The notes below the pieces were generated by a model. That model had not been told where the DNA came from. It did no database searches and was given only the letters and a program-made list of their open reading frames with translations. From IMG/VR virus record IMGVR_UViG_3300023174_003158, positions 29,229 through 93,228 of that record: a stretch of 64,000 bases of DNA. One strand, given 5' to 3'. The first letter of the stretch is position 1. Each line of letters opens with the position of its first letter. The position numbers and the translations under genes were made by a program. Shown here in pieces: positions 1 to 64,000 of this stretch. The stretch comes from a virus.

Positions 1-135
1 AGGTTCGACCGTAAATGTATACGGAGACCCGGTAATCGAACTAACAAATTGACAACTTGCACTCATAGAATCACAGTAATATACTGAAACCGGATTGTTA
101 GCCACATATGATTCAATACTTACACTTAAACTCAT
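1..135 (-). CDS. Small SprB-like module protein, 3' part beyond window edge
   Basis: The first 45 codons are visible; the gene runs off the left edge. The start ATG at 135 overlaps the stop of the next gene upstream as ATGA, which points to translational coupling. The visible protein begins MSLSVSIESYV and contains SVYYCD and SITGSPYTF. These line up with DIYICQ and VPYTF of the 72-aa neighbour, so the two are paralogues. No enzyme motif is visible. Its place at the end of the tail-fibre block suggests a small virion or adhesin-associated part; this is inference. Confidence 0.7.
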   Translation of the reverse strand, partial: MSLSVSIESYVANNPVSVYYCDSMSASCQFVSSITGSPYTFTVEP

Positions 136-350
136 AAAACTGATTTTTGACCTGATATTATTGAGCCGTTCGCATCAATAAGTTTAAGGAGATAACCTCC
201 TGATTTGTCATATGGTTTTGGTATAATAAAGGTATATGGTACCTCAGTTATTCTACCAATATATAAACAAGTTGTTGCTCCCGTTTGACAAATATATATG
301 TCATACGGAGATTGACCTGTTATGGAACTTATATTAACTTCAACCGACAT
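132..350 (-). CDS. Small SprB-like single-module protein (72 aa)
   Basis: I take the start at 350 rather than an in-frame ATG at 383, because ATG at 350 forms a TAATG junction with the stop of the preceding gene. The protein has one beta-rich module with SITGQSPYDIYIC near the N-terminus and a YLLKLIDANGS segment near the C-terminus, recalling the TPPY and VTDxxGC positions of a single SprB repeat. It is a paralogue of the truncated gene at 1-135 and more distantly of the 85-aa gene at 4782-5039. Function unknown; probably a small tail-surface component. Confidence 0.7.
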   Translation of the reverse strand: MSVEVNISSITGQSPYDIYICQTGATTCLYIGRITEVPYTFIIPKPYDKSGGYLLKLIDANGSIISGQKSVL

Positions 351-1123
351 TATATATTTTTTTGATAAAAGTTTATTAAACACTCATTACAACTAATGAA
401 TGTTTGAATTATTGTTGGCGTTGTCGTTTCATTATACGCATATTCACAAGTTATACCTTCATAACTTTTTATCACATAACACACATCATCCACATTTAAA
501 TCTACCGCAGTATATTCCGGTATCGTTGGATTAGTGTAATACTGATAAACCCTCATGTTAGTTGAATACCCGTCACACGAATCTACCAAATAACTCTTAT
601 ACAACGGACAGGTATCACACGTATAATCTTTCCAAGCCGGTGTCGATATTTGATAATCAGTATCTACAAACGGTGACGTACTAACTATTGTAACACAAAA
701 ATAATCCCCACTTGGATTTCTAACCCCAAAAACCTGACCTATAGTTGGAACCAATTTTAAAGTTCCCGTAGGTGAAACATTACAAACCTTAACATTAACA
801 CTTCCACCATTATCACATCTAACCCCAACATAATATGTAAACACGCAATTCGAGGTTATTGTGGCCTGACAACTATTACAATCAGGATATCCAATTTCAA
901 TTGTGTTTGTTAAAAAATTACCACTATAAAAAATATAAAACACATTATCCGGAGGGATATAACTACTTTCATATTCTCCAAGATAATTCCAACAATTTCC
1001 AATAGAATCTTTAAATATCGTATTTGCGATATTAGTATATTCTAATTTGTATGTTTGTCCTATTTGTGTTTTTTTAGTCGCATTCGTCAATGTTGGAATA
1101 CAACTTTCGTATAAATAAATCAT
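350..1123 (-). CDS. Cysteine-rich tail-associated protein (257 aa)
   Basis: Not assignable to a named family. The protein is rich in paired cysteines (CNSC, CDTC, CNEC) at the ends of repeated beta-rich modules of about 60-80 residues, each starting near an S/D-C motif. Similar modules ending in SCDFC occur in the 1173-aa adhesin just upstream, so the two proteins share a building block. It is transcribed after the adhesin with an 8-nt gap and runs into the next gene by a TAATG overlap. It is probably a virion surface protein of the fibre or baseplate periphery. Disulphide or metal pairing of the cysteines is inference. Confidence 0.7.
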   Translation of the reverse strand: MIYLYESCIPTLTNATKKTQIGQTYKLEYTNIANTIFKDSIGNCWNYLGEYESSYIPPDNVFYIFYSGNFLTNTIEIGYPDCNSCQATITSNCVFTYYVGVRCDNGGSVNVKVCNVSPTGTLKLVPTIGQVFGVRNPSGDYFCVTIVSTSPFVDTDYQISTPAWKDYTCDTCPLYKSYLVDSCDGYSTNMRVYQYYTNPTIPEYTAVDLNVDDVCYVIKSYEGITCEYAYNETTTPTIIQTFISCNECLINFYQKNI

Positions 1124-1131
1124 ATCTTTTT

Positions 1132-4100
1132 TTATGTTACAAAACTTATTAAAACGCCGCTTGTTCCTGTTAATCTATTATATGCTGCAATGCCTGCCGC
1201 CGATGTTGGTGGTGTGGTTGCCCCTTCATATTCTAATTCTATGAGTTTATTATTTACCCATGTTTTACCCGTTAAATCAATAAGTATGTTATCAACTGCG
1301 GTTAAACTAAATCCATAACTTGAACCCAAATTGGTAATTTTAACATCTGACATAGAACTATACCAATTATATGGTGATGTATATCCTGTTATTGTATTAT
1401 TACCACCAAAACTAACACTTGATAATGCGTTAGTAGGGAAATCACTTAAACTTCCGTCCACAGTATTATTACCAAACAAACTTATATTTCTTAATGCTGT
1501 TTTACTTGTTATTGATGTTGTACTTCCACTTATTGTATTACCTTCATAAAGAGCTAAACTTATCATCTTTATTGGAATATTTGAAATATTCCCACTAATT
1601 GGATTTGTTCCTCCACTAATTTGGAATACTAATAAATCTGTCATTACTGCCAAATCACTAGTGTTACCCGAAATAGCATTATACGCACCTAACAAAGAAA
1701 CTTCTGTCATACCTGTTGAGAAATCACTAGTTAATCCTGAAATACCCGATGTCCCATATAAATAAAGAATTTTAACTGTTTTAGGAACATTACTAACTAA
1801 ACCTCTAATAGAACTACCACTACTTCTTATGTTTACTGTAACCGCACTAGCAGGTATCCCCGTGGTGTTACCCGTAATTATACTGTTACCAACAATAGCA
1901 AGTGTTGAAGTAATTCCACTTGGGGTATCCGCAATATCACCTGTTATCGTATTATTACCAGTAATTAAACAATAATTCAAAGCAGATGGGATATCCGCAG
2001 TATTACCCGACAATGTATTATTACCAGCAATTGAAAGTGTACTTAAAGTAGAGTTATGTGGTAATCCCACAACATTACCTGATATTGTATTATTACCAAG
2101 TATTGCAAGGTAATACATACCACTTGGTCTAGGTACACCTGTTGAATCCCCACCAATTGTTGTATCACCCCAAATAAAAGTGTATGTTAGTCCTGTAGGT
2201 AAATCACTAACACCTCCAGATAAATTATTTTTATTTGTTTGTAAAGTTGTTAAAGTTCTTGGTAGTTGCGATGTAACACCACTAACATAAGCATTTCCAC
2301 TATTTGAACCTGCAGGGTCTAAATTAGGGCCAAATTCAAGTCTTGTTAACCCATTAAGCTTACTCATTTCAGCCGTCGTAAATGTTAATCCTGATGATGT
2401 TGCACCTGTTATGGTATTTGTTATCGTTATTCTCGTTATAGTGGTTAAATCTATTGAATTGAATGTTATATCACCCGTATATAGTGATGAATATATGTGA
2501 CTTATCGTATTCGTTCCTGACGGATACGTGTTGGATGTTGAATCACCCCAATTTACCACAGTAGGAGTAGAGCTCACCCATGTTGCAAATGTAACCGCAG
2601 ATAAATTAAATGCCTTCATTGTGAACGATTCCAACGGTCGTGTTATTGTTGGTGTCTGCGTTGGTGTACTTGTTTTTGTTGGTGTTTGAGTTGGAGTGCT
2701 TGTTTTTGTTTGGGTTGGTGTTTTGGTAGTTGTTGGTGTTGGTGTCTGGCTTGCAGGAATACATCCCGCCGGACTACCAAATATTCTTTGTATATTTAAA
2801 ACATTTGAGTTTGAACTTAATGTGTTATCATCTCTATCGTATTTAAAACAAGATTGTATAATACCACCATTATTAGAATTGATAGTCCCATAGAAATAAA
2901 TTCCGGGTAACAAATCAATCGTTCCAAATATTAAATTGTCTGAGGTATAATGTTCCAAAGATGTTGAAACATCAATCAATACTCTTGTTGTAGGACACTC
3001 CAAAGTTGGGTCAAGGTATTCAAATGTTGCTCTTGCAGATATACCGACTTTATTTGGTGGTGTTGTTGTAGGTGTTGGAGTAACTGTTGGTGTCGGTGTT
3101 TGCGAAGAATTAAATATTGAAAAATTCATTCCAACGTTATATACCGGACTATTTGATGGTGTTGGAGTTACAAAATTATATGTAAATGTAAAACTAACGG
3201 CACTTTGAGGAACAAGATTAGTCGGTGTTGGTGTTACAGGAAAATCGCAATCAAAATATGCAACAAAATCAAATGTTTCACAATTAACCGGCGGTGTTGG
3301 TGTAGTACAAATCCCTCCAACAAATATATTACTATCCAAATCCGGACAATTAGAATAACAAGGTCTCTTACCTTGCAAAGAACAAACACCACCCAAAGAT
3401 GTACTTAAACACCATTCATTATTAGTATAATATATTAACCCATTATTAACACTATCCCCTGTATAATATAACCTACCGTTATAATTAGTTAGTGTTGAAC
3501 TGTATGTACCATTAAATCCCGTTAAAGAAATTAATTTAGTATCAAAACAAAAATTGGTATATTCACAAGGTAAAGGTGTTGGTGATGGTGTTGGAGTGAT
3601 TGTTGGTGTTGGTCTTGGAGTTTGTGTCGGTGTTGGTGTTGGTTCACAAAAATCACAACTTTTAAACTGAGGCGACCCTAAATAAGTTCCGCCCGCCCCT
3701 CCGAACTCCAAAAATGAATAACAAATTCCGTTATCAACATATGTGGCACCTAAGAAAGCAGTATCTGAATCAACATTATAATAATGTACGGTTCCATCCG
3801 AACATCTATACATCACCGCAGATTGAATTGTTGTCCTAGGACATATATTATCAAAACAATCCGAAGCCAAAGTAAACGTAACTCCGTTTCCATCATATAG
3901 TAATCCAACACCAGTGTATGTAACTATTGTCGCACATCCCTCAAATTCACCAAGACCTTGAATATAATAAGTTGCCCCGGTTGTTGATGGAATACCATTT
4001 CCCGCAAATCTAAAAACATTGTTTCCGTCCTCACAACTTCTAAATTGTGTTTGTCTTAACCCTGAAGGGGTAATACTAGGTGTAACCGTTTTAGTTGGAG

Positions 4101-4653
4101 TATTTGTTGGGGTGGCAGTTTTTGTTGGTGTTTGTGTTTTAGTTGGCGTATTAGTTGCGGTATTTGTTGGTGTTTGTGTTTTAGTTGGTGTTTGTGTTTT
4201 AGTTGGCGTATTAGTTGTAGTTTTTGTTGGTGTTTGAGTTTTAGTTGGTGTTACAGTTTTTGTTGGTGTAACACTTTTTGTTGGAGTCCTTGTGTTTGTT
4301 GGTGTTTGAGTTAAAGTAGGAGTGTTGCTCGCAGTATTGGTTGGGGTTTGGGTTAACGTAGCAGTATTGGTTGGGGTTTGGGTTAATGTTGGCGTGGGTG
4401 TCGGAGTTTGAAAACAAGTCGAAATGGCAATGACGACACTATCACTATCCGTTTGATAACAACTCGTTCCCCCTATGGTATAGTCAGAATAAAACCCTGA
4501 TTTATTCCTTACACTACATATTGAATCTATATATAAAATACTACCAACAACCAAGGGGGTTGTGTCAGAGTAAAAACCACTAGTTGACGATAACGAACAA
4601 GCGTCTTGACAACTGGTTTCAACATACGATAATTTAATTGGAATACAAGGCAT
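1132..4653 (-). CDS. Putative tail adhesin with Thr/Pro linkers and LRR-like solenoid (1173 aa)
   Basis: A mosaic protein. An N-terminal Cys-containing module is followed by a long Thr/Pro tract of TPTKTQ-type repeats (about residues 80-190). Cys-rich modules then alternate with shorter TPTPT linkers. A PKD-like piece ([10 protein letters not shown]) lies near residue 700. From about 740 to 1100 some ten repeats of 21-24 residues with the pattern L[16 protein letters not shown] resemble a leucine-rich or BspA-like solenoid. Such Thr/Pro stalks with solenoid tips fit a host-binding fibre. Fibre function is inferred from composition and from its place at the end of the tail block. A TATTTAT box lies 19 nt upstream of the start. 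Confidence 0.8.
4085..4405 (-). repeat. Tandem repeats encoding the Thr/Pro stalk
   Basis: Short G/T-rich units on the + strand recur at about 18-nt spacing and translate on the minus strand as [12 protein letters not shown] and similar hexapeptides. Units vary at third positions, so they are old or selected rather than freshly duplicated. They form the low-complexity stalk of the adhesin. Confidence 0.85.
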
Positions 4654-4672
4654 AAATGTTTGCTATTATCTT

Positions 4673-4679
4673 ATAAATA
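4673..4679 (-). promoter_or_regulatory. TATTTAT box upstream of the adhesin gene
   Basis: Reads ATAAATA on the + strand and ends 19 nt before the ATG at 4653. Member of the recurring box described in the findings. Confidence 0.5.
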
Positions 4680-4689
4680 ATTTGAAATC

Positions 4690-4730
4690 GGTTTTATTTT
4701 TACTAAAATAATAAAACCTCAAATTTTTTT
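4690..4730. terminator. Stem-loop in the 4654-4781 gap
   Basis: GGTTTTATT (4690-4698) pairs with AATAAAACC (4710-4718). A T-rich run follows on the + strand (4724-4730), whereas the minus-strand tail is mixed. It sits between the 85-aa gene and the adhesin, so it may end the upstream minus-strand transcript, but the tail is weak in that direction. Confidence 0.35.
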
Positions 4731-4781
4731 ATAAACAAACAATTAAAAATAATTTAGATATAAATAAATAACCCACCATAA

Positions 4782-5039
4782 CTATGGTATTGGGCTCGTG
4801 CATAAGACATCACTTAGTAATTCACAATCAAGAGAATCAACAATTTTAACTCTAATTAAAGGAACATTTATGTAGGTATTTGTAAATGCGGATGGGACTT
4901 CAATAAAAATATCAGGAGGAGCTGTTTGGGTGAATGCCGTTAAAAATAATGAATTATTTCCATATATATCACTAATCGTAATAGAATATGGTGGGGTACC
5001 ACCCGAAAATTCAGTTAATTTTATTATCGGTATATTCAC
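4782..5039 (-). CDS. Small SprB-like single-module protein (85 aa)
   Basis: One short beta-rich module with GGTPPYSITISD at the start and VKIVDSLDC near the end, the two signatures of a SprB-type repeat unit. It follows the 716-aa SprB-repeat protein with a 6-nt gap and looks like a detached copy of one of its repeats. It resembles the small proteins at 1-135 and 132-350 in size and layout. No signal peptide or enzyme motif is seen. Likely a small accessory of the tail-fibre complex, with function otherwise unknown. Confidence 0.7.
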   Translation of the reverse strand: MNIPIIKLTEFSGGTPPYSITISDIYGNNSLFLTAFTQTAPPDIFIEVPSAFTNTYINVPLIRVKIVDSLDCELLSDVLCTSPIP

Positions 5040-5045
5040 TATTAT

Positions 5046-7196
5046 TTAACTTAAACAATTTATTTCATAATCAATTAATAAATAAACTTTAATATTAATT
5101 GCCGCGATTGTACCATTAACAATATCTTGGTTATCAATATCACTTATAATAACTAACTTATTATTTAATTCATCAATGATAACATTACCAACACCCTTAA
5201 CTTTTAAAATCATTGATTTAATTGTATCCTGCCAAATATTATCACTTGGAGGCACAACCAATGAATTTGTAACATAAAAAGGTTCAATAACTTCAGTCCC
5301 GTATGGTTGTACCACCAATTTAGCACTGAATGTTGCAGATACTAAATTACAACCACTATTCCCATTAGTAACATCATAATACCCCTCATTAAACATTTTT
5401 AGAATACTGTATTTTGCCGATGTATTAACATTAAACGTTTCCTCCGAAACTGTATATGTACTATAAGAAGAAATTGTGTTACTACCTTCAACCGTAACAC
5501 TTCTTTCCGCATAATTTGAATTTGCATCAACTAAGGTCAATGTATATGTTCCGGCGGTTAAATTTTCCACCATATTTGTTTGTGGGTTATTTGGAATATT
5601 TGACGACCAATTAAACGTAAACGGAGGAACCCCCGCCATAATAAATGTTGTTATCGTACCCCCACTCGGTGTAGACGCTATTGTCGGTAGCAAAGAAAAA
5701 TTCACATTTGGTATATCTGTAACATACTCATTTGTTTTTTGTATACAACCATTATTATCGGTAACTGTAATATTATATTGACCCGACACGATATTTGTAA
5801 AGGTTACAGAACTTAAATAAGTGTTTAATATATCTATTTGTCCGTTATTTAACGAATAATTGTATGGGGCTGTACCACCACTAGATATTGTTACCGTTAT
5901 AGACCCATTTGCCAACCCAAATCTCGCACCAATTGAAGACGCGGATACAGTATATAGATTTTGACTAACTAACGTATAATCCTGATTAAACGTGCAACCA
6001 ACACTATCAATAACATATAGAGAATGTTCTCCACCACCCAAAAAAGAAAATAAATTATTTTGAGAGGTAGTTTGAATTGATTTGTTATTCCCATCAGGGT
6101 AAATTAAAGTATATGTATATGGTGGAGTCCCTCCTTGTAAAAAAACAAACATTGACCCATTTTCATTAGAGCATCCCGGATTTGTCACATTAACATTTAC
6201 CGATGTCATACCCTCAGGGGTCGCCAATAATGCAGATGCGGTTGCCGTACAATAAGCGGCATCCGTAACCAATAATGAATAAGGCCCTGAAGATAAATCA
6301 GTTAATGTTAAACTAGTTGAATATGAAATCTCAAAATACCCGGTTGACGCCGAATAATAATAAGGTGGCGTACCTCCTTCAATATAAAAAGTTAAAGACC
6401 CATTATTTGTTAAACATGATGGCGGAACTGGTGTAACCAACGGTATAGTAACCGGACCAACATCTGTGATTGTCGCGGCAGATATCCTAGTACAACCCAA
6501 AGAGTCGGTTACATTAACACTATATAAACCACTCGTTAATCCCGTAATTGAACTACTCGTTTGTCCGTTACTCCATATATAAGTATATGGTGGAGTTCCG
6601 GTTTGTCCCGTAACAAATATCTTACCTAACGGCCCATTCCCACAACTTGAATTTGGAACAACATATAAACCATAATCCAAATTTGTTGAAGGTTCAACTA
6701 CAAAAGTATTAGTTCTACCCGTACATCCCCCTACATCCAAAACAACCATATAATAAGTTCCCGCTGTTAAATTGTTAAACACCCCAAAACTTGAATCCGT
6801 TATTGCCGACGATATAAAGTCGTTAGACCCACTATATAAAAAATAAGTTGTTTGTGAATATAATGATGATGAAGTACCTGTTACCGAACCATTATTTAAA
6901 CCACAAGTTGTATTCTGCACGTTATCTACATAAGCACAAACACCACTCGATAATGGTACAGACACCAATAAAGTATTGTTTATAGGTAAACTACTATCGG
7001 TTATTTGAATCGAATATGTTCCGGAGTACAATAAAGTTCTCGATGAGTTGGTTACCAAAGCGTCATTACCTAAATCCGGTGTGAGCCAATTAACATTATA
7101 TGGTGGGGTCCCACCATTAGGAACTATTAGAATACTTCCATCACCCGTACCCGAACAATCACCAACAACCGATATCGAATAAAACAAACTAGCCAT
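5046..7196 (-). CDS. SprB-repeat tail protein (716 aa)
   Basis: Carries six or more SprB-type repeats. Each has GGTPPYxY or a close variant followed by SGxYxxxVTDxxGC. The clearest, at about residues 180-236, contains TPPYTYIWSNGQ and VNVTDSLGC. Others show IEGGTPPYYY, LQGGTPPYTY, SSGGTAPYNY and MAGVPPFTFNW. A distinct C-terminal domain of about 140 residues lacks the repeats. SprB repeats are known from the large mobile adhesin of gliding flavobacteria and other Bacteroidetes surface proteins. Here the gene lies between a baseplate-like gene and the adhesin block, so a virion adhesin or fibre role is likely. The repeats were probably acquired from a host; this is inference. Confidence 0.85.
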   Translation of the reverse strand: MASLFYSISVVGDCSGTGDGSILIVPNGGTPPYNVNWLTPDLGNDALVTNSSRTLLYSGTYSIQITDSSLPINNTLLVSVPLSSGVCAYVDNVQNTTCGLNNGSVTGTSSSLYSQTTYFLYSGSNDFISSAITDSSFGVFNNLTAGTYYMVVLDVGGCTGRTNTFVVEPSTNLDYGLYVVPNSSCGNGPLGKIFVTGQTGTPPYTYIWSNGQTSSSITGLTSGLYSVNVTDSLGCTRISAATITDVGPVTIPLVTPVPPSCLTNNGSLTFYIEGGTPPYYYSASTGYFEISYSTSLTLTDLSSGPYSLLVTDAAYCTATASALLATPEGMTSVNVNVTNPGCSNENGSMFVFLQGGTPPYTYTLIYPDGNNKSIQTTSQNNLFSFLGGGEHSLYVIDSVGCTFNQDYTLVSQNLYTVSASSIGARFGLANGSITVTISSGGTAPYNYSLNNGQIDILNTYLSSVTFTNIVSGQYNITVTDNNGCIQKTNEYVTDIPNVNFSLLPTIASTPSGGTITTFIMAGVPPFTFNWSSNIPNNPQTNMVENLTAGTYTLTLVDANSNYAERSVTVEGSNTISSYSTYTVSEETFNVNTSAKYSILKMFNEGYYDVTNGNSGCNLVSATFSAKLVVQPYGTEVIEPFYVTNSLVVPPSDNIWQDTIKSMILKVKGVGNVIIDELNNKLVIISDIDNQDIVNGTIAAINIKVYLLIDYEINCLS

Positions 7197-7199
7197 TCA

Positions 7200-10181
7200 T
7201 TAACAATTTACATTTATATTTATACCAACTTCTAACTTTAATAATTGTGACAAATAGAGCGGTTGGTTGGTTAGGTTTATAATTGTTAAGTCATTTCCAT
7301 TTAAATTAAACCATAAATTATAATTTAATAATTGAGGTAAACTATTCTTTAACGCCAATTTCCATTCTCCATCACTTGGGTATCCATTAAGACCAACACC
7401 ACTATAAAACTTATAATTAATCAATAAATTACTACCAATCGTCAAATTAACATACCACTCTGTAGTTAAACTATTAATACCATTACAACTTGTAGTCGTG
7501 TATCCGTTTGATTGTAATAAAGTTCCAACTTGATTTCTCAATATTGCACTAAAGGATGATAATGCAGATTTTTGTGTTAACCACGGATATATCGGTACTG
7601 TTATTTTTTCCTCATTCGCACCATAATTTGATAAACTTGCAGTTCTAGAACAAGGGTCTACAAATTTTTCCTCAATCGCACAACCTCTTTGTCTCCTATA
7701 AACGAATTTTTGTCTATGTAATACAGAATTTTCAAACCTCGTACCTCCCTGCCAAATCGTAGTTGCCGGAATCATTTGTTCCACCAATTTCATCCAATCA
7801 GGGCCAAGTCCATTTACATAATCAATAAGTTTTTGATACGTGTATTTATTATTTTGTGTCCCCGTATTTTGATATTGTTGTATATATTTCCAAAATAAAG
7901 ATTGTAATGTTGGATATCCCCCGGTTTTTCCGTCCGTAATAAACTGACGATTTCTTGTGTTTATTAAATTTTGCCAAAAAGTTTGATTAAATTCAAAAAA
8001 AGTTTTGTTTTGTGGTTCGGGGTCAATAACCGTAGAATCCACACCACCCGGTACAGGGTATCCAATAGTTAAACCTGATTCGGGAATTGGGTATCCATAT
8101 TTTCTTGATTGTTCCCAAATCTCATATGCCAATCCTTGACCCGGATTTAAAAACAAATCGATATTTTTTATATTGAGAACCAATTTTTCATTATTGATAA
8201 AATAATATGAATTGTAATTTGCATCTTTTGATGCCCTTAATTTATCATCTGTTGATATCCAAGATTTATTATTATCAATAATTCTGTCTAACCTAAAACC
8301 CTCATTCATATAAGGGAATTTTTTAAACACATTTAAATAGTCCTCACCATATGTGAATGGTTTTAATTGTGTTTGTATATCTGTGTTTTGTCCCGAATAT
8401 AATCTACTATTTATAACAAGTTCCTCGTTGTTTCTATGTTGTGGTGTTTGTTCGTACCATCCTGCACCTTTTTGGAAAAAGTAACTATCAGTTTCCGCAG
8501 GTGCCTTTGGATAACCAAATTCATCCACAGGATAATCTTTTCTTGTTAAAGTAACACTTTCGTATAAAGATTGATTTGTAAATGCCGTAAAGGTTTGTCC
8601 TTTAAGTTTATACGTTTGACCCACTTGCAATTGGGGTATTTGATTGACATATGTTCCTCCGGTTATTTGTGCGTATTGATAATAGAAGTAATCCATATCA
8701 ACCTCTCTATCCGCAACCTCTATATGCTCGTTATATTCAATTAACGACTCAGGAGCACCAATTAAATTTAATAAAAATTCAATAGACCTCCTTGTTCCTT
8801 TTGACCTAAAAATATACCCTGAATTAAGTATTAAGTTTCTGTAAAAAGAATAGTTTAATTCTTGTGAGGTCAACGCCCTCGTATAACCAGGGTAGTTAGG
8901 TTTTACCTGAGCCCCAAATATTGTCTCTAAAAAATTATCATTTGTAATGGGTGAAAAATTTGACTGCCAACCAAGAGTCGACGCCAAATCTTTTAAAAGT
9001 TCGTTTGGTATATCATTTGACGGGTTGTAGTTAACCGATGTCATAAAACTTAATCCATCAATATATTTTTTAATGTCGTCAAAACTAACACCATAAATTT
9101 GGAATACCTTTTCAACTTTTCTCCCTAGAGTATCAAACTCTTTTAATGAACCCGCAGTTAAAAACCTCGAGATTAAATTCGTTTTAAATGAATCAAATGC
9201 CTCACCGACCTCTTGTAGTATTGTTATATAATCATCAAATACCGCATTTCTAATATCTAGATTCCACGCCCCGTCTTTAGGCCATGTAACTTTTTGATTA
9301 TTAATTGTTATTTTCCCATTATCTTGCTCTTGGGGTACTTTAAAGACCGCAGTATACTCCGGAATTACCAACCTATTTAATAGAAAATTCTCAATCTCAT
9401 CAAAAGTTTCCGCAAATACCTTATCAACAATATAGTCGTTAGGTCTAATTTGAAAATTTGTTGTGGATGTTGTTGCCGTAGTTCCAAATGGTGCCCCTGA
9501 AACATAAAATGCTATGTACCCAGAATATAACGCATCCGAGGGTAAAAAAGACTGAACCTTATATTCTAACCCTCCTATTGATATCGCATAATCCAAATAA
9601 GTATTTGGTAAATTTCTATACTGAGAAATTGACATCTCCCTTCTAGCAATGTTTTGAGATGCATTTGTTGTATAATCTATCTCAAATGGATTAAACAATC
9701 TTTTAGTATCCACCTCAAAATATGTTTCATCATTAATAGAATTATATGATATATTAACCGCCGTTGACCCGGTTGTAAAATCGGGTGTAAAGAACAAAGA
9801 ATCTAAAGATGCCGGAAAATAATTAATTATTTTTGTTATTGATATTGCAAATCGTTTTGACAACGAACCATATAAAGCAAAATTCAATACTTGCGAATTA
9901 TCAAATACAGGATAAACTTTAAATTGAGTTTTTTGTATTACCTTACTCTGAGCTATACTCGTTATGTTTAAATCCTCTAAATTAACCGGAGCAGAAAAAG
10001 CACCAATACCAAATTTTCTATTAACCTTATCTACAACATTTGAGGTAAACTCAAAGTTACCTTGCGTAAGTCCTCCACCATCAACAATTTGTAAACCAAC
10101 AATATTGTCGGAAAATGTTCCGGCACCGCTTCCGGGTCTGGGAGGATAAAAATATTTAGTATTTTTTATAGTTGTTGCCAT
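7200..10181 (-). CDS. Putative baseplate wedge / tail protein I-like protein (993 aa)
   Basis: Large soluble protein without transmembrane segments. The central segment around residues 455-475, with FRSKGTRRSIEFLL followed by LIGAP, resembles the region by which phage tail protein I and T4 gp7-type wedge proteins are recognised. A short Cys-bearing piece (RGCAIEEKFVDPC) lies nearer the C-terminus. It is coupled to the upstream 301-aa gene by a TAATG overlap and followed 3 nt later by the SprB-repeat gene, so it sits where the wedge meets the fibres. The gp7/gpI assignment rests on motif resemblance and position only. Confidence 0.6.
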   Translation of the reverse strand: MATTIKNTKYFYPPRPGSGAGTFSDNIVGLQIVDGGGLTQGNFEFTSNVVDKVNRKFGIGAFSAPVNLEDLNITSIAQSKVIQKTQFKVYPVFDNSQVLNFALYGSLSKRFAISITKIINYFPASLDSLFFTPDFTTGSTAVNISYNSINDETYFEVDTKRLFNPFEIDYTTNASQNIARREMSISQYRNLPNTYLDYAISIGGLEYKVQSFLPSDALYSGYIAFYVSGAPFGTTATTSTTNFQIRPNDYIVDKVFAETFDEIENFLLNRLVIPEYTAVFKVPQEQDNGKITINNQKVTWPKDGAWNLDIRNAVFDDYITILQEVGEAFDSFKTNLISRFLTAGSLKEFDTLGRKVEKVFQIYGVSFDDIKKYIDGLSFMTSVNYNPSNDIPNELLKDLASTLGWQSNFSPITNDNFLETIFGAQVKPNYPGYTRALTSQELNYSFYRNLILNSGYIFRSKGTRRSIEFLLNLIGAPESLIEYNEHIEVADREVDMDYFYYQYAQITGGTYVNQIPQLQVGQTYKLKGQTFTAFTNQSLYESVTLTRKDYPVDEFGYPKAPAETDSYFFQKGAGWYEQTPQHRNNEELVINSRLYSGQNTDIQTQLKPFTYGEDYLNVFKKFPYMNEGFRLDRIIDNNKSWISTDDKLRASKDANYNSYYFINNEKLVLNIKNIDLFLNPGQGLAYEIWEQSRKYGYPIPESGLTIGYPVPGGVDSTVIDPEPQNKTFFEFNQTFWQNLINTRNRQFITDGKTGGYPTLQSLFWKYIQQYQNTGTQNNKYTYQKLIDYVNGLGPDWMKLVEQMIPATTIWQGGTRFENSVLHRQKFVYRRQRGCAIEEKFVDPCSRTASLSNYGANEEKITVPIYPWLTQKSALSSFSAILRNQVGTLLQSNGYTTTSCNGINSLTTEWYVNLTIGSNLLINYKFYSGVGLNGYPSDGEWKLALKNSLPQLLNYNLWFNLNGNDLTIINLTNQPLYLSQLLKLEVGININVNC

Positions 10182-11086
10182 TAAGTAGTTATAGTGTTAA
10201 AATTTTTACTGAAATCAATATTCGCCCCTCTACTTTGTCTAACCTCATAAAGAAGTTCGTTAAATTGGTCTCTAATTTCAAACAAATTGTATTGTCTAAA
10301 TATATTATTATTTGAATCGTAAATAGTGTAAACACCATCATCAATAGATTTGGTTTGATTACCGTAAAGAGCAATTGCCAATGTATCAATGTCGTATTCC
10401 GCCATTTGAATATCTATCGTAATAGGATTAAAAAATGTATTGGTTATGATTATGTCTTGTCCCGGCTGACCTATAAATGGTGTTGCGTTTGGTTTGTTTG
10501 TTGGTGATGACGATGGTGATACCGTAACAAATAATAAATTTGAAATTCCATCAACATATCTATATCTAATTGATTTTTGTGATGTATTTGTTTGATTCAC
10601 AACAACCGGTTCACAAAAAAAACATGAAGTAATTATCCTAAAAAAATTACTTATTTTACTTCCATCAAAATTAAGATACTCAATTCTAAACCCAACCAAT
10701 CCTTGTGGAACAAATTTGTTAAGATACTGAGATGGAACGTTTGCCAAATCAATAATAAGTCCCTTCACATTCGGTAACGCACTTAAGATACCACAATCCG
10801 TAATTAAAGTCCTTATTTGTGCCGGTCTTAAATATAAAGTATAAAACCCTAAAGCATTAAATTCCTCCGCAGGTAAAGTTAAATTATACAACCCACCGAG
10901 TATCTCATTATTATTCCCACCTGTTTGAGAATTATTAAAATATGGTTTTAATAATGAGGTCGCATCCAATGTTTTAAGGACAAAATTATTGGTGACATCC
11001 CTTGATGGGGTATAATTCATTATTATCTCCACATCTTCAGGACTAACGTCCGCAGGCTTTAAAGTCCCATAAGTTCCAATACTCAT
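10181..11086 (-). CDS. Baseplate-associated protein, unknown (301 aa)
   Basis: No family recognised. The protein is soluble and beta-rich, with a TSCFFCEP motif near residue 155 and no membrane segment. Its stop overlaps the start of the 993-aa protein by one base, so the two are translated in tandem. A TATTTAT box lies 14 nt before its ATG, in a 36-nt gap after the 358-aa gene, so it may head its own transcript. Position among the peripheral baseplate genes suggests a wedge or fibre-attachment part. Confidence 0.6.
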   Translation of the reverse strand: MSIGTYGTLKPADVSPEDVEIIMNYTPSRDVTNNFVLKTLDATSLLKPYFNNSQTGGNNNEILGGLYNLTLPAEEFNALGFYTLYLRPAQIRTLITDCGILSALPNVKGLIIDLANVPSQYLNKFVPQGLVGFRIEYLNFDGSKISNFFRIITSCFFCEPVVVNQTNTSQKSIRYRYVDGISNLLFVTVSPSSSPTNKPNATPFIGQPGQDIIITNTFFNPITIDIQMAEYDIDTLAIALYGNQTKSIDDGVYTIYDSNNNIFRQYNLFEIRDQFNELLYEVRQSRGANIDFSKNFNTITT

Positions 11087-11100
11087 ACTTTTCTTTTTTT

Positions 11101-11107
11101 ATAAATA
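11101..11107 (-). promoter_or_regulatory. TATTTAT box upstream of the 301-aa gene
   Basis: Ends 14 nt before the ATG at 11086; the spacer is almost pure A and G on the sense strand. Flanks closely match those at 20236 (ACTATTTATWAAAAAAAG). Confidence 0.6.
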
Positions 11108-11122
11108 GTTTTATTATACTTT

Positions 11123-12199
11123 TTAATCTTTTCTAACAACATTAAAAAATCCATATCCATAGTTAAGCATATCACCAATGTTATCAACCTCCCCTAATCT
11201 TTGAACTCTTTCATATCCACTAACTTTACCCCTTTCAACATATACGTTTGTTTGTATTTGAGGTTGGTCGATAATATTCATTAATACCTCTTGTTTCACA
11301 ATCGGTACTGAGGTTATATTATCAACGGTATATCCTGAAGAGTCCATGAAAAATATTGTACGTCCATCCGCATAATCATAGTAATCTATGTTTTGAATTG
11401 TATATGCGGTAAAAACCGGACTAATATTAGTTATAACACCAAGTACACCACCACTATCGTAAACAACCTTACCCAAAACATAACTGTCCGAACCGTATTG
11501 TTCCAAATCTTGTAACCTTGAAACGGATTCACCGGAAACAACATAAGGTGTACTTATATAACTTGATGAAACTTGTGACGCCAAAGAATTATTTGAATCC
11601 CCTGAAAATATAAAATCATAACTTATTGGTGTTGCAGACCAATTACCCAAATTAGATGTGAAATATGCCGTCCCTTTTTTATTTCCAATCGAAGGTTTCT
11701 TATAAGGTAAACTGACTTTTTTAGTGACCTTTATGTCACCCCAAGGATTTTTTTGAGATAATGTTATTTCATACTGATAACTTTGTGTTGGATATGTATG
11801 ACTGACATAATTGGGAGCAAAACTAGTAATGGTTTGAATATTACCATCCCCCCAATCAATAGTATAATTTGATAAATCAATAAACTTTTGATATTGTTCC
11901 GAAGTGTTATACACATTAACCACGTACGGATTTTGAGTATCCGAAGAGAATAAAAAATTTGTAACGACATCTTGTTGCGTAATGTCACCATCAAAAGGGT
12001 CATAATATCCAACATCGTTTATATTCTCAACAATTAATATTGGTATTGTTAATCCAGTCAATAATGATGTACCATTAGTATTTCCCGTCAATATTTGGGT
12101 CATTGCGGAATAAACACCCACAGGTGTCCCACTATAACCAACTATGGTTAAATCCCTTTGTATTGTCTCAGGTGATATAATAATATTATAATAACTCAT
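11123..12199 (-). CDS. Baseplate-associated protein with PKD-like domain (358 aa)
   Basis: About residues 113-165 carry IDWGDGN, then SHTYP and VTKKVSLPY, the order typical of a PKD-type beta-sandwich. The rest is not recognisable. Its ATG overlaps the stop of the 267-aa gene by one base (TAATG), so it belongs to the same operon as the large baseplate genes upstream. PKD-like domains in phage tails usually serve as structural or glycan-binding modules. Exact role unknown. Confidence 0.65.
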   Translation of the reverse strand: MSYYNIIISPETIQRDLTIVGYSGTPVGVYSAMTQILTGNTNGTSLLTGLTIPILIVENINDVGYYDPFDGDITQQDVVTNFLFSSDTQNPYVVNVYNTSEQYQKFIDLSNYTIDWGDGNIQTITSFAPNYVSHTYPTQSYQYEITLSQKNPWGDIKVTKKVSLPYKKPSIGNKKGTAYFTSNLGNWSATPISYDFIFSGDSNNSLASQVSSSYISTPYVVSGESVSRLQDLEQYGSDSYVLGKVVYDSGGVLGVITNISPVFTAYTIQNIDYYDYADGRTIFFMDSSGYTVDNITSVPIVKQEVLMNIIDQPQIQTNVYVERGKVSGYERVQRLGEVDNIGDMLNYGYGFFNVVRKD

Positions 12200-13002
12200 T
12201 AAACTAAAGGGGGGTTTACATATTCATACCACGATATGGGTGTATTAATACCGACTCTTTTATTTGTTAATATATCATAAACTGAATAGTTTAAATTAAC
12301 ATAATCGCAAACAACCCGGTAATAATAAAATGTTAGGGTATCAAAATAATATTTATCCCCATTAACCGATGACTGTGGTTTATTCATCATCTTAACAAAT
12401 TCACCCTTCTCCGCATTATAAAATTTTGCGGTCATATAAAAAGTATTGATTGGAACATACTCCAATTTCTTTAACCAATAAATAAAAAATCCTTCCTTAT
12501 CCCCAACATAATCTAACTTAAAACTTGGTATTTTTATATTAACATTTTTATTTGCAACAATAAAACTAATTGTTGCCCCTTGTTGCGTCGGTATAATTAT
12601 TGTGAAATAATTCACCTGAGATTTTGTATCAACCGAATCATAAAAGTCCAACTTAAAAAATGACTTGGTAAAATTATTTCTAAAATAATATATGTCCTCA
12701 CTTGTGAAACCCTCTGATATATAATTTTGATTCCACGACGCAGGATTACTTAACGACCCACCAGAATAAAAATAAAAATCATAATTAATATCCGTCTTTA
12801 ACGTTAATGGGTCGGGAGCATGCGGAAATCTATTAACCTCAAAATCAATGCCAGTACCGACAACTTCTTTAACCACCTCATCCTCATATAAATCTATAGA
12901 TTGGTCTTGACCCGTGAAATCCCACTTAATCTCAACAGGTAAAGTAATTTCCCTGTCGGTTGACCCACTAAATAATATTCTATAACTATTCGCAATCATC
13001 AA
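12199..13002 (-). CDS. Baseplate-associated protein, unknown (267 aa)
   Basis: No family recognised. A Tyr/Phe-rich soluble protein with alternating beta segments and no cysteine-rich or membrane region. It overlaps the 571-aa gene upstream by 17 nt and the 358-aa gene downstream by 1 nt, so co-translation within the baseplate operon is likely. A second Met directly follows the first, so the start could be one codon later. Confidence 0.6.
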   Translation of the reverse strand: MMIANSYRILFSGSTDREITLPVEIKWDFTGQDQSIDLYEDEVVKEVVGTGIDFEVNRFPHAPDPLTLKTDINYDFYFYSGGSLSNPASWNQNYISEGFTSEDIYYFRNNFTKSFFKLDFYDSVDTKSQVNYFTIIIPTQQGATISFIVANKNVNIKIPSFKLDYVGDKEGFFIYWLKKLEYVPINTFYMTAKFYNAEKGEFVKMMNKPQSSVNGDKYYFDTLTFYYYRVVCDYVNLNYSVYDILTNKRVGINTPISWYEYVNPPLV

Positions 13003-14701
13003 TAAAAGGTTTAACAGGTTCGTTTATACCATCTAAGAAATTATTTGAATCTTTACCTTCAGGAAAAAATCTAAATATCACCTCTTGAAATGGATAATGT
13101 GATTTATTTACAAAGGGGAAATCAACCCCCCGACCCAACTCATCTCTATATCCATAAGTATACAGGTCTCTCCATCTAAATTCTTGGTCGGATGGAGAGT
13201 AATAAGAATAAAAAGGAACTTGGTCTACATTTTCAACTCCACCCGTCTCTATATAATTAGAAAAAACCCTTATCTTCATCCCGTTATGTGGACTATAATA
13301 AAACCCATTCTCATTTGTTGTTGGCGTATTTGATGTTTTAAAATTGTCTTGATTGTATTTTACCTTGTGGTAGTATTTTGATATAACTCTCTCCACTTGC
13401 TCGTAATCATTCCATTCGCAAAAATCCCCCTCTATCACATCCCCAACATTTAAATTGTTATTATAATAAAAGGTTTTAGTATTACCACTAGAATCTGTTT
13501 TTGTATATGATGAAGTTTGAATATTTGTATTTGAATCAACATTATTATCATCCCACCACGAGCTCGGAGTTTCATTTATATTAAACTCCCACCCTTGTTT
13601 TAAACCTACCCCATTGATAAATGGTTTATTAAAATACCCGGAAAATCCTTTATTTACTACCGTCAAAAAAAGTTCACTGACAGGTCTTTTTTGATTGTCT
13701 AACAACCCCTGTAAATTAATATCTTTTATTGTTGTAAACGTATAACAATTATTACTATTTTGTTGTGCCGTCTTAGTTCTCAAATCCGGAGTTATTGAAC
13801 TCAAAAAAAGTTCTATTTTTGTATTAAATGGTGTTTGCTGAAATCCTGTTTTATTTAAAATCATATCATCAACACCAATTAAAACCTTATGTTCTCTAAT
13901 ATAATATTTTGAACGAGACTCATCTATTATATCAGGATATAAAACTCTTTTAAACCTTCCTCTTTTTTTGTCGTTGAATGTTCCCCCTGTATACCCAATG
14001 TTGTATAAATTAAAAATCCTAATATCACTCTCAAATAACCCATTACCTAACGAATAAACTTCAAAAATTTTATTTCCATTATATGGAAAAGATAGTTCGA
14101 CAGATTCTCCCGGCGTTAATCCATGTGGAGAAATACACTCAAAAGATATTAACGGGTCACCATTTATTTGAATATTTTTAATTGCAAAAGGTATCCCATC
14201 CTTCACGTTCCAAATAAAAGTTTGATTATTTAGTTGTGATGTCAATAATTTATTTTCATCATTACGATATGGATAAGTAATATAATAAGACCAATTATAC
14301 GTATACGCACTTTTTGATATAAAATTAATATGTTGGTCTACAACATTAGGTCTTAAAAAATCAAACTCATAATATTGAGGATAACCATACCAAGTACTCA
14401 TATTATTTAAAACCGTTTGTTCCGGGTCTACCAAAAACAAATTATTTCTAAATGGAACATAGTTTGCGGTACCAACATATCTATTATCATAGATATAATT
14501 CAACTGGAACGTAGGTCTAAAAATCTCACAACTTTGCCTTTCATCATCATACAATTGTGATAACGATACTGTCCTTATTCTATCAAATTCATTATTTAAT
14601 TCGACAGTATTATTTAAACTAATAGCAACCTTTTGGTCTGTAGATGGTGCAGATTTATATCTTAATCTACTTGGTACTATTCTCGAATCAAATTGTTTCA
14701 A
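12986..14701 (-). CDS. Baseplate-associated protein, unknown (571 aa)
   Basis: Not recognised by family. Aromatic-rich with many Tyr-Asn and Phe-Asn patches and a Ser/Asn-rich stretch in the C-terminal third, typical of beta-structured virion proteins. The start at 14701 lies inside the last codons of the 1844-aa gene (14-nt overlap), and its end overlaps the next gene by 17 nt. Context supports a wedge-periphery or short-fibre role. Confidence 0.6.
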   Translation of the reverse strand: MKQFDSRIVPSRLRYKSAPSTDQKVAISLNNTVELNNEFDRIRTVSLSQLYDDERQSCEIFRPTFQLNYIYDNRYVGTANYVPFRNNLFLVDPEQTVLNNMSTWYGYPQYYEFDFLRPNVVDQHINFISKSAYTYNWSYYITYPYRNDENKLLTSQLNNQTFIWNVKDGIPFAIKNIQINGDPLISFECISPHGLTPGESVELSFPYNGNKIFEVYSLGNGLFESDIRIFNLYNIGYTGGTFNDKKRGRFKRVLYPDIIDESRSKYYIREHKVLIGVDDMILNKTGFQQTPFNTKIELFLSSITPDLRTKTAQQNSNNCYTFTTIKDINLQGLLDNQKRPVSELFLTVVNKGFSGYFNKPFINGVGLKQGWEFNINETPSSWWDDNNVDSNTNIQTSSYTKTDSSGNTKTFYYNNNLNVGDVIEGDFCEWNDYEQVERVISKYYHKVKYNQDNFKTSNTPTTNENGFYYSPHNGMKIRVFSNYIETGGVENVDQVPFYSYYSPSDQEFRWRDLYTYGYRDELGRGVDFPFVNKSHYPFQEVIFRFFPEGKDSNNFLDGINEPVKPFIDDCE

Positions 14702-17700
14702 CTCCTAAAAATTTAACTCTAAATTTATCCAAGGCATTACTACCTCTCGTTAAACCAAAATAAAAATGAAATGGCGCTCCCACTAAATACTTTAAATTCG
14801 TATTAGTATTTGGAAGAGGTCCAACCACGTTTTCACTAAAATCATATCCACCCGTATTATTCGCCCTAACATTATATATAAATCCTTTATAAAATTCATT
14901 TATCGCAGTTTCACCCATAAAATAATAGGAATTAACATCTACCCTATCTAATGATTGATATCTCGTATTTTGTATAATATCTTTTAATCCGGTTTGCCAT
15001 TCATTTTTTTGGTCGCCAAAAATAAATGTAGACTGTTGATTAGGTGCTCCATTAATTTTCCATCTATAAAACGGTACGACTTGTGAACTAAACCCTAAAT
15101 TATCGTATTGTGCCGGTGAAGTTGTATCGTTTCTTATTATCCTTCTTGGGGTTATATAATCTCTTGTTTGAGTGTCCGAGGAATAAAATATCCCCATAAC
15201 TTTATCCCCAATATAATAAGTGTTTCCACCGGTAGTTGTTCCCGTTGAATAGTCATACGAATCAAAATCAAACTCATCCACACCATGTTCCGAGTTAACC
15301 GAAATAGATTGTGCGTAATCACCATCAAACCTGCTATTATTTCTTGAGAAGAATTGTGCCACACTTCCAGAACCTGTTCTTGTTAAATTACTGAAAAATC
15401 CTGAAGTTCTTAATCGAGATATTAAAAATAAATTTAATATATTTTCAAATTCCTTATACGATGTTTGTTCCATTTTATCAACATTATATCCGTAATAATC
15501 CGCACTTAATGTTAACTGATATGCAAATTCATCTCTAGGACCTAAATTCATTATTGTTGTTGGGGTTTGTAATTGTAACGAATTTCTACCATTTCTTCTC
15601 ACAGTGGTTCCTCCTTGAGATGTTGGGGCTTTACCAACAAATTTAATCTCCCCTGTAGTCGCATTTAAATTTGTTGGTGATGACCTATAATAAAAATTAC
15701 TAGATGGGTTATGTAATATTATAGTATCATTACAATATCTATTATAAGGTTGATTTCTTCCCGCGCCTGTATTTCTAAAGAACCTATTGTTTTTAAATGT
15801 GTAAAAAAATAATGTACCATTTATCCAATTATTAACAAAATTATGTGAAAATATTCCTCTACAACTTGCCATCATAACTCTAAATCTCGCCAACCACTCG
15901 GCAAATGTTCTATAATCTCTTGGTAAAGTAAGAAATGGTGCACCTCTTAAAAGAATGTAACAACCATTTTCCGCAATAACTCTATCGTAACACTTATCTG
16001 TCGTAGGAGCCAGTCTAAATGTACTTCCATATCCCTGATAACATTTTAAAGGAACAATACCACTACAAGAAAATGAAGATTGTAATGAATTTTCAAATTC
16101 ACTTGGTTCATCCTCTTGGTTATCTCCTGAATTATATCCGGTAGATTGTAATTCTCCTGAACCAATAATCGATGACCCATTATCCGTAATACTATAAATT
16201 GCCAACGACCTATTTTGATGTAATACAAACGTATTATTCTCATATACATCTGTTCTATTTGATGATGATGGTAACCTATCACACCTCATCACAAGTCTCG
16301 TCTCCGAGCTTGAGAATGTTGTTGGAGTCGCACCTGTCGCATAAACCGGAGAAAAATAATAATAATCATTTTGTTTAATAATAGGATAAGTCACTACACC
16401 CCCCAATGTAGGTATAAAAGCCGAGTTCTCAGAAGATTGGTTTAAATAAACATAACTACCCCCCTCAACATATTCATTATTATAATAACCTCTATGCTGT
16501 TTTGCGGGTCCTATGTCAGTTAAAACAAGATAATTGTTTGGATTGACTGAACTACTATACGCACCGGAATTAACAAATCCCGGAGAATTTGATGATGGCA
16601 CCTGACTTCCTAACCTTGGATATCTAATGAAATTAACAACATTATTTGGTCCCACACCTAAATACGAAGTATTATTACTTACCCAAAGACTTTGTAGTTT
16701 CGTATTATTAGTAGTACTCTGATTAGTTGTATCAATACTAAAACTATTAACACTACTCCCATCTAAACTAGAATAGTTTGATGTGTTATATGTTGTAAAC
16801 CCACTAAAATCACTAGACGTATTATAACAATACGGCGGATAAAATATATACCCGTTTTGACTTTGCGTGTTTGGTGAATTTATTCGATTATGTCTTGGTA
16901 AAGACAATCCCGGTTGTACCGGTATATTCATCTTATAATTACCGGAAACAATATTAGTCCCATAATTTTGACCCATTAATTTTGAAATATCAATATCCAT
17001 AGGAACTCTCGCAGAATATGGGTCAACGCCACGCATTAAAAATACAACAATAAATTCTTTTTGGTCTGGCATCGTATATATTGGCCTAAACGTATCATCA
17101 GTATCATAATATTCCCCATCTCGAAATCCTAAAGTTGTGGTGAATTTTTTACTCCAAACGGTTTGAAAGTTATCTGTATATCTATATTTTAGTGAATTGA
17201 AAAATGGTATTGCTGGATTATTATATTTTCCATTAGGGATGGTAGGGTTTTGTGTAACAAAACTACCATACGTCGTCGCAGTAATTACTTGGAAATATTC
17301 AATATCAGTTGGAAACTTATGAGTAATAAAATGTTTATTACTATTAGGGGTATTCGCCGGAACAAACTCAGTATAGTTCGCCAAAATTGGTAAATTATTT
17401 GCCGGCGGGACATCAAAATTTAAAAATATATTACCCGTATTATATTCAACCGTTCCGGTTCCTCCTAAATTACTTGTTATCACCCCATTAGAATTATCCG
17501 TAAACGTCTCCGTAAATCCACTTATAGTTTGAGCGTAAACCACTAAAGTACCTTTTAATAATAAAGTATTTAATGACAAACTAAAAACGGTATTTGAATC
17601 GTCACCATATTCTCCGGTTTGATATCCAACATTATCTTTAGTAGAAAAATCAATTGCAGAACTTTGGTCAACAGAATATGTTGTAGTTAATGGTGTTAAA

Positions 17701-20222
17701 TTGTTAGAGTTGGCCGGGTCCGCATATTTTATAGTTACAGAACCATTATTTGTTGCTGTACCCGTTATCGCATTTGTGGTAACAACATTACCATCTATAT
17801 CAACATAACTAATTGTTTTTCCACTCAACACATTTAAATCATATGTCTCCGAAATATTATTGAAAGATATTAACCCTCCAATAGGAAAATTGTCAAGACA
17901 AGAATTATCAATCAATAATGCCATAACATTATCATGATGAAACTTTCCTGGATTTTGCTGAGGATTAATCGAAACTTTGATTTGATTATCTCCACCCCCC
18001 TGAACTTGTAAGTCATTAAAATATTTTCCCTTTAAATTAAATAAATTTAACCTCTCCGACAATGTTAAATCTTGAGAAAAGAACCCATTAGGTGCAGTAC
18101 TATTGGTTGCCAAGTTTGGTGTTCTTTTTGAATACGATTCCTTCATTGAACCCGATAAATTTTGTTGCATCAGTTGTGCCACCAAATCAGCTTGATTTGC
18201 GGGTGCAAATAAATTATTACAAGGTGCGGACCCAACCCCCAATAAAAGAGGGTCATCTTTACAATATTGTTCGTCCGCAACATTAGCAAAACTTGCGGCG
18301 GATTGAGTATCTATAGTACAAGATTGAGATGCATTTGCATATGTCTCGTTAAAAAATTCTTCAGCTTCTGCATCACCCTCTATAGGCTCAGGAGTACAAT
18401 CACACATCTCACATTCAGGGTAGGTAATCATTGGAAATTTCATATTACTAAACGGATTACCCGCCTTTCTCCATATCTCCCCGGGAGACATAGGTCTCGG
18501 ACAATTTAAATCCGCCAACCCAAAAGATATCACATTTACAGCTTGACATAAAAGCCAAATAATTGGTAATATTACTGTGAAAATAATTACAATTTGTACT
18601 TTTATAATCGGCCATATTAATCTTAATAAATGTAATATAGGTACCAACGACAAAATTGGTGTCGTAAAAATACCCAAAATAAAATTAAATAATGTAAACA
18701 ATATGTCCGTACCCCTAACCCCATCATTCATTGGAAACTTATAACTACTACTCTCACAACTCTGATTTTGAATATCTTTTATCCCAATAAATCTTCTTCT
18801 ATTTGTACCTTTTTGATATAGGTCAATTAATTGTGAAACAGTATAAACTTGGTTATATTTTAACTCATAAAATTTATCCTCACAATCAATCGCCCTTTGT
18901 ATTATTTTATTACCTAAAGTTGTTCCAGTATCCCCATAATCATTCCAATCCAAACTAAAACCATACGACCTAATACACGCATCATAATATGGTTTTTCTG
19001 CAGGATTAGTTGGATTTAAATTTGCCGGGTCTTTCCCAGACCCCCAACCATATTCACTAACATTTGGAACTAAATAGTACGCCCTCTTTATTTGTTGTCC
19101 CAAATCATCCGGTTGTTTCCATTTAATTTTAAACCTATATTTACCCTTTGTTGGTATACCTACCTTTGGGTCGTCAGATATTACTTTTTCACCGAATTCA
19201 TTAGTAATAACATAATCTAAGTTCATCGGCAAATCAACCAACCATGAACCATCATCCTCAATCACGTCATTACCACCCGGAAATTTAAATTCTTCCAATA
19301 TAGGTCTTCCTTGATTATCAATATTGATTGTTTGTCTAATACATACAATTTGTCCCGGACCCGCAACCAAACTACACATCTCACCCAAAGCTTTCCTAGG
19401 CTTACACCTTCGATTAATAAAATTTTGGTCTAACGTTGATGTCATCGAACCCATAAAAAGTCCTGTAGGTTGGATATCAATATTTAACTCGTCCCTTAAA
19501 TCAAAATCACATCTGCTTATTGCAATTTGACAAGTTTCTTGGTCTCCCCATAATGGTACAACATCTATAGATTTTGTTAATGAAACAATTTGAGGTAACG
19601 AATTTAAATTAGTAGAAGACTTAAACTTAGGACCATTCACTTGAGATTCGGTCGCCCTACCCATTCTAATCAAATCTTGAGGAGTTAATGAAAATTCTCC
19701 CATGTCAGATAAATCTAAATCAAGAAAAACCAAACTAACTCCAAGAGGAGCTCCCATAATCATATAGTCACCACTCTCATTAGTCTTTACGACATATTTG
19801 TAATATTTGTCGTATATTTCAATGGCAGTTTTATTTGTTAATGCATCTCTTCTTGATGGGAATGTTCCTGTGGGTGTATGACCCGCATGTGATTGTTCGT
19901 ATGGTAATAGATTATATCTATATCCATCCTCATTTTTCTCGTCCGGAGTTGTATACGGATATATACTCGTTATTAAAGGATTTGATTTGTCTTGGTCTGT
20001 AATTGGTACGAATACTGAAACTCGAGCGTTAGGTATTCCAAACCCATTGTTTGCAGTTATTCTTCCAACAATAACACCATAACCAGAACATGATTTGGTG
20101 TAAATCTCTTCTTGCTGTATTTTTAATGATAGAATCTCTAAAAAATCAAAATCTTGTTCTAATTCAATATCAATTCTTTTATTAATTCCTATTTCAGTTC
20201 TTATTCTTTGGGTGGTTCCCAT
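14688..20222 (-). CDS. Giant baseplate-associated protein with carboxypeptidase-regulatory-like domain and hydrophobic block (1844 aa)
   Basis: The N-terminal 200 residues contain GVIVGRITANNGFGIPNARV, then after an insertion KTNESGDYMIMGAP, the two halves of a carboxypeptidase-regulatory-like beta-sandwich common in Bacteroidetes surface proteins. About residues 505-565 form a long hydrophobic block with two or three possible membrane-spanning helices, followed by a Cys-rich patch (CEMCDC). The remaining 1200 residues are Asn/Ser/Thr-rich and beta-like. It follows gp6 and heads the run of peripheral baseplate genes behind its own TATTTAT box. Such a membrane-compatible segment is odd for a soluble baseplate; a role in contacting or piercing the host envelope is possible but unproven. 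Confidence 0.7.
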   Translation of the reverse strand: MGTTQRIRTEIGINKRIDIELEQDFDFLEILSLKIQQEEIYTKSCSGYGVIVGRITANNGFGIPNARVSVFVPITDQDKSNPLITSIYPYTTPDEKNEDGYRYNLLPYEQSHAGHTPTGTFPSRRDALTNKTAIEIYDKYYKYVVKTNESGDYMIMGAPLGVSLVFLDLDLSDMGEFSLTPQDLIRMGRATESQVNGPKFKSSTNLNSLPQIVSLTKSIDVVPLWGDQETCQIAISRCDFDLRDELNIDIQPTGLFMGSMTSTLDQNFINRRCKPRKALGEMCSLVAGPGQIVCIRQTINIDNQGRPILEEFKFPGGNDVIEDDGSWLVDLPMNLDYVITNEFGEKVISDDPKVGIPTKGKYRFKIKWKQPDDLGQQIKRAYYLVPNVSEYGWGSGKDPANLNPTNPAEKPYYDACIRSYGFSLDWNDYGDTGTTLGNKIIQRAIDCEDKFYELKYNQVYTVSQLIDLYQKGTNRRRFIGIKDIQNQSCESSSYKFPMNDGVRGTDILFTLFNFILGIFTTPILSLVPILHLLRLIWPIIKVQIVIIFTVILPIIWLLCQAVNVISFGLADLNCPRPMSPGEIWRKAGNPFSNMKFPMITYPECEMCDCTPEPIEGDAEAEEFFNETYANASQSCTIDTQSAASFANVADEQYCKDDPLLLGVGSAPCNNLFAPANQADLVAQLMQQNLSGSMKESYSKRTPNLATNSTAPNGFFSQDLTLSERLNLFNLKGKYFNDLQVQGGGDNQIKVSINPQQNPGKFHHDNVMALLIDNSCLDNFPIGGLISFNNISETYDLNVLSGKTISYVDIDGNVVTTNAITGTATNNGSVTIKYADPANSNNLTPLTTTYSVDQSSAIDFSTKDNVGYQTGEYGDDSNTVFSLSLNTLLLKGTLVVYAQTISGFTETFTDNSNGVITSNLGGTGTVEYNTGNIFLNFDVPPANNLPILANYTEFVPANTPNSNKHFITHKFPTDIEYFQVITATTYGSFVTQNPTIPNGKYNNPAIPFFNSLKYRYTDNFQTVWSKKFTTTLGFRDGEYYDTDDTFRPIYTMPDQKEFIVVFLMRGVDPYSARVPMDIDISKLMGQNYGTNIVSGNYKMNIPVQPGLSLPRHNRINSPNTQSQNGYIFYPPYCYNTSSDFSGFTTYNTSNYSSLDGSSVNSFSIDTTNQSTTNNTKLQSLWVSNNTSYLGVGPNNVVNFIRYPRLGSQVPSSNSPGFVNSGAYSSSVNPNNYLVLTDIGPAKQHRGYYNNEYVEGGSYVYLNQSSENSAFIPTLGGVVTYPIIKQNDYYYFSPVYATGATPTTFSSSETRLVMRCDRLPSSSNRTDVYENNTFVLHQNRSLAIYSITDNGSSIIGSGELQSTGYNSGDNQEDEPSEFENSLQSSFSCSGIVPLKCYQGYGSTFRLAPTTDKCYDRVIAENGCYILLRGAPFLTLPRDYRTFAEWLARFRVMMASCRGIFSHNFVNNWINGTLFFYTFKNNRFFRNTGAGRNQPYNRYCNDTIILHNPSSNFYYRSSPTNLNATTGEIKFVGKAPTSQGGTTVRRNGRNSLQLQTPTTIMNLGPRDEFAYQLTLSADYYGYNVDKMEQTSYKEFENILNLFLISRLRTSGFFSNLTRTGSGSVAQFFSRNNSRFDGDYAQSISVNSEHGVDEFDFDSYDYSTGTTTGGNTYYIGDKVMGIFYSSDTQTRDYITPRRIIRNDTTSPAQYDNLGFSSQVVPFYRWKINGAPNQQSTFIFGDQKNEWQTGLKDIIQNTRYQSLDRVDVNSYYFMGETAINEFYKGFIYNVRANNTGGYDFSENVVGPLPNTNTNLKYLVGAPFHFYFGLTRGSNALDKFRVKFLGVETI

Positions 20223-20235
20223 TATACTTTTTTTA

Positions 20236-20242
20236 ATAAATA
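20236..20242 (-). promoter_or_regulatory. TATTTAT box upstream of the 1844-aa gene
   Basis: Ends 13 nt before the ATG at 20222, inside an 86-nt gap after the gp6-like gene. Sense-strand flanks are A-rich. Confidence 0.6.
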
Positions 20243-20308
20243 GTTTAGGGCAAACTTTTAAAGTTACACCAACTTAAAAAATAGTATAAAAATTAATTAA
20301 ATAAATTA

Positions 20309-22144
20309 TTACGAAAAACTAACCGACTGAAAATTCTTTACTGAGACCCTAATATCTTTATTTGGAAATCTTATTTGATAAACCTGACTCGGTTCCGCAA
20401 ATAATGTGTCATCCACAGTTCTAATTTCTCTTGTCTCAGAATCTAAATAAGACATTGACGTTTCCGCAGATGAATATTGACCTCCAACATTATTGAAAAC
20501 TTGTAAATCCGTAACGGTTATAACTCCATTTTGACTTTGAATTAAACCTTTTATCTCAGAAAGAAAAACATTTTGACCCAATTGTCTTGATGCTGGGTCC
20601 ATATAATTTGATATGTTATTAATAATCTCAGTAATAATTTGTCCTGAATTTTGTGTTGCCTCTAATACTACCGAAACTGTCATGGATAAATCAATTACGT
20701 CAGCACTTTTAACTGAGATATAATCATTCATCATTCTATAGTTGGATAAATAATTTGCAATATTTTGTTTTAGAGTGTTTGAAACTACGCTCGTTAACTT
20801 ACCAGTAGTATCAAAAGATAAAATTTGAATATCTATTTTATTATCTATTTCCGTAATCGCAACTTTTGCAGGTGCCCCGAATTGTGCCGGCATAGTTCTT
20901 AAAAGAGAATCGTAATCCTGAACCGTAACCGCCCTTTTTTGTGCGGCAAAATTAAAAGAAACAAAATTTCTAACTTCTTCAGTTGTAGGAGCATTAGAAC
21001 CACCAACCGCAGCAGTCACGTTATTACATCTTAAAGAACCAACAACAGACGTATTTGTTGCCTCCGAAGGTCCATTAACAAAAAATGAAACCGTACCTAT
21101 TTGATTGATAACGTTTACCCCTAAATTAGTTTGCAAACCACCACCAATCCTATATTGTATAAATAATGTTGAATTAGGTGTTAACGTAGAACCAAGAGAA
21201 AAGTTATTAAAATATGTTTGCAAATTGAGTGGATTACCAAACCCTGTAAATTGGTTTAATGATTCCTGAGCCGAATTTGTTCCTCCACCAAAAACCATTC
21301 TTTTATACCCCTCAGGTGTAAACTCAGAAATGAATCTATTATTTGTTTGAATATACTTACCAACTTTAGTGCCCGGTTGGTCGGAAACTTTTGTAGGGTC
21401 TTCAACAAATACTCTATCTTCCGCCAAAGCGTCTACTTCATACCATCTATTTTGAGCCCCTAAAAATTCCGCAGTAGTTGGTATATTACCATAGTCAGTA
21501 CCATTTTTCAATAACACGCTTGTAATACCTAAAACATTTTTCTCAGGTAAAAATAACTCAAAGAAAGGTCTAACATCACCAGCATTTATAATTCTCTTAT
21601 AAACTTTTGTAATACCATTAACAACCAACTCTCGTTTTGTTATTGTATAATTTATTAAAACATTATTACTATTGAAGTTAGGTATCTTTAATCTATTGGG
21701 ATATCCTTGAGAATTGTATGGACTAGCAAAATCTATGTCGTACACATTTTCAAATGCTTGTCCCGCACCTTGTATCTGTGAACCACGATACAAAATTCCA
21801 AGATATCTTTCATCCTCCTTATCCCCAAACGCAGGAACGGTTATTGAAAAATCAACAAGAGATACTGACGGTCTTAATCCGGGAATCTTTAACCCATAGG
21901 TTCTGGCAATATTATATATTGAAGATTTTTGCTGAGCGTAAAGTAATACGGTTTCCTGTATACTCCTATCAATATGATAGTGTAAGTTATCCGCAACCGC
22001 AGCGTTTAAATCCAAGAAAACTGAGAATACCGAAGCATCACTAAAATCTTGAATTAAATCGGGGTAATAAGCACGAACATAATTATAAAGTTCCAACCTT
22101 ATTCCTTCAAAATCCCTAACTGTATATGATATTTTTTTTGCCAT
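20309..22144 (-). CDS. gp6: Baseplate wedge protein, gp6 / baseplate J-like (611 aa)
   Basis: Length is close to T4 gp6 (660 aa). The C-terminal half shows the baseplate J-like layout: NFVSFNFAAQKRAVTVQDY, then a block with YRMMNDYISVKSADVIDLSM, and near the end SEIKGLIQSQNGVITVTDLQVF. In T4, gp6 forms the ring of wedge dimers that joins baseplate core to periphery and triggers rearrangement on contraction. It lies 5 nt downstream of the gp25-like gene, the order expected for a wedge operon. The upstream box is a degenerate TATTTAA, so it may be read mainly from the gp25 promoter. Confidence 0.85.
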   Translation of the reverse strand: MAKKISYTVRDFEGIRLELYNYVRAYYPDLIQDFSDASVFSVFLDLNAAVADNLHYHIDRSIQETVLLYAQQKSSIYNIARTYGLKIPGLRPSVSLVDFSITVPAFGDKEDERYLGILYRGSQIQGAGQAFENVYDIDFASPYNSQGYPNRLKIPNFNSNNVLINYTITKRELVVNGITKVYKRIINAGDVRPFFELFLPEKNVLGITSVLLKNGTDYGNIPTTAEFLGAQNRWYEVDALAEDRVFVEDPTKVSDQPGTKVGKYIQTNNRFISEFTPEGYKRMVFGGGTNSAQESLNQFTGFGNPLNLQTYFNNFSLGSTLTPNSTLFIQYRIGGGLQTNLGVNVINQIGTVSFFVNGPSEATNTSVVGSLRCNNVTAAVGGSNAPTTEEVRNFVSFNFAAQKRAVTVQDYDSLLRTMPAQFGAPAKVAITEIDNKIDIQILSFDTTGKLTSVVSNTLKQNIANYLSNYRMMNDYISVKSADVIDLSMTVSVVLEATQNSGQIITEIINNISNYMDPASRQLGQNVFLSEIKGLIQSQNGVITVTDLQVFNNVGGQYSSAETSMSYLDSETREIRTVDDTLFAEPSQVYQIRFPNKDIRVSVKNFQSVSFS

Positions 22145-22149
22145 TATTA

Positions 22150-22617
22150 TTAAATATTTATTATTACAAAATCACTTTGAGAGAAGGTTGAAGAGTCTGT
22201 AGAATAATCAATCCTAATTTTTGCCGTATAGTCCGCAGTACCTTTACCCGGTACTCTAAAAATATATGGTAATTCGTCAGATTTTATATTTTGAGCCCCA
22301 ATTGGACCTTCATCCTCAATACTCGCCGGTTCTATCGTTATACTATTAACAATTAAATTCGGCATAAAAGAATTTATCGCGTCTCTAATATCTGTCTCTA
22401 TTGCACTAAAAGTTAAATTATCAAAAGGTTCAAATATAAATTCATATATTCTTGTACCAAATGTTGGTAAATAATAACGACTACCTCTTCTAGTTAAAAT
22501 TAAATGTAATAGTGCAGCTCTAACTTCATCTTTTTGGAATTCCGTTAATTGTAAATAATCTCCTTTTCTAGAATCTCTAAACGGAAAATTTATACCATAT
22601 GTTATACCTTCTGCCAT
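22150..22617 (-). CDS. gp25: Baseplate wedge protein, gp25/GpW family (155 aa)
   Basis: Matches the GPW/gp25 family: FPFRDSRKGDYLQLTEFQ at the N-terminus, then LLHLILTRRGSRYYLPTFGT with the conserved turn of the family, and a C-terminal strand region. T4 gp25 (132 aa) sits in the wedge core and nucleates sheath polymerisation. It immediately precedes gp6, as in many contractile tails. A TATTTAT box lies exactly 4 nt before the ATG. Confidence 0.9.
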   Translation of the reverse strand: MAEGITYGINFPFRDSRKGDYLQLTEFQKDEVRAALLHLILTRRGSRYYLPTFGTRIYEFIFEPFDNLTFSAIETDIRDAINSFMPNLIVNSITIEPASIEDEGPIGAQNIKSDELPYIFRVPGKGTADYTAKIRIDYSTDSSTFSQSDFVIINI

Positions 22618-22621
22618 ATAA

Positions 22622-22628
22622 ATAAATA
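22622..22628 (-). promoter_or_regulatory. TATTTAT box 4 nt from the gp25 start
   Basis: ATAAATA on the + strand with spacer ATAA to the start codon at 22617. Belongs to the 4-nt subclass. Confidence 0.55.
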
Positions 22629-22636
22629 TACCGACA

Positions 22637-22813
22637 TTATTTTTTTATTGTAGTATTCCCTTTTTGTGCTTTGGGTTCAAAAGCACAATGTCTGCAATTA
22701 TTTCCACAACAATACCCCCTATCAATATGATATTGTTCCGTAAACACTAATCTTGTCTCATCCATATAATAATGAGAAGGGAGAAGTTTAGGGGGTTTTT
22801 TTGTATTTTTCAT
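22637..22813 (-). CDS. DUF5522-type small Cys-rich protein (58 aa)
   Basis: A short gene whose translation carries LVFTEQYHIDRGYCCGNNCR followed by HCAFEP. This is the signature of the DUF5522 family (VxTxxYHLxRGYCCGxxCRHCP) that I know mainly from Bacteroidetes chromosomes. Four cysteines in CC-x3-C-x2-C spacing plus a His suggest metal binding. The family's function is unknown. The ATG at 22813 lies inside the 3' end of the HNH gene in another frame (26-nt overlap), so the two are probably co-translated. The Pro normally after the last HC is Ala here. The gene looks host-derived. Confidence 0.85.
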   Translation of the reverse strand: MKNTKKPPKLLPSHYYMDETRLVFTEQYHIDRGYCCGNNCRHCAFEPKAQKGNTTIKK

Positions 22814-23381
22814 TCATTCCAAATTTAAATTCATCAATATTTTCAATAGGTAATTTATTTGTTTTATTTGTTTCTGCAACCTGATTACAAAGATAAATAA
22901 ACATATCTTGGGGGTATATATTTTTCATAATATTAATATGTTTATGAACCCACTGAACATTACCAACAACGTACCCTAATGAACTATCAATTCTATCTAA
23001 TGATGCGGTATGCGTTTTGTCATTCCAACTTTTTGGTAAGGTTATGTTTATACCACATAAATTACACTTCCCATCTTGTTTGGAAAACAAATTGTTTAAG
23101 TATTCTTTTGTCACATTAAACTCTAAGTTGTTTCTTTTGATTCTATTGTGAACTTTCATACTTGTTATTTTATACCACATATTTCCCGTTATACCGCAAA
23201 CTTTGTTTTTACATCCACAAGAAACTATTTTCCCTTCTCTTAGGTGTGTTCCAAATATTTTTTTCTCTATCCCACATTCACATCTACAAAGATATTTTAT
23301 ATGACCGTTCTTGTTTTTGTCACATTCATCAATCACAGTTAGTTTGCCAAATTTTTTATTTAACATATTTATTTTTTTCAT
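22788..23381 (-). CDS. HNH endonuclease, homing type (197 aa)
   Basis: Two recognisable parts. A Cys cluster at about residues 32-57 (CRCECG, then SCGC) is the N-terminal zinc-binding part common in phage HNH proteins. The HNH nuclease core follows at about 105-147, with CNLCG, SLDRIDSSLGY and VQWVHKHIN. Free-standing enzymes of this kind nick or cut DNA in related phages and spread themselves. It lies between the reductase gene and the DUF5522 gene. No intron boundaries were seen in the neighbours. It is read from a promoter region flanked by an inverted repeat. Confidence 0.9.
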   Translation of the reverse strand: MKKINMLNKKFGKLTVIDECDKNKNGHIKYLCRCECGIEKKIFGTHLREGKIVSCGCKNKVCGITGNMWYKITSMKVHNRIKRNNLEFNVTKEYLNNLFSKQDGKCNLCGINITLPKSWNDKTHTASLDRIDSSLGYVVGNVQWVHKHINIMKNIYPQDMFIYLCNQVAETNKTNKLPIENIDEFKFGMNEKYKKTP

Positions 23382-23382
23382 A

Positions 23383-23423
23383 TTTCACACTTGTTTATTA
23401 TAAATATGTAATAATGTGTGAAA
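23383..23423. repeat. Inverted repeat TTTCACAC / GTGTGAAA upstream of the HNH gene
   Basis: TTTCACAC at 23383-23390 and GTGTGAAA at 23416-23423 are perfect 8-bp complements 25 nt apart, and they bracket the TATTTAT box. The same half-site occurs as a hairpin in the DNA polymerase leader (63234-63250). Could be an operator or an RNA hairpin. Confidence 0.45.
23400..23406 (-). promoter_or_regulatory. TATTTAT box upstream of the HNH gene
   Basis: Ends 18 nt before the ATG at 23381, between the two arms of the inverted repeat. Confidence 0.45.
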
Positions 23424-23459
23424 AATAATAAAGGAGGAAAATATTCCTCCTTTATTATT
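23424..23459 (-). terminator. Rho-independent terminator after the reductase gene
   Basis: A perfect 16-bp stem (23424-23439 with 23444-23459) with a 4-nt AATA loop, containing GGAGGAA/TTCCTCC, lies 16 nt past the reductase stop. The outer A/T pairs give U-runs in both directions, so it could act both ways. Confidence 0.85.
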
Positions 23460-23475
23460 AATTTTATATACAACA

Positions 23476-25329
23476 TTATACTAAAGCACATCCAGAACCG
23501 CTACAAGCAATTTCTCCACTCAAATTTGTATCATCATCCATTTCAACAATGTTAGATAAATCAACATCTTTTAATGTTTCCATTAGTTTTTCATATTCTT
23601 CCTTAGTACAATCGGTAAAAGGTGCCTGTATGTAACTTCCTCCGTCAAACGGTAATACAGAAAGTCCATTGTAGTAGTCCCTGTTTTCCCACATCCATTC
23701 ACCAACAGCTGGCCATTCGTGTTCTCTAACCGAAATTGTTGCCGACACATTATGAGAATTACTTCCTGTTCTGTGTCCCGGTTTAATCCATTCTGTGTGA
23801 ACTTTTTTAACTCTCTCCAATAATTGGATTGGTGATTCGTTTCTCAAAATAGACCCTTCCGGTGCTTTTTGTGGAATACCAATAACCGCAGTGTCGTGTG
23901 GACGGAAGTACTCATCTTCAATTAGTTCAGGGTGATTGTCTCTTAAATAAGTGTAAATCGCCTCATTCTTTCCAACTCTAACTCTACGAATGTAGTAGTC
24001 ATTGTGCCAAGCGTGAATACCTGATGATGTTCCAAGTGTTAATGAAGTTGTTCCCGCAGGTTTAACCGTGGTTGTTCTTGCCGACTTATTAATACCTAAT
24101 AACCCCGCAACTCTTTCATTCTCAACTTTAACAATTTTCGCACCCGCTTTCATATCTAAACCTAATACCGCACCTGAACCAATACCCGTCATTGATACAC
24201 CGATAAGTGCGTCTTTTTCAGTTGTTCTTTGCCAAATTGGTCTAAGATAATGGAAGTTTGTGTATCCCGCTTGAAGTGTTCCAATGAACGTTGCAACCTT
24301 GATTCTTGATTCAAAATCTTCTTGATTAACAACATTTGAAACGTTAACCTCGCAAAGGTTACAAAATTGGAATGGACGAAGTGCAATCTCACAACAAGGA
24401 TTAGTTCCCCAATCTTTATCATTTGTAAAGTAGATTCCCGGTTCACCCGCACCACTCGCCTCAATTCTTTTCCAAAGTTCCATAAAGTAATCTTTGGTAA
24501 TCTTGTGTCTTACAAGTGCCGCTGAGTTGTTTGCTCTTCCTCTTTGTGGATTTGTTTCCCACCAAGCCCCTGACTTACAACTAATCATTTCATCGTCTGT
24601 TGCCGAGAATAAGGAGATAAGTGCCGCTCTACGAATTCCTCCGGCAAGGACGGCGTCAGCAATATGACAAACCATATCGTGAACCTCAATTGACCTTAAC
24701 TTGTCTCCATCTTGTTTAGCATCTAAAATACCTTCAAGTTTAATCAAACACTCTTTAAGTGGTTGAGGACCGGGTGCTTTACCACCTGATGTAACCAATC
24801 TCGCACCTTTTGCTCTGATGTCACTAAAATCAAACTCAATCTTTGAACCTCCGAAGAAGTATGATTTAACCAATACTTTAACTGCGTCGGCCCATCCTTC
24901 AATTGAATCGGCAACCAACCATCTTCTTGTTCTTTCGTTTGGCTTTCTAATTTCAGGTAAGAACTCTACGTGATGTTTTTGAACTGAATAACCAACACCC
25001 GTTCCACCAAGTAACAAGAACATAATCTCTGAGAATACTCTCCAATCATCAACCGGAGCATACGCACAATTATAAATTCTGTTTGGTGAAATCTCAATTG
25101 GTTTTCCCGCAAACTGCATTGACCTCATAGATGGCAATACTTGTTTATTATAAACAAACTGATAATTGTCTCTTATTTCTTGTTCTAAATGGGGATACGA
25201 TTTGATATGCATCTCCATGTTTCTTGTTACTAATTCGTACCAAGTTTCTCTTCTTTTTAACTCAGGTTGGTATTTTGAATACTTCATGTATACCGTGATT
25301 TCACTGAGAATTCTGTTTGAAATTTCCAT
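23476..25329 (-). CDS. nrdJ: Class II (adenosylcobalamin-dependent) ribonucleotide reductase (617 aa)
   Basis: A monomeric, RTPR-type enzyme reducing ribonucleotides to deoxyribonucleotides for phage DNA synthesis. Visible active-site residues are Cys88 in NCAYAP (first redox cysteine); N310-P-C312-C-E314 (the NPCxE motif with the thiyl-radical Cys and catalytic Asn and Glu); and Cys323, eleven residues later as in the Lactobacillus enzyme (C408/C419). The C-terminus ends CSGSGCALV, giving the CxxxxC pair that re-reduces the active site. At 617 aa it is shorter than the 739-aa Lactobacillus protein. B12 dependence implies that the host makes or imports cobalamin. No separate small subunit or activase is present nearby, as expected for class II. 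Confidence 0.93.
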   Translation of the reverse strand: MEISNRILSEITVYMKYSKYQPELKRRETWYELVTRNMEMHIKSYPHLEQEIRDNYQFVYNKQVLPSMRSMQFAGKPIEISPNRIYNCAYAPVDDWRVFSEIMFLLLGGTGVGYSVQKHHVEFLPEIRKPNERTRRWLVADSIEGWADAVKVLVKSYFFGGSKIEFDFSDIRAKGARLVTSGGKAPGPQPLKECLIKLEGILDAKQDGDKLRSIEVHDMVCHIADAVLAGGIRRAALISLFSATDDEMISCKSGAWWETNPQRGRANNSAALVRHKITKDYFMELWKRIEASGAGEPGIYFTNDKDWGTNPCCEIALRPFQFCNLCEVNVSNVVNQEDFESRIKVATFIGTLQAGYTNFHYLRPIWQRTTEKDALIGVSMTGIGSGAVLGLDMKAGAKIVKVENERVAGLLGINKSARTTTVKPAGTTSLTLGTSSGIHAWHNDYYIRRVRVGKNEAIYTYLRDNHPELIEDEYFRPHDTAVIGIPQKAPEGSILRNESPIQLLERVKKVHTEWIKPGHRTGSNSHNVSATISVREHEWPAVGEWMWENRDYYNGLSVLPFDGGSYIQAPFTDCTKEEYEKLMETLKDVDLSNIVEMDDDTNLSGEIACSGSGCALV

Positions 25330-25380
25330 TTTAATTCTTTTTGTTTTTTATAAAAAATTGGTGATTTTAATATTAAATAG

Positions 25381-25403
25381 TGAGCCGCTTGGTTTGCGGC
25401 TCA
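25381..25403 (-). terminator. Terminator-like hairpin after the helicase gene
   Basis: TGAGCCGC (25381-25388) pairs with GCGGCTCA (25396-25403) around a 7-nt loop. It is an unusually GC-rich island in an AT-rich gap. The minus-strand tail (CTATTTAATATT) is not a clean U-tract, so efficiency is uncertain, and that tail may serve as a promoter box for nrdJ. Confidence 0.6.
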
Positions 25404-25455
25404 TAATTTGGTAAAAAAAATAAAGTTTTTTTGTGAAAAAGTAGATATTTAATTA

Positions 25456-26838
25456 CTAAATATTTTGAGTATTTTGTTCTCGTTGTTTCCTTTTCTCCAT
25501 CAATTCTTTAACTCTGTCTTTTTTTCTTTCTTCTTGTTGTTCTTCAAATCCTAAGAATGTTACTGAGGTATCTATATCTATTTCAAGTAATTCATTATTA
25601 AACTTACAATTCTCAAATACCACACCATCTTTACCCAATCTTGATTTTGTTATCGCAATTGTTGCTAAGTTCATTTCCTTTTGTTGTAAACTTTTAGCAA
25701 TTGATATGATTACGTGACCGACTTGAGCTTTCTTGATTGACCCACCCATTTGGTCTGTCGTAACAACATCGGATGAGATTGAACTTCTATTACCTTGTGT
25801 TGCCGTCCATCCAACCAAATCAAGTTCGTGACACATCGCCTCAAATCCTCTCATAACCGAACCTTCCGCTTTCCACTCATCTTTACTGGTTGATTCCGGT
25901 GTAACACAATCAATGTAGTCCAACATAATCAAATCAATCTTGTTTCCGTCAGCAATCATCTTTCTTACCATATTCTTTATTTGAGACATAGTATAAGTGT
26001 CTGAAGCCAATTTCTGTAAAACCAATCTGTTATCCATTGAACTTTTAATCTCTTCAACTTTTGCAAGAACTGTTTCTTTGTGTTTGTTAAGATTATCCGG
26101 CTCAATACCCGTCCATAAGGTAAAGTGTTTTCTTTGTACTATCTTTGGATTGTCCTCAAAAAATATTTGTAAAACATTATATCCCAAGTTGTAAGCAGTA
26201 TTTGCGATTTTGGTTAAGATAGTTGTTTTACCAACCCCCGTAGGAGCCAATATAACACCTATCTCACCCTTCGCAAGTCCACCCTTAAGTAGTTTATCAA
26301 TACCGGGAATTCCCATAGGAATTGGATGTCTGTAATCCTCCTCAAGTACTGTATCAAGTCCTGAGAAGATATCAGTAATTCCCGTATCGGTTTGTCCCAC
26401 TTGTAAGGCATCCCTAACCAACCCTTCAACTTTGTCGTAAGATTCAAAGTCACCTTCAGTAATTATTTTTTGAGCTTTCTCCATTGCTTTCTGCAACTCT
26501 TGTTGTTTACAGAATTTTAACGCTTTTTCTTGGACGAATAGTGTCCCTTCAAAAGGTGCGTCTTGTACTTGTTTTAGTGTATCCAAAACAATCTTCTGCA
26601 CCAATTCTTGTGATATCTCTGACTTGACTAATTGTTCTAACGTATCAAATGAAGGTGTTGATTCGTATTTCTTATAATACTCTTTTGTAAGTTGGCTAAT
26701 AATTTTGAAATACTTGTTGTCGAAATAGTTACCATCAAGGACATCAATTATAGTACTTGAAAAGTTCTTGTCTACAATTAACTGATTAAGTAATTGTATC
26801 TGAAATGTGTTCCCTAAATAGTCAAAATTTTTCTTCAT
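25456..26838 (-). CDS. gp41: Replicative DNA helicase, DnaB / gp41 family (460 aa)
   Basis: Hexameric 5'-3' helicase of the replication fork. A short N-terminal domain is followed by the RecA-like core: Walker A APTGVGKTT at about 198-206, Walker B LIMLD at about 303-307, then GGSIKKAQVGHVIISIAKS and TKSRLGKDG typical of DnaB motifs 3-4. Length is close to T4 gp41 (475 aa). The C-terminal 30 residues are highly charged. Genes for the flap nuclease and two small unknowns lie directly upstream. A TATTTAT box lies 30 nt before the ATG. Confidence 0.9.
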   Translation of the reverse strand: MKKNFDYLGNTFQIQLLNQLIVDKNFSSTIIDVLDGNYFDNKYFKIISQLTKEYYKKYESTPSFDTLEQLVKSEISQELVQKIVLDTLKQVQDAPFEGTLFVQEKALKFCKQQELQKAMEKAQKIITEGDFESYDKVEGLVRDALQVGQTDTGITDIFSGLDTVLEEDYRHPIPMGIPGIDKLLKGGLAKGEIGVILAPTGVGKTTILTKIANTAYNLGYNVLQIFFEDNPKIVQRKHFTLWTGIEPDNLNKHKETVLAKVEEIKSSMDNRLVLQKLASDTYTMSQIKNMVRKMIADGNKIDLIMLDYIDCVTPESTSKDEWKAEGSVMRGFEAMCHELDLVGWTATQGNRSSISSDVVTTDQMGGSIKKAQVGHVIISIAKSLQQKEMNLATIAITKSRLGKDGVVFENCKFNNELLEIDIDTSVTFLGFEEQQEERKKDRVKELMEKRKQREQNTQNI

Positions 26839-26868
26839 AGTATTTGTTCGGGTAAACCCCTTTTAATG

Positions 26869-26875
26869 ATAAATA
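26869..26875 (-). promoter_or_regulatory. TATTTAT box upstream of the helicase
   Basis: Ends 30 nt before the ATG at 26838, just past the stop of the 149-aa gene. Confidence 0.4.
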
Positions 26876-26879
26876 TCTT

Positions 26880-27329
26880 TTAAGCCAACTGATAATCCAA
26901 ATATTCGTAAGATAATCTGTAATCTGAAAAGATGTCAGTGAATCCTCTCAAGATTTCTTTTAAGAATGGTCTTACGTCCACCGTATAACGAACTTTCGGT
27001 GGAAACAATTTTCCGTCAAAAATTCTGTGACAAATTGTCTGTTCTCCCAACTTAACATATAAGTTAAAATATTCCGTATCATCTGTATATGAAGTACTCA
27101 TCACAGTTGGGTCATGCATTATCGCATCTTTGTTATCCATCATATAGATAACCGTTTTCATCTTCAAGTCATAACTAAGGATATCCTTAACATAATTAAT
27201 GAAATCATACATTTCGTAAGAATTTCTTGCCTTTGGATTGAATCCTTTGACGTTAAAAAATCTTTGGACGATAATGTTGTCATTCAAAGTCAAAAGGAAT
27301 TCAAGTTTTGTAATTTCCTGTTCTTTCAT
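26880..27329 (-). CDS. Conserved-looking phage protein, unknown (149 aa)
   Basis: No family recognised. A soluble alpha/beta protein with no cysteine clusters apart from a single ICHRIFDGKLFPPKVRY segment. It lies between the small gene at 27346 and the helicase, separated by 16 and 41 nt, so it is probably transcribed with the nuclease operon. Its position suggests a replication accessory role, but no motif supports a specific function. Confidence 0.6.
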   Translation of the reverse strand: MKEQEITKLEFLLTLNDNIIVQRFFNVKGFNPKARNSYEMYDFINYVKDILSYDLKMKTVIYMMDNKDAIMHDPTVMSTSYTDDTEYFNLYVKLGEQTICHRIFDGKLFPPKVRYTVDVRPFLKEILRGFTDIFSDYRLSYEYLDYQLA

Positions 27330-27345
27330 TTTTCTATTTTTTTGG

Positions 27346-27510
27346 TTAATTTTCTATTTTATATGGATAATAAAACACACAATTAATTCTAATTGAATCT
27401 ATTTTATATCCTTCGGGTGAGAGTATCTCTGTTTTTTTTGTGAGATTAGTTGAGTAATAAACTCCTTCAACTAAAATACAATCGTTACCAATTCTCTTAA
27501 ATGTTTTCAT
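27346..27510 (-). CDS. Small unknown protein (54 aa)
   Basis: A short gene beginning MKTFKRIGNDC. Its ATG overlaps the TGA of the nuclease gene as ATGA, the coupling type used elsewhere here, which is the main reason to call it real. Residues 3-17 suggest a small beta-hairpin followed by mixed sequence. It ends 16 nt before the 149-aa gene. Function unknown. Confidence 0.65.
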   Translation of the reverse strand: MKTFKRIGNDCILVEGVYYSTNLTKKTEILSPEGYKIDSIRINCVFYYPYKIEN

Positions 27511-28499
27511 AACTTTCTTTTTTCCTTTCTTGTTAATTTTAAAAATGGTTTTAGGAAATTAATCCAAGCATTGTCGTCTTTCGGCAAATACTTAAACAAT
27601 CCGTCCTCCATCATCATCTTCATTAGATTTTTATACCCCCTATCCGTGGGGTCAATCTTTTCTTTATAAACTTCTTCTACCAATACTTTCGCCTCATCTG
27701 TAATTAATGGATTTCCCAAATCCACAATCTTTAAATTCGTATTGTAAAACTCTTCACCAAGTATACCATTTTTTGATTCACCAGTCAAAATTTTGCCAAT
27801 AATTTTTGGAACTTTCTTTTCCTGCCCGATAATTCGTGCATTATCCAAAATTTCAGTGATAGTGCATGATTTCTCCTGTAACATAGGGAATAACTTAACC
27901 AAAGTTTTTACACCAAGTCCATCAATACCGGATATATTATCCGACTTGTCACCAACAAAAACTTTTGTTAATAACACATTTTGATGGGGAATATTAACTT
28001 TATCAAGTGATATCATATCACCTAATTTATAGTATTCTTTCTTAATAGGGTAGTAAATTTGGACTCTTTCTGATATGAGCTGTGTAAAGTCCTTGTCTCC
28101 TGAGAATATGGTTATATTCTCATCTAATGCAATCTTACAATATTGTGCTATTAAATCGTCAGCCTCATTATGGGGAACTTCTAATTGTCTTACAAATACT
28201 TCTTCCAAATATTGTTTTACACGTCGTCTTTGGTGTAGGTAGGACTCCTCTTGGTCTTCACTCATCTCGTTTCTTCTTTGACCCTTATAGTTGGGGTATA
28301 TCTCTTTTCTAACCGATGTATTGGTCTCACTATCCCAACAAACGATTACCTTGTCGTAATTCTGTTCTTCTAAGAACTTCCGTATTGTATTAATGAAATG
28401 GTATATTCCTCCGATATGATTATTACCTGAGAATAAATCCCTAACCCCCTCATATCCGATTTTGTAGAGATTGTTTCCGTCAATTAAAAATGTTTTCAC
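27507..28499 (-). CDS. rnh: RNase H / 5'-3' flap exonuclease, T4 rnh type (330 aa)
   Basis: FEN-family nuclease removing RNA primers and 5' flaps. Catalytic acidic residues are visible: Asp7 in FLIDGNN, Asp56 in CWDSE, E112-A-D-D115, and SGDKD with Asp135/137. The segment 183-199 (GDKSDNISGIDGLGVKT) is the helix-3-turn-helix DNA-binding motif. T4 RNase H is 305 aa. The start is GTG at 28499: an ATG a few bases upstream in another frame hits a stop after three codons. A sigma70-like site lies 40-70 nt upstream, and a small gene is coupled at the 3' end. Confidence 0.9.
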   Translation of the reverse strand: MKTFLIDGNNLYKIGYEGVRDLFSGNNHIGGIYHFINTIRKFLEEQNYDKVIVCWDSETNTSVRKEIYPNYKGQRRNEMSEDQEESYLHQRRRVKQYLEEVFVRQLEVPHNEADDLIAQYCKIALDENITIFSGDKDFTQLISERVQIYYPIKKEYYKLGDMISLDKVNIPHQNVLLTKVFVGDKSDNISGIDGLGVKTLVKLFPMLQEKSCTITEILDNARIIGQEKKVPKIIGKILTGESKNGILGEEFYNTNLKIVDLGNPLITDEAKVLVEEVYKEKIDPTDRGYKNLMKMMMEDGLFKYLPKDDNAWINFLKPFLKLTRKEKRKL

Positions 28500-28539
28500 T
28501 TATCCATTTGTGAGGTGATAAAATATTGTTTCTGAATTA

Positions 28540-28568
28540 AGTATAGTTGTAAAATATTGACAAGTCAA
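28540..28568 (-). promoter_or_regulatory. Sigma70-like early promoter of the nuclease gene
   Basis: On the minus strand TTGACT (28568-28563) and TATACT (28545-28540) are 17 nt apart. Layout matches the gp32 promoter at 33434, with a shared leading TTTGAC and ACTATACTT around the -10. Confidence 0.65.
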
Positions 28569-28570
28569 AC

Positions 28571-28882
28571 TTATTCTTCTTTTCTATCCGCACCTTTTTG
28601 AGTTCCAAAATAATATGAGAATATCATTAATATTAATGTTTTAATTAAATCAAATAAATTTTCATTTTGAGAAACCGACAATAGCGGTATTTTAAATGCA
28701 ACAACTTTATCAACAATAAAAACACCAACTAATGAACCAAACACAATTAGAATAAACCTAACTAATAAATCTTTAGTTTCTGAAACAAATAATTTTTTGA
28801 CGTACCAAGCAGATATCATTATGAATATCATACTTAAAGAAACCGCTATTGATGTGACGATTATATTACCAGTACTAAACAT
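28571..28882 (-). CDS. Small membrane protein, holin candidate (103 aa)
   Basis: Three hydrophobic segments are visible: about residues 5-30 (IIVTSIAVSLSMIFIMISAW), 40-62 (FILIVFGSLVGVFIVDKVV) and 82-93 (LIKTLILMIFSYYF). A short charged tail (GTQKGADRKEE) follows. Three spans with a YYFG-plus-charged ending resemble several phage holins, which open the inner membrane at lysis. No endolysin is recognisable beside it. The family is not certain. A TATTTAT box lies 15 nt upstream. Confidence 0.65.
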   Translation of the reverse strand: MFSTGNIIVTSIAVSLSMIFIMISAWYVKKLFVSETKDLLVRFILIVFGSLVGVFIVDKVVAFKIPLLSVSQNENLFDLIKTLILMIFSYYFGTQKGADRKEE

Positions 28883-28897
28883 AGGATAGGGTTTATA

Positions 28898-28904
28898 ATA
28901 AATA
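28898..28904 (-). promoter_or_regulatory. TATTTAT box upstream of the holin candidate
   Basis: Ends 15 nt before the ATG at 28882. Confidence 0.55.
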
Positions 28905-28969
28905 CTTAGTAAAAGTAAATAGTAAATGAAAAATAAAATCTTGTCTTTATTGGGAATAAGATTAAATAA

Positions 28970-29305
28970 TTAATCATCATTTGGTTCATTCTCACGCCAG
29001 AATGGGTCGTAGTTTAAAGACGATACTCTAAGATACATATCGGATTCTGTTTCATTTCCCTTCGAATTATGCATAAGAGGGTAAATTAGTTTGAACCCAA
29101 AATAATCTTTAACATCGTCTCTAATTTCTTGTCGTAAAACCCAATCTTCGTTTGGGATTCTTTTATCTTCTTGTTTAAAAAATACTTTAATTTCCGGAAT
29201 GTCTTCTGTATAATACGTTATCTCCACATTTTCAACTTGAGGATAATATGATAATATAAATTTTTTTACCGCCTTTGCTTTCCAATTTGGATTAGGATAT
29301 TCCAT
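28970..29305 (-). CDS. Small soluble protein, unknown (111 aa)
   Basis: I choose ATG at 29305 (MEYPNPNWK) over an in-frame GTG at 29320, because a near-consensus TATTTAG box sits exactly 4 nt before this ATG, as in six other genes. The protein has an N-terminal basic helix, central beta strands (VEITYYTEDIPEIKVFF) and an acidic C-terminus (ENEPNDD). It lies among small membrane-protein genes in the presumed lysis block. No family recognised. Confidence 0.6.
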   Translation of the reverse strand: MEYPNPNWKAKAVKKFILSYYPQVENVEITYYTEDIPEIKVFFKQEDKRIPNEDWVLRQEIRDDVKDYFGFKLIYPLMHNSKGNETESDMYLRVSSLNYDPFWRENEPNDD

Positions 29306-29328
29306 AATACTAAATATCACTTATAATT

Positions 29329-29361
29329 AAAAACCCTCCTTTATGGGGGAGGGGTGGTTTT
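29329..29361 (-). terminator. Hairpin after the 84-aa membrane protein gene
   Basis: CCCTCC (29334-29339) pairs with GGAGGG (29348-29353). On the minus strand the stem is followed by a run of T. It lies 19 nt beyond the stop at 29380. Confidence 0.65.
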
Positions 29362-29379
29362 AATATTTTACTTGTTAGG

Positions 29380-29634
29380 TTATTCAATCGGGGGTTTATT
29401 TGATGAGTCAGGTGTTTTTTTTGTGAATATTTTCTCCACCACCGTAAGACCAAGTCCCCCTCCAACAATAAGAGCGAGAGCATCAAACATAAATTCAGGT
29501 GTAACCCAATTTTCAGCTTTAAATGTTGCAACTAAAGTAACAAAAATTATTGTGAATAATGAAATTAGTGCCGCGAACCTTTTGCTTGATTCTGGTGTGT
29601 CTTGACTTAAAAGTCTAGTAAAAAAATTTTTCAT
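29380..29634 (-). CDS. Small membrane protein, second holin-like (84 aa)
   Basis: Two hydrophobic segments: about 20-40 (FAALISLFTIIFVTLVATF) and 50-68 (FDALALIVGGGLGLTVVEKI). A basic N-terminus (MKNFFTRLLSQ) and a short polar tail frame them. Size and two-span layout fit a holin or antiholin, or another small lysis-associated membrane protein. Read from its own TATTTAT box (17 nt upstream) and ended by a hairpin, so it looks like a single-gene unit. Confidence 0.65.
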   Translation of the reverse strand: MKNFFTRLLSQDTPESSKRFAALISLFTIIFVTLVATFKAENWVTPEFMFDALALIVGGGLGLTVVEKIFTKKTPDSSNKPPIE

Positions 29635-29651
29635 AGGTTAGTTGTTTATAT

Positions 29652-29658
29652 ATAAATA
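29652..29658 (-). promoter_or_regulatory. TATTTAT box upstream of the 84-aa gene
   Basis: Ends 17 nt before the ATG at 29634. Confidence 0.5.
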
Positions 29659-29702
29659 CAAAAAAAATTTACAATAATAACATCACACCAAAAAAAGTAA
29701 AT

Positions 29703-29728
29703 AAAAAACCCCTCTAATTTGAGGGGTT
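29703..29728 (-). terminator. Rho-independent terminator after the 164-aa gene
   Basis: AACCCCTC (29707-29714) and GAGGGGTT (29721-29728) form a perfect 8-bp stem with a 6-nt loop, followed on the minus strand by TTTT. Starts 20 nt past the stop at 29748. Confidence 0.9.
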
Positions 29729-29747
29729 ATATTATATTAATAATTAA

Positions 29748-30242
29748 TTATCTTCCAGAACCAAATCCAGTCCATGCGTTAACAGGACAACCATATCTCC
29801 TACTTCTTACTCCCGTAATTAAAACAATTAACAAAATTATTGCAAACCCTATCACCCAAACCATTTCACCTTTGTCAATCCCCTCCTTAATAGATTTCTT
29901 ACTTTTTCTTAAATTTAATAATTTTCTTAACTCACTTTTCAAACTATCTTTATTATCCTTTATACTACAAAAATAATTTTTAACTTTTTCTTCTAATGCT
30001 TTGACATCCACATTTTTATTTGTACTTGGCTCCGGTCCTACTGAATATGTTTTTTCCATATTTTCTAATTCGTCGTCATCTGCAAGTGTAACTAAACTAA
30101 TCCCCGGCAATCCATCACTCGTTAACATAGAATTAATTTCTGATACCGCTTGTTCCGCAGCCACATTTTGTTCCGATTCCTTTATTACTCTTCTAACCAA
30201 TCTTGTTAAATCGTTTTCCGTTAATCTTATAATTTTTCCCAT
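29748..30242 (-). CDS. Single-pass protein with N-terminal targeting-like peptide (164 aa)
   Basis: Begins with IIRLTENDLTRLVRRVIKES, an amphipathic basic helix. It ends in I-K-E, which fits the (I/L)-x-E cleavage rule of T4 prohead protease and its capsid-targeting peptides. The middle is charged and probably coiled. One transmembrane segment lies near residues 128-145 (VWVIGFAIILLIVLITGV), followed by a basic Gly-rich tail. Similar N-termini recur in large phages of Bacteroidetes, as far as I recall. It could be an internal virion protein; function is inference. It has its own box and terminator. Confidence 0.65.
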   Translation of the reverse strand: MGKIIRLTENDLTRLVRRVIKESEQNVAAEQAVSEINSMLTSDGLPGISLVTLADDDELENMEKTYSVGPEPSTNKNVDVKALEEKVKNYFCSIKDNKDSLKSELRKLLNLRKSKKSIKEGIDKGEMVWVIGFAIILLIVLITGVRSRRYGCPVNAWTGFGSGR

Positions 30243-30257
30243 AATATATTTTTATAT

Positions 30258-30264
30258 ATAAATA
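30258..30264 (-). promoter_or_regulatory. TATTTAT box upstream of the 164-aa gene
   Basis: Ends 15 nt before the ATG at 30242. Confidence 0.55.
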
Positions 30265-30274
30265 TACCACATTA

Positions 30275-30303
30275 ATAAAAAACCCCACTTTAAGGGTAGG
30301 GTT
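30275..30303 (-). terminator. Rho-independent terminator after uvsX
   Basis: AACCCCAC (30281-30288) pairs with GTAGGGTT (30296-30303), one G-U pair included, loop of 7 nt. A run of T follows on the minus strand. It begins 5 nt after the uvsX stop. Confidence 0.85.
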
Positions 30304-30308
30304 AATTT

Positions 30309-31304
30309 TTATTCTGTAATTTCTACTTCTTCTGATTCTTCAAGTTTTATCTCACCGTCTCCGGATAGTATCGCGTTCCAGTATTGAGAATAATCCTTTT
30401 TATATTTTTCCAAATCTTCTTTGGTGTCTTGGATATATCCGTTATGAACCGCAATAACCTTACCATCTTTATAACCCAAACCATTTACGTGGTTTTTAAG
30501 TATAGATATTTTTGTTCTAATTGCGTACGATACAGTTCTACCATTCTTAGTTGCGGTGATATGATTGATACCCGCATTCTTTTGGTTACCGAATAAGAAC
30601 ACTAATGATGATGCCAACCATAATGCCTCACCACCTTTCGCCTTAATCGTTGGTTGTCCGAATGGATTGTCCGGTAACTCAACCCAAGGCTGATTAACCA
30701 CAACCATTGTATTATAGTAAGGATAATCCTCTTTCTTTGACTTTGTAATTCTTGAATGAACTCCCATTCCAATCTTATCTGCTAACGTGGATGCGTTATG
30801 CTGTTTCCCACCTTTACCATCAAACGTCATTTTACAAGGAATAGAACCAACCGAATCCCATAAGAACAATAAGTTATATGGAACCTCACCTTTTTCTTGT
30901 GCGTCCAATACCTGATTAATAAAATCTGTTACTTGTTCGATATAATCAAACGAATCATTAAAGATAAAATCTCCGTCCCATTCTCCGTTTTCATTCTTTG
31001 TTGCTTGTAATCCCAACTCAACTGCGTGGTCCCAACTCCATTTCTTCTCGGTGATAATAAACACAGGTAGATGTCCTTTCTTTTGAGCATCTGCCGCCGC
31101 AAGTATCATTGAGGTTGTCTTACTACTATTACTATGTCCCAAGAACATATTGATTCCACCCATTACAGGTCCGGGCACTCCACAAGCATTATGAAAGGCC
31201 TCACCACAATTGTAGTAGTTTGTTTCTTTATATTTTGTTTTGGTTGAGAACTTATCTTTTATGTTCCCAATTCCTCCGATGTCTTTTTTCTTAATTCCTG
31301 CCAT
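30309..31304 (-). CDS. uvsX: RecA-like recombinase UvsX (331 aa)
   Basis: Strand-exchange protein for recombination-dependent replication and repair. The ATPase core shows Walker A GHSNSSKTT at 56-64, with the Ser-rich, Pro-less form typical of the UvsX branch rather than GPESSGKTT of bacterial RecA. Walker B is LLFLWD at about 145-150, followed by SVGSIP, and NQPWVELPDNPFGQ lies in the L1/L2 region. T4 UvsX is 391 aa. The C-terminus is acidic (EESEEVEITE). It lies downstream of gp32, which it works with on single-stranded DNA, and ends at a clear terminator. Confidence 0.92.
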   Translation of the reverse strand: MAGIKKKDIGGIGNIKDKFSTKTKYKETNYYNCGEAFHNACGVPGPVMGGINMFLGHSNSSKTTSMILAAADAQKKGHLPVFIITEKKWSWDHAVELGLQATKNENGEWDGDFIFNDSFDYIEQVTDFINQVLDAQEKGEVPYNLLFLWDSVGSIPCKMTFDGKGGKQHNASTLADKIGMGVHSRITKSKKEDYPYYNTMVVVNQPWVELPDNPFGQPTIKAKGGEALWLASSLVFLFGNQKNAGINHITATKNGRTVSYAIRTKISILKNHVNGLGYKDGKVIAVHNGYIQDTKEDLEKYKKDYSQYWNAILSGDGEIKLEESEEVEITE

Positions 31305-31323
31305 AAATTATTTTTTTTTATTT

Positions 31324-32268
31324 TTAAAAATTTAATAAACTGATTGTGTTGTTAATACTATTTTCCGGACTTAAATAATCTTCATAATATTTTCTAGCAT
31401 TTTTTGATATAAATTCTAAAAAATTTTTATCGTCTTTTACCTCCAAAAACCTATCTATAATCATTTTTGCATGACTTTGGGAACCCCAATTATCATTTAT
31501 ATTTTTTAAATCATCAGGTCTATCGATTGATATATAATGATAGTTAGGTATTAATGGTTGTCTCATTTCACTAAGGTATTCAAACCTAATAAATGGTATC
31601 CCGATTGCCATATATTCAACATCTCTGTAACAAAACTCCCCAACACCTGAAATTGATAATCCTACGGAATATTTAATCATTTCTTCAATATATTTTTCAA
31701 ATGGTGCATTTAACGACTCTCCACCATAAAAAAAATTATTATCTAATTTATTTACAATATTTCTAATACGTAAATCACCTCTGAAGTATAATTTATCAAA
31801 GAAAAAATTTGATTTTTTTCTTTGATGATAAAAATAATCTAAATCAAAATCATTTGCTTTAAAGTAAATCCAAGGTTTATATTTATATCTGAATTTTTCA
31901 TCAACTAAAATTTCTATTTTTTTTCTATTAAATTGACTTATGTAAATATCGGTTATATTATCGTTTGATTGTAGATTAATAATATCGTCTGAAACAATAT
32001 CCGCAACACTAAAAACTTTAGCCTTTTTTGTATCAAAATCTTCTATTATCATCTCACAATCTCCAAGATTTATTGTCCTTGGATTTTCAGATTCATCTAA
32101 ATCTAATACAATAGGGTTACGTTTTTTATGAGAATTTTTTGAATATCCGTTAATAATAACTTCGTTTTTATATGAAATATATCTAATTAAATTATTAAAA
32201 AATATATTAAAATATCTAATTTTATAATTATTATAGTTAACTTGATGGTGTATTATTAGTTTTTTCAT
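31324..32268 (-). CDS. Glycosyltransferase-like protein (314 aa)
   Basis: A two-lobed alpha/beta protein with no membrane segment. The C-terminal lobe has GVGEFCYRDVEYMAIGIPFI, then PLIPNYHYISI and a C-terminal helix (NARKYYEDYLSPENS). This is the layout of the donor-binding half of GT-B type glycosyltransferases. The substrate cannot be told: DNA bases, virion proteins or host surface glycans are all possible. The gene is more AT- and Asn/Lys-rich than its neighbours and has drifted relative to known families. The start overlaps the previous stop by one base (TAATG) and it ends 20 nt before uvsX. Confidence 0.6.
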   Translation of the reverse strand: MKKLIIHHQVNYNNYKIRYFNIFFNNLIRYISYKNEVIINGYSKNSHKKRNPIVLDLDESENPRTINLGDCEMIIEDFDTKKAKVFSVADIVSDDIINLQSNDNITDIYISQFNRKKIEILVDEKFRYKYKPWIYFKANDFDLDYFYHQRKKSNFFFDKLYFRGDLRIRNIVNKLDNNFFYGGESLNAPFEKYIEEMIKYSVGLSISGVGEFCYRDVEYMAIGIPFIRFEYLSEMRQPLIPNYHYISIDRPDDLKNINDNWGSQSHAKMIIDRFLEVKDDKNFLEFISKNARKYYEDYLSPENSINNTISLLNF

Positions 32269-32489
32269 TATTGTATTTCTTCGTTAGGTAAATCTTCAAC
32301 AATCCAAGTCATTAATTCTTTATCTATTATTTCTTTCCATATACCTTCTTCAAGTATAAAAAAGTCACCTCCTTTACTATGTTCGCTAATCCTTATTTCG
32401 TGTTGAACCCCATTTTCATCCTCTATGGTACACTCTTTCGTTTCCATATAGTAAACAATCTCGGGTTCTGTTTTTAATTTGTAAGTCAT
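32268..32489 (-). CDS. Small acidic protein, unknown (73 aa)
   Basis: I take the start at 32489 (MTYKLKTEPEIVYY) because the longer in-frame start at 32528 lies inside the gp32 terminator stem. The protein is acidic with a beta-rich start and the C-terminus WIVEDLPNEE. It is coupled to the glycosyltransferase-like gene by TAATG. No family recognised. Confidence 0.6.
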   Translation of the reverse strand: MTYKLKTEPEIVYYMETKECTIEDENGVQHEIRISEHSKGGDFFILEEGIWKEIIDKELMTWIVEDLPNEEIQ

Positions 32490-32502
32490 AAATTTAACGA
32501 TT

Positions 32503-32532
32503 AAAAAAGGGTGAGGTTTTATCCCCACCCTT
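32503..32532 (-). terminator. Terminator after gp32 gene
   Basis: AAGGGTG (32507-32513) pairs with CACCCTT (32526-32532); inner GG/CC pairs extend it. TTTTTT follows on the minus strand. It begins 16 nt after the gp32 stop, so gp32 may be made in excess over the genes beyond. Confidence 0.8.
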
Positions 32533-32547
32533 AAAGTTTAAGTTTAA

Positions 32548-33399
32548 TTAGAATGGTAACTCTGTGTCAACCTCAGAATCCATTTGAGGGTCAACATAAG
32601 ATTTAGATTTTGAACCACCACCAATAGTTGTAGTAGATTCTTCACTATCTCCATACACATAACCACCTTTGTCATTATCCCATTTCGGTGTTTTTCCTTG
32701 TGCGATTGCCTCCAAATACTCAACAGGTTTTTTAGAATAGACATCTCTCCAAGTTAACTCATCACTCATCCACTCTTTCATTTGGTCTTTATCCTCCGAA
32801 AGTGGTTGAACGTCGTCATACATAATGGTAGATACCGAAGTATACTCTTTACCTTTACCTGTCTTTGATTTTGTTAATTCAATAATCAAATCACGACCCT
32901 TTTCAGCATCTGTTACATCACCCTTGTTCTTCCAAATAGGAATGATTTTATCAAGAATACCATCATTCTTATAGTTGTGTTTGAATCTCCAAAACTTTGG
33001 TCCGTCTTCTTCTTTGTCTCTGTCAATAACTTTAACAATGTAGAATTTACGAGATTTGTATTGTTTTGCTAATTCTTTATCAGATTCTTTACCCGTAGAA
33101 TTTAATTCTTCGTAAACCTCATTTAGTGGTGAACGTTCGTTGTCATTCTTTCCCGGGTCAAAGAATTTTTGCCATTGACCTCCAACTTGGATTTCATGGT
33201 ACCAAGCCTCTTTAAATGGTGAAGAACCATCGGGTGTTGGTAGGATTCTAATTCTTCTTTGTCCTGATTTTTCTTTGTCTCCTAATAACAAAGCAAAATA
33301 CTTTTTCATTCTTTCGTCTTGCGACATCTTGTTTTGGGCTCCGCCAGAACTTTGATTTTTTTCATACTGTGCCAATACGGCGTCGAGTGCACTCATCAT
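32548..33399 (-). CDS. gp32: Single-stranded DNA-binding protein, gp32-like (283 aa)
   Basis: Matches the gp32 plan: a basic N-terminal segment, an OB-fold core with RRIRILPTPDG, EIQVGGQWQKFFDPG and KFWRFKHNYKNDGILDKI, and an acidic tail ending SEVDTELPF that would recruit replication partners. T4 gp32 is 301 aa. The protein contains no cysteine at all, so the zinc site of T4 gp32 (His-Cys3) is absent. A sigma70-like promoter lies upstream, an efficient terminator downstream. Two Met codons begin the gene; either could be used. Confidence 0.85.
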   Translation of the reverse strand: MMSALDAVLAQYEKNQSSGGAQNKMSQDERMKKYFALLLGDKEKSGQRRIRILPTPDGSSPFKEAWYHEIQVGGQWQKFFDPGKNDNERSPLNEVYEELNSTGKESDKELAKQYKSRKFYIVKVIDRDKEEDGPKFWRFKHNYKNDGILDKIIPIWKNKGDVTDAEKGRDLIIELTKSKTGKGKEYTSVSTIMYDDVQPLSEDKDQMKEWMSDELTWRDVYSKKPVEYLEAIAQGKTPKWDNDKGGYVYGDSEESTTTIGGGSKSKSYVDPQMDSEVDTELPF

Positions 33400-33433
33400 A
33401 GTTGTTTAATTTTAATTGTTTATTTATATTACA

Positions 33434-33462
33434 AGTATAGTAATAGTTTTTGCTTATGTCAA
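33434..33462 (-). promoter_or_regulatory. Sigma70-like early promoter of gp32
   Basis: Minus strand TTGACA (33462-33457) and TATACT (33439-33434) with exactly 17 nt between. Read in the Bacteroidetes frame it is TTTG-N20-TATACTTG. Confidence 0.7.
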
Positions 33463-33473
33463 ATAAATAAAAA

Positions 33474-33498
33474 TGGATATCACGATTTGTGATATCCA
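33474..33498 (-). terminator. Rho-independent terminator after the 219-aa gene
   Basis: TGGATATCAC (33474-33483) and GTGATATCCA (33489-33498) form a perfect 10-bp stem with a 5-nt loop, followed on the minus strand by TTTTTATTTATTT. Confidence 0.9.
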
Positions 33499-33524
33499 AA
33501 TATATATTTTTAAAAATTTAATAA

Positions 33525-34184
33525 TTACATCGTAGTTTCGTCTTCATCGTTTGGTGAAAAAGTATTTTTAATCTCACCGTCTGAAATATCTGTTATATCA
33601 TCAGTAGTTAAAACATATTCATTTTTTCCTGTTTTTTCCATATCAGCTTGTTTATCTGTAAAAAAATCAGATAACTTTTGATTAAAAGGATATGAATCAT
33701 AACTCCTTAATTCCAATTTCTCTTGTGGTGTTTTTTCTCTATACTTCTCAATCTTGTTCTCCAAACTATTAAGTTTGGCAACAATTTGGTCCATATCAAC
33801 CAACTTGGATTCCAAGTTAGATAATTGTGAAAATAAATTATTAAAATATTCTTCTTGCTTTTTTTCAATATTTTCCTGTGATGTAACTAAATCAGTTATC
33901 TCTAACTCTTCAGTATCATCCTCCCCTTCTTCGGATTTTCCCTTATTATCAATTTTTTCAACTTCATCATCCGCAGAAACGTCAATTGGTTGTGCCTCCG
34001 CATCGGCACCTCCCGCAGGTGGTGGTGCTCCCGCATCTCCTCCCGGTTCAGGTGAAGGTGGTGGTGCACCCGCATCCCCTTCCGCAGGTGGAGGAGGTGG
34101 CGGAGGAGCATCTTGCTCCATAATATATTTATTAATACTTCTATATCTTTCTATTTCTCTAAGAATCTTCTTATCAATTGCCAT
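33525..34184 (-). CDS. Proline-rich acidic coiled-coil protein (219 aa)
   Basis: Residues 1-23 form a basic helix ending in Y-I-M-E, compatible with a prohead-protease site of the (I/L)-x-E type. Then comes a Pro/Gly/Ala run (DAPPPPPPPAEG and repeats of GDAGAPPP), an acidic stretch, a coiled coil at about 100-150 (NLESKLVDMDQIVAKLNSLE) and an acidic C-terminal domain with SYDSYPFNQKLSDFF. It follows the hub gene and a 74-aa gene and ends at a strong terminator, so it closes the tail operon. Probably a virion or assembly protein; no family recognised. Confidence 0.65.
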   Translation of the reverse strand: MAIDKKILREIERYRSINKYIMEQDAPPPPPPPAEGDAGAPPPSPEPGGDAGAPPPAGGADAEAQPIDVSADDEVEKIDNKGKSEEGEDDTEELEITDLVTSQENIEKKQEEYFNNLFSQLSNLESKLVDMDQIVAKLNSLENKIEKYREKTPQEKLELRSYDSYPFNQKLSDFFTDKQADMEKTGKNEYVLTTDDITDISDGEIKNTFSPNDEDETTM

Positions 34185-34189
34185 TTTAA

Positions 34190-34414
34190 TTAATCGTTTA
34201 ATAATTGTTTTATACCTCTTACGGTTTCTACTTTTACTTGTCTATTTACAGTTGTTTGATGTCCGGCTCTTTCAATAAGTCCGTCTTTTTCTCTAACAAC
34301 GTAACAATCTCCTGTTTCTAAATCACAAACTTCTTTTGTTCCATTACCCATAGATTGTTCTGAGTATTGTCCCTGTTTTCCAAGATAGTTGTTTAATTTT
34401 GATGTTAAGTCCAT
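34190..34414 (-). CDS. Small unknown protein (74 aa)
   Basis: Start taken at 34414 (MDLTSKLNNYLGKQG): a TATTTAT box lies 16 nt upstream, while the longer start at 34441 would overlap that box. The protein has a helical N-terminus, a central CDLETGDCYVVREKDGLIER beta-hairpin-like piece and a helical end. It ends 5 nt before the 219-aa gene, so the two are probably one unit. No function recognised. Confidence 0.6.
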   Translation of the reverse strand: MDLTSKLNNYLGKQGQYSEQSMGNGTKEVCDLETGDCYVVREKDGLIERAGHQTTVNRQVKVETVRGIKQLLND

Positions 34415-34430
34415 ATTATATGTTTTATTT

Positions 34431-34437
34431 ATAAATA
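34431..34437 (-). promoter_or_regulatory. TATTTAT box upstream of the 74-aa gene
   Basis: Ends 16 nt before the ATG at 34414 and lies just inside the 31-nt gap after the hub gene. Confidence 0.5.
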
Positions 34438-34445
34438 TCAAAGTT

Positions 34446-37400
34446 TTATGGAATTACAACGTTACTTGTAATTATTTCATATTTTGTCGACCTTGTAGTA
34501 TCGGGGTCTCCATTACTTGTTATTGGTATAACGGTTACTTGGAATGAAAAATTATAACTTCCGGACAATAAACGATTTGTTGGATTTAATTGAACCACCA
34601 ATCCATATGGATTAACATACCACTGTTCGTCAGTTACTCTACTTCCTGTTGAGCCATCCCGAATACCTACAGGCGAGTTAGATGGTAAATTGAATTTTAT
34701 ATCAGATATTTTCCACTTTCCAACATTACTAGCAACTTTAAATGTTATTTTAGTGTCGTTATTACCCGCCTTTATTCTTTCTATTGTTAGTGTACTTACA
34801 ACATTTTGTGGTGTAGGATTTACAACTTGTGACGGTGTAGGTGTTGGAGTGGGAGTATAACTCTTACCATAAACAAATTTTTTAATATCCGTTTCACTTC
34901 CTAAATCAAATCCAGTCAATGGGTCTTTAATAAGTGATAATGCCGAATTAATATCATCAAGTGTTTTTTTATACGTAGTATCTTTACCCGCATTGAAATT
35001 TTCAACTGTAATAAAATTGTCCTGCCATTCACTACAATAATAAAATTTATAGATACCCATGTCCTTAATTTGATTAATTTTGGGTTGTAAAATTGATTTC
35101 ATAAAACCAACAAACAAATCTAAAGTTTTAAAATTAATAATTGCAATTGACTTGGTTGTAGATATTGCCTTGCTTGATATACAACAATAAGTTTTATTAA
35201 CAAATCCCGGATTGGAATCTAATGTGGTTTGATATTTTTTGTCAAGGGTTACCATTGAATAGTTATTGTTATAACCATTAAACACATTTTCTTTATATGT
35301 TCTCAAGTAACATAATATAAAGATTGCAGCACCTAACTCATTACTAACACCAGCTCTCTTTATTGCCTGTGTTAAATTATTTTGATTAATACTATTAGCA
35401 GTAGATGCGGTAACCACATATGTTGTATATGACGTGTCCGGTTTACAACTATTTTCAGTGTCCGGAGCATTACTTGAAGATTGGATTGTTTGTCCCGCAT
35501 TATTTTGTAATCCGGAAGAATTTGATGTTTGAGTTTCTTCATTACTATTTTTAACCAATTGTTCTAATTTAGTTAAAAGATTTTGATTAATACTTTGCAA
35601 GTACGTATCGATTGACGGTAAATCATAAACCCCTTGTCTTGTTCCGTTAAAAGATGTTTGGAAGGTTCCCGGAGTTATAACATGACTCACATCTGTAATA
35701 AAATACGGCCCATTAAACATTGGAACGTGTTTTAAATTAAAATACATTGTCGGTTGTATCATCGCATTTCCAAAACCAACAACTTCACACCCATAACTTC
35801 TTTGAGAGTAATAATTATATAAACTAACATTTTGGGTTGAAGTATTTCTACCGCCCGCCTGCTGCATCATATTGTATAACGTAGATATTGACTCTGATGT
35901 CCCTTTACCGGCCGCTTGTGAAACATTGAAGGAGTGAAACACATTTTGATTTCTTATTCCAATGTCAACATTAAAACCTACACACCTATTAGATAACGCA
36001 TAATCTTTTTTTCCTTCTTGACTCTCATTTAATGGATTACTTTTATCTAATTGTATCCCATCACTTCTAAATAAGAAATTTTTAGATTCATCTAAATCTA
36101 AATACCTAGATGGTGTTCCTGTAAAAAAACAAACAAGTTTTGGTCCTGATTCTCTATAATCAACACCTAAAAAAGTACCCCACATATTATCCGCAAATTT
36201 TGAAGTTGACTCTAACTTAACTTGGTCGGTTCCATCCACATCTTGTTTATTATAAAAATTAACATATGAGGGTAGATTCATTATTGTAAACTTATTAAAA
36301 ATTAGTATATTCGCAATACACGAATATACCGACATTGCACCAATATTACTTTTTTCAGATAAAAAATCTCTTAATGAAAAAATATCAATATATAATGTAT
36401 CCCCAACATTTCTACTCGCTTTATCTAGCATTAAAATATCTTCCAAAAAAGTTTTACTTGTAAAATCACCACCTGCAATCCACTTGTCATTTAATGCCTT
36501 TAGATTTTCCCATATATCAACTTTTGGTTGATTACCAGATACTGAAGAATTTATCGTCTTTTCGGGAGCTTCAGAGTAGTTCGGTAAAGTTTTTCTTATT
36601 TTTGTTAATACTCTATTTAAGGAATCATTTTGTAATTTATTACAACTTTTAAAATAATCATTTAATAGTTTAAAAAATTTAGAAGAATTCATTTTGGAAT
36701 CCACTAATTTTTGTGTTGCATAAATTTTAATAATTGATGCCAATTTTTTAACATTGTCCGCGGTAAATTCTATGTTATTATCAATAAAAAAATCTGTAAT
36801 ATATGAACCGCTATCTTTATACACCAACTCATTAATAGTTGAAAATCCAACACTTAAATATAACTCATTCCACGCCTGATTATTGGCGACACTTAATGCT
36901 TGTGATGCTCTTAATGTAACACCACCATTTACACTTGGTAAAGTACCGGCCAAATATGGTTTAAATATTTCTGGTGTTTCCAAATATGTTACAAAACTAG
37001 ACGGAGTTCCTGAAAGATGTAACAACACAGAATCAAAAATAAACCTATCATAATTTGATGGATTACCAAGTTTCAATATTACGTCATAATTTAAAAAATC
37101 TTCAATAATATTATTATATGTTGTAAACTGCTCCGTAATAGAATTTGTAAAATATTGTTCCTCAGACTCTTTATTGTTTTTAGTTCTCAAAGTCATTAAA
37201 TTTCTAAAAAGAAGTTGGAAATTCGTAAACGTTATTGACGCATTTGCGGGGTCTTTAAATAATATTGATTGTGATTTTCCAAGAGTCTGAGCGTTTTTTG
37301 CCGACTTAGAAAAATTCAAAAACTCTGTCTCAAACGTATCTAACATACTTTTATCAAAAACCGAAAAAATATCTTCTATCTTACTATACTCATCTTTATT

Positions 37401-40400
37401 CAATAACGCAAATGGACTTAAATTACCACTACTACCATCAATTTTATTTAAATAATCAGTGTAGTTTGGTTTTTTAATTTGCGACTTATCAAAGTAACCA
37501 TAGTTAGGCGCATTCCATAATAATCTTGTTGACCCATTATAAACTGATGGATTTCCAATTAACGAAGCACCCGCAACTAATCCATTATTTTCAACCATCG
37601 AATCAATAATTTGATTTTGGTCTCCTCCCCATGATGGTAATGTATAGTATTTGTTATCACCTGGTAATAACACACTCCAAGTAAATAAATTCAAAGTGGT
37701 AGGAATTATTGATGGAGGAACTAATTGAGTTAGATTTAAATTTGATTTTGTGAAATTAAATAACTTTAACCCACCATTTATAGATTCTTGTATTTCTTGG
37801 TCGCTAAATGTTTTATAAAGATTATAACCCCTATAAAAATAATTAAACTCATCTATTAATTTGGGGAAAAACCCTGTTTGAATTGTGGTTGCATTTGTTG
37901 TAACCGCTTCAAGTTGAATGGTTGTTCCGGTTTTTCCGTTAACCGTTAATATATATTTTTTTTGAGGATTACTTGATACGGGGTCAAAGTTTTTTTTGTA
38001 GTCAGTGTCAGCCCATATAGTACTTGAAAGTATATCATTACCGGTCTGTATAAAATTCTTATATCTATACCATAGAGAGCCGATTTTTAATATCCAAGCA
38101 TACGGTAACTTATGTATAGACGCAAACTTTTTAAGATTTGCAAACATATAATCCAAATCACTAAGACTTGTTCCCTTAGTCTTTAACCTCTCCCTTAACG
38201 ATATTAATGGTAATGAATTTATAAACAAATACGACGATTCCAAATATGGGTAATCAAGACCTGATTTTTCTGCGGCAACACCTTCAACAATTGAATTTAT
38301 AAAAAACGGAGTATTCAACATTGATGTTGTTGTCCTTATTGGTAAATTTTGTGTCAGAGCCCCAAAGTTTGTTGCGTTTTGGTTTTTAGGGGTTGTAAAA
38401 TAACAAAACCCTTCACTAGGCACAAATTGTGATGGTGTTCTTTTATAGTAAAAATCTTTAATAAAACTGGTTAAACTCTGTGGTGAATACGCATTTGCAA
38501 TCGCCAATGGATTTGAAACTTCCATATACGAAAAATTAGTAACCGGTCTATTTGTTGTGTAATTATTAATATCGTTAAAGTCGGATATTATATTAGTTTG
38601 TTCGTTTATTAAAAGAGTTTTTGTTGTGTTATAAAGAGAATTTTGATTTGGTACATCTACAACATTTTTACTAACCCAATCTTCATTTGTAAACGGTACC
38701 GTATCTAAAACTATTGGTTTATTTGTATATGTAGATTTAACGATAATATCTAACTTAGACCTATCAACCTTTGAGGTTGTTTGTTTACCCAAATTTTCAG
38801 TGGTTAAAAGTTTGTTTGGTTGGTCCGTCATACTTTTAATATACGGAGTTACAAATATATCTTTTATAAAATTTTTCCACGAATCACTATGCCCGTCTCT
38901 TGAAAATGATTTAAGGGATTCAATATAATCTTCAGCCTTAAACGCATACTCTTTTAACTTCATATTCAATGATGGATTGCTAACACCCAAGGTATCTAAG
39001 ATATTCGAAGATTCAACATCACTAATTAATTGTATTAAATTTTCAAACTCGGAACCTGATTTTTCTGTAATTCTAGCATAGTTTTCATATCTAGAAGTTA
39101 AAAATTGTCTTTCCCAAATTTCATAAAAATATTTAATTTCTTGTTTGTTTGCATATATAACATCACTTTGCGGAAACTCTATCGCATTAATATTAAGTAA
39201 TGGGGTAAATTCTGCAACATCACTTGGGGTTGGTGTTGAAGGTGCTTGATTTGTTTTTGTAATACCGTTTATCAACTCTTCAACAAATTCAACCTCGGGC
39301 CATTTGTCATAGTTATAAGCCTGAGTCCTATTAATCTCAGATGGGTCTCCCGGATATTTTATTTGATATTTATTTTTTTCGTCAAGAGATTCCACAAAAT
39401 ATTGCGGCCAAGGGAATACCGGAATTTGAGATAACCCAGAATTCGAAGAGTTTTCTGTAGTTGTTTGAACTACATTTTTTGTTTCTACGCTCGGCACAGA
39501 ACTTGTATTATTTAATATCGCAGATTTTCTAACCGGGTCTAACCTGACATTCCAAGCCTTCGTATGCACGTCATCTAAAAGTCTTATAAAACCTTCCGCC
39601 GACGCCATAATAATTGCAATAATATTTCTAACCGTAGGTGTAAACCCTAATCCGGTTTTTTTATCTTCAATTTTATCCCTTAATTCTTTCGTTATTTTAG
39701 TTTCATATTCAGACAATATTTTATTAGCAGTTGCATTCATCTCATTAACAATTTGCTTAAATCTGTCTTTACCGTCAATCACAAAAAAATACGGTTTTTC
39801 AATTACTATTGATGGTCCCTTATTAACCGCTGTAGTATATTTTTCTCCCGGTGCTGATTGACTAAAAATACTTTTTGCAACATCCCCAACACTTCCAACA
39901 ACCTTTGGTTTAAATAAATTCTTATACCTTGAGATTAATTGTTCGACTTGAAAAACCGTTGGGGATACAATACCATCTTGTTCGGTTGTGGTTCTTTCCC
40001 AATCTATTTTATCCGGAGTTGTTGTTGCCGTCAAACAAGATGCGGTTATTTTATTCGTAATTGGGTTAGAACCATTCTTACCCAACGTTGGGTTTTCATC
40101 TAAAACTTTATTATAATTGCTTATATCCCCGGTAACTTTAGAAAATACTTTAACCTCATCTTCATCCTTAATCTCGTCTTTATATGCATAATAATATGTT
40201 CCATCAATACCAATAAATGGTTTTGGGTTCACATATTGAGAAAAAAACGAATTGGGGTCGGAATAAACAATCCCATAAATATTTTTTAATTTTTCTTGAT
40301 AATTTCGAATATCAGTTAAAGGTTGCACATCCGCCTTTTTAAAATTATCCATTATTGTATCTTCAAATTTTTGAAGTTTATCCATTAATTGTTGAATAGT

Positions 40401-41390
40401 TAGTTCGGGAACATTTTTGTCAATCAATCCCTTTACCTTGTATTCATTATAAACTTCCAATATTTTTTGATAACCTTTTTCAACGAACATTTGTTTTACA
40501 ACCGTTTGCTTACTATTACTACTATTTTGTGATATCTCACTTTGCTGAGATGCCTGAGCCTTTAAAGAACTTGATGGGGTTGCGGTAGATGTTGAGTTTG
40601 ATATGTCAAACCTTGACGAATACATATGGGGTGTTCCCATAACAAAACCCATGGTAATCTCATTTAGTATATTATATTTGTATCCCTGAAATTCTAAATC
40701 TATTCGATAATTCCCCCCCATACTGTTAAAATTCGCATTAAACTTTGTTAGGTTTAACTGATATCTAACGGCCTGCCCGAAATAACCTTTTAAAGTTAAA
40801 TAAAATGGTGGATACGGTAGGTGAAAAAATGCTGAGTATGGTGAATTTTCCCCTAATTGAAACAACGCCCTTCCTTGAACGTCCTCCAATGACATTGTTA
40901 CTGTAGGTATGAACGAACCCGAAATTTTAACATTAATACTGGTTATTCCTAATAGTCCATTATCTATCGACCCTTGACCTCCGTCACTTGACACATCTAA
41001 TCTATTATATCCTCTCTCCCCATTAGATGGGGGTATATATGTGGAATTAATTTGATTAGAACCGTTACCTTGGGTTGTCCCCTTTCCGGTTAGTTCATCG
41101 TAATATTGTGTTGTAAATTCACGCCCATTATTTGGTTTTAAAAAATTAAGTTTGGCAATAGATATTGTTCTTATTTTATCCGGAGACGACCCAACGTTAA
41201 GTTTAGTTCTTGGTAACAATTCCGCTTCCAAATTAGCATACATAACCATATTTTCATGGTCTACCAATCTCTCAGATATTTTACCTTTACTGTCTTTAAT
41301 TTTATTAGGGTCAACAAGTATAATATTGTTATAATCGAAATCTACTAAAATATTACCACTTTGGTCTCCTTTTATTGAATCACCTGCCAT
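34446..41390 (-). CDS. Giant putative baseplate hub protein (2314 aa)
   Basis: The largest gene in the window. About residues 155-250 hold a beta domain (SGSFIPTVTMSLEDVQGRA, then PYPPFYLTLKGYFGQ and YRIDLEFQGYKYN) of the kind found in hub or tube-cap proteins. Around 1900 a segment PYFITDVSHVITPGTFQTSF looks like the ring-forming part of gp27/gpD-type hubs. A separate alpha-rich domain spans about 2000-2150. A TPTPTPTPS linker near 2178 leads to a C-terminal Ig-like sandwich. It follows the gp53-like gene, so hub identity is supported by place and partial resemblance. T4 gp27 is only 391 aa, hence large insertions or fusions. No lysozyme motif was recognised. Confidence 0.65.
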   Translation of the reverse strand: MAGDSIKGDQSGNILVDFDYNNIILVDPNKIKDSKGKISERLVDHENMVMYANLEAELLPRTKLNVGSSPDKIRTISIAKLNFLKPNNGREFTTQYYDELTGKGTTQGNGSNQINSTYIPPSNGERGYNRLDVSSDGGQGSIDNGLLGITSINVKISGSFIPTVTMSLEDVQGRALFQLGENSPYSAFFHLPYPPFYLTLKGYFGQAVRYQLNLTKFNANFNSMGGNYRIDLEFQGYKYNILNEITMGFVMGTPHMYSSRFDISNSTSTATPSSSLKAQASQQSEISQNSSNSKQTVVKQMFVEKGYQKILEVYNEYKVKGLIDKNVPELTIQQLMDKLQKFEDTIMDNFKKADVQPLTDIRNYQEKLKNIYGIVYSDPNSFFSQYVNPKPFIGIDGTYYYAYKDEIKDEDEVKVFSKVTGDISNYNKVLDENPTLGKNGSNPITNKITASCLTATTTPDKIDWERTTTEQDGIVSPTVFQVEQLISRYKNLFKPKVVGSVGDVAKSIFSQSAPGEKYTTAVNKGPSIVIEKPYFFVIDGKDRFKQIVNEMNATANKILSEYETKITKELRDKIEDKKTGLGFTPTVRNIIAIIMASAEGFIRLLDDVHTKAWNVRLDPVRKSAILNNTSSVPSVETKNVVQTTTENSSNSGLSQIPVFPWPQYFVESLDEKNKYQIKYPGDPSEINRTQAYNYDKWPEVEFVEELINGITKTNQAPSTPTPSDVAEFTPLLNINAIEFPQSDVIYANKQEIKYFYEIWERQFLTSRYENYARITEKSGSEFENLIQLISDVESSNILDTLGVSNPSLNMKLKEYAFKAEDYIESLKSFSRDGHSDSWKNFIKDIFVTPYIKSMTDQPNKLLTTENLGKQTTSKVDRSKLDIIVKSTYTNKPIVLDTVPFTNEDWVSKNVVDVPNQNSLYNTTKTLLINEQTNIISDFNDINNYTTNRPVTNFSYMEVSNPLAIANAYSPQSLTSFIKDFYYKRTPSQFVPSEGFCYFTTPKNQNATNFGALTQNLPIRTTTSMLNTPFFINSIVEGVAAEKSGLDYPYLESSYLFINSLPLISLRERLKTKGTSLSDLDYMFANLKKFASIHKLPYAWILKIGSLWYRYKNFIQTGNDILSSTIWADTDYKKNFDPVSSNPQKKYILTVNGKTGTTIQLEAVTTNATTIQTGFFPKLIDEFNYFYRGYNLYKTFSDQEIQESINGGLKLFNFTKSNLNLTQLVPPSIIPTTLNLFTWSVLLPGDNKYYTLPSWGGDQNQIIDSMVENNGLVAGASLIGNPSVYNGSTRLLWNAPNYGYFDKSQIKKPNYTDYLNKIDGSSGNLSPFALLNKDEYSKIEDIFSVFDKSMLDTFETEFLNFSKSAKNAQTLGKSQSILFKDPANASITFTNFQLLFRNLMTLRTKNNKESEEQYFTNSITEQFTTYNNIIEDFLNYDVILKLGNPSNYDRFIFDSVLLHLSGTPSSFVTYLETPEIFKPYLAGTLPSVNGGVTLRASQALSVANNQAWNELYLSVGFSTINELVYKDSGSYITDFFIDNNIEFTADNVKKLASIIKIYATQKLVDSKMNSSKFFKLLNDYFKSCNKLQNDSLNRVLTKIRKTLPNYSEAPEKTINSSVSGNQPKVDIWENLKALNDKWIAGGDFTSKTFLEDILMLDKASRNVGDTLYIDIFSLRDFLSEKSNIGAMSVYSCIANILIFNKFTIMNLPSYVNFYNKQDVDGTDQVKLESTSKFADNMWGTFLGVDYRESGPKLVCFFTGTPSRYLDLDESKNFLFRSDGIQLDKSNPLNESQEGKKDYALSNRCVGFNVDIGIRNQNVFHSFNVSQAAGKGTSESISTLYNMMQQAGGRNTSTQNVSLYNYYSQRSYGCEVVGFGNAMIQPTMYFNLKHVPMFNGPYFITDVSHVITPGTFQTSFNGTRQGVYDLPSIDTYLQSINQNLLTKLEQLVKNSNEETQTSNSSGLQNNAGQTIQSSSNAPDTENSCKPDTSYTTYVVTASTANSINQNNLTQAIKRAGVSNELGAAIFILCYLRTYKENVFNGYNNNYSMVTLDKKYQTTLDSNPGFVNKTYCCISSKAISTTKSIAIINFKTLDLFVGFMKSILQPKINQIKDMGIYKFYYCSEWQDNFITVENFNAGKDTTYKKTLDDINSALSLIKDPLTGFDLGSETDIKKFVYGKSYTPTPTPTPSQVVNPTPQNVVSTLTIERIKAGNNDTKITFKVASNVGKWKISDIKFNLPSNSPVGIRDGSTGSRVTDEQWYVNPYGLVVQLNPTNRLLSGSYNFSFQVTVIPITSNGDPDTTRSTKYEIITSNVVIP

Positions 41391-41421
41391 AAATTATTTT
41401 TTTATTTTAAATCGAATTTTT

Positions 41422-41745
41422 TTATCTACCATAGTAATAAAAATGATTTTCTAACGACCCTTTGTAGTCTTGCAATGATGCCAATAATGGGAAGGGGACA
41501 ACTAATATCGTACCATCCGGTATTCCATTTTCTAACCCACCATATTGCGGATTTGCTTGTTGTATTAACCACCCAAAAAATGGTGACCCATAATATTCTT
41601 GAGATATCTTATCTAACCTACTTTTACCTAGTTTGTAGACATATGTTTTATCTGTCGTTTTTTGTGGTATAATAACATAAGGTACAACGGTTTGACGACC
41701 ATTAATTAAAAAATCCGTATATCTATTGTAATATTGTAATGGCAT
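41422..41745 (-). CDS. gp53: Baseplate wedge protein, gp53 / LysM-like (107 aa)
   Basis: Consists mostly of one LysM-like fold: VYKLGKSRLDKISQEYYGS, FFGWLIQQANPQYGG and PDGTILVVPF, the pattern of tail protein X and the LysM part of T4 gp53. T4 gp53 (196 aa) clamps neighbouring wedges; this protein would be its core only. The start overlaps the stop of the 1666-aa gene by one base (TAATG), so the two are translated together and probably meet in the baseplate. Confidence 0.75.
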   Translation of the reverse strand: MPLQYYNRYTDFLINGRQTVVPYVIIPQKTTDKTYVYKLGKSRLDKISQEYYGSPFFGWLIQQANPQYGGLENGIPDGTILVVPFPLLASLQDYKGSLENHFYYYGR

Positions 41746-44700
41746 TAGTTAAGTTTTACTTTACAAACAACCGTACTCACAGACCCAACTGTTGCTAAAT
41801 CAGCCCATGTGTTGGTTGTTTTATATTCATTATCAATCACCCCAAGTGATTTAATTAATTTTTCTCTCGCCTCCTTAAATCCAACTTCAGCACCTTGTTG
41901 TTCTGTTGTGAATGTGAATTCATAACCTTTTAATTTTGCAGATTGAAATGGAGAATATGTTATATAATTTTTCAACACGGTTGTTTCCATAGTATTTAAA
42001 AAAGCCGAAGTAACTTTATTTTCTTTTTCAAAGATAGGTCTAACTGAATTAAAATAACCATCAAATTGATTTTCTAAATCCATTTGACCGTTACCAAATA
42101 AATCTTTGTTAGTTAATATATTTCCAATTATTTTTTGTTTAAAAGACGCGTATTTTGTTTTATCAATAATTTCTTGAGAAATTATGAAATATTCTCTTTG
42201 GAAGACTTTATCGCTAAACTTAGTATCTTCCGAATAATAATTAAAAATTCCTTCAGTTATTAATTTTTCTCCATAAACTAATACTCCTGGTTTTTTACTT
42301 TCAGTAAAACTTGTTTCAGCTTCAATTAAATTGTTAAAATCAATTATATTACCTACAATTATATTTGTATCGCCTTCAAGTTCTTTATAAGTATCCGTAT
42401 ACTTACTATCACTAACTTTTGTTGTTGGAGTCGTCACATAAATTTTAACAAACCCATTTGATTCTTGGAATCCATCTGTACCAGATATATTTGTTTGACC
42501 CAACAAAACAACATTGTTCTTGGCACAATTGTTTATTAATTGTTGTTCCACGGAAACCAAAGATTGTGTCATAACATTTAAAGAACTTTGGAAGTTTACT
42601 TTTAACTCATTAATAACCTTTTTATAACTCTCTTTTAATGCTCTAATAACTTTGTCAGAAAAATCTTTTCTATTATCCGGAGTTCCTTTAATAAATTTTA
42701 TTAACCCTGCCTCATCATTTGTAATATTTTTAACATATTCAGAAAAAATACTTTCTATCGTTTTTTCCAAATCTTTAGGTTTACCAAACAAATTAACATC
42801 TTTTGATGTGTTATACGCCAACCTTCCTTCTTGATAAATCCTATTTGAACTCCAAACCTCCCTAACCGCGTTATTGTATTGTGCCAAAATTTCTTTATTT
42901 TTATTTAAAACCGAAGTAAAATAATCTTGAGCCGATTGTATAAAACCGTTCATATATAATCTATACTCAATAGTTCCCGTTTCCCCACTTTCAGTTGTTG
43001 TTGCCGACAATACTGTACCTATGGTTTGATTGTTTGTAGATGTTTGTGGTGTCGCCCCAAGTTTTATATTTGGTGGTGGTACAGTAATGTTAAAGTAATC
43101 TAACAAGTCCTTATCTATGACTTGATAACTTGTATCCGTAACATCAGCCCTATCATCGTAAATCTCGGTATTCGCATAATAGTTAAAACTTAATGCGTTC
43201 TGTATCTTATCAACCGCCCCTGCCAAACCTTGTCCTCCAATAAATTTGAAACTAAGTGTTACGTTAGCAATCATTGGTTGAACTCCAATCCCTTCCGGAT
43301 TTATATCTAACCCTTCATATGTTAATTGCAAATTATCAGGTATTATTTTAGTGTGATAAAAATCCCCAACCCTTAAAATTAAAACCGGTGGAGCACCAAA
43401 TGCGGTATTACTCGCATTATTATATTCCAACTTACCCCCTTCTTGAATCACAGGTATTGTATCTCCGGGTCTTAAACATTGTTGTAAAAATGTTAAACGA
43501 GAATTTAAACCTTCGGGTGTCATTGAGTGGAACGCGGGGTTGAAAAATTTAAGTTTTTCTCTTAAATTATCATACACCATTGGCGTTTGTTCCTTAACCA
43601 CTTCAAAATAATCACACTCAGATAATAAACTTCTCAAAATTCTTTTTGAAACATTATCTCTAATAACTGTCCTTTCTATTTCATCAGTTACCGTAACTGA
43701 ATCAACTTCTGTTTTTGGTACGTCGACTTCGGTTGTAAATGACGACGCCGGGACTCCGGCCTGTGTTACTACATCAGGAACTGGGTTAGGTGTTATATTA
43801 ACCGTTATATCACTTATAACCGCTCTTCTACAAGCCATTGCTCTTATAGTAAAAACATCTTTTTGTGGTACTGAGGTGTCTCCTTTTTCATCACTACAGT
43901 TTTGAGCGTTTATGGTAATTTGATTTCCATTACCATCAAACGCTTGTGGTGACCCTGTCTCTCCAAGCGCATTCCCAATTATAAATAATAACCTTTTTTC
44001 ATTATAAAAAGTTTTAGTTCTTTCATGGTCTATAAAAAATTGTTTTAGTGAATTTATCCTTCTCACCGACAATTTTTTATTATACGATTGTGTTGCAGGC
44101 GCTGAAGCACTTCCATCTATTTTTATCGTTATTGTATTTTGAGCTCCCGGATATTTTGTAAGTAGTTCACCAATTTTAATTGCCAATTGGTCTAATTTAT
44201 TATAATTTGGTGTTACTACCGTAGAAAAAAACGTTCTTGTATCCGCACATTTAGTCGCATATGTATTTATGTTTGCAGGGGTTGTATATGTTGTATATGT
44301 AGATTTAAAGTTTAATGCGTCTTGATTTGGTTTTGGTATATCGTTCTCAAAATACCCACCAATGTTTTTGTAGTCCGATAAGGTAGGTATTGAATCGGGT
44401 ATTCCCGGTTCTGTTTTTTCCGCGACCGCATCAATATTTGTTGTTACTTGTTGTTTGGTATATTTAATCCTTTCAACCGGAACTTGTCTTGTTTGTATTT
44501 CTTTTTGAATTTCTAAAATATCATTTGGATTAACATTGTAATATTTTTTAGCCAAATCATATAAATCATATTTTCTACATCCCGCAAAAAAAGATTCTAA
44601 TATCGAATCAATTCTTTCTTTATTATTCTCATTTGCTAATACTTTATTAACAACAACGTTCAATGATGACGGATGGTCGACAATAATTTTCCAAGATAAT

Positions 44701-46745
44701 GAACCTGTTCTACTTGTATTATTATACGTATACACCGGTTCAGGTCTACCTAAAAAATCTGTCGATTTCCAGTTCGCCGTAGACCCCTCAGTAAATTTTA
44801 ATTCATATGGCGGAAACCACATAACTCTACCCCCATTAGGTCCTCTCTCACATATTGGTAAATCAGACACCGTATATCCCGGTCTATTTGATGTTCTCCA
44901 CGCCAAATTTTCAAGTGAAAACATATACTTTTTAGCGTATTGACCGTCATTACCGGTTACCAAATTAGTTGAATCTTGACCTCCCTCCCTTTTGTTTGGT
45001 GCGATATTAAGATTATATGTTTTATCTAAAACGGAATATGCGAATCTTCTACCCTCAGTTGTAATTCCATCAGTTTTTTGTAAATCATTATATTGAAGAT
45101 ACGGAGTGTCTTTTGTAAAAACTCTACAATACTCCGAACCCTTTTCTTGTCCTATATCACCAACATACGTCAAAACTTTTGAACCTTTAGTCATTTCTCT
45201 ATATCCATCATGAAAAATCTTACTAACTTGGTCTATAGCGTTTCCAACATGTTGATATCTTTTTGAGCCGTCAGGTTGACTATTTACAAGTCTTTGTGTT
45301 TCATCAAGTATTGACCCAGGTTTAAATTCTAATTTTGTCGATTCCGTAGGTCCAAATGAGGCACTTTTAAAATCCGCGTTTTCTCTAATAACATCACCTC
45401 CCGGCCCAACATACTTACCCGCATTGCCCTTATACTTCGGTGATACCCATGTAAACCCTCCTTCAATACCTCCTCCATCACTATATATCGGCCCGTTCGC
45501 ACCTAATTTAATATTTTTACTTACCTCACCTTCATATAACTTCGCCAATTCTGTAGGTCCGTAAACGGGTGCCTGTACCTCTCTACCAAACTCGTCAACC
45601 GGTAACGAACCACTTGGTGACATCGCTCTTGACGGTTCCGAGTTTGTTGACCCTATATAAAAATCACTATTGTCAGACCTACCACCCGTAATTGCACCTG
45701 AAACTCTATCTAAGAAATTTCTTTCGTAATTAGGTTTAAATTTATTAAAATCTAAATTTTTAAATAATCTTGCTTTTTGACCCGCCCCTGTATTGTTTAA
45801 AAACAATTGGGAACCTGATTTAGGAGCACCTAATATTTGTCCTAACACAGTTTGACCTATTGTTTTATTATATGCGTTCTGTAATTGTTGTATTGTAGTT
45901 GGTTGACCCGGATTAATTGATGGGTCAAAATATGAACCGGGTATTGTTGAAATTGGTACTATACTTCCGGCAAGTCTAAGTGCCAAATCAGATGCTGCAA
46001 CAATTGGGTTTAATGGTGCGGTAATTTGATAATTTGGTTCAATTAATGGTATTGTCCCGGTAACTAAACCTAACACATCAGTACCACTATTTGCATTAAA
46101 AATGTTTGCCCTACCAATTGTTTTCTTTTTAATTTCTCGAGCAATTCTATCTTGAAATTCTTTTCTTAACACATTCGCACCTAATTTAGCAAGAAACGAA
46201 TCTTGTGATAAACTTCCATTACTACCTCTAGGATTTGCACCTAATAATATAGATGCGGGAGCATAAAACGAAGAAACGAAAGTTGTTGGATATGGTTGGG
46301 CGTTTGATTGGTTTTGTCTTGTTATTGTAAAAATATCAAGACTTGCAATATCCTCAGCAGAATCAATTACATTTGTTCCGTCACCATATGGGTTTAATCT
46401 TTTCCATTCAGGAGCTTCGTTTATACCTGATTGTAATAACTGAACGTCATCAAAACCATATTCTCCTTCATTTGAATTTGTGTTTTGTAATGTATTTGGG
46501 TCTCTAACTTGTTCGTATCCATTATTTGCTCCATATTGGTTTAATGGGTATAATGTGTTTGCAAAGGTTGGTTGGTCTATTAACTCGTCCGGACTGTCAA
46601 TAACCGGTAAGTCAGATTGTATAATTTCATAAGTTGTTGGCGGATTAACCCTTCTTGGCGACTTTGGGTATGGTGCCAAATTTCTAACTATCAACCTATT
46701 TCTAAAGGTTTGTGATGAAGGGAAATCTAAAGGACTATTTGCCAT
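41745..46745 (-). CDS. Large baseplate protein with OmpA-like and tube-initiator-like segments (1666 aa)
   Basis: The N-terminal 700 residues are Pro/Gly/Asn-rich without a recognised fold. About 845-930 contain ITIKIDGSASAP and YNKKLSVRRINSLKQFF, the order of an OmpA-C peptidoglycan-binding domain. About 1115-1168 carry GAPPVLILRVGDFYH then NPEGIGVQPMIANVTLSFKF, resembling contractile-injection tube or gp48/gp54-type proteins that begin the tail tube. The C-terminal quarter is charged and helical. It lies between the tape measure and gp53-like genes. An OmpA-like fold in a baseplate could bind cell wall during penetration; that is inference. Confidence 0.65.
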   Translation of the reverse strand: MANSPLDFPSSQTFRNRLIVRNLAPYPKSPRRVNPPTTYEIIQSDLPVIDSPDELIDQPTFANTLYPLNQYGANNGYEQVRDPNTLQNTNSNEGEYGFDDVQLLQSGINEAPEWKRLNPYGDGTNVIDSAEDIASLDIFTITRQNQSNAQPYPTTFVSSFYAPASILLGANPRGSNGSLSQDSFLAKLGANVLRKEFQDRIAREIKKKTIGRANIFNANSGTDVLGLVTGTIPLIEPNYQITAPLNPIVAASDLALRLAGSIVPISTIPGSYFDPSINPGQPTTIQQLQNAYNKTIGQTVLGQILGAPKSGSQLFLNNTGAGQKARLFKNLDFNKFKPNYERNFLDRVSGAITGGRSDNSDFYIGSTNSEPSRAMSPSGSLPVDEFGREVQAPVYGPTELAKLYEGEVSKNIKLGANGPIYSDGGGIEGGFTWVSPKYKGNAGKYVGPGGDVIRENADFKSASFGPTESTKLEFKPGSILDETQRLVNSQPDGSKRYQHVGNAIDQVSKIFHDGYREMTKGSKVLTYVGDIGQEKGSEYCRVFTKDTPYLQYNDLQKTDGITTEGRRFAYSVLDKTYNLNIAPNKREGGQDSTNLVTGNDGQYAKKYMFSLENLAWRTSNRPGYTVSDLPICERGPNGGRVMWFPPYELKFTEGSTANWKSTDFLGRPEPVYTYNNTSRTGSLSWKIIVDHPSSLNVVVNKVLANENNKERIDSILESFFAGCRKYDLYDLAKKYYNVNPNDILEIQKEIQTRQVPVERIKYTKQQVTTNIDAVAEKTEPGIPDSIPTLSDYKNIGGYFENDIPKPNQDALNFKSTYTTYTTPANINTYATKCADTRTFFSTVVTPNYNKLDQLAIKIGELLTKYPGAQNTITIKIDGSASAPATQSYNKKLSVRRINSLKQFFIDHERTKTFYNEKRLLFIIGNALGETGSPQAFDGNGNQITINAQNCSDEKGDTSVPQKDVFTIRAMACRRAVISDITVNITPNPVPDVVTQAGVPASSFTTEVDVPKTEVDSVTVTDEIERTVIRDNVSKRILRSLLSECDYFEVVKEQTPMVYDNLREKLKFFNPAFHSMTPEGLNSRLTFLQQCLRPGDTIPVIQEGGKLEYNNASNTAFGAPPVLILRVGDFYHTKIIPDNLQLTYEGLDINPEGIGVQPMIANVTLSFKFIGGQGLAGAVDKIQNALSFNYYANTEIYDDRADVTDTSYQVIDKDLLDYFNITVPPPNIKLGATPQTSTNNQTIGTVLSATTTESGETGTIEYRLYMNGFIQSAQDYFTSVLNKNKEILAQYNNAVREVWSSNRIYQEGRLAYNTSKDVNLFGKPKDLEKTIESIFSEYVKNITNDEAGLIKFIKGTPDNRKDFSDKVIRALKESYKKVINELKVNFQSSLNVMTQSLVSVEQQLINNCAKNNVVLLGQTNISGTDGFQESNGFVKIYVTTPTTKVSDSKYTDTYKELEGDTNIIVGNIIDFNNLIEAETSFTESKKPGVLVYGEKLITEGIFNYYSEDTKFSDKVFQREYFIISQEIIDKTKYASFKQKIIGNILTNKDLFGNGQMDLENQFDGYFNSVRPIFEKENKVTSAFLNTMETTVLKNYITYSPFQSAKLKGYEFTFTTEQQGAEVGFKEAREKLIKSLGVIDNEYKTTNTWADLATVGSVSTVVCKVKLN

Positions 46746-46759
46746 TAACGTGTTTTATA

Positions 46760-46766
46760 ATAAATA
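46760..46766 (-). promoter_or_regulatory. TATTTAT box upstream of the 1666-aa gene
   Basis: Ends 14 nt before the ATG at 46745. Confidence 0.55.
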
Positions 46767-46782
46767 GATTAAGTTGTTTTTT

Positions 46783-48525
46783 TTAACTAATTTTTAAACT
46801 CTTTTTAAGATTGGTAACCGCATTAGCGTCCATGTTTGTTAATGCATTATAAACCGCTCGTTTGAAATCCGGTGTATTTAAATAAGCCTCTATCTGTGTC
46901 GTGTTAGCATTTCCGGCCTCTACTTTGAATTTTATTTCGCCGGAAACATTAGTATTTTGTTCGACAGATACCTTATTGTCTCTTGTTTTTGTAGATTCAA
47001 CTTTACCTGTTGATTTTGATGGTTCTAATATTTTTGACTTGTATGCACTACCTTTATCTATAACATTCTCTTTTAGTTTTATCATCGTTTCTTTTATCTT
47101 TTCAAGTCCTTGACCTTCAAGGTTTTTCATTTGACTATTAAATAAATCACCCAATTCAGCAACTCGTTTTGAATCCACATTACCCGATGTCAATTCTTTA
47201 ATTGCCCCTAACATAGTTGATACTGCAGTTTCAGTCTCTTTTCTTACGCCATCTTGGGTTGGAAATGCCTTTGCAATTATATCTGTTGATGAAGTTGTCA
47301 CATCTCTTATTAACTTTTCAGTTTCCATTATTTGTTTTGCAGTCGCAGCCCCACTCTCTAAATTAACTCTTATATAATGTAAATCAGCCTGAACTATATC
47401 CATGGTTTTCATTTGACCTCTAGCATAATCTTCTAAAGTTTTTGGACCTTCTTTTTGTTCTTTAATTAATTTATCCATTTGTTGTTGGCTTAAATCTGAT
47501 AATTTTTTCTTTTCTATATCTCCTTTCTCATTCGTAACACTAACTTCATATTCACCACTTTTACCCATCCGTGCAATGTTTGATAATAATTGTTTGTCTT
47601 CCTCGCTTTTGAAATTAATTGACGGATTTATTTGTTTTAAAGCGGCACTTAAGTTAGCCGATGCCAATGCGGATTTAGATAATGACTCATAACTTATACC
47701 AGTTTGTTTCGCCAATTCCCTCATTTGCAACATTCCTTCAGGACTTATTTTGAATGTTTTTGTCTTATCATCAAAATAACTAAATTTTTCGGTCATTTGA
47801 CCTAAACTCTTTTGTAGTCCTTCGGGGTCGTTAAGCGACTTATACATCAACTGAAATGGGTCAGTTAGGTCTCCAGCAGTAACACCCATTCTTTGGAATG
47901 CAGATGATAACTCTATAGCCCCTTCTGGGTCAAGAGCTTTATTCATAAGTGTAAATGTATCACTCATATCAAACCTAAAAATTGAAGCTTGAGCAGCCAT
48001 TTTTGTTAATCCCTCAACACCGTTTGAGAAATTAAATTTATTCATCATAGCCATGTTATTGGTGACATCACTCATAATTTGTTGCGTATTAAGACCTAAT
48101 GTTCTTACATAATTCATTGATTTTTGTATTTCTTCACCGGCTTGTGCGAATTGAACTCCGACATCTGTTAAACTAGAAACAAGTTGTCTAACATCAGAAT
48201 AAGGACCTAAAACTTTCGACGCAGCATATAATTTACTAACGTCTTCTTGTGCCGCCAATACGTTTCTTCGAGTACCTAACGCAATGTCTTGCATAGTTCT
48301 AACAGCGTCGTCCATATTCCCACCTAGCTTAGTCACCGCAGCGTTCGCATACCCAAGAGCTTTTTGCATTTCATTAATCCTATCTCCACCCTGACCAAAG
48401 GTACTATTTAAATTTCTTGCAGCACCTTGTAATTCACCCATCGCTTTTAAAACGTTAGGCATATACTCATCACTAAGTTTTTTAAAACTTTCTTCTAAAC
48501 CTTTTGATTTTTCATCATCTGCCAT
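46783..48525 (-). CDS. Tail tape measure protein (580 aa)
   Basis: Largely helical, with long heptad-like stretches from residue 10 onward (SFKKLSDEYMPNVLKAMGEL) and few aromatics, typical of tape measures. Length is close to T4 gp29 (590 aa), which predicts a tail of similar length if the rule holds. The C-terminal 80 residues form a more folded domain. It sits downstream of tube, gp26-like and a 42-aa gene, the usual order. Its own TATTTAT box and a preceding terminator make it the head of a new unit with the 1666-aa gene beyond. Confidence 0.75.
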   Translation of the reverse strand: MADDEKSKGLEESFKKLSDEYMPNVLKAMGELQGAARNLNSTFGQGGDRINEMQKALGYANAAVTKLGGNMDDAVRTMQDIALGTRRNVLAAQEDVSKLYAASKVLGPYSDVRQLVSSLTDVGVQFAQAGEEIQKSMNYVRTLGLNTQQIMSDVTNNMAMMNKFNFSNGVEGLTKMAAQASIFRFDMSDTFTLMNKALDPEGAIELSSAFQRMGVTAGDLTDPFQLMYKSLNDPEGLQKSLGQMTEKFSYFDDKTKTFKISPEGMLQMRELAKQTGISYESLSKSALASANLSAALKQINPSINFKSEEDKQLLSNIARMGKSGEYEVSVTNEKGDIEKKKLSDLSQQQMDKLIKEQKEGPKTLEDYARGQMKTMDIVQADLHYIRVNLESGAATAKQIMETEKLIRDVTTSSTDIIAKAFPTQDGVRKETETAVSTMLGAIKELTSGNVDSKRVAELGDLFNSQMKNLEGQGLEKIKETMIKLKENVIDKGSAYKSKILEPSKSTGKVESTKTRDNKVSVEQNTNVSGEIKFKVEAGNANTTQIEAYLNTPDFKRAVYNALTNMDANAVTNLKKSLKIS

Positions 48526-48539
48526 AATTAATTTTATTT

Positions 48540-48546
48540 ATAAATA
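48540..48546 (-). promoter_or_regulatory. TATTTAT box upstream of the tape measure gene
   Basis: Ends 14 nt before the ATG at 48525 and lies just beyond the terminator stem at 48552-48571. Confidence 0.6.
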
Positions 48547-48551
48547 TAAAA

Positions 48552-48571
48552 AGGACTGAATTTTCAGTCCT
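48552..48571 (-). terminator. Terminator overlapping the stop of the 42-aa gene
   Basis: AGGACTGAA (48552-48560) and TTCAGTCCT (48563-48571) form a perfect 9-bp stem with a 2-nt loop, followed on the minus strand by TTTTTATATTT. The TGA of the 42-aa gene (48564-48566) is inside the stem. Confidence 0.85.
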
Positions 48572-48692
48572 CTTGGTTATTTTCGACCCATTTTTCTAAA
48601 AGATATTTTCTCATAAAAACGGGCATTTTTTCGAAATCACTATAACTTATTTTTAATAACGAACTTAAATAATAAAATTCGTCAAGTTGCAT
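48564..48692 (-). CDS. Tiny helical tail protein, gp51-like candidate (42 aa)
   Basis: A short gene starting 10 nt after the gp26-like stop. Its protein has LDEFYYLSSLLKISYSDFEK then MPVFMRKYLLEKWVEN. Short proteins of this plan (EFYYL, then MP-x(3)-R-K/R-Y-L-x-E) follow gp26-type genes in T4-like tail clusters as hub-assembly or chaperone proteins. The assignment to gp51 is by position and pattern. Reading-frame quality, spacing and the terminator at its end support a real gene. Confidence 0.65.
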   Translation of the reverse strand: MQLDEFYYLSSLLKISYSDFEKMPVFMRKYLLEKWVENNQED

Positions 48693-48702
48693 TTTTCTGT
48701 AA

Positions 48703-49446
48703 TTAGAAGAAAGGGCGAAAAAAGTCAACCCCAAAACCAACATTGACAGTTAGTTTTTCTCCTGATGGGGCTATAATAATTCTGGTTAAATCTAATCTTG
48801 GTTCATTGTCATTTAAAAATTTTCTAATAAATTTTGAATCTGCAATAGGCATTTGTTCGACAAATTGACTTATGGTTGCAATACTTCTATCACCATTTAC
48901 TTCAACAATCTCTTTTTGTAATCTTAAAGTTATTTTTGGAGGAACCCTTCCCGCAGGATATGTTTCTAAAACCTTATTTAAGTTTGCCGATTCACCCCAA
49001 GTTAATGGTTTTATTTTAACATTTGTTTTTGAAACGGGTAATGTAATTAAAAACATCCCTTCTTCATCCGGAGACTGTCCCTTCTTAATGTTTAATTCAC
49101 CCAATGAAACTTCCGTAGAAAATTCTTTTTTTGTTGACGGGTCAACCGCAGATATTGTTATATCGTGACCGAAGGCGGTATTTCTTAAAAATATTAAAAT
49201 CGCTTCAACATCACCCTCCAACATATCGTCAACTTTAAAATCGGGTTCATAAAGTTTAGCCCTAAGTAAATTTGTTGCAAAGTCCGTTCCGCCACCCATA
49301 ATGATATTTTCATCCATGGCGGTCAAATAACCAACCTTAACCGATTGTTTTTTATTTTTATAAAATAACCCACCAGATGGTAATGGCACTATATCATGTG
49401 GAAGTGTTAAGTTTTGTTGTCCGTAATCTCTTGATTGTGTATCCAT
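48703..49446 (-). CDS. gp26: Baseplate hub-type protein, gp26 family (247 aa)
   Basis: Matches the T4 gp26-like baseplate family: DIVPLPSGGLFYKNKKQSV followed by VGYLTAMDENIIM, then a helical region (VEAILIFLRNTAFG) and a beta region ending in VNVGFGVDFFRPFF. T4 gp26 is 208 aa and takes part in hub assembly. It follows the tail tube gene by 124 nt containing a terminator. The early N-terminal Pro-Ser-Gly-Gly turn is clearly preserved. No exact TATTTAT box was found; a degenerate one lies about 50 nt upstream. Confidence 0.8.
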   Translation of the reverse strand: MDTQSRDYGQQNLTLPHDIVPLPSGGLFYKNKKQSVKVGYLTAMDENIIMGGGTDFATNLLRAKLYEPDFKVDDMLEGDVEAILIFLRNTAFGHDITISAVDPSTKKEFSTEVSLGELNIKKGQSPDEEGMFLITLPVSKTNVKIKPLTWGESANLNKVLETYPAGRVPPKITLRLQKEIVEVNGDRSIATISQFVEQMPIADSKFIRKFLNDNEPRLDLTRIIIAPSGEKLTVNVGFGVDFFRPFF

Positions 49447-49511
49447 AATTTTAAATTTATTACTAATAATGTAGTAAAATATGTTTACTTATAAAGTATT
49501 TTTAATAAAAA

Positions 49512-49550
49512 AATCCATACTTCTATATGTTTAATATAAAAATATGGATT
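49512..49550 (-). terminator. Terminator after the tail tube gene
   Basis: AATCCATA (49512-49519) pairs with TATGGATT (49543-49550); on the minus strand a run of T follows. The 23-nt loop can fold further. It starts 21 nt past the tube stop. Confidence 0.7.
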
Positions 49551-49570
49551 ATTATTAAGTCATTAAAATA

Positions 49571-50059
49571 TTAGTAAACCAATACACATCTATCCATTCT
49601 CAAAGTCGCACCAATTGTTGCCAATCCGTCTTGACTATATGATAACGTATTAAAGTTAACATCCGATAAGAATGTACCATACATTATCCATTTTTCAACC
49701 ACAACTCCGGTTGGGTCAAGCATCTCCAAATCAATATCTTTCTTATACCCCGCAGCGTAACCCATACGACCTGTTACAGACTCAGCAGTTAAACGAACCC
49801 ACTCCATAAGAGCTTGTGCCGCAGAAGGTCCAATTGGGTCTCTAAACGTCACAGGAACTGTCTGCCAAGTAAATCTACCGGCTACATATGTTGAAGTATT
49901 TAAAAACTGAATTTCAGTTGCATTAATAGTAATATGCGGACGTGCTGTTGATTCCACAAACCACTCATTAATTCCCAAAGTTGAAGGAAACCTTAATATA
50001 AACCGGTTTTGTCTTTTTGGTTCGTAAGGTATCGGCATTTTCATCAGTAAATCAGCCAT
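49571..50059 (-). CDS. gp19: Tail tube protein, gp19-like (162 aa)
   Basis: The major protein of the inner tail tube. Length equals T4 gp19 (163 aa). Landmarks are NRFILRFPSTLGINEWFVE near the N-terminus, PVTFRDPIGPSAAQALMEW in the middle and a C-terminal YSQDGLATIGATLRMD strand pair. These correspond to the beta-barrel and the inserted helix of gp19-type tubes. It has a TATTTAT box 33 nt upstream, the same distance as in the sheath gene, and its own terminator, as expected for a highly expressed gene. Confidence 0.9.
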   Translation of the reverse strand: MADLLMKMPIPYEPKRQNRFILRFPSTLGINEWFVESTARPHITINATEIQFLNTSTYVAGRFTWQTVPVTFRDPIGPSAAQALMEWVRLTAESVTGRMGYAAGYKKDIDLEMLDPTGVVVEKWIMYGTFLSDVNFNTLSYSQDGLATIGATLRMDRCVLVY

Positions 50060-50092
50060 AGTTGTATTTTTTTAATTTTGTTATTTATTTTT

Positions 50093-50099
50093 ATAAATA
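50093..50099 (-). promoter_or_regulatory. TATTTAT box upstream of the tail tube gene
   Basis: Ends 33 nt before the ATG at 50059; preceded by CCCAC on the sense strand. The surrounding gap (50060-50193) also holds a short CCAGT triplication at 50162-50180, otherwise nothing recognisable. Confidence 0.55.
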
Positions 50100-50193
50100 G
50101 TGGGTAAATGAAAATTTTTCTATTTACTTTTATTTTTTCTTTTTTATTTATTATATATTATCCAGTTCCAGTATCCAGTATTAATATAAATAT

Positions 50194-51021
50194 TTAATTC
50201 ATTCGTTTCTTAATTCCTCCTGAAGTTGAATATGTCTTAACTATATTATCTGCTTTATTATTAAAATGCCTATTCATTACTTCAACATTTCTTATATCAT
50301 CATCAGAAAAACCAATTGAAGGTTCCGTAGGTAAAAATTTGTTTCCAATATCTTTCTTTAAAAACGCCTTTTTATTTAATTCTGAAGATAATTCTTTAAT
50401 ATAACTCACAAATTCATCCATCGCCATAACCTTTGCTTCCTCGGGATTTTTTGCTCCTTGTTCGTTTTGATATGACACAGGATAAAACTTACATAAGTCC
50501 AAATAATTTTCAATCAAATCTTTATCGGACATATCTTCTTGGTCTGTAAAATCTCTAAATTTTTTTAAATTTTTTAATAATTGTTTTTTATCAATTCCTC
50601 CAAACCCTGTTGTAATATAGTTATAAACTCCTGTTCTTAAAGTTTTTGGTGAATGACCTCTTGCGGTGATTATTGAAAAAATAGACCCGTTATTTATTGC
50701 CTCTTTAAAATCACTAAACGCCGGAGCCTCTTTGGCTTTCATAGCATCAATTAAAAATTGTTTGTCACCCTTAGTACCGAAATTTCTAAATGGGTCTTCA
50801 GCAAAGTTCACAATAACATCCCCCTTATATTTAAAGGGGTCTTTACCAATCTTAGTTCTATATTCCGCAAAATCCTCAGTTCCCATACCAACTTCATCAC
50901 CATCTTCATTTTTTAAAATAATTTTGGTTGGCATCGACACAATATTATCATCCCAATCGAACGCATAATATTTCATATCAGGAGTATCAATATCTTTAAA
51001 CCCTTCGAATAATCTTTTCAT
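50194..51021 (-). CDS. HAD-superfamily phosphatase-like protein (275 aa)
   Basis: Carries the HAD catalytic set: motif I FDWDDN with nucleophile Asp22 and acid Asp24, motif II SIITARGHS with Thr119, and motif IV IGFSDDDIRNVEV near 237-250. A cap-like region lies between motifs I and II. The family removes phosphate from nucleotides, sugars, proteins or nucleic-acid ends; the substrate here is unknown. The N-terminal MKRLFEGF offers an L-F-E site like those of prohead-protease substrates. It sits between tube and sheath genes, an unusual place for an enzyme. It starts 4 nt after a TATTTAT box. Confidence 0.75.
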   Translation of the reverse strand: MKRLFEGFKDIDTPDMKYYAFDWDDNIVSMPTKIILKNEDGDEVGMGTEDFAEYRTKIGKDPFKYKGDVIVNFAEDPFRNFGTKGDKQFLIDAMKAKEAPAFSDFKEAINNGSIFSIITARGHSPKTLRTGVYNYITTGFGGIDKKQLLKNLKKFRDFTDQEDMSDKDLIENYLDLCKFYPVSYQNEQGAKNPEEAKVMAMDEFVSYIKELSSELNKKAFLKKDIGNKFLPTEPSIGFSDDDIRNVEVMNRHFNNKADNIVKTYSTSGGIKKRMN

Positions 51022-51025
51022 AACA

Positions 51026-51032
51026 ATAAATA
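51026..51032 (-). promoter_or_regulatory. TATTTAT box 4 nt from the HAD gene start
   Basis: Spacer AACA on the + strand, identical in sequence to that at 63689-63695. Confidence 0.55.
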
Positions 51033-51042
51033 TATTAGATAA

Positions 51043-51075
51043 TAAAAAACCCCCAGTTTTTTAAAACCGGGGGTT
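51043..51075 (-). terminator. Rho-independent terminator after the sheath gene
   Basis: AACCCCC (51048-51054) pairs with GGGGGTT (51069-51075), with GTTTT/AAAAC continuing the stem inside and an A-C mismatch between. TTTTTT follows on the minus strand. Begins 16 nt after the sheath stop. Confidence 0.9.
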
Positions 51076-51090
51076 AAAGGTAAGTATAAA

Positions 51091-54000
51091 TTATATATTT
51101 TCAAAAGACGCTCCCGTTGGAGTTATTAAGAATTCGATGTTTATAAATTCTAATGCTCTTGTTGGTTTAAGATAAATTTTACCGGTTAAAGTATTTCTAT
51201 CCAAATCTTCAGGAGAAGAAGAAACTGTTACACGGAAATCATAAAGACCTCTATCTCTTCTAATACCGTCAAGTATTGGGTTAACACTATCTAAGAATTG
51301 TTGTCTAACTATTTGGTCGTTTTGTTCGAACAATAATCTAACCGCAACCGCAGAAATTAATTTACGTGCTTGTAATAACAATCTTCTAACGTTTAATCTA
51401 TTAAGAGCTGAATCTGCAATTTGAAGTGTTTTATTACCCCAAATAACAGTTCCCACATCAGAGAAAGTTGCGATTGGGTTAATTCTACCAATGTATAACG
51501 TATCTCTATCTTCTTGTGTTAGTTTAATTCTCGCCTTAACAGAGTTAACAATACCTCTTGTATAACCCGCAGATGCGAACCAAGGGAATGAAACGTTATC
51601 GGTTAATGCTAAGTTTCTTACCACTTCAGCGGTTGCCGGTAAGTAAATTTGTGTGTTATTAACAGTATCTCTTGTTAATACCCATGGATAATACGTTGCA
51701 GTGTAGTTTGAATCTATACCAGTTTCTTCTAAAATATCAACCGCTTCTTGTGGTAATATTTTATTATCTGTATTTGTACTATCCGGTGTAAACATATCAA
51801 AATCCGGCATTGTTGCGATATAAATTGAATCCGCTCTACTGTATTGAATCATACTAATCGCATCTTCAGAAAGACCGTTAAAATCTATTAAATTAATTCC
51901 ACCCGTAGCAAAAATATTAATATTTGTTGCTTCAGGGTTTGAGAATGTTTCTATACCTAAAAGATATGCATAATAATCTGTGTTAGCCCAATCAACCGTG
52001 TTTTGATTAACGGTTATTTGTTTAAACATACCATAACCTGTTGCGGTTGGGTATCTTGTACTAACCGAAGCACCTGCCAAATAACCTGTACCTCCTAATT
52101 TAAATCTATCTTCATTTGTTCTATATTCTCTATAGATGTCCCATCCGTCAAAACCACCAGCAAAAAATGCTGTGTATTTTCTAGCGTAGATATAATAATA
52201 TGGATTTTGTTGTGTTGTTGGTTCAGACCTAAAAGACCCAATCCCACAATCAAAAGCCGTCTCACCACTTGTGTTGAATGAATTTGCAATTGTAATAACG
52301 GTTGCACCTGAATCCATATGGAATCCTCTAGTTCTATAGCTCCACTCATCACCTTCAACCGCAGTATCAAAATTAGATACTGGATTTTGTTTACCCTTAT
52401 ATTGAACTAATGAATCGTCACTACCTAATCTACTTGAAAAACCTAAATATGTTCTTCTAATATTATCTCCATTTGAAGTTGAAATGTTATCTCCACCCGA
52501 TGTATTACCAAAAGGAGGGTTATAAACTGTTTCACCCGGAGTATTATATTTTATTTTATAATAAGGTAATGGTGATATATTATTTGTTGTTGCGTAAACT
52601 CTTTGATTGTATCCACGGAAACCACAAGGTAATGCATCAATTGGGTATTCATCTGCCATTTCAACCATAATATATTTTGATATTAATTGGAATTCTCCAT
52701 CAGAAGAACCAATTTTTTTGGCGATAAAATTATTTGAATTAATATCCAAATTACAATTTGTGAATTTTTCAATAACAACTGGACTTGTATCAGTATCATA
52801 AAAATCTCTAACTAAAACGTCAAAATTTTGGTTATTAAATGATATTCCCGCAATTGAAACTTTAATTTGTGTATTTGCCGCGGTACCATCTGAAATTGAT
52901 ATAAATCTAAACAAATTAAAAACTTCACTACCTCTTAATTCGGAAACAAAAAATGGTGTTGACGGACTAGTGTATTTTTCTAAATTCCATGCGATAGATG
53001 TGTTTGATAAACTTTTTGCACTGTCTAATGAAATTAATGTAGAATTAAGACCTTTTATATAACCTTTATTATAAAGATAGTTTAATAAACCCGGATAATT
53101 TTCTTCAACAAACAACGGAACCTGAGTTCTATTTTTACCGAAGTTATCCGCACCTAAAACTTTACTAATGTATTTACTGTCAGACTCTTGTAGACTTACT
53201 TCAAATGAAAATATATTACTATCATAAGTTTTACCTGATATTAAGAATGTTGAAAATGGATTTGATTGCGTTGAAGAATATGAACCCGTTGTAACCAAAC
53301 TCACATCACTTGTACCTGTAACTTGATATTGTGGGCCATGTTGTGTGCTATTATATTCCGATATACCTCTTGAACGTAATGTTGCAACAACAAGATTGTT
53401 ATAGTCTGCAAAAGATGTACCCGTAAAATTGTAACTATAACCAGTTATGTTACCTTGGTAATTACCACCTCCGTTATCAGTTAAAGTATCGATACCATAA
53501 AAATATGAATATCCTGTATACACATTTCCGGTTGTATTGTCAAAAGTTGCATAATACCATGTGTCATTTGCCGCGGCTGTTAAATCATTACTCGGTAAAT
53601 AAACATTATACGATGAAAACGCATTTTGAATATTTGTTAAACCTGAAATATATGTTTTGTAGTCCGGAGATGGAACTGACCCATAAACAACTGATGTTGT
53701 TGATGAAAGGGAATTATTTATAATAATACCTCCAATATACGAAGCAAAATCTTGTTCGTATGTTGACACACTACCATTGGTAGTTCTATATTGTGCGGTA
53801 TAATTTGATGTAACCTGAGTAGGTAAATTACCTGTAGTAAAACCAAAAGTACCTCCAGTTGTTCCTGTAAAACCAACATTAAACGATGTGCCAGGAAGAT
53901 TATCGTACCCAATTGTTGTTCCATCAACGTTTGCATCAACGGTGATACTCCATGAAGGACCCGCATCATATCCTGATAAACCAAGAATTCTTGTTACGAA

Positions 54001-54282
54001 AAGTTGGTTTGATTGTTGTAAATATGCCTTAGCAATATAAGCTGCTTCATATTTAGGTATTTGTGTGTTAACAAATTTTGTTGGTTCAGTACCGCCAAAC
54101 ATTGCAGTAAATTCATCATAGTTAGTTATGAAGATAGGTTCAAATGCCGGACCTCGTAGTGTTTCACCAACAAGTCCTAGTGTTGTAACACCAACACTTT
54201 GAGCCACAAAAGTTAAATCCGTTTCAGATGTATATACACCCGGAGACACGAAAACTTTTTGAGTAGTAGTTGTAGTTGCCAT
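51091..54282 (-). CDS. gp18: Tail sheath protein, gp18-like (1063 aa)
   Basis: The contractile sheath. The N-terminus has SPGVYTSETDLTFV, the usual start of sheath proteins, then LVGETLRGPAFEP. The C-terminal conserved domain contains GRINPIATFSDVGTVIWGNK near 940-960, followed by RLNVRRLLLQARKLI and a final strand that hooks to the neighbouring subunit. At 1063 aa it is much longer than T4 gp18 (659 aa); the extra material is a long Ser/Thr/Asn-rich middle, probably surface domains. It has the long-leader (33-nt) TATTTAT box and a strong terminator. Confidence 0.92.
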   Translation of the reverse strand: MATTTTTQKVFVSPGVYTSETDLTFVAQSVGVTTLGLVGETLRGPAFEPIFITNYDEFTAMFGGTEPTKFVNTQIPKYEAAYIAKAYLQQSNQLFVTRILGLSGYDAGPSWSITVDANVDGTTIGYDNLPGTSFNVGFTGTTGGTFGFTTGNLPTQVTSNYTAQYRTTNGSVSTYEQDFASYIGGIIINNSLSSTTSVVYGSVPSPDYKTYISGLTNIQNAFSSYNVYLPSNDLTAAANDTWYYATFDNTTGNVYTGYSYFYGIDTLTDNGGGNYQGNITGYSYNFTGTSFADYNNLVVATLRSRGISEYNSTQHGPQYQVTGTSDVSLVTTGSYSSTQSNPFSTFLISGKTYDSNIFSFEVSLQESDSKYISKVLGADNFGKNRTQVPLFVEENYPGLLNYLYNKGYIKGLNSTLISLDSAKSLSNTSIAWNLEKYTSPSTPFFVSELRGSEVFNLFRFISISDGTAANTQIKVSIAGISFNNQNFDVLVRDFYDTDTSPVVIEKFTNCNLDINSNNFIAKKIGSSDGEFQLISKYIMVEMADEYPIDALPCGFRGYNQRVYATTNNISPLPYYKIKYNTPGETVYNPPFGNTSGGDNISTSNGDNIRRTYLGFSSRLGSDDSLVQYKGKQNPVSNFDTAVEGDEWSYRTRGFHMDSGATVITIANSFNTSGETAFDCGIGSFRSEPTTQQNPYYYIYARKYTAFFAGGFDGWDIYREYRTNEDRFKLGGTGYLAGASVSTRYPTATGYGMFKQITVNQNTVDWANTDYYAYLLGIETFSNPEATNINIFATGGINLIDFNGLSEDAISMIQYSRADSIYIATMPDFDMFTPDSTNTDNKILPQEAVDILEETGIDSNYTATYYPWVLTRDTVNNTQIYLPATAEVVRNLALTDNVSFPWFASAGYTRGIVNSVKARIKLTQEDRDTLYIGRINPIATFSDVGTVIWGNKTLQIADSALNRLNVRRLLLQARKLISAVAVRLLFEQNDQIVRQQFLDSVNPILDGIRRDRGLYDFRVTVSSSPEDLDRNTLTGKIYLKPTRALEFINIEFLITPTGASFENI

Positions 54283-54315
54283 AATTAATTTTTATCTAAG
54301 AGATTTATTTTATAG

Positions 54316-54322
54316 ATAAATA
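54316..54322 (-). promoter_or_regulatory. TATTTAT box upstream of the sheath gene
   Basis: Ends 33 nt before the ATG at 54282, the same distance as in the tail tube gene. Confidence 0.55.
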
Positions 54323-54359
54323 TTACATTAAAAATGAAAAATCTTTACTTTTTAAAAAG

Positions 54360-54366
54360 TATTTAT
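54360..54366 (+). promoter_or_regulatory. TATTTAT box upstream of the 54-aa + strand gene
   Basis: Ends 35 nt before the ATG at 54402. The complementary strand reads ATAAATA, so orientation is assigned from the gene. Confidence 0.4.
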
Positions 54367-54401
54367 AAATGAGCGCCTAATTTTCTGCTTTTTTTATCTT
54401 T

Positions 54402-54566
54402 ATGGAAAAAAATAAAAAAGAAATAAAAAATATTAAGATTTCTAAAGAATCTCACGAATTGTTAAAAAAACATTGCGATTCTACAGGAATTAAAATTTAT
54501 AAATTTTTAGAATTACTTATTAAAGAAAAATGTGTAGTAAAGAAAGATATATATGGTGAAAATTAA
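54402..54566 (+). CDS. Small ribbon-helix-helix-like protein (54 aa)
   Basis: A short gene on the opposite strand to the tail operon. The protein has a basic N-terminus, then IKISKESHELLKKHCDSTG and KIYKFLELLIKEKC: one strand followed by two helices, the plan of ribbon-helix-helix DNA-binding proteins that act as dimeric repressors. It ends convergently with the 346-aa gene, sharing 4 nt. It lies between the sheath gene and the neck genes, so it could regulate either. RHH assignment is by pattern only. Confidence 0.6.
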   Translation: MEKNKKEIKNIKISKESHELLKKHCDSTGIKIYKFLELLIKEKCVVKKDIYGEN

Positions 54567-55603
54567 ACTAACTTACAATTTGTCATTATAGATGAAGAAA
54601 TTGTATTATTAGTTTTAACTATAATAAATTCTAAGTAATCATTTGTGTTTAAGGGTATTTGTGTTATGTCGGTTCCGTAAAAATCGCCGTTTATATAAAC
54701 ATCATAAGTACTAACATTATTTGTTTTAACTACCGTCATATTTACGGTATACTCCATGGTTTTTGAATACGATGTGTCCGAAATAGGGATTTCAAAAAAC
54801 AATTCAAAGACACCATCATCTTTAACAACTTTATTTGGTTTTCTTTTTGGTTTTGATTCATCTATTTCGATAACTTGTAATACCCTAGATATTGCCGGTT
54901 TAACTTCAAACTCTTCTTCATCAATCAAATATCCAAGCATTGTAAAGTCGTAATTTTGAATATAAAATTTTCTTTTATCCAATTCTATAACCGACTCATC
55001 TGACACGTTTGTCATTACGATTGGAACATATTGACCCTTAATAAATGTATATGCCTGTCTCGAAGAGAATTTTTGTAAAATAATTTTGTTAAATTGGTTT
55101 AATTCTCTCATTCTATTACAAACAATTTTAACGCTATAATTAACATCCACAGGAACTGGTTGTGGTATTGTATATACATCAGCACCATTTTGGTTTCCAT
55201 TCCAAGTTGGAACAACCGCAAAATAAAATTGTTTTCTATTTGGTATAGTATATTGTAACGATGGGTTTGTCCCATATTTAACTTCCGGACTTCTAACTAC
55301 AGTTATGAATGGTGGCTCAACGTTAAAATCACTATCCACAAAATTCCAAGTTTCTGTAAACTGAGACCAATTTTGAGTTGTAATGATTATATCAATCATT
55401 GGAATTATTTCACCTTCTGATGTTATTTTTAAATCATTTTTAACAAAATCTAACATTCCCCTATCTAAATCTGCGTGTAATACGGACTTAGGTAGATATG
55501 TACCATTTCTTGTTATGAATTGAGAAAGTTCTTGTCTTCTTTCCGACAATTCTTTATCAGGTACCAATGGTAATGTTTTTTTTATTTGTTTTGGATATGC
55601 CAT
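54563..55603 (-). CDS. Putative tail completion / sheath terminator protein, gp15-like (346 aa)
   Basis: A soluble beta-rich protein with a helical start (LPLVPDKELSERRQELSQFI), a core containing MIDIIITTQNWSQFTETWNF and TVVRSPEVKYGTNPSLQYT, and a C-terminal Ig-like tail. It lies immediately before the sheath gene and after two neck-type genes, the place of gp15 in T4, which caps the tail and joins it to the neck. Resemblance to gp15 is weak at sequence level. The ATG overlaps the previous stop by one base. Confidence 0.55.
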   Translation of the reverse strand: MAYPKQIKKTLPLVPDKELSERRQELSQFITRNGTYLPKSVLHADLDRGMLDFVKNDLKITSEGEIIPMIDIIITTQNWSQFTETWNFVDSDFNVEPPFITVVRSPEVKYGTNPSLQYTIPNRKQFYFAVVPTWNGNQNGADVYTIPQPVPVDVNYSVKIVCNRMRELNQFNKIILQKFSSRQAYTFIKGQYVPIVMTNVSDESVIELDKRKFYIQNYDFTMLGYLIDEEEFEVKPAISRVLQVIEIDESKPKRKPNKVVKDDGVFELFFEIPISDTSYSKTMEYTVNMTVVKTNNVSTYDVYINGDFYGTDITQIPLNTNDYLEFIIVKTNNTISSSIMTNCKLV

Positions 55604-56034
55604 TATTTTTTTATTTCGGTAATAACAAATAATTTATTTCTTGAATTAATCAAATCAACCTCAGTTGCATTATATACAGGTAGTTCAGTATCTCTATAAA
55701 CAAAACTATCAAACTTGTAAGGATTATAAGTCACAATATTTCCGGTCGGCTCCTCAGGTATTTCATCACAAGGGTATTTACAATAGTCCACTAAATTACC
55801 AATAACAAACGCATGAACGTTTTTTGATTTTTCTTGTCTAACTTTCTCCATACCACGTTGTCTAACCTTGAATTCAACATTATTCAACTTTACATAATCG
55901 GCATGTAATATAACAATATTATTTTTTTGTACTGAAAAAGTGTGTTTATGTAGGTTATAATATACCTTTACTCTTTGTCCTATTAAAGAATCCTCCAAAA
56001 TTTTTTTTTGGTTTTCATTTATTAAAATTATCAT
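55603..56034 (-). CDS. Neck-region protein, unknown (143 aa)
   Basis: Begins MIILINENQKKILEDS, an N-terminus of the INENQ type, followed by KVYYNLHKHTFSVQ, NVEFKVRQRGMEKVRQEKSK and NVHAFVIGNL, a basic beta domain. An acidic Cys-containing segment (KYPCDEIPEEP) comes before the C-terminus. Both ends are coupled: 4 nt overlap with the 170-aa gene and 1 nt with the 346-aa gene. The tight coupling inside the neck operon suggests a head-tail joining role. No family name can be given. Confidence 0.6.
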   Translation of the reverse strand: MIILINENQKKILEDSLIGQRVKVYYNLHKHTFSVQKNNIVILHADYVKLNNVEFKVRQRGMEKVRQEKSKNVHAFVIGNLVDYCKYPCDEIPEEPTGNIVTYNPYKFDSFVYRDTELPVYNATEVDLINSRNKLFVITEIKK

Positions 56035-56543
56035 AATCCGTTAAAATCGTTTTGATTTACAAAAGTTGCAACTACAGTCCTATAAAAATTTTTATATCCA
56101 CCGTATGTGTGTTTTAGGTCAGAAACTACCCTACCATCATCGGAAACGCTATAGTACCTAACTTTATTTTCAGTTTCATAATACCCCAAATAATCACCAA
56201 ATAAAATATCGACACCCAAATCATCCAAAGTTTTTTGATAAATTGAAAATGTTATATTACCCGGTTCTTCTTGTCTTATTTTTGAGGTACCTAATTTTTG
56301 GTTAACCGGAGCGACTATTTTTACTAAACCATTTAGTTCGACAGGAGGTAAAAATTTAACCCCATCCTTAACGGTTTCACCATAAACATCATCGGTTTTT
56401 GTTTTATTTCTATCAACCCTATATAAAATAACCGTGAAGTTCATATCCCCATGAAGCCATTCTTGACCCATATCAATCTCAAGATTGAAATCGTCACCAC
56501 CAAAAAATTTACCTAATCTTGTTATTGGTACTAATTTTTCCAT
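56031..56543 (-). CDS. Putative neck protein, gp14-like (170 aa)
   Basis: Beta-rich, with MGQEWLHGDMNFTVILYRV near the start and FGDYLGYYETENKVRYYSV followed by YKNFYRTVVATFV near the end. T4 gp14-type neck proteins have a comparable C-terminal beta domain with a short acidic turn. It is first in the leftward neck-to-sheath operon and overlaps the next gene by 4 nt. A TATTTAT box lies 4 nt before its ATG. The assignment is tentative. Confidence 0.5.
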   Translation of the reverse strand: MEKLVPITRLGKFFGGDDFNLEIDMGQEWLHGDMNFTVILYRVDRNKTKTDDVYGETVKDGVKFLPPVELNGLVKIVAPVNQKLGTSKIRQEEPGNITFSIYQKTLDDLGVDILFGDYLGYYETENKVRYYSVSDDGRVVSDLKHTYGGYKNFYRTVVATFVNQNDFNGL

Positions 56544-56544
56544 A

Positions 56545-56573
56545 TTGATAAATATATAAACAATAACTATATT
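56545..56573 (+). promoter_or_regulatory. Sigma70-like promoter of the SNF2 helicase gene
   Basis: TTGATA (56545-56550) and TATATT (56568-56573) with exactly 17 nt between, 21 nt before the ATG at 56595. The 51-nt divergent gap is shared with the minus-strand box of the gp14-like gene. Confidence 0.6.
56548..56554 (-). promoter_or_regulatory. TATTTAT box 4 nt from the gp14-like start
   Basis: Spacer ATTG on the + strand to the start at 56543. It overlaps the -35 of the divergent promoter, so the two may compete. Confidence 0.5.
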
Positions 56574-56594
56574 TAAAATAATTTTTACATAAAA

Positions 56595-58352
56595 ATGGAA
56601 ACAAGTTTAGAGTCAAGAGCAATAACTATTCTTGAAACTTATGAAGGTGGTAATAACTATATTTTAGAATTAAAAAGAAAATCACAGATAAATAAAAAGT
56701 TTTACCCCACAAGAAGTCAAGCAGAGTACATAATTAATAATCACAATAAACAACCAAAGGTTGCAAGAAAGTGGGCGGTTCTTGATGATTATTTCGCACA
56801 AAAATTTGCAGATGATAAATTATATCCCGTAACCCCCGAAAAAGTTTATGTTGAAAAGATATTGGCGGAAAAAGAAAAGGCATATCACATTTGGGGTAAG
56901 ATGTTTGAAAGAGAAGAACTACACGAATTTTGGTTACCAAAGGCGTCAATCATAAAAGACAATACCGTTAAAGATGTTGTCATTGATTATGAAAAATATT
57001 CTCATCGTCCACCACTTACACATCAAAAAGAATCAATCCAAAAATTAGTTGAAAATAAAAAGTTTATCCTCGCCGATGATATGGGTTTAGGTAAGACAAC
57101 ATCAACAATTATTGCCGCACTTGAATCGGGGGCGAAAAAGATTTTAATTGTTTGCCCTGCAACTCTTAAAATAAATTGGAAGAGAGAAATTGAGAACTAT
57201 ACTGACAGAAGTATCTTTATTGCCGAAAGTAAAAGTTTTTCAACCGAACATGATTTTGTTATCATCAATTATGATATTATTAAAAACTTTCATAGTACCA
57301 AAGAAAAGAAGAACTCGGATATGATGAAAGCGAATTTTGATTTGGTAATTGTTGATGAGGCACATTATATAAAGAACGCTCAGGCCAAAAGAACAAAACT
57401 TATAAATGATATTGTGAAAGATATTGATAGGTTGTGGTTATTAACCGGTACTCCAATGACATCTCGTCCAATTGATTATTACAATTTATTAAGTTTAGTT
57501 GATTCTCCCGTTGCCAAAAATTGGATGGCTTATGTTATAAGATATTGTAATGGATTTCAATTTAAAGCCGGACCAAGAAAAGTTTGGAATGTTATGGGTG
57601 CAACAAACCTTGAGGAACTAAGAGATAGAACGTCAGGTACGATACTTAGGAGACTCAAGGAGGACGTTTTAGATTTGCCTGATAAGATTATCACACCAGT
57701 GTATTTAAGGTTAAAATCAAGAGAATATGAGGAGATAATGGGTGAGTATTATGATTGGTACGATAAAAATCCCGAAGAATCAAAATCACTTACGGTTCAA
57801 TTTTCAAAACTAACAAAAGTTAGACAAGTTATTGCAAATGAAAAAATAGGACAGACAATTGAACTTGCAGAAAATATATTAGAACAAGATAAGAAAGTTG
57901 TTATATTCTGTAATTTTACTGATTCATTAAATAGAATCGTGGAACATTTTGGTAAATCCTCAGTTAAGATTGATGGCTCAATGTCAAAAGATAATAGACA
58001 ACACTCAGTAGATGAATTTCAAAATAATCCAAAAGTTAAAGTTTTAGTTGGTAATATTAAAGCTGCCGGTGTTGGGATTACCCTAACATCGGGTGAAGCG
58101 GTTATTATGAATGATTTGTCTTTTTTACCCTCCGACCATGCACAGGCAGAAGATAGATGTTATAGATACGGACAAAAAAATAATGTATTAGTTTATTACC
58201 CCATTTTTGAGAATACTGTTGAAGGTGTTATATACGACATAATAAATGCAAAGAAACAAGTTATTGCAACCGTAATGGGTGATAATCAAAACTCGGCCGA
58301 TTCCGCAGAAGAAATATTACAAAGAATTAACGATTTGAGAAATAAAAGTTAA
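56595..58352 (+). CDS. SNF2-family DNA helicase / annealing helicase (585 aa)
   Basis: Superfamily 2 ATPase of the SNF2/SMARCAL1 branch, the likely counterpart of T4 UvsW in remodelling stalled forks and recombination intermediates. Motifs: I DDMGLGKTT at 161-169, Ia CPATLKINWKREIE, II DEAH at 254-257, III LLTGTP at 282-287, V VGNIKAAGVGITLTSG, VI QAEDRCYRYGQ. The N-terminal 140 residues are an accessory domain without recognised family. It is one of few + strand genes, with a sigma70-like promoter, consistent with early expression. It converges with the 145-aa gene, overlapping 4 nt. Confidence 0.9.
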   Translation: METSLESRAITILETYEGGNNYILELKRKSQINKKFYPTRSQAEYIINNHNKQPKVARKWAVLDDYFAQKFADDKLYPVTPEKVYVEKILAEKEKAYHIWGKMFEREELHEFWLPKASIIKDNTVKDVVIDYEKYSHRPPLTHQKESIQKLVENKKFILADDMGLGKTTSTIIAALESGAKKILIVCPATLKINWKREIENYTDRSIFIAESKSFSTEHDFVIINYDIIKNFHSTKEKKNSDMMKANFDLVIVDEAHYIKNAQAKRTKLINDIVKDIDRLWLLTGTPMTSRPIDYYNLLSLVDSPVAKNWMAYVIRYCNGFQFKAGPRKVWNVMGATNLEELRDRTSGTILRRLKEDVLDLPDKIITPVYLRLKSREYEEIMGEYYDWYDKNPEESKSLTVQFSKLTKVRQVIANEKIGQTIELAENILEQDKKVVIFCNFTDSLNRIVEHFGKSSVKIDGSMSKDNRQHSVDEFQNNPKVKVLVGNIKAAGVGITLTSGEAVIMNDLSFLPSDHAQAEDRCYRYGQKNNVLVYYPIFENTVEGVIYDIINAKKQVIATVMGDNQNSADSAEEILQRINDLRNKS

Positions 58353-58786
58353 ACTTCTATTGTAAATAATTTAGGTTCATAAGTTGCAACATAACCCCCC
58401 AATCTTAATCTTGAACCTGATTTTATTACTGTTAAAATGGATATATCCAACTCAGATAAAATTTCGTGTCTTTCGATAATACAACCTAAAGTCAAGTATT
58501 CATTTTGTTTATCCAATATTTGAAACTTGAACCCGGGACCTGGTTTAAAATTATTTCTTTTATCCGAGAATATTTTTATCATTTTAGTTGTTGCTCTTTG
58601 GCACAAATCTTCAATCTCCTTATCATCCACATTTGAAAGATTTCTTTTATCCGACATCCTGTCATAGGCGTGGGGAGAAATATACCAAGTAATAATTGGG
58701 GAAAAATATGCATCAGTTTGGAAGGGGGTTGACTCAGGGTTTATCCACTCCTTCAATAATTTTTTAATTACATTTTTTATACTCAC
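58349..58786 (-). CDS. Unknown protein with GTG start (145 aa)
   Basis: I choose GTG at 58786 over an ATG at 58858 because the longer reading passes through a perfect terminator stem (58802-58825), and because a TATTTAT box lies exactly 4 nt before the GTG. The protein starts SIKNVIKKLLKEWINPEST, then ISPHAYDRMSDKRNLSNVDD, and ends in two short beta segments (GSRLRLGGYVATYEPKLF). The HAYDRM motif followed by helices resembles small toxin-like or nuclease-like folds but no catalytic set is complete. Function unknown. Confidence 0.6.
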   Translation of the reverse strand: MSIKNVIKKLLKEWINPESTPFQTDAYFSPIITWYISPHAYDRMSDKRNLSNVDDKEIEDLCQRATTKMIKIFSDKRNNFKPGPGFKFQILDKQNEYLTLGCIIERHEILSELDISILTVIKSGSRLRLGGYVATYEPKLFTIEV

Positions 58787-58790
58787 AAAT

Positions 58791-58797
58791 ATAAATA
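58791..58797 (-). promoter_or_regulatory. TATTTAT box 4 nt from the GTG start
   Basis: Spacer AAAT on the + strand; abuts the terminator tail of the candidate RNA. Confidence 0.5.
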
Positions 58798-58825
58798 TAA
58801 AAAGGGGAGTAAAAAAATACTCCCC
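58797..58825 (-). terminator. Terminator of the candidate small RNA
   Basis: AGGGGAGTA (58802-58810) and TACTCCCCT (58817-58825) form a perfect 9-bp stem with a 6-nt loop, followed on the minus strand by a run of T. Confidence 0.9.
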
Positions 58826-58906
58826 TATTAAAATATGTGGTTTAGATATTGGTTTCAAAACAATTCAGGAGACCACTAACCTTGAATTACCTTATTGAAA
58901 CCGTTT
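58797..58906 (-). ncRNA. Candidate structured small RNA (about 110 nt)
   Basis: A minus-strand unit with promoter, structure and terminator but no reading frame. P1: GGUUUCAA (58901-58894) pairs with UUGAAACC (58857-58850). P2 inside it: AAUUCAAGG (58887-58879) pairs with CCUGAAUU (58868-58861), one A bulged. The 10-nt P2 loop contains GUGGU (58875-58871), complementary to ACCAC (58840-58836) in the linker before the terminator, so an H-type pseudoknot can form. The 5' end is placed about 6 nt after the promoter box and the 3' end at the terminator U-run. No known RNA family recognised. Coordinates may be off by one. Confidence 0.6.
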
Positions 58907-58911
58907 ATAAC

Positions 58912-58942
58912 ACAAAGATAAAGTAAAGATTTGAACTAACAA
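58912..58942 (-). promoter_or_regulatory. Bacteroidetes-type promoter of the candidate RNA
   Basis: Minus strand TTTG (58942-58939), 19 nt, then TATCTTTG (58919-58912). This is a full match to the Bacteroidetes consensus TTTG / TAnnTTTG with the usual spacing. It points leftward into the structured region, away from the + strand neck gene. Confidence 0.7.
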
Positions 58943-58966
58943 AAAAATTTTTATTTGAAATCATAA

Positions 58967-58973
58967 TATTTAT
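58967..58973 (+). promoter_or_regulatory. TATTTAT box 4 nt from the neck gene start
   Basis: Spacer AAAT to the ATG at 58978. Same geometry as on the minus strand, showing the box follows gene orientation. Confidence 0.5.
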
Positions 58974-58977
58974 AAAT

Positions 58978-60102
58978 ATGTCAGTAATCCAAGAACCAGA
59001 AAGGTCAAAAATTTATACAAGAGTTAAACATCTTCTCGGTGCACCTATTAGAAGTATCGAAATTGAAGATGAAATGATGGATTCCTTAATGGAATTATCA
59101 ATCCAAGATTACGAACAATATATTCAGGATTGGTTAATTGAAACCAATTGGACTAATTTAGTTAATCTTGATATGAGTAAACAATCTGTTGCAAACGCTC
59201 TAATAACTAGAACATTTGATTTTGAGAAGCAATTCCAATTCGCATATTCAAAAATAGTTGGACTACAACAAGTAGGGCCTTGGGCGTTAAAACAAGATTA
59301 TTTTGATTTGGTTGAAAATCAACAAACATACGAAATACCGGCAGGTAGAGAAATTAATGAATTATTGTGGTTTAGTGATAGACCGTACGGAATTTTCGGA
59401 CAAATGGGGTTGGGAGGTTTTGGATTTGGATTTGATGGTGCCGGTCTTGGAGCGAATCAATCGGGATACGCACAATTTGGAGGACAAGGTTCATATTTTA
59501 TGATGTCCGGATTTGATTACTTAGTCAGGGCACAGGAGTCAAATATACTTAGCAGAATATTTGGTGCGAATTTAACATACAGAGTTACCGCACTTCCTGA
59601 TGGTAAAAAATTAATCCACTTAATGAATACGCCTGGTGGTAGATTTAATTGGTCGAACTATAGTTCTTATTCAGGTAAAAAAGTTTGGTATTGGTATTAT
59701 GAGGTTGATGGTAGAGATAGAAATGATTGTTTAAAATTAAATCCTGACATCGTACGTTTACCCTCGGATGTTCCATTGGAGGCCATTGGTTGGAACGATT
59801 TAAATGAACCCGCTAAGCAATGGGTTAGAAGATGGTTTACCGCATATGTTAAAGAAACGTTAGGTAGAGTTAGAGGAAAATATAGTGGTAATTTAAAAAC
59901 GCCCGACTCTGAAATACAAATGGATTATACAAGTCTTTTGACCGAAGGTAAAGATGAAAAAACAAAACTAGAAGAAGAGTTAAAATTAAGATTAGAAAGA
60001 TTAAGACCGGAAAAACAAATGGAAAAAGAAGCATTGATTGCGGAAAATCTTAACAAACAACTTAAATTTAGGGCTTTCCAAAGGCAAATATATGTTATAT
60101 AA
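58978..60102 (+). CDS. Putative neck / head-tail connector protein, gp13-like (374 aa)
   Basis: An N-terminal helical domain (KIYTRVKHLLGAPIRSIEIE then MDSLMELSIQDYEQYIQDW) resembles head-tail connector proteins. A Gly-rich insertion follows at about 140-180 (GQMGLGGFGFGFDGAGLG), and then a central domain with NEPAKQWVRRWFTAYVKETL. The C-terminal 70 residues are a charged helix (KLEEELKLRLERLRPEKQ). Plausible partner of the gp14-like protein, but on the opposite strand. The Gly/Phe/Gln-rich stretch is odd for a neck protein. gp13 identity is inferred from domain layout. Confidence 0.6.
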   Translation: MSVIQEPERSKIYTRVKHLLGAPIRSIEIEDEMMDSLMELSIQDYEQYIQDWLIETNWTNLVNLDMSKQSVANALITRTFDFEKQFQFAYSKIVGLQQVGPWALKQDYFDLVENQQTYEIPAGREINELLWFSDRPYGIFGQMGLGGFGFGFDGAGLGANQSGYAQFGGQGSYFMMSGFDYLVRAQESNILSRIFGANLTYRVTALPDGKKLIHLMNTPGGRFNWSNYSSYSGKKVWYWYYEVDGRDRNDCLKLNPDIVRLPSDVPLEAIGWNDLNEPAKQWVRRWFTAYVKETLGRVRGKYSGNLKTPDSEIQMDYTSLLTEGKDEKTKLEEELKLRLERLRPEKQMEKEALIAENLNKQLKFRAFQRQIYVI

Positions 60103-60108
60103 TTTAAT

Positions 60109-60444
60109 ATGGCAATTATAAAATCACTACCGGTACAGAAAAGAATAAATGGTTACATTGTAAACGTATCAGAAACCGCAATGGTAACCGAAACAGATTA
60201 TTCCACAACAGGCGAAGAATGTATTATTGTTAAAGGAGTCCTACATTCAAAAATTATTTTAGATTCAAATACAACGGAACATACCGTTATTAAATGTTTA
60301 ACTCAAGTAACAATACAACCAAATATCGGCAAAATTGACGAAGAATACGACGAAATTGTTGCCGATAAAGGTGCGTGTATTGAATTTAGATTTTGTAATG
60401 GAAACTGGTTTATTTTATCGAGTGATGGGTTAAAACAATCATAG
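60109..60444 (+). CDS. Small virion-like beta protein (111 aa)
   Basis: Follows the neck gene by 6 nt, so the two form a + strand pair. The protein is all-beta with KRINGYIVNVSETAM, KIILDSNTTEHTVIKCLTQV and a C-terminal ACIEFRFCNGNWFILSSDG. This last block, ending in WxIxSSDG, is common in small phage surface or connector proteins. Exact role unknown. Its stop converges with the polymerase stop, overlapping 6 nt, with no terminator between. Confidence 0.6.
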   Translation: MAIIKSLPVQKRINGYIVNVSETAMVTETDYSTTGEECIIVKGVLHSKIILDSNTTEHTVIKCLTQVTIQPNIGKIDEEYDEIVADKGACIEFRFCNGNWFILSSDGLKQS

Positions 60445-63207
60445 ATTTTCTTCCCACCCCTCTTCAGCCAATTCATAAATGTAATTTGGGTCAATATTAG
60501 TTTTTTCCCAAAACTTTATTTCATCCTCGGACATATCTAACAAATCCTCTTTTAATCTATCTTGGTCTCCCTCTTCAAAAGGAACACCACTTATAAGTTC
60601 ACATTGTTCGGTTGTAAATATTCCTCTGTCTTTTGGTTCATCAACAAGTAAACCATCCCTCACCTCTTGTTTAAATACAACTAACAAAGGTTCAATTCTC
60701 TTATTAAAAGTTGTAATAGCTCTGGCGACATTATATTCTCCGGTCATATTTGGGTTAGATTCTAATACACTTTGTTCTAACATATAACAATTAATTTGAA
60801 CGTATCCTTCAGGTATCGGTTTTCCGTGAGCCAACATATATTCTTCTTGTAATTTTTTTGTTGGTTTGGTTATTTTTTGAACGTCACCTTGAGATGCCTT
60901 TGTACCATTATTAACATAATAAATTACATCACCAAGATTAACGTTTAATTTATTTTTTATTGCTAATTCAAGATGTGCCATCATTGACATCGCTCCACCC
61001 GCCTTTGTTTTCTGTGTTGACCTCTTTTTATAATCCTCCATTGTGAGTTTAACTTTTGCTCTCTGTGCGATTTTCATCAATGGTATTTGTTTGTCAAAAA
61101 TCTTTTGTAGATACTCATAATAATATTCAACAAACTCTTTTCCTTTACCCTCAAGAAGAAGTTTCACCGCAACATCCAAGAAGTCCTCAATATATAGGGG
61201 GAGTTTTTTACTTTTAATTGAATTACCGGTAAGTTTAATTTTACCATTAGATTCCATAACCGCATAGTTTTTTCTTGATAAATTAATACAACTATCCCAA
61301 GTACCATCACAATCTAACCCCATCTCATTTTTCATGAAAATATCATTAAACTCCGCAACATCCGCATCATACCCTCTATATTCTTTATCCTTTTCTACCA
61401 ACCAATTATTACCTTTACCAATATAAATTCTATCATCAACACCCCCATCAGGTAATGAAAAGTTCACACCATCCGTATCAAGAACAAGAACTGAATATCC
61501 TTTATTCATAAAAAACTTAACCATTTGACGAAGATATTGTCTACCGGTACACGTAATTTGTTCTCCACAATCAACGTCACCCCAATTAAAAACGTGGGGT
61601 GCGCTCAAACTACCAAAAAACGCATTTATAAAAATCTTAATTGGTAATTGTAATGTGTCGTATTTCTGTGATAATTTTTTATCGGTATTTTTATACTTAC
61701 CCGCCAAATTTTTATACTTTATTCTTGTTCCTCTAAAATAAGATAAAAATCCTTTCATTACTCCTGTTACATCACATTTGGGAAAAATATCATGAACCAA
61801 TTGAATTGATGGATAAAGAGAACTAAAATCCAATTTTAATACGTCTTTTGAATAACCAACCTTTAATAATCTTGAAAGTCCACCAACAAAATCTCTTTTC
61901 TTTTGTTTTTCAGGAACGGCCAAATTATTTTTATACGACCACGCCAACATAATCATTCTCCATAAAGTTGCAGTCCCCATAGTTGAAACTCTCTCATATG
62001 TTGTTGGAATCATGGACGCAAGGAGAAATGAAGATTGATTAAACTCTTGGTCTACCTTTAATGTCTCATCCAAATCATCATCAAGATACATTTCTACAAG
62101 TTTATCGCCCGTAATTTTCTTATATACACCGGGATATTTGATATCCAAATCACTATACTCACTTGCCTTTTTATAGTTACCATTATTAATATTTAACCAA
62201 TACTCTTCCTTTTGGGTATACATTTTACCAATATCGGTATGTTCGATATACACACGGTCAGCAGATTCCGCCTTAATATATTTTGTAATATATTTAAGAC
62301 CGGCAGATTTGATACTTGAATTTATCGCCTGAGCCCTACGAACGGCATGAATAATATCAATAACGTTATAACCCCAAATCGAAGTTTGAGTGTATTCCTC
62401 AACCTCATTTGCAAGTTTTAACATACTTTCTTTTCTTGTAAACGAATGTGCGGGATTCAATGACTTACAGATATTTTTTGGATTAATACCCAATAATTTA
62501 CATCTTTCGAATATCCAATGCCAATCGAAATTGGCAGAATTATACCCACCAATAATACTTGGTTTTATTTCATCAATAACTTTAAAAAATTCTGTGATTG
62601 CATTTTTCTCCTCAGACACGTCTATACATTCAATAACCCTGTGATACCCTTTATTTGTCTTTATTCCAATCATAAAGATACGACCGTCCTTTGGCTCCAA
62701 TGATGTGGTCTCCAAGTCAAATACAAGTCTGGTGACCTGATTATAGTCCTCAAAACCTTTGAATAATCTTTTTTCTTTTTGTATGAGATATTGTTCTACG
62801 GGAGGGAGAACCAATATTTTTTCCTTACCCCTTTCACCCCACGGGTCTATTCCACCATCACGGAAAAATTGAATAAGAGACCTATATCCCTTTAACGACT
62901 TAACCATAAAAGTTAAGCCATTTTTCATTCTCTCATCACCACCGGTTTCCAACTTATCAATGGTAATACCATACTTCGACATTGAAGATTTTTGAAGTTC
63001 TTTTGAATCATTATAGAACTTCATACCACGCAAGTCTCCAACCCAAGCAAATGGAATAAACGTGTCTTTTCTAATTTCTTTACCTTTACCGGGGATTTCT
63101 TTTACTTTGTAAACGCACTCTGTAGCATAATCATATTCGAGCGCAACAATAAATTCTTCTGGGTCTCCTCCGTGCAAGAAGGATTCAATTTCTTTACTAT
63201 CAATCAT
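60439..63207 (-). CDS. gp43: DNA polymerase, family B, gp43-like (922 aa)
   Basis: Replicative polymerase with proofreading. Exonuclease: Exo I FDLETTSL with D164/E166, Exo II GYNSANFDWHW with N223 and D228, Exo III region around 280-310. Polymerase: motif A LDFSSLYPSI with D460, motif B KIFINAFFGS with K524 and N528, and motif C LDTDG with D577/D579. The residue before DTD is Leu where many family B enzymes have Tyr-Gly or Tyr-x. T4 gp43 is 898 aa. A hairpin with TTTCACA arms lies in its leader, reminiscent of the translational operator of T4 gene 43. Confidence 0.93.
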   Translation of the reverse strand: MIDSKEIESFLHGGDPEEFIVALEYDYATECVYKVKEIPGKGKEIRKDTFIPFAWVGDLRGMKFYNDSKELQKSSMSKYGITIDKLETGGDERMKNGLTFMVKSLKGYRSLIQFFRDGGIDPWGERGKEKILVLPPVEQYLIQKEKRLFKGFEDYNQVTRLVFDLETTSLEPKDGRIFMIGIKTNKGYHRVIECIDVSEEKNAITEFFKVIDEIKPSIIGGYNSANFDWHWIFERCKLLGINPKNICKSLNPAHSFTRKESMLKLANEVEEYTQTSIWGYNVIDIIHAVRRAQAINSSIKSAGLKYITKYIKAESADRVYIEHTDIGKMYTQKEEYWLNINNGNYKKASEYSDLDIKYPGVYKKITGDKLVEMYLDDDLDETLKVDQEFNQSSFLLASMIPTTYERVSTMGTATLWRMIMLAWSYKNNLAVPEKQKKRDFVGGLSRLLKVGYSKDVLKLDFSSLYPSIQLVHDIFPKCDVTGVMKGFLSYFRGTRIKYKNLAGKYKNTDKKLSQKYDTLQLPIKIFINAFFGSLSAPHVFNWGDVDCGEQITCTGRQYLRQMVKFFMNKGYSVLVLDTDGVNFSLPDGGVDDRIYIGKGNNWLVEKDKEYRGYDADVAEFNDIFMKNEMGLDCDGTWDSCINLSRKNYAVMESNGKIKLTGNSIKSKKLPLYIEDFLDVAVKLLLEGKGKEFVEYYYEYLQKIFDKQIPLMKIAQRAKVKLTMEDYKKRSTQKTKAGGAMSMMAHLELAIKNKLNVNLGDVIYYVNNGTKASQGDVQKITKPTKKLQEEYMLAHGKPIPEGYVQINCYMLEQSVLESNPNMTGEYNVARAITTFNKRIEPLLVVFKQEVRDGLLVDEPKDRGIFTTEQCELISGVPFEEGDQDRLKEDLLDMSEDEIKFWEKTNIDPNYIYELAEEGWEENL

Positions 63208-63233
63208 ATATAAATTTCGAGTGGATTATTAGC

Positions 63234-63250
63234 TTTCACAACATGTGAAA
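63234..63250 (-). promoter_or_regulatory. Hairpin in the polymerase leader
   Basis: TTTCACA (63234-63240) pairs with TGTGAAA (63244-63250) around a 3-nt loop, 26 nt before the ATG and about 24 nt after the -10. Shares its half-site with the inverted repeat at 23383-23423. Might be an autoregulatory operator; unproven. Confidence 0.45.
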
Positions 63251-63273
63251 TTTCCCTTACTCATTCATTTATA

Positions 63274-63302
63274 AATATAGAAAAAATATTTTACAGGTCA
63301 AA
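63274..63302 (-). promoter_or_regulatory. Sigma70-like early promoter of the polymerase gene
   Basis: Minus strand TTTGACC from 63302 and TATATT (63279-63274), 16 nt between TTGACC and TATATT. A TATTTAT box overlaps the -10 (63271-63277), so the site could serve early and late. Confidence 0.55.
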
Positions 63303-63303
63303 C

Positions 63304-63684
63304 CTAAGAACAACAAAACCCTAACTCACTTATCGAATCACCAATATTAATAAATAACTCCTGTCTTAGGGGTAAGATTAACGCACCGGTAGAATCATTA
63401 AAAACAAACTCTACCTTATATCTACCAACAGTTGATGTTTGAATTGTGCTAAATTTATATGTGACAACATAATCTAAACTAACACCATCCATATCCAATT
63501 CAGTAACTATCTCACAAGGTTGCTGAGCGATTTTTATAAGTCCCGTTTTAACGTCATACATAGAAAAAGAAATAGAAGCGTTATCAAAATCCGTTACAGG
63601 GTTTTGAAAATCACTTCTACCATCCTTAATAAGGTATAATTTTAATACAGGTAGGTTCGCATTTTTTTTAATGAAAAATTCCAT
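63304..63684 (-). CDS. Small virion-like protein (126 aa)
   Basis: All-beta, with MEFFIKKNANLPVLKLYLIK then DFDNASISFSMYDVKTGLIK, and later GRYKVEFVFNDSTGALILPL and RQELFINIGDS. This resembles small Ig-like or BppU-N-type phage proteins that attach to fibres or collars, but no firm family can be given. The C-terminus ends in two cysteines (GFCCS). It begins 4 nt after a TATTTAT box with the same spacer as the HAD gene. The polymerase promoter starts within its stop region. Confidence 0.6.
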   Translation of the reverse strand: MEFFIKKNANLPVLKLYLIKDGRSDFQNPVTDFDNASISFSMYDVKTGLIKIAQQPCEIVTELDMDGVSLDYVVTYKFSTIQTSTVGRYKVEFVFNDSTGALILPLRQELFINIGDSISELGFCCS

Positions 63685-63688
63685 AACA

Positions 63689-63695
63689 ATAAATA
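63689..63695 (-). promoter_or_regulatory. TATTTAT box 4 nt from the 126-aa gene start
   Basis: Spacer AACA on the + strand to the start at 63684. Confidence 0.55.
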
Positions 63696-63719
63696 TACAA
63701 CGAACCGAATATCAAAAAA

Positions 63720-64000
63720 TTAATTTTCTCTTCTTAATCCCGCCTCATAATGTTCGAATCTATTATGTTCGGTTGGAGACATAAGAAGCATTGCAGTATT
63801 TATTTCACCTTTTATTGTTTCTTGGAAAACATAACTCATCCACGTTTGTTCGTAAGGGTGAGCCCAAGTCGTAGTTAAGAAAATCTTCTTATTACCATAC
63901 CTAGTAACCACCTGAGGCCAATTACAGAAATATACCTCACCATCTATAAATGGTATTCCATTGTGAACTCTAATATGTTGATACTTAGTTCTAGGTGCAT
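63720..64000 (-). CDS. Unknown protein, N-terminal part beyond right edge (93 codons visible)
   Basis: The reading frame is open from the stop at 63720 to the right edge, so the internal GTG at 63911 is not taken as the start. The visible C-terminal part contains HIRVHNGIPFIDGEVYFCNW, then KIFLTTTWAHPYEQTW and EHNRFEHYEAGLRREN. It is soluble with no recognisable catalytic motif. It is followed 35 nt later by the 126-aa gene, which has its own box. The rest of the gene is needed to name it. Confidence 0.65.
   Translation of the reverse strand, partial: APRTKYQHIRVHNGIPFIDGEVYFCNWPQVVTRYGNKKIFLTTTWAHPYEQTWMSYVFQETIKGEINTAMLLMSPTEHNRFEHYEAGLRREN

Follow-up and report, generated by a model that had tools for sequence, protein, structure and literature searches.

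Two divergent genes of a large phage are separated by a gap (58787-58977) that, read from its sequence alone, looked like the site of a small RNA gene, and the question is whether it encodes such an RNA, forms part of the gene that follows, or holds no functional RNA. The stretch of DNA analysed here (64,000 nucleotides, referred to as the window) comes from an IMG/VR phage record of 93,228 bases. The gap measures 191 nt, from the GTG of a minus-strand open reading frame (ORF) at 58786 to the ATG of the plus-strand neck gene at 58978, agreeing with the 190 nt of the sequence-only reading. The elements described in that reading are all on the minus strand and in their places, following one another as promoter, nested helices (P1 and P2), ACCAC-containing tail and terminator, and only the length of P2 had been misread (Table 1). 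It had overlooked that a 145-aa ORF begins 17 nt after the terminator, and that this ORF has a late-type promoter motif. On balance, the gap is best explained as a stand-alone small-RNA gene in an accessory cassette of an uncultured large contractile-tailed phage, separate from the ORF.

Table 1. Features of the gap and the adjoining ORF, in minus-strand order (window positions).
Feature	Position	Strand	Basis or remark
Host-type (Bacteroidetes sigma-A) promoter TTTG-N19-TATCTTTG	58913..58943	-	A/T tract immediately upstream
Predicted small RNA, ~111 nt	58798..58908	-	Promoter and terminator positions; no ATG; only open frame scores non-coding
Predicted hairpin of P1 (8 bp) enclosing P2 (9 bp, with one bulged A)	58851..58902	-	Minimum-energy and centroid structure
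ACCAC, candidate pseudoknot partner of loop GUGGU	58837..58841	-	Sequence; 9 nt past P1
Intrinsic terminator AGGGGAGTA-TTTTTT-TACTCCCCT then TTTTTATATT	58803..58826	-	9 perfect pairs, 5 G-C
TATTTAT, late-promoter-like motif of the ORF	58791..58797	-	Ends 4 nt ahead of GTG; overlaps terminator tail
Orphan accessory ORF, 145 aa, GTG start	58349..58786	-	Same inserted cassette as the RNA; no known family

Promoter, terminator and coding potential

The promoter agrees with the published consensus for the Bacteroidetes sigma factor σABfr, which has TTTG at −33 and TAnnTTTG at −7 (PMC7366714), and this agreement puts the likely transcription start near 58908, 5 nt beyond the −7 element, and gives a transcript of about 110 nt when the 3′ end is placed in the U-tract. 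In its loose form, TTTG-N18-20-TANNTTTG, the motif occurs in the window at chance level (3 observed, 2.7 expected), so that motif matching by itself proves nothing. The strict form, TTTG-N18-20-TATCTTTG, has 22 forward matches against 3 for the reversed control across 50 records (the window's genome and 49 related phages), most of which lie about 20 nt ahead of start codons or ahead of tRNA genes, and all three perfect copies of the TATCTTTG type in the 93-kb record are intergenic, in a genome with a non-coding share of about 4.6-5%. These two counts lift the promoter beyond chance; the full TTTG-N19 promoter of the sequence-only reading is present, and its class is genuinely host-type and validated across the related phages. 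The other copies in the record are all about 20 nt ahead of an ATG, and at the RNA locus no ATG follows the promoter. A 53-nt match (83%) in Leptolyngbya phage Lbo-JY46 (PP438436.1) corresponds exactly to the promoter and its upstream A/T tract, and was rejected as a homologue of the RNA since it covers the promoter only.

Several further observations concern promoters of this class. In a relative, G014, the end of the contig (L119, 1-371 and 1190-1261, minus strand) carries a GOLLD RNA (RF02032, 251.8 bits) along with a tRNA, downstream of a host-type promoter and a structured stretch beginning TAGTCGTTTGGGG. A leader of the form TATTCACAAAA(C)A...ATG, immediately following the TATCTTTG element, is common to several host-type-promoted genes (position 3056 of the window's record, G000; positions 13522 and 41284 of G014), which suggests a conserved 5′ UTR. 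The start of G000, outside the window, carries two Rfam-matched tRNA genes (L117, 1694-1793 and 2026-2119, minus strand), one of which is tRNA-Glu(ctc) according to ARAGORN; the same program calls an unassigned tRNA at 1301-1386 of L117. Lbo-JY46, whose recorded host is cyanobacterial, carries perfect Bacteroidetes-type TTTG-N19-TATCTTTG promoters; the host assignment may be mistaken, or a co-cultured Bacteroidetes may be the source of the phage.

The terminator consists of a perfect 9-bp stem, as had been reported, with a U6 loop and the tail UUUUUAUAUU, and its T-run is found on the minus strand only; it is canonical, correctly oriented with the RNA and above chance. No co-directional gene intervenes before the next minus-strand gene 1.5 kb away, so the terminator can serve only the RNA or antisense read-through. 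In Bacteroides thetaiotaomicron, eight of the nine small RNAs validated by northern blot had both a promoter and a Rho-independent terminator (PMC7366714).

The earlier claim that no reading frame fits the stretch holds with one caveat, a frame that is opened by TTG at 58858 and runs into the ORF. Its 24 codons ahead of the GTG score as non-coding (−0.06 per codon), in contrast to the ORF itself, which scores like its neighbours (+0.23 per codon). The RNA stretch has no ATG, and no leader-peptide ATG.

Fold, homologues and distribution

P1 (GGUUUCAA/UUGAAACC, 8 bp) encloses P2, which has 9 bp in two blocks (7+2) with one G-U pair and the bulged A, and closes a 10-nt loop, UUAGUGGUCU, that includes GUGGU (58873-58877). 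With the terminator, the whole stretch folds better than 200 of 200 shuffles (z −3.7), mostly by the terminator's contribution; the core without it reaches z = −1.5, with equally good folding in 40 of 500 shuffles and in 7.75% of 2000, and 4.6% of shuffles contain helices at least as long as P1 and P2. Folding of the plus strand is as good as that of the minus, which is what simple inverted repeats would give. The two nested helices of the sequence-only reading (8 bp and 8 bp with one bulge) are both there, but the second is longer than described and the fold has a p of only about 0.08. Likewise, the GUGGU and ACCAC sequences that were said to pair are both present, but a 5-bp Watson-Crick pairing between loop and tail arises in 17% of shuffles, or 2.5% when at least three G-C pairs are demanded. 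An intramolecular pseudoknot would also be sterically tight, as its 9-nt linker would have to cross about 17 bp (P1 and P2) and an internal loop while nearly fully stretched. The two-helix fold and the pseudoknot are at or near chance level, and it is doubtful that the RNA forms the pseudoknot.

Rfam searches at the gathering threshold and at E up to 10 returned chance-level matches only (LhrC, with an E of 0.11, is far below its cut-off), with no ToxI, TenpI, CptI or abiF (RF03085) match up to E 10 and no riboswitch. No tandem repeats of the type III antitoxin kind are found in the RNA, and a tRNA or tmRNA identity was rejected because no cloverleaf was found. The resemblance of GTTTCAAT...TTGAAAC to CRISPR repeats, which raised the idea of an RNA anti-CRISPR, is one of sequence only and was set aside, no Rfam CRISPR family being matched. 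When the start regions of phage mRNAs were considered as trans targets, their pairing with the single-stranded parts of the RNA was no better than in shuffles, making a host or protein target more likely than a phage mRNA.

No homologues of the RNA were found by exact and degenerate patterns in IMG/VR, by blastn against phages, plasmids and the 50 related records, or with a covariance model; an IMG/VR match (L133) proved to be a chance match to an unrelated GC-rich contig. The sole other copy, on contig IMGVR_UViG_3300022752_003244 (L002), is 100% identical over 6,435 bp. Only identical copies are thus known, with no divergent homologue that could show purifying selection or covariation in the fold and the pseudoknot.

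Together with the ORF, the RNA locus makes up about 600 bp between the helicase gene, which ends at 58352, and the neck gene. Related neck genes were compared at 80 loci: the median distance from the end of the nearest upstream ORF to the neck gene is 24 nt, and every gap is shorter than 150 nt; the 145-aa ORF is found at none of these loci, and in 26 the helicase directly adjoins the neck gene. The RNA and ORF are a lineage-specific accessory (moron-like) insertion that none of the 80 related junctions carries.

The neighbouring ORF and its late-type motif

The ORF has no match in Pfam, PHROG, PADLOC, NCBIfam, PDB, phages or plasmids, and searches that included Pfam, PADLOC, NCBIfam and PDB gave neither a toxin-family match nor a ToxN/AbiQ-fold or AbiF/AbiD sequence match. 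Homologue searches with exact peptides, the HAxxRM motif and degenerate alignments to which artificial conservative variants had been added (purely as a search device) returned only the identical contig. The predicted structure is unreliable (pLDDT 39) and fold comparison with it gave no match. A possible resemblance of the segment HAYDRM..R to DUF4258/RelE-type toxins was dropped, being without support in Pfam and with a predicted structure too poor to use.

The start context of the ORF is TATTTAT-ATTT-GTG, and it is one of six genes in the window in which TATTTAT ends exactly 4 nt ahead of the start codon. In the window, 19 of 45 genes have the motif upstream (shuffles give 2.8, the opposite strand 6), as do 35 of 142 genes in G014 (compared to 7); all 80 related loci have it ahead of the neck gene, compared to 3 on the opposite strand. 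Judged by its position, TATTTAT probably acts as the late promoter in this group of phages, which, if true, would make the late mRNAs leaderless. Further examples are found at 58967-58973 on the plus strand, upstream of the genes starting at 22617, 51021, 56543 and 63684, and upstream of many structural genes; the opening TATTT of the motif agrees with the Bacteroidetes −7 element TAnnT.

By the same positional evidence the ORF appears to have a late promoter of its own, which argues against a link between RNA and ORF as one transcript, and the RNA is probably not the partner transcript of the ORF; an RNA from a separate unit may still bind the protein of its neighbour. Terminators run straight into TATTTAT ahead of the genes that start at 48525, 51021 and 30242 as well (the upstream regions of 46783-48525, 50194-51021 and 29748-30242), so the overlap of the two is a standard separator between transcription units in this phage.

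This recurrent insulating arrangement is also what lends weight to the first alternative, that there is no functional RNA: the promoter would be real or fortuitous, the terminator would merely shield the late promoter of the ORF from antisense read-through, and the helices would be due to chance, consistent with the p-values of the core fold (about 0.08) and the pseudoknot (0.025-0.17) and with the lack of conservation. It would, however, leave a perfect promoter of the class that serves genes and tRNAs standing about 90 nt upstream of the terminator within a 191-nt gap, and the perfect copies of this promoter in the record are intergenic in three cases out of three; this alternative is considered unlikely.

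The second alternative is a module resembling type III toxin-antitoxin systems or AbiF, in which the RNA would be a protein-binding antitoxin for the 145-aa protein and leaky termination would set the ratio of RNA to toxin. Type III systems have the layout promoter-RNA-terminator-gene (PMC5086642), and in the AbiF locus of the Clostridioides difficile prophage phi027 the 132-nt RNA RCd22 ends at a terminator, with no promoter before the toxin gene (PMC12373285). The candidate shares the order of elements with both, having a promoter, a structured RNA of about 110 nt, a Rho-independent terminator and a gene that starts close after, and its RNA and ORF belong to one lineage-specific cassette. 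The likeness extends to being phage-encoded, with a promoter, an RNA of ~110-130 nt, an intrinsic terminator and a protein gene close downstream in the case of AbiF/RCd22, and to the genetic layout, together with the pseudoknot claimed for the candidate, in the case of ToxIN, TenpIN and CptIN. In contrast to ToxIN, TenpIN and CptIN, however, the candidate has no tandem repeats, no toxin homology and an unsupported pseudoknot, and it differs from AbiF/RCd22 in lacking the abiF motif, in having a single fold instead of two repeated motifs and in its unrelated ORF. None of the ToxI, TenpI, CptI and abiF families matches the RNA in Rfam, the ORF matches no toxin family and its poor model no known fold, and a late-type motif is located between terminator and ORF at the phage locus, where AbiF has no promoter. 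A module of this kind, like any functional pair of RNA and ORF, is improbable.

Slightly less probable again is a cis-acting leader or attenuator, with promoter, fold and terminator forming a regulated 5′ UTR of the ORF (riboswitch- or protein-controlled); RNA and ORF are co-directional, with the terminator ending just ahead of the GTG, and six pairs, one of them G-U, could form between UCUCCU in P2 and AGGGGA in the terminator stem as a possible weak anti-terminator, on sequence grounds, but this pairing is far weaker than the 9-bp terminator stem, neither a riboswitch match nor a leader-peptide ATG was found, and the ORF has its own TATTTAT at the standard 4-nt spacing of the phage. Also improbable, to a similar degree, is a phage cassette in which control runs, in either direction, between a host-promoted RNA with a loop-tail pseudoknot and the neighbouring late-expressed orphan protein; the two would then be a non-repeat RNA-protein pair, for toxin-antitoxin or counter-defence, whose parts are unrelated and whose early and late promoters are separate.

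A probable stand-alone small RNA and the promoter map of the phage group

For the favoured stand-alone small RNA, transcription by the host RNA polymerase and its housekeeping sigma factor would begin on the minus strand at about 58908, probably early in infection as judged by the promoter class, and would stop at the intrinsic terminator to give an RNA of about 110 nt, made up of a hairpin body of ~50 nt, a single-stranded A/U-rich tail and the terminator hairpin. The ORF would be transcribed separately, from TATTTAT as a late-type promoter overlapping the tail of the terminator, and the RNA would thus not be the leader of the ORF. As a guess, the RNA may act in trans as a regulator or decoy in early infection, via the loop UUAGUGGUCU or the tail. 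That a discrete RNA of this size is made from the locus is rather likely, given a validated promoter class and a canonical terminator, with transcription, timing and fold being predictions; of the ~110-nt RNA gene proposed from the sequence, the pseudoknot and, largely, the two-helix fold are not supported. The promoter is thus better supported, and the fold worse supported, than had been held.

The closest parallels are the intergenic small RNAs of Bacteroidetes, such as GibS and the ‘high-confidence’ small RNAs of B. thetaiotaomicron (PMC7366714), which are likewise intergenic and short, with a TAnnTTTG-type promoter and a Rho-independent terminator; the candidate differs in being phage-encoded, without a sequence relative and predicted from DNA alone. 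Like GOLLD and other large RNAs that phages encode near tRNA clusters, it is a phage non-coding RNA, and the GOLLD RNA of G014 is downstream of the same promoter class, but at ~110 nt, compared to several hundred, it differs in size, as well as in sequence and position, and there is no match between the two.

As an orphan phage small RNA, the candidate is plausible but of an ordinary kind; few small RNAs have so far been charted in phages with Bacteroidetes-type promoters. The wider value lies in the promoter map, in which host-type TTTG-N19-TAnnTTTG promoters serve genes (probably early ones) and RNA genes, and a distinct motif, TATTTAT, is upstream of structural genes; this map makes transcript boundaries predictable in a large group of uncultured phages.
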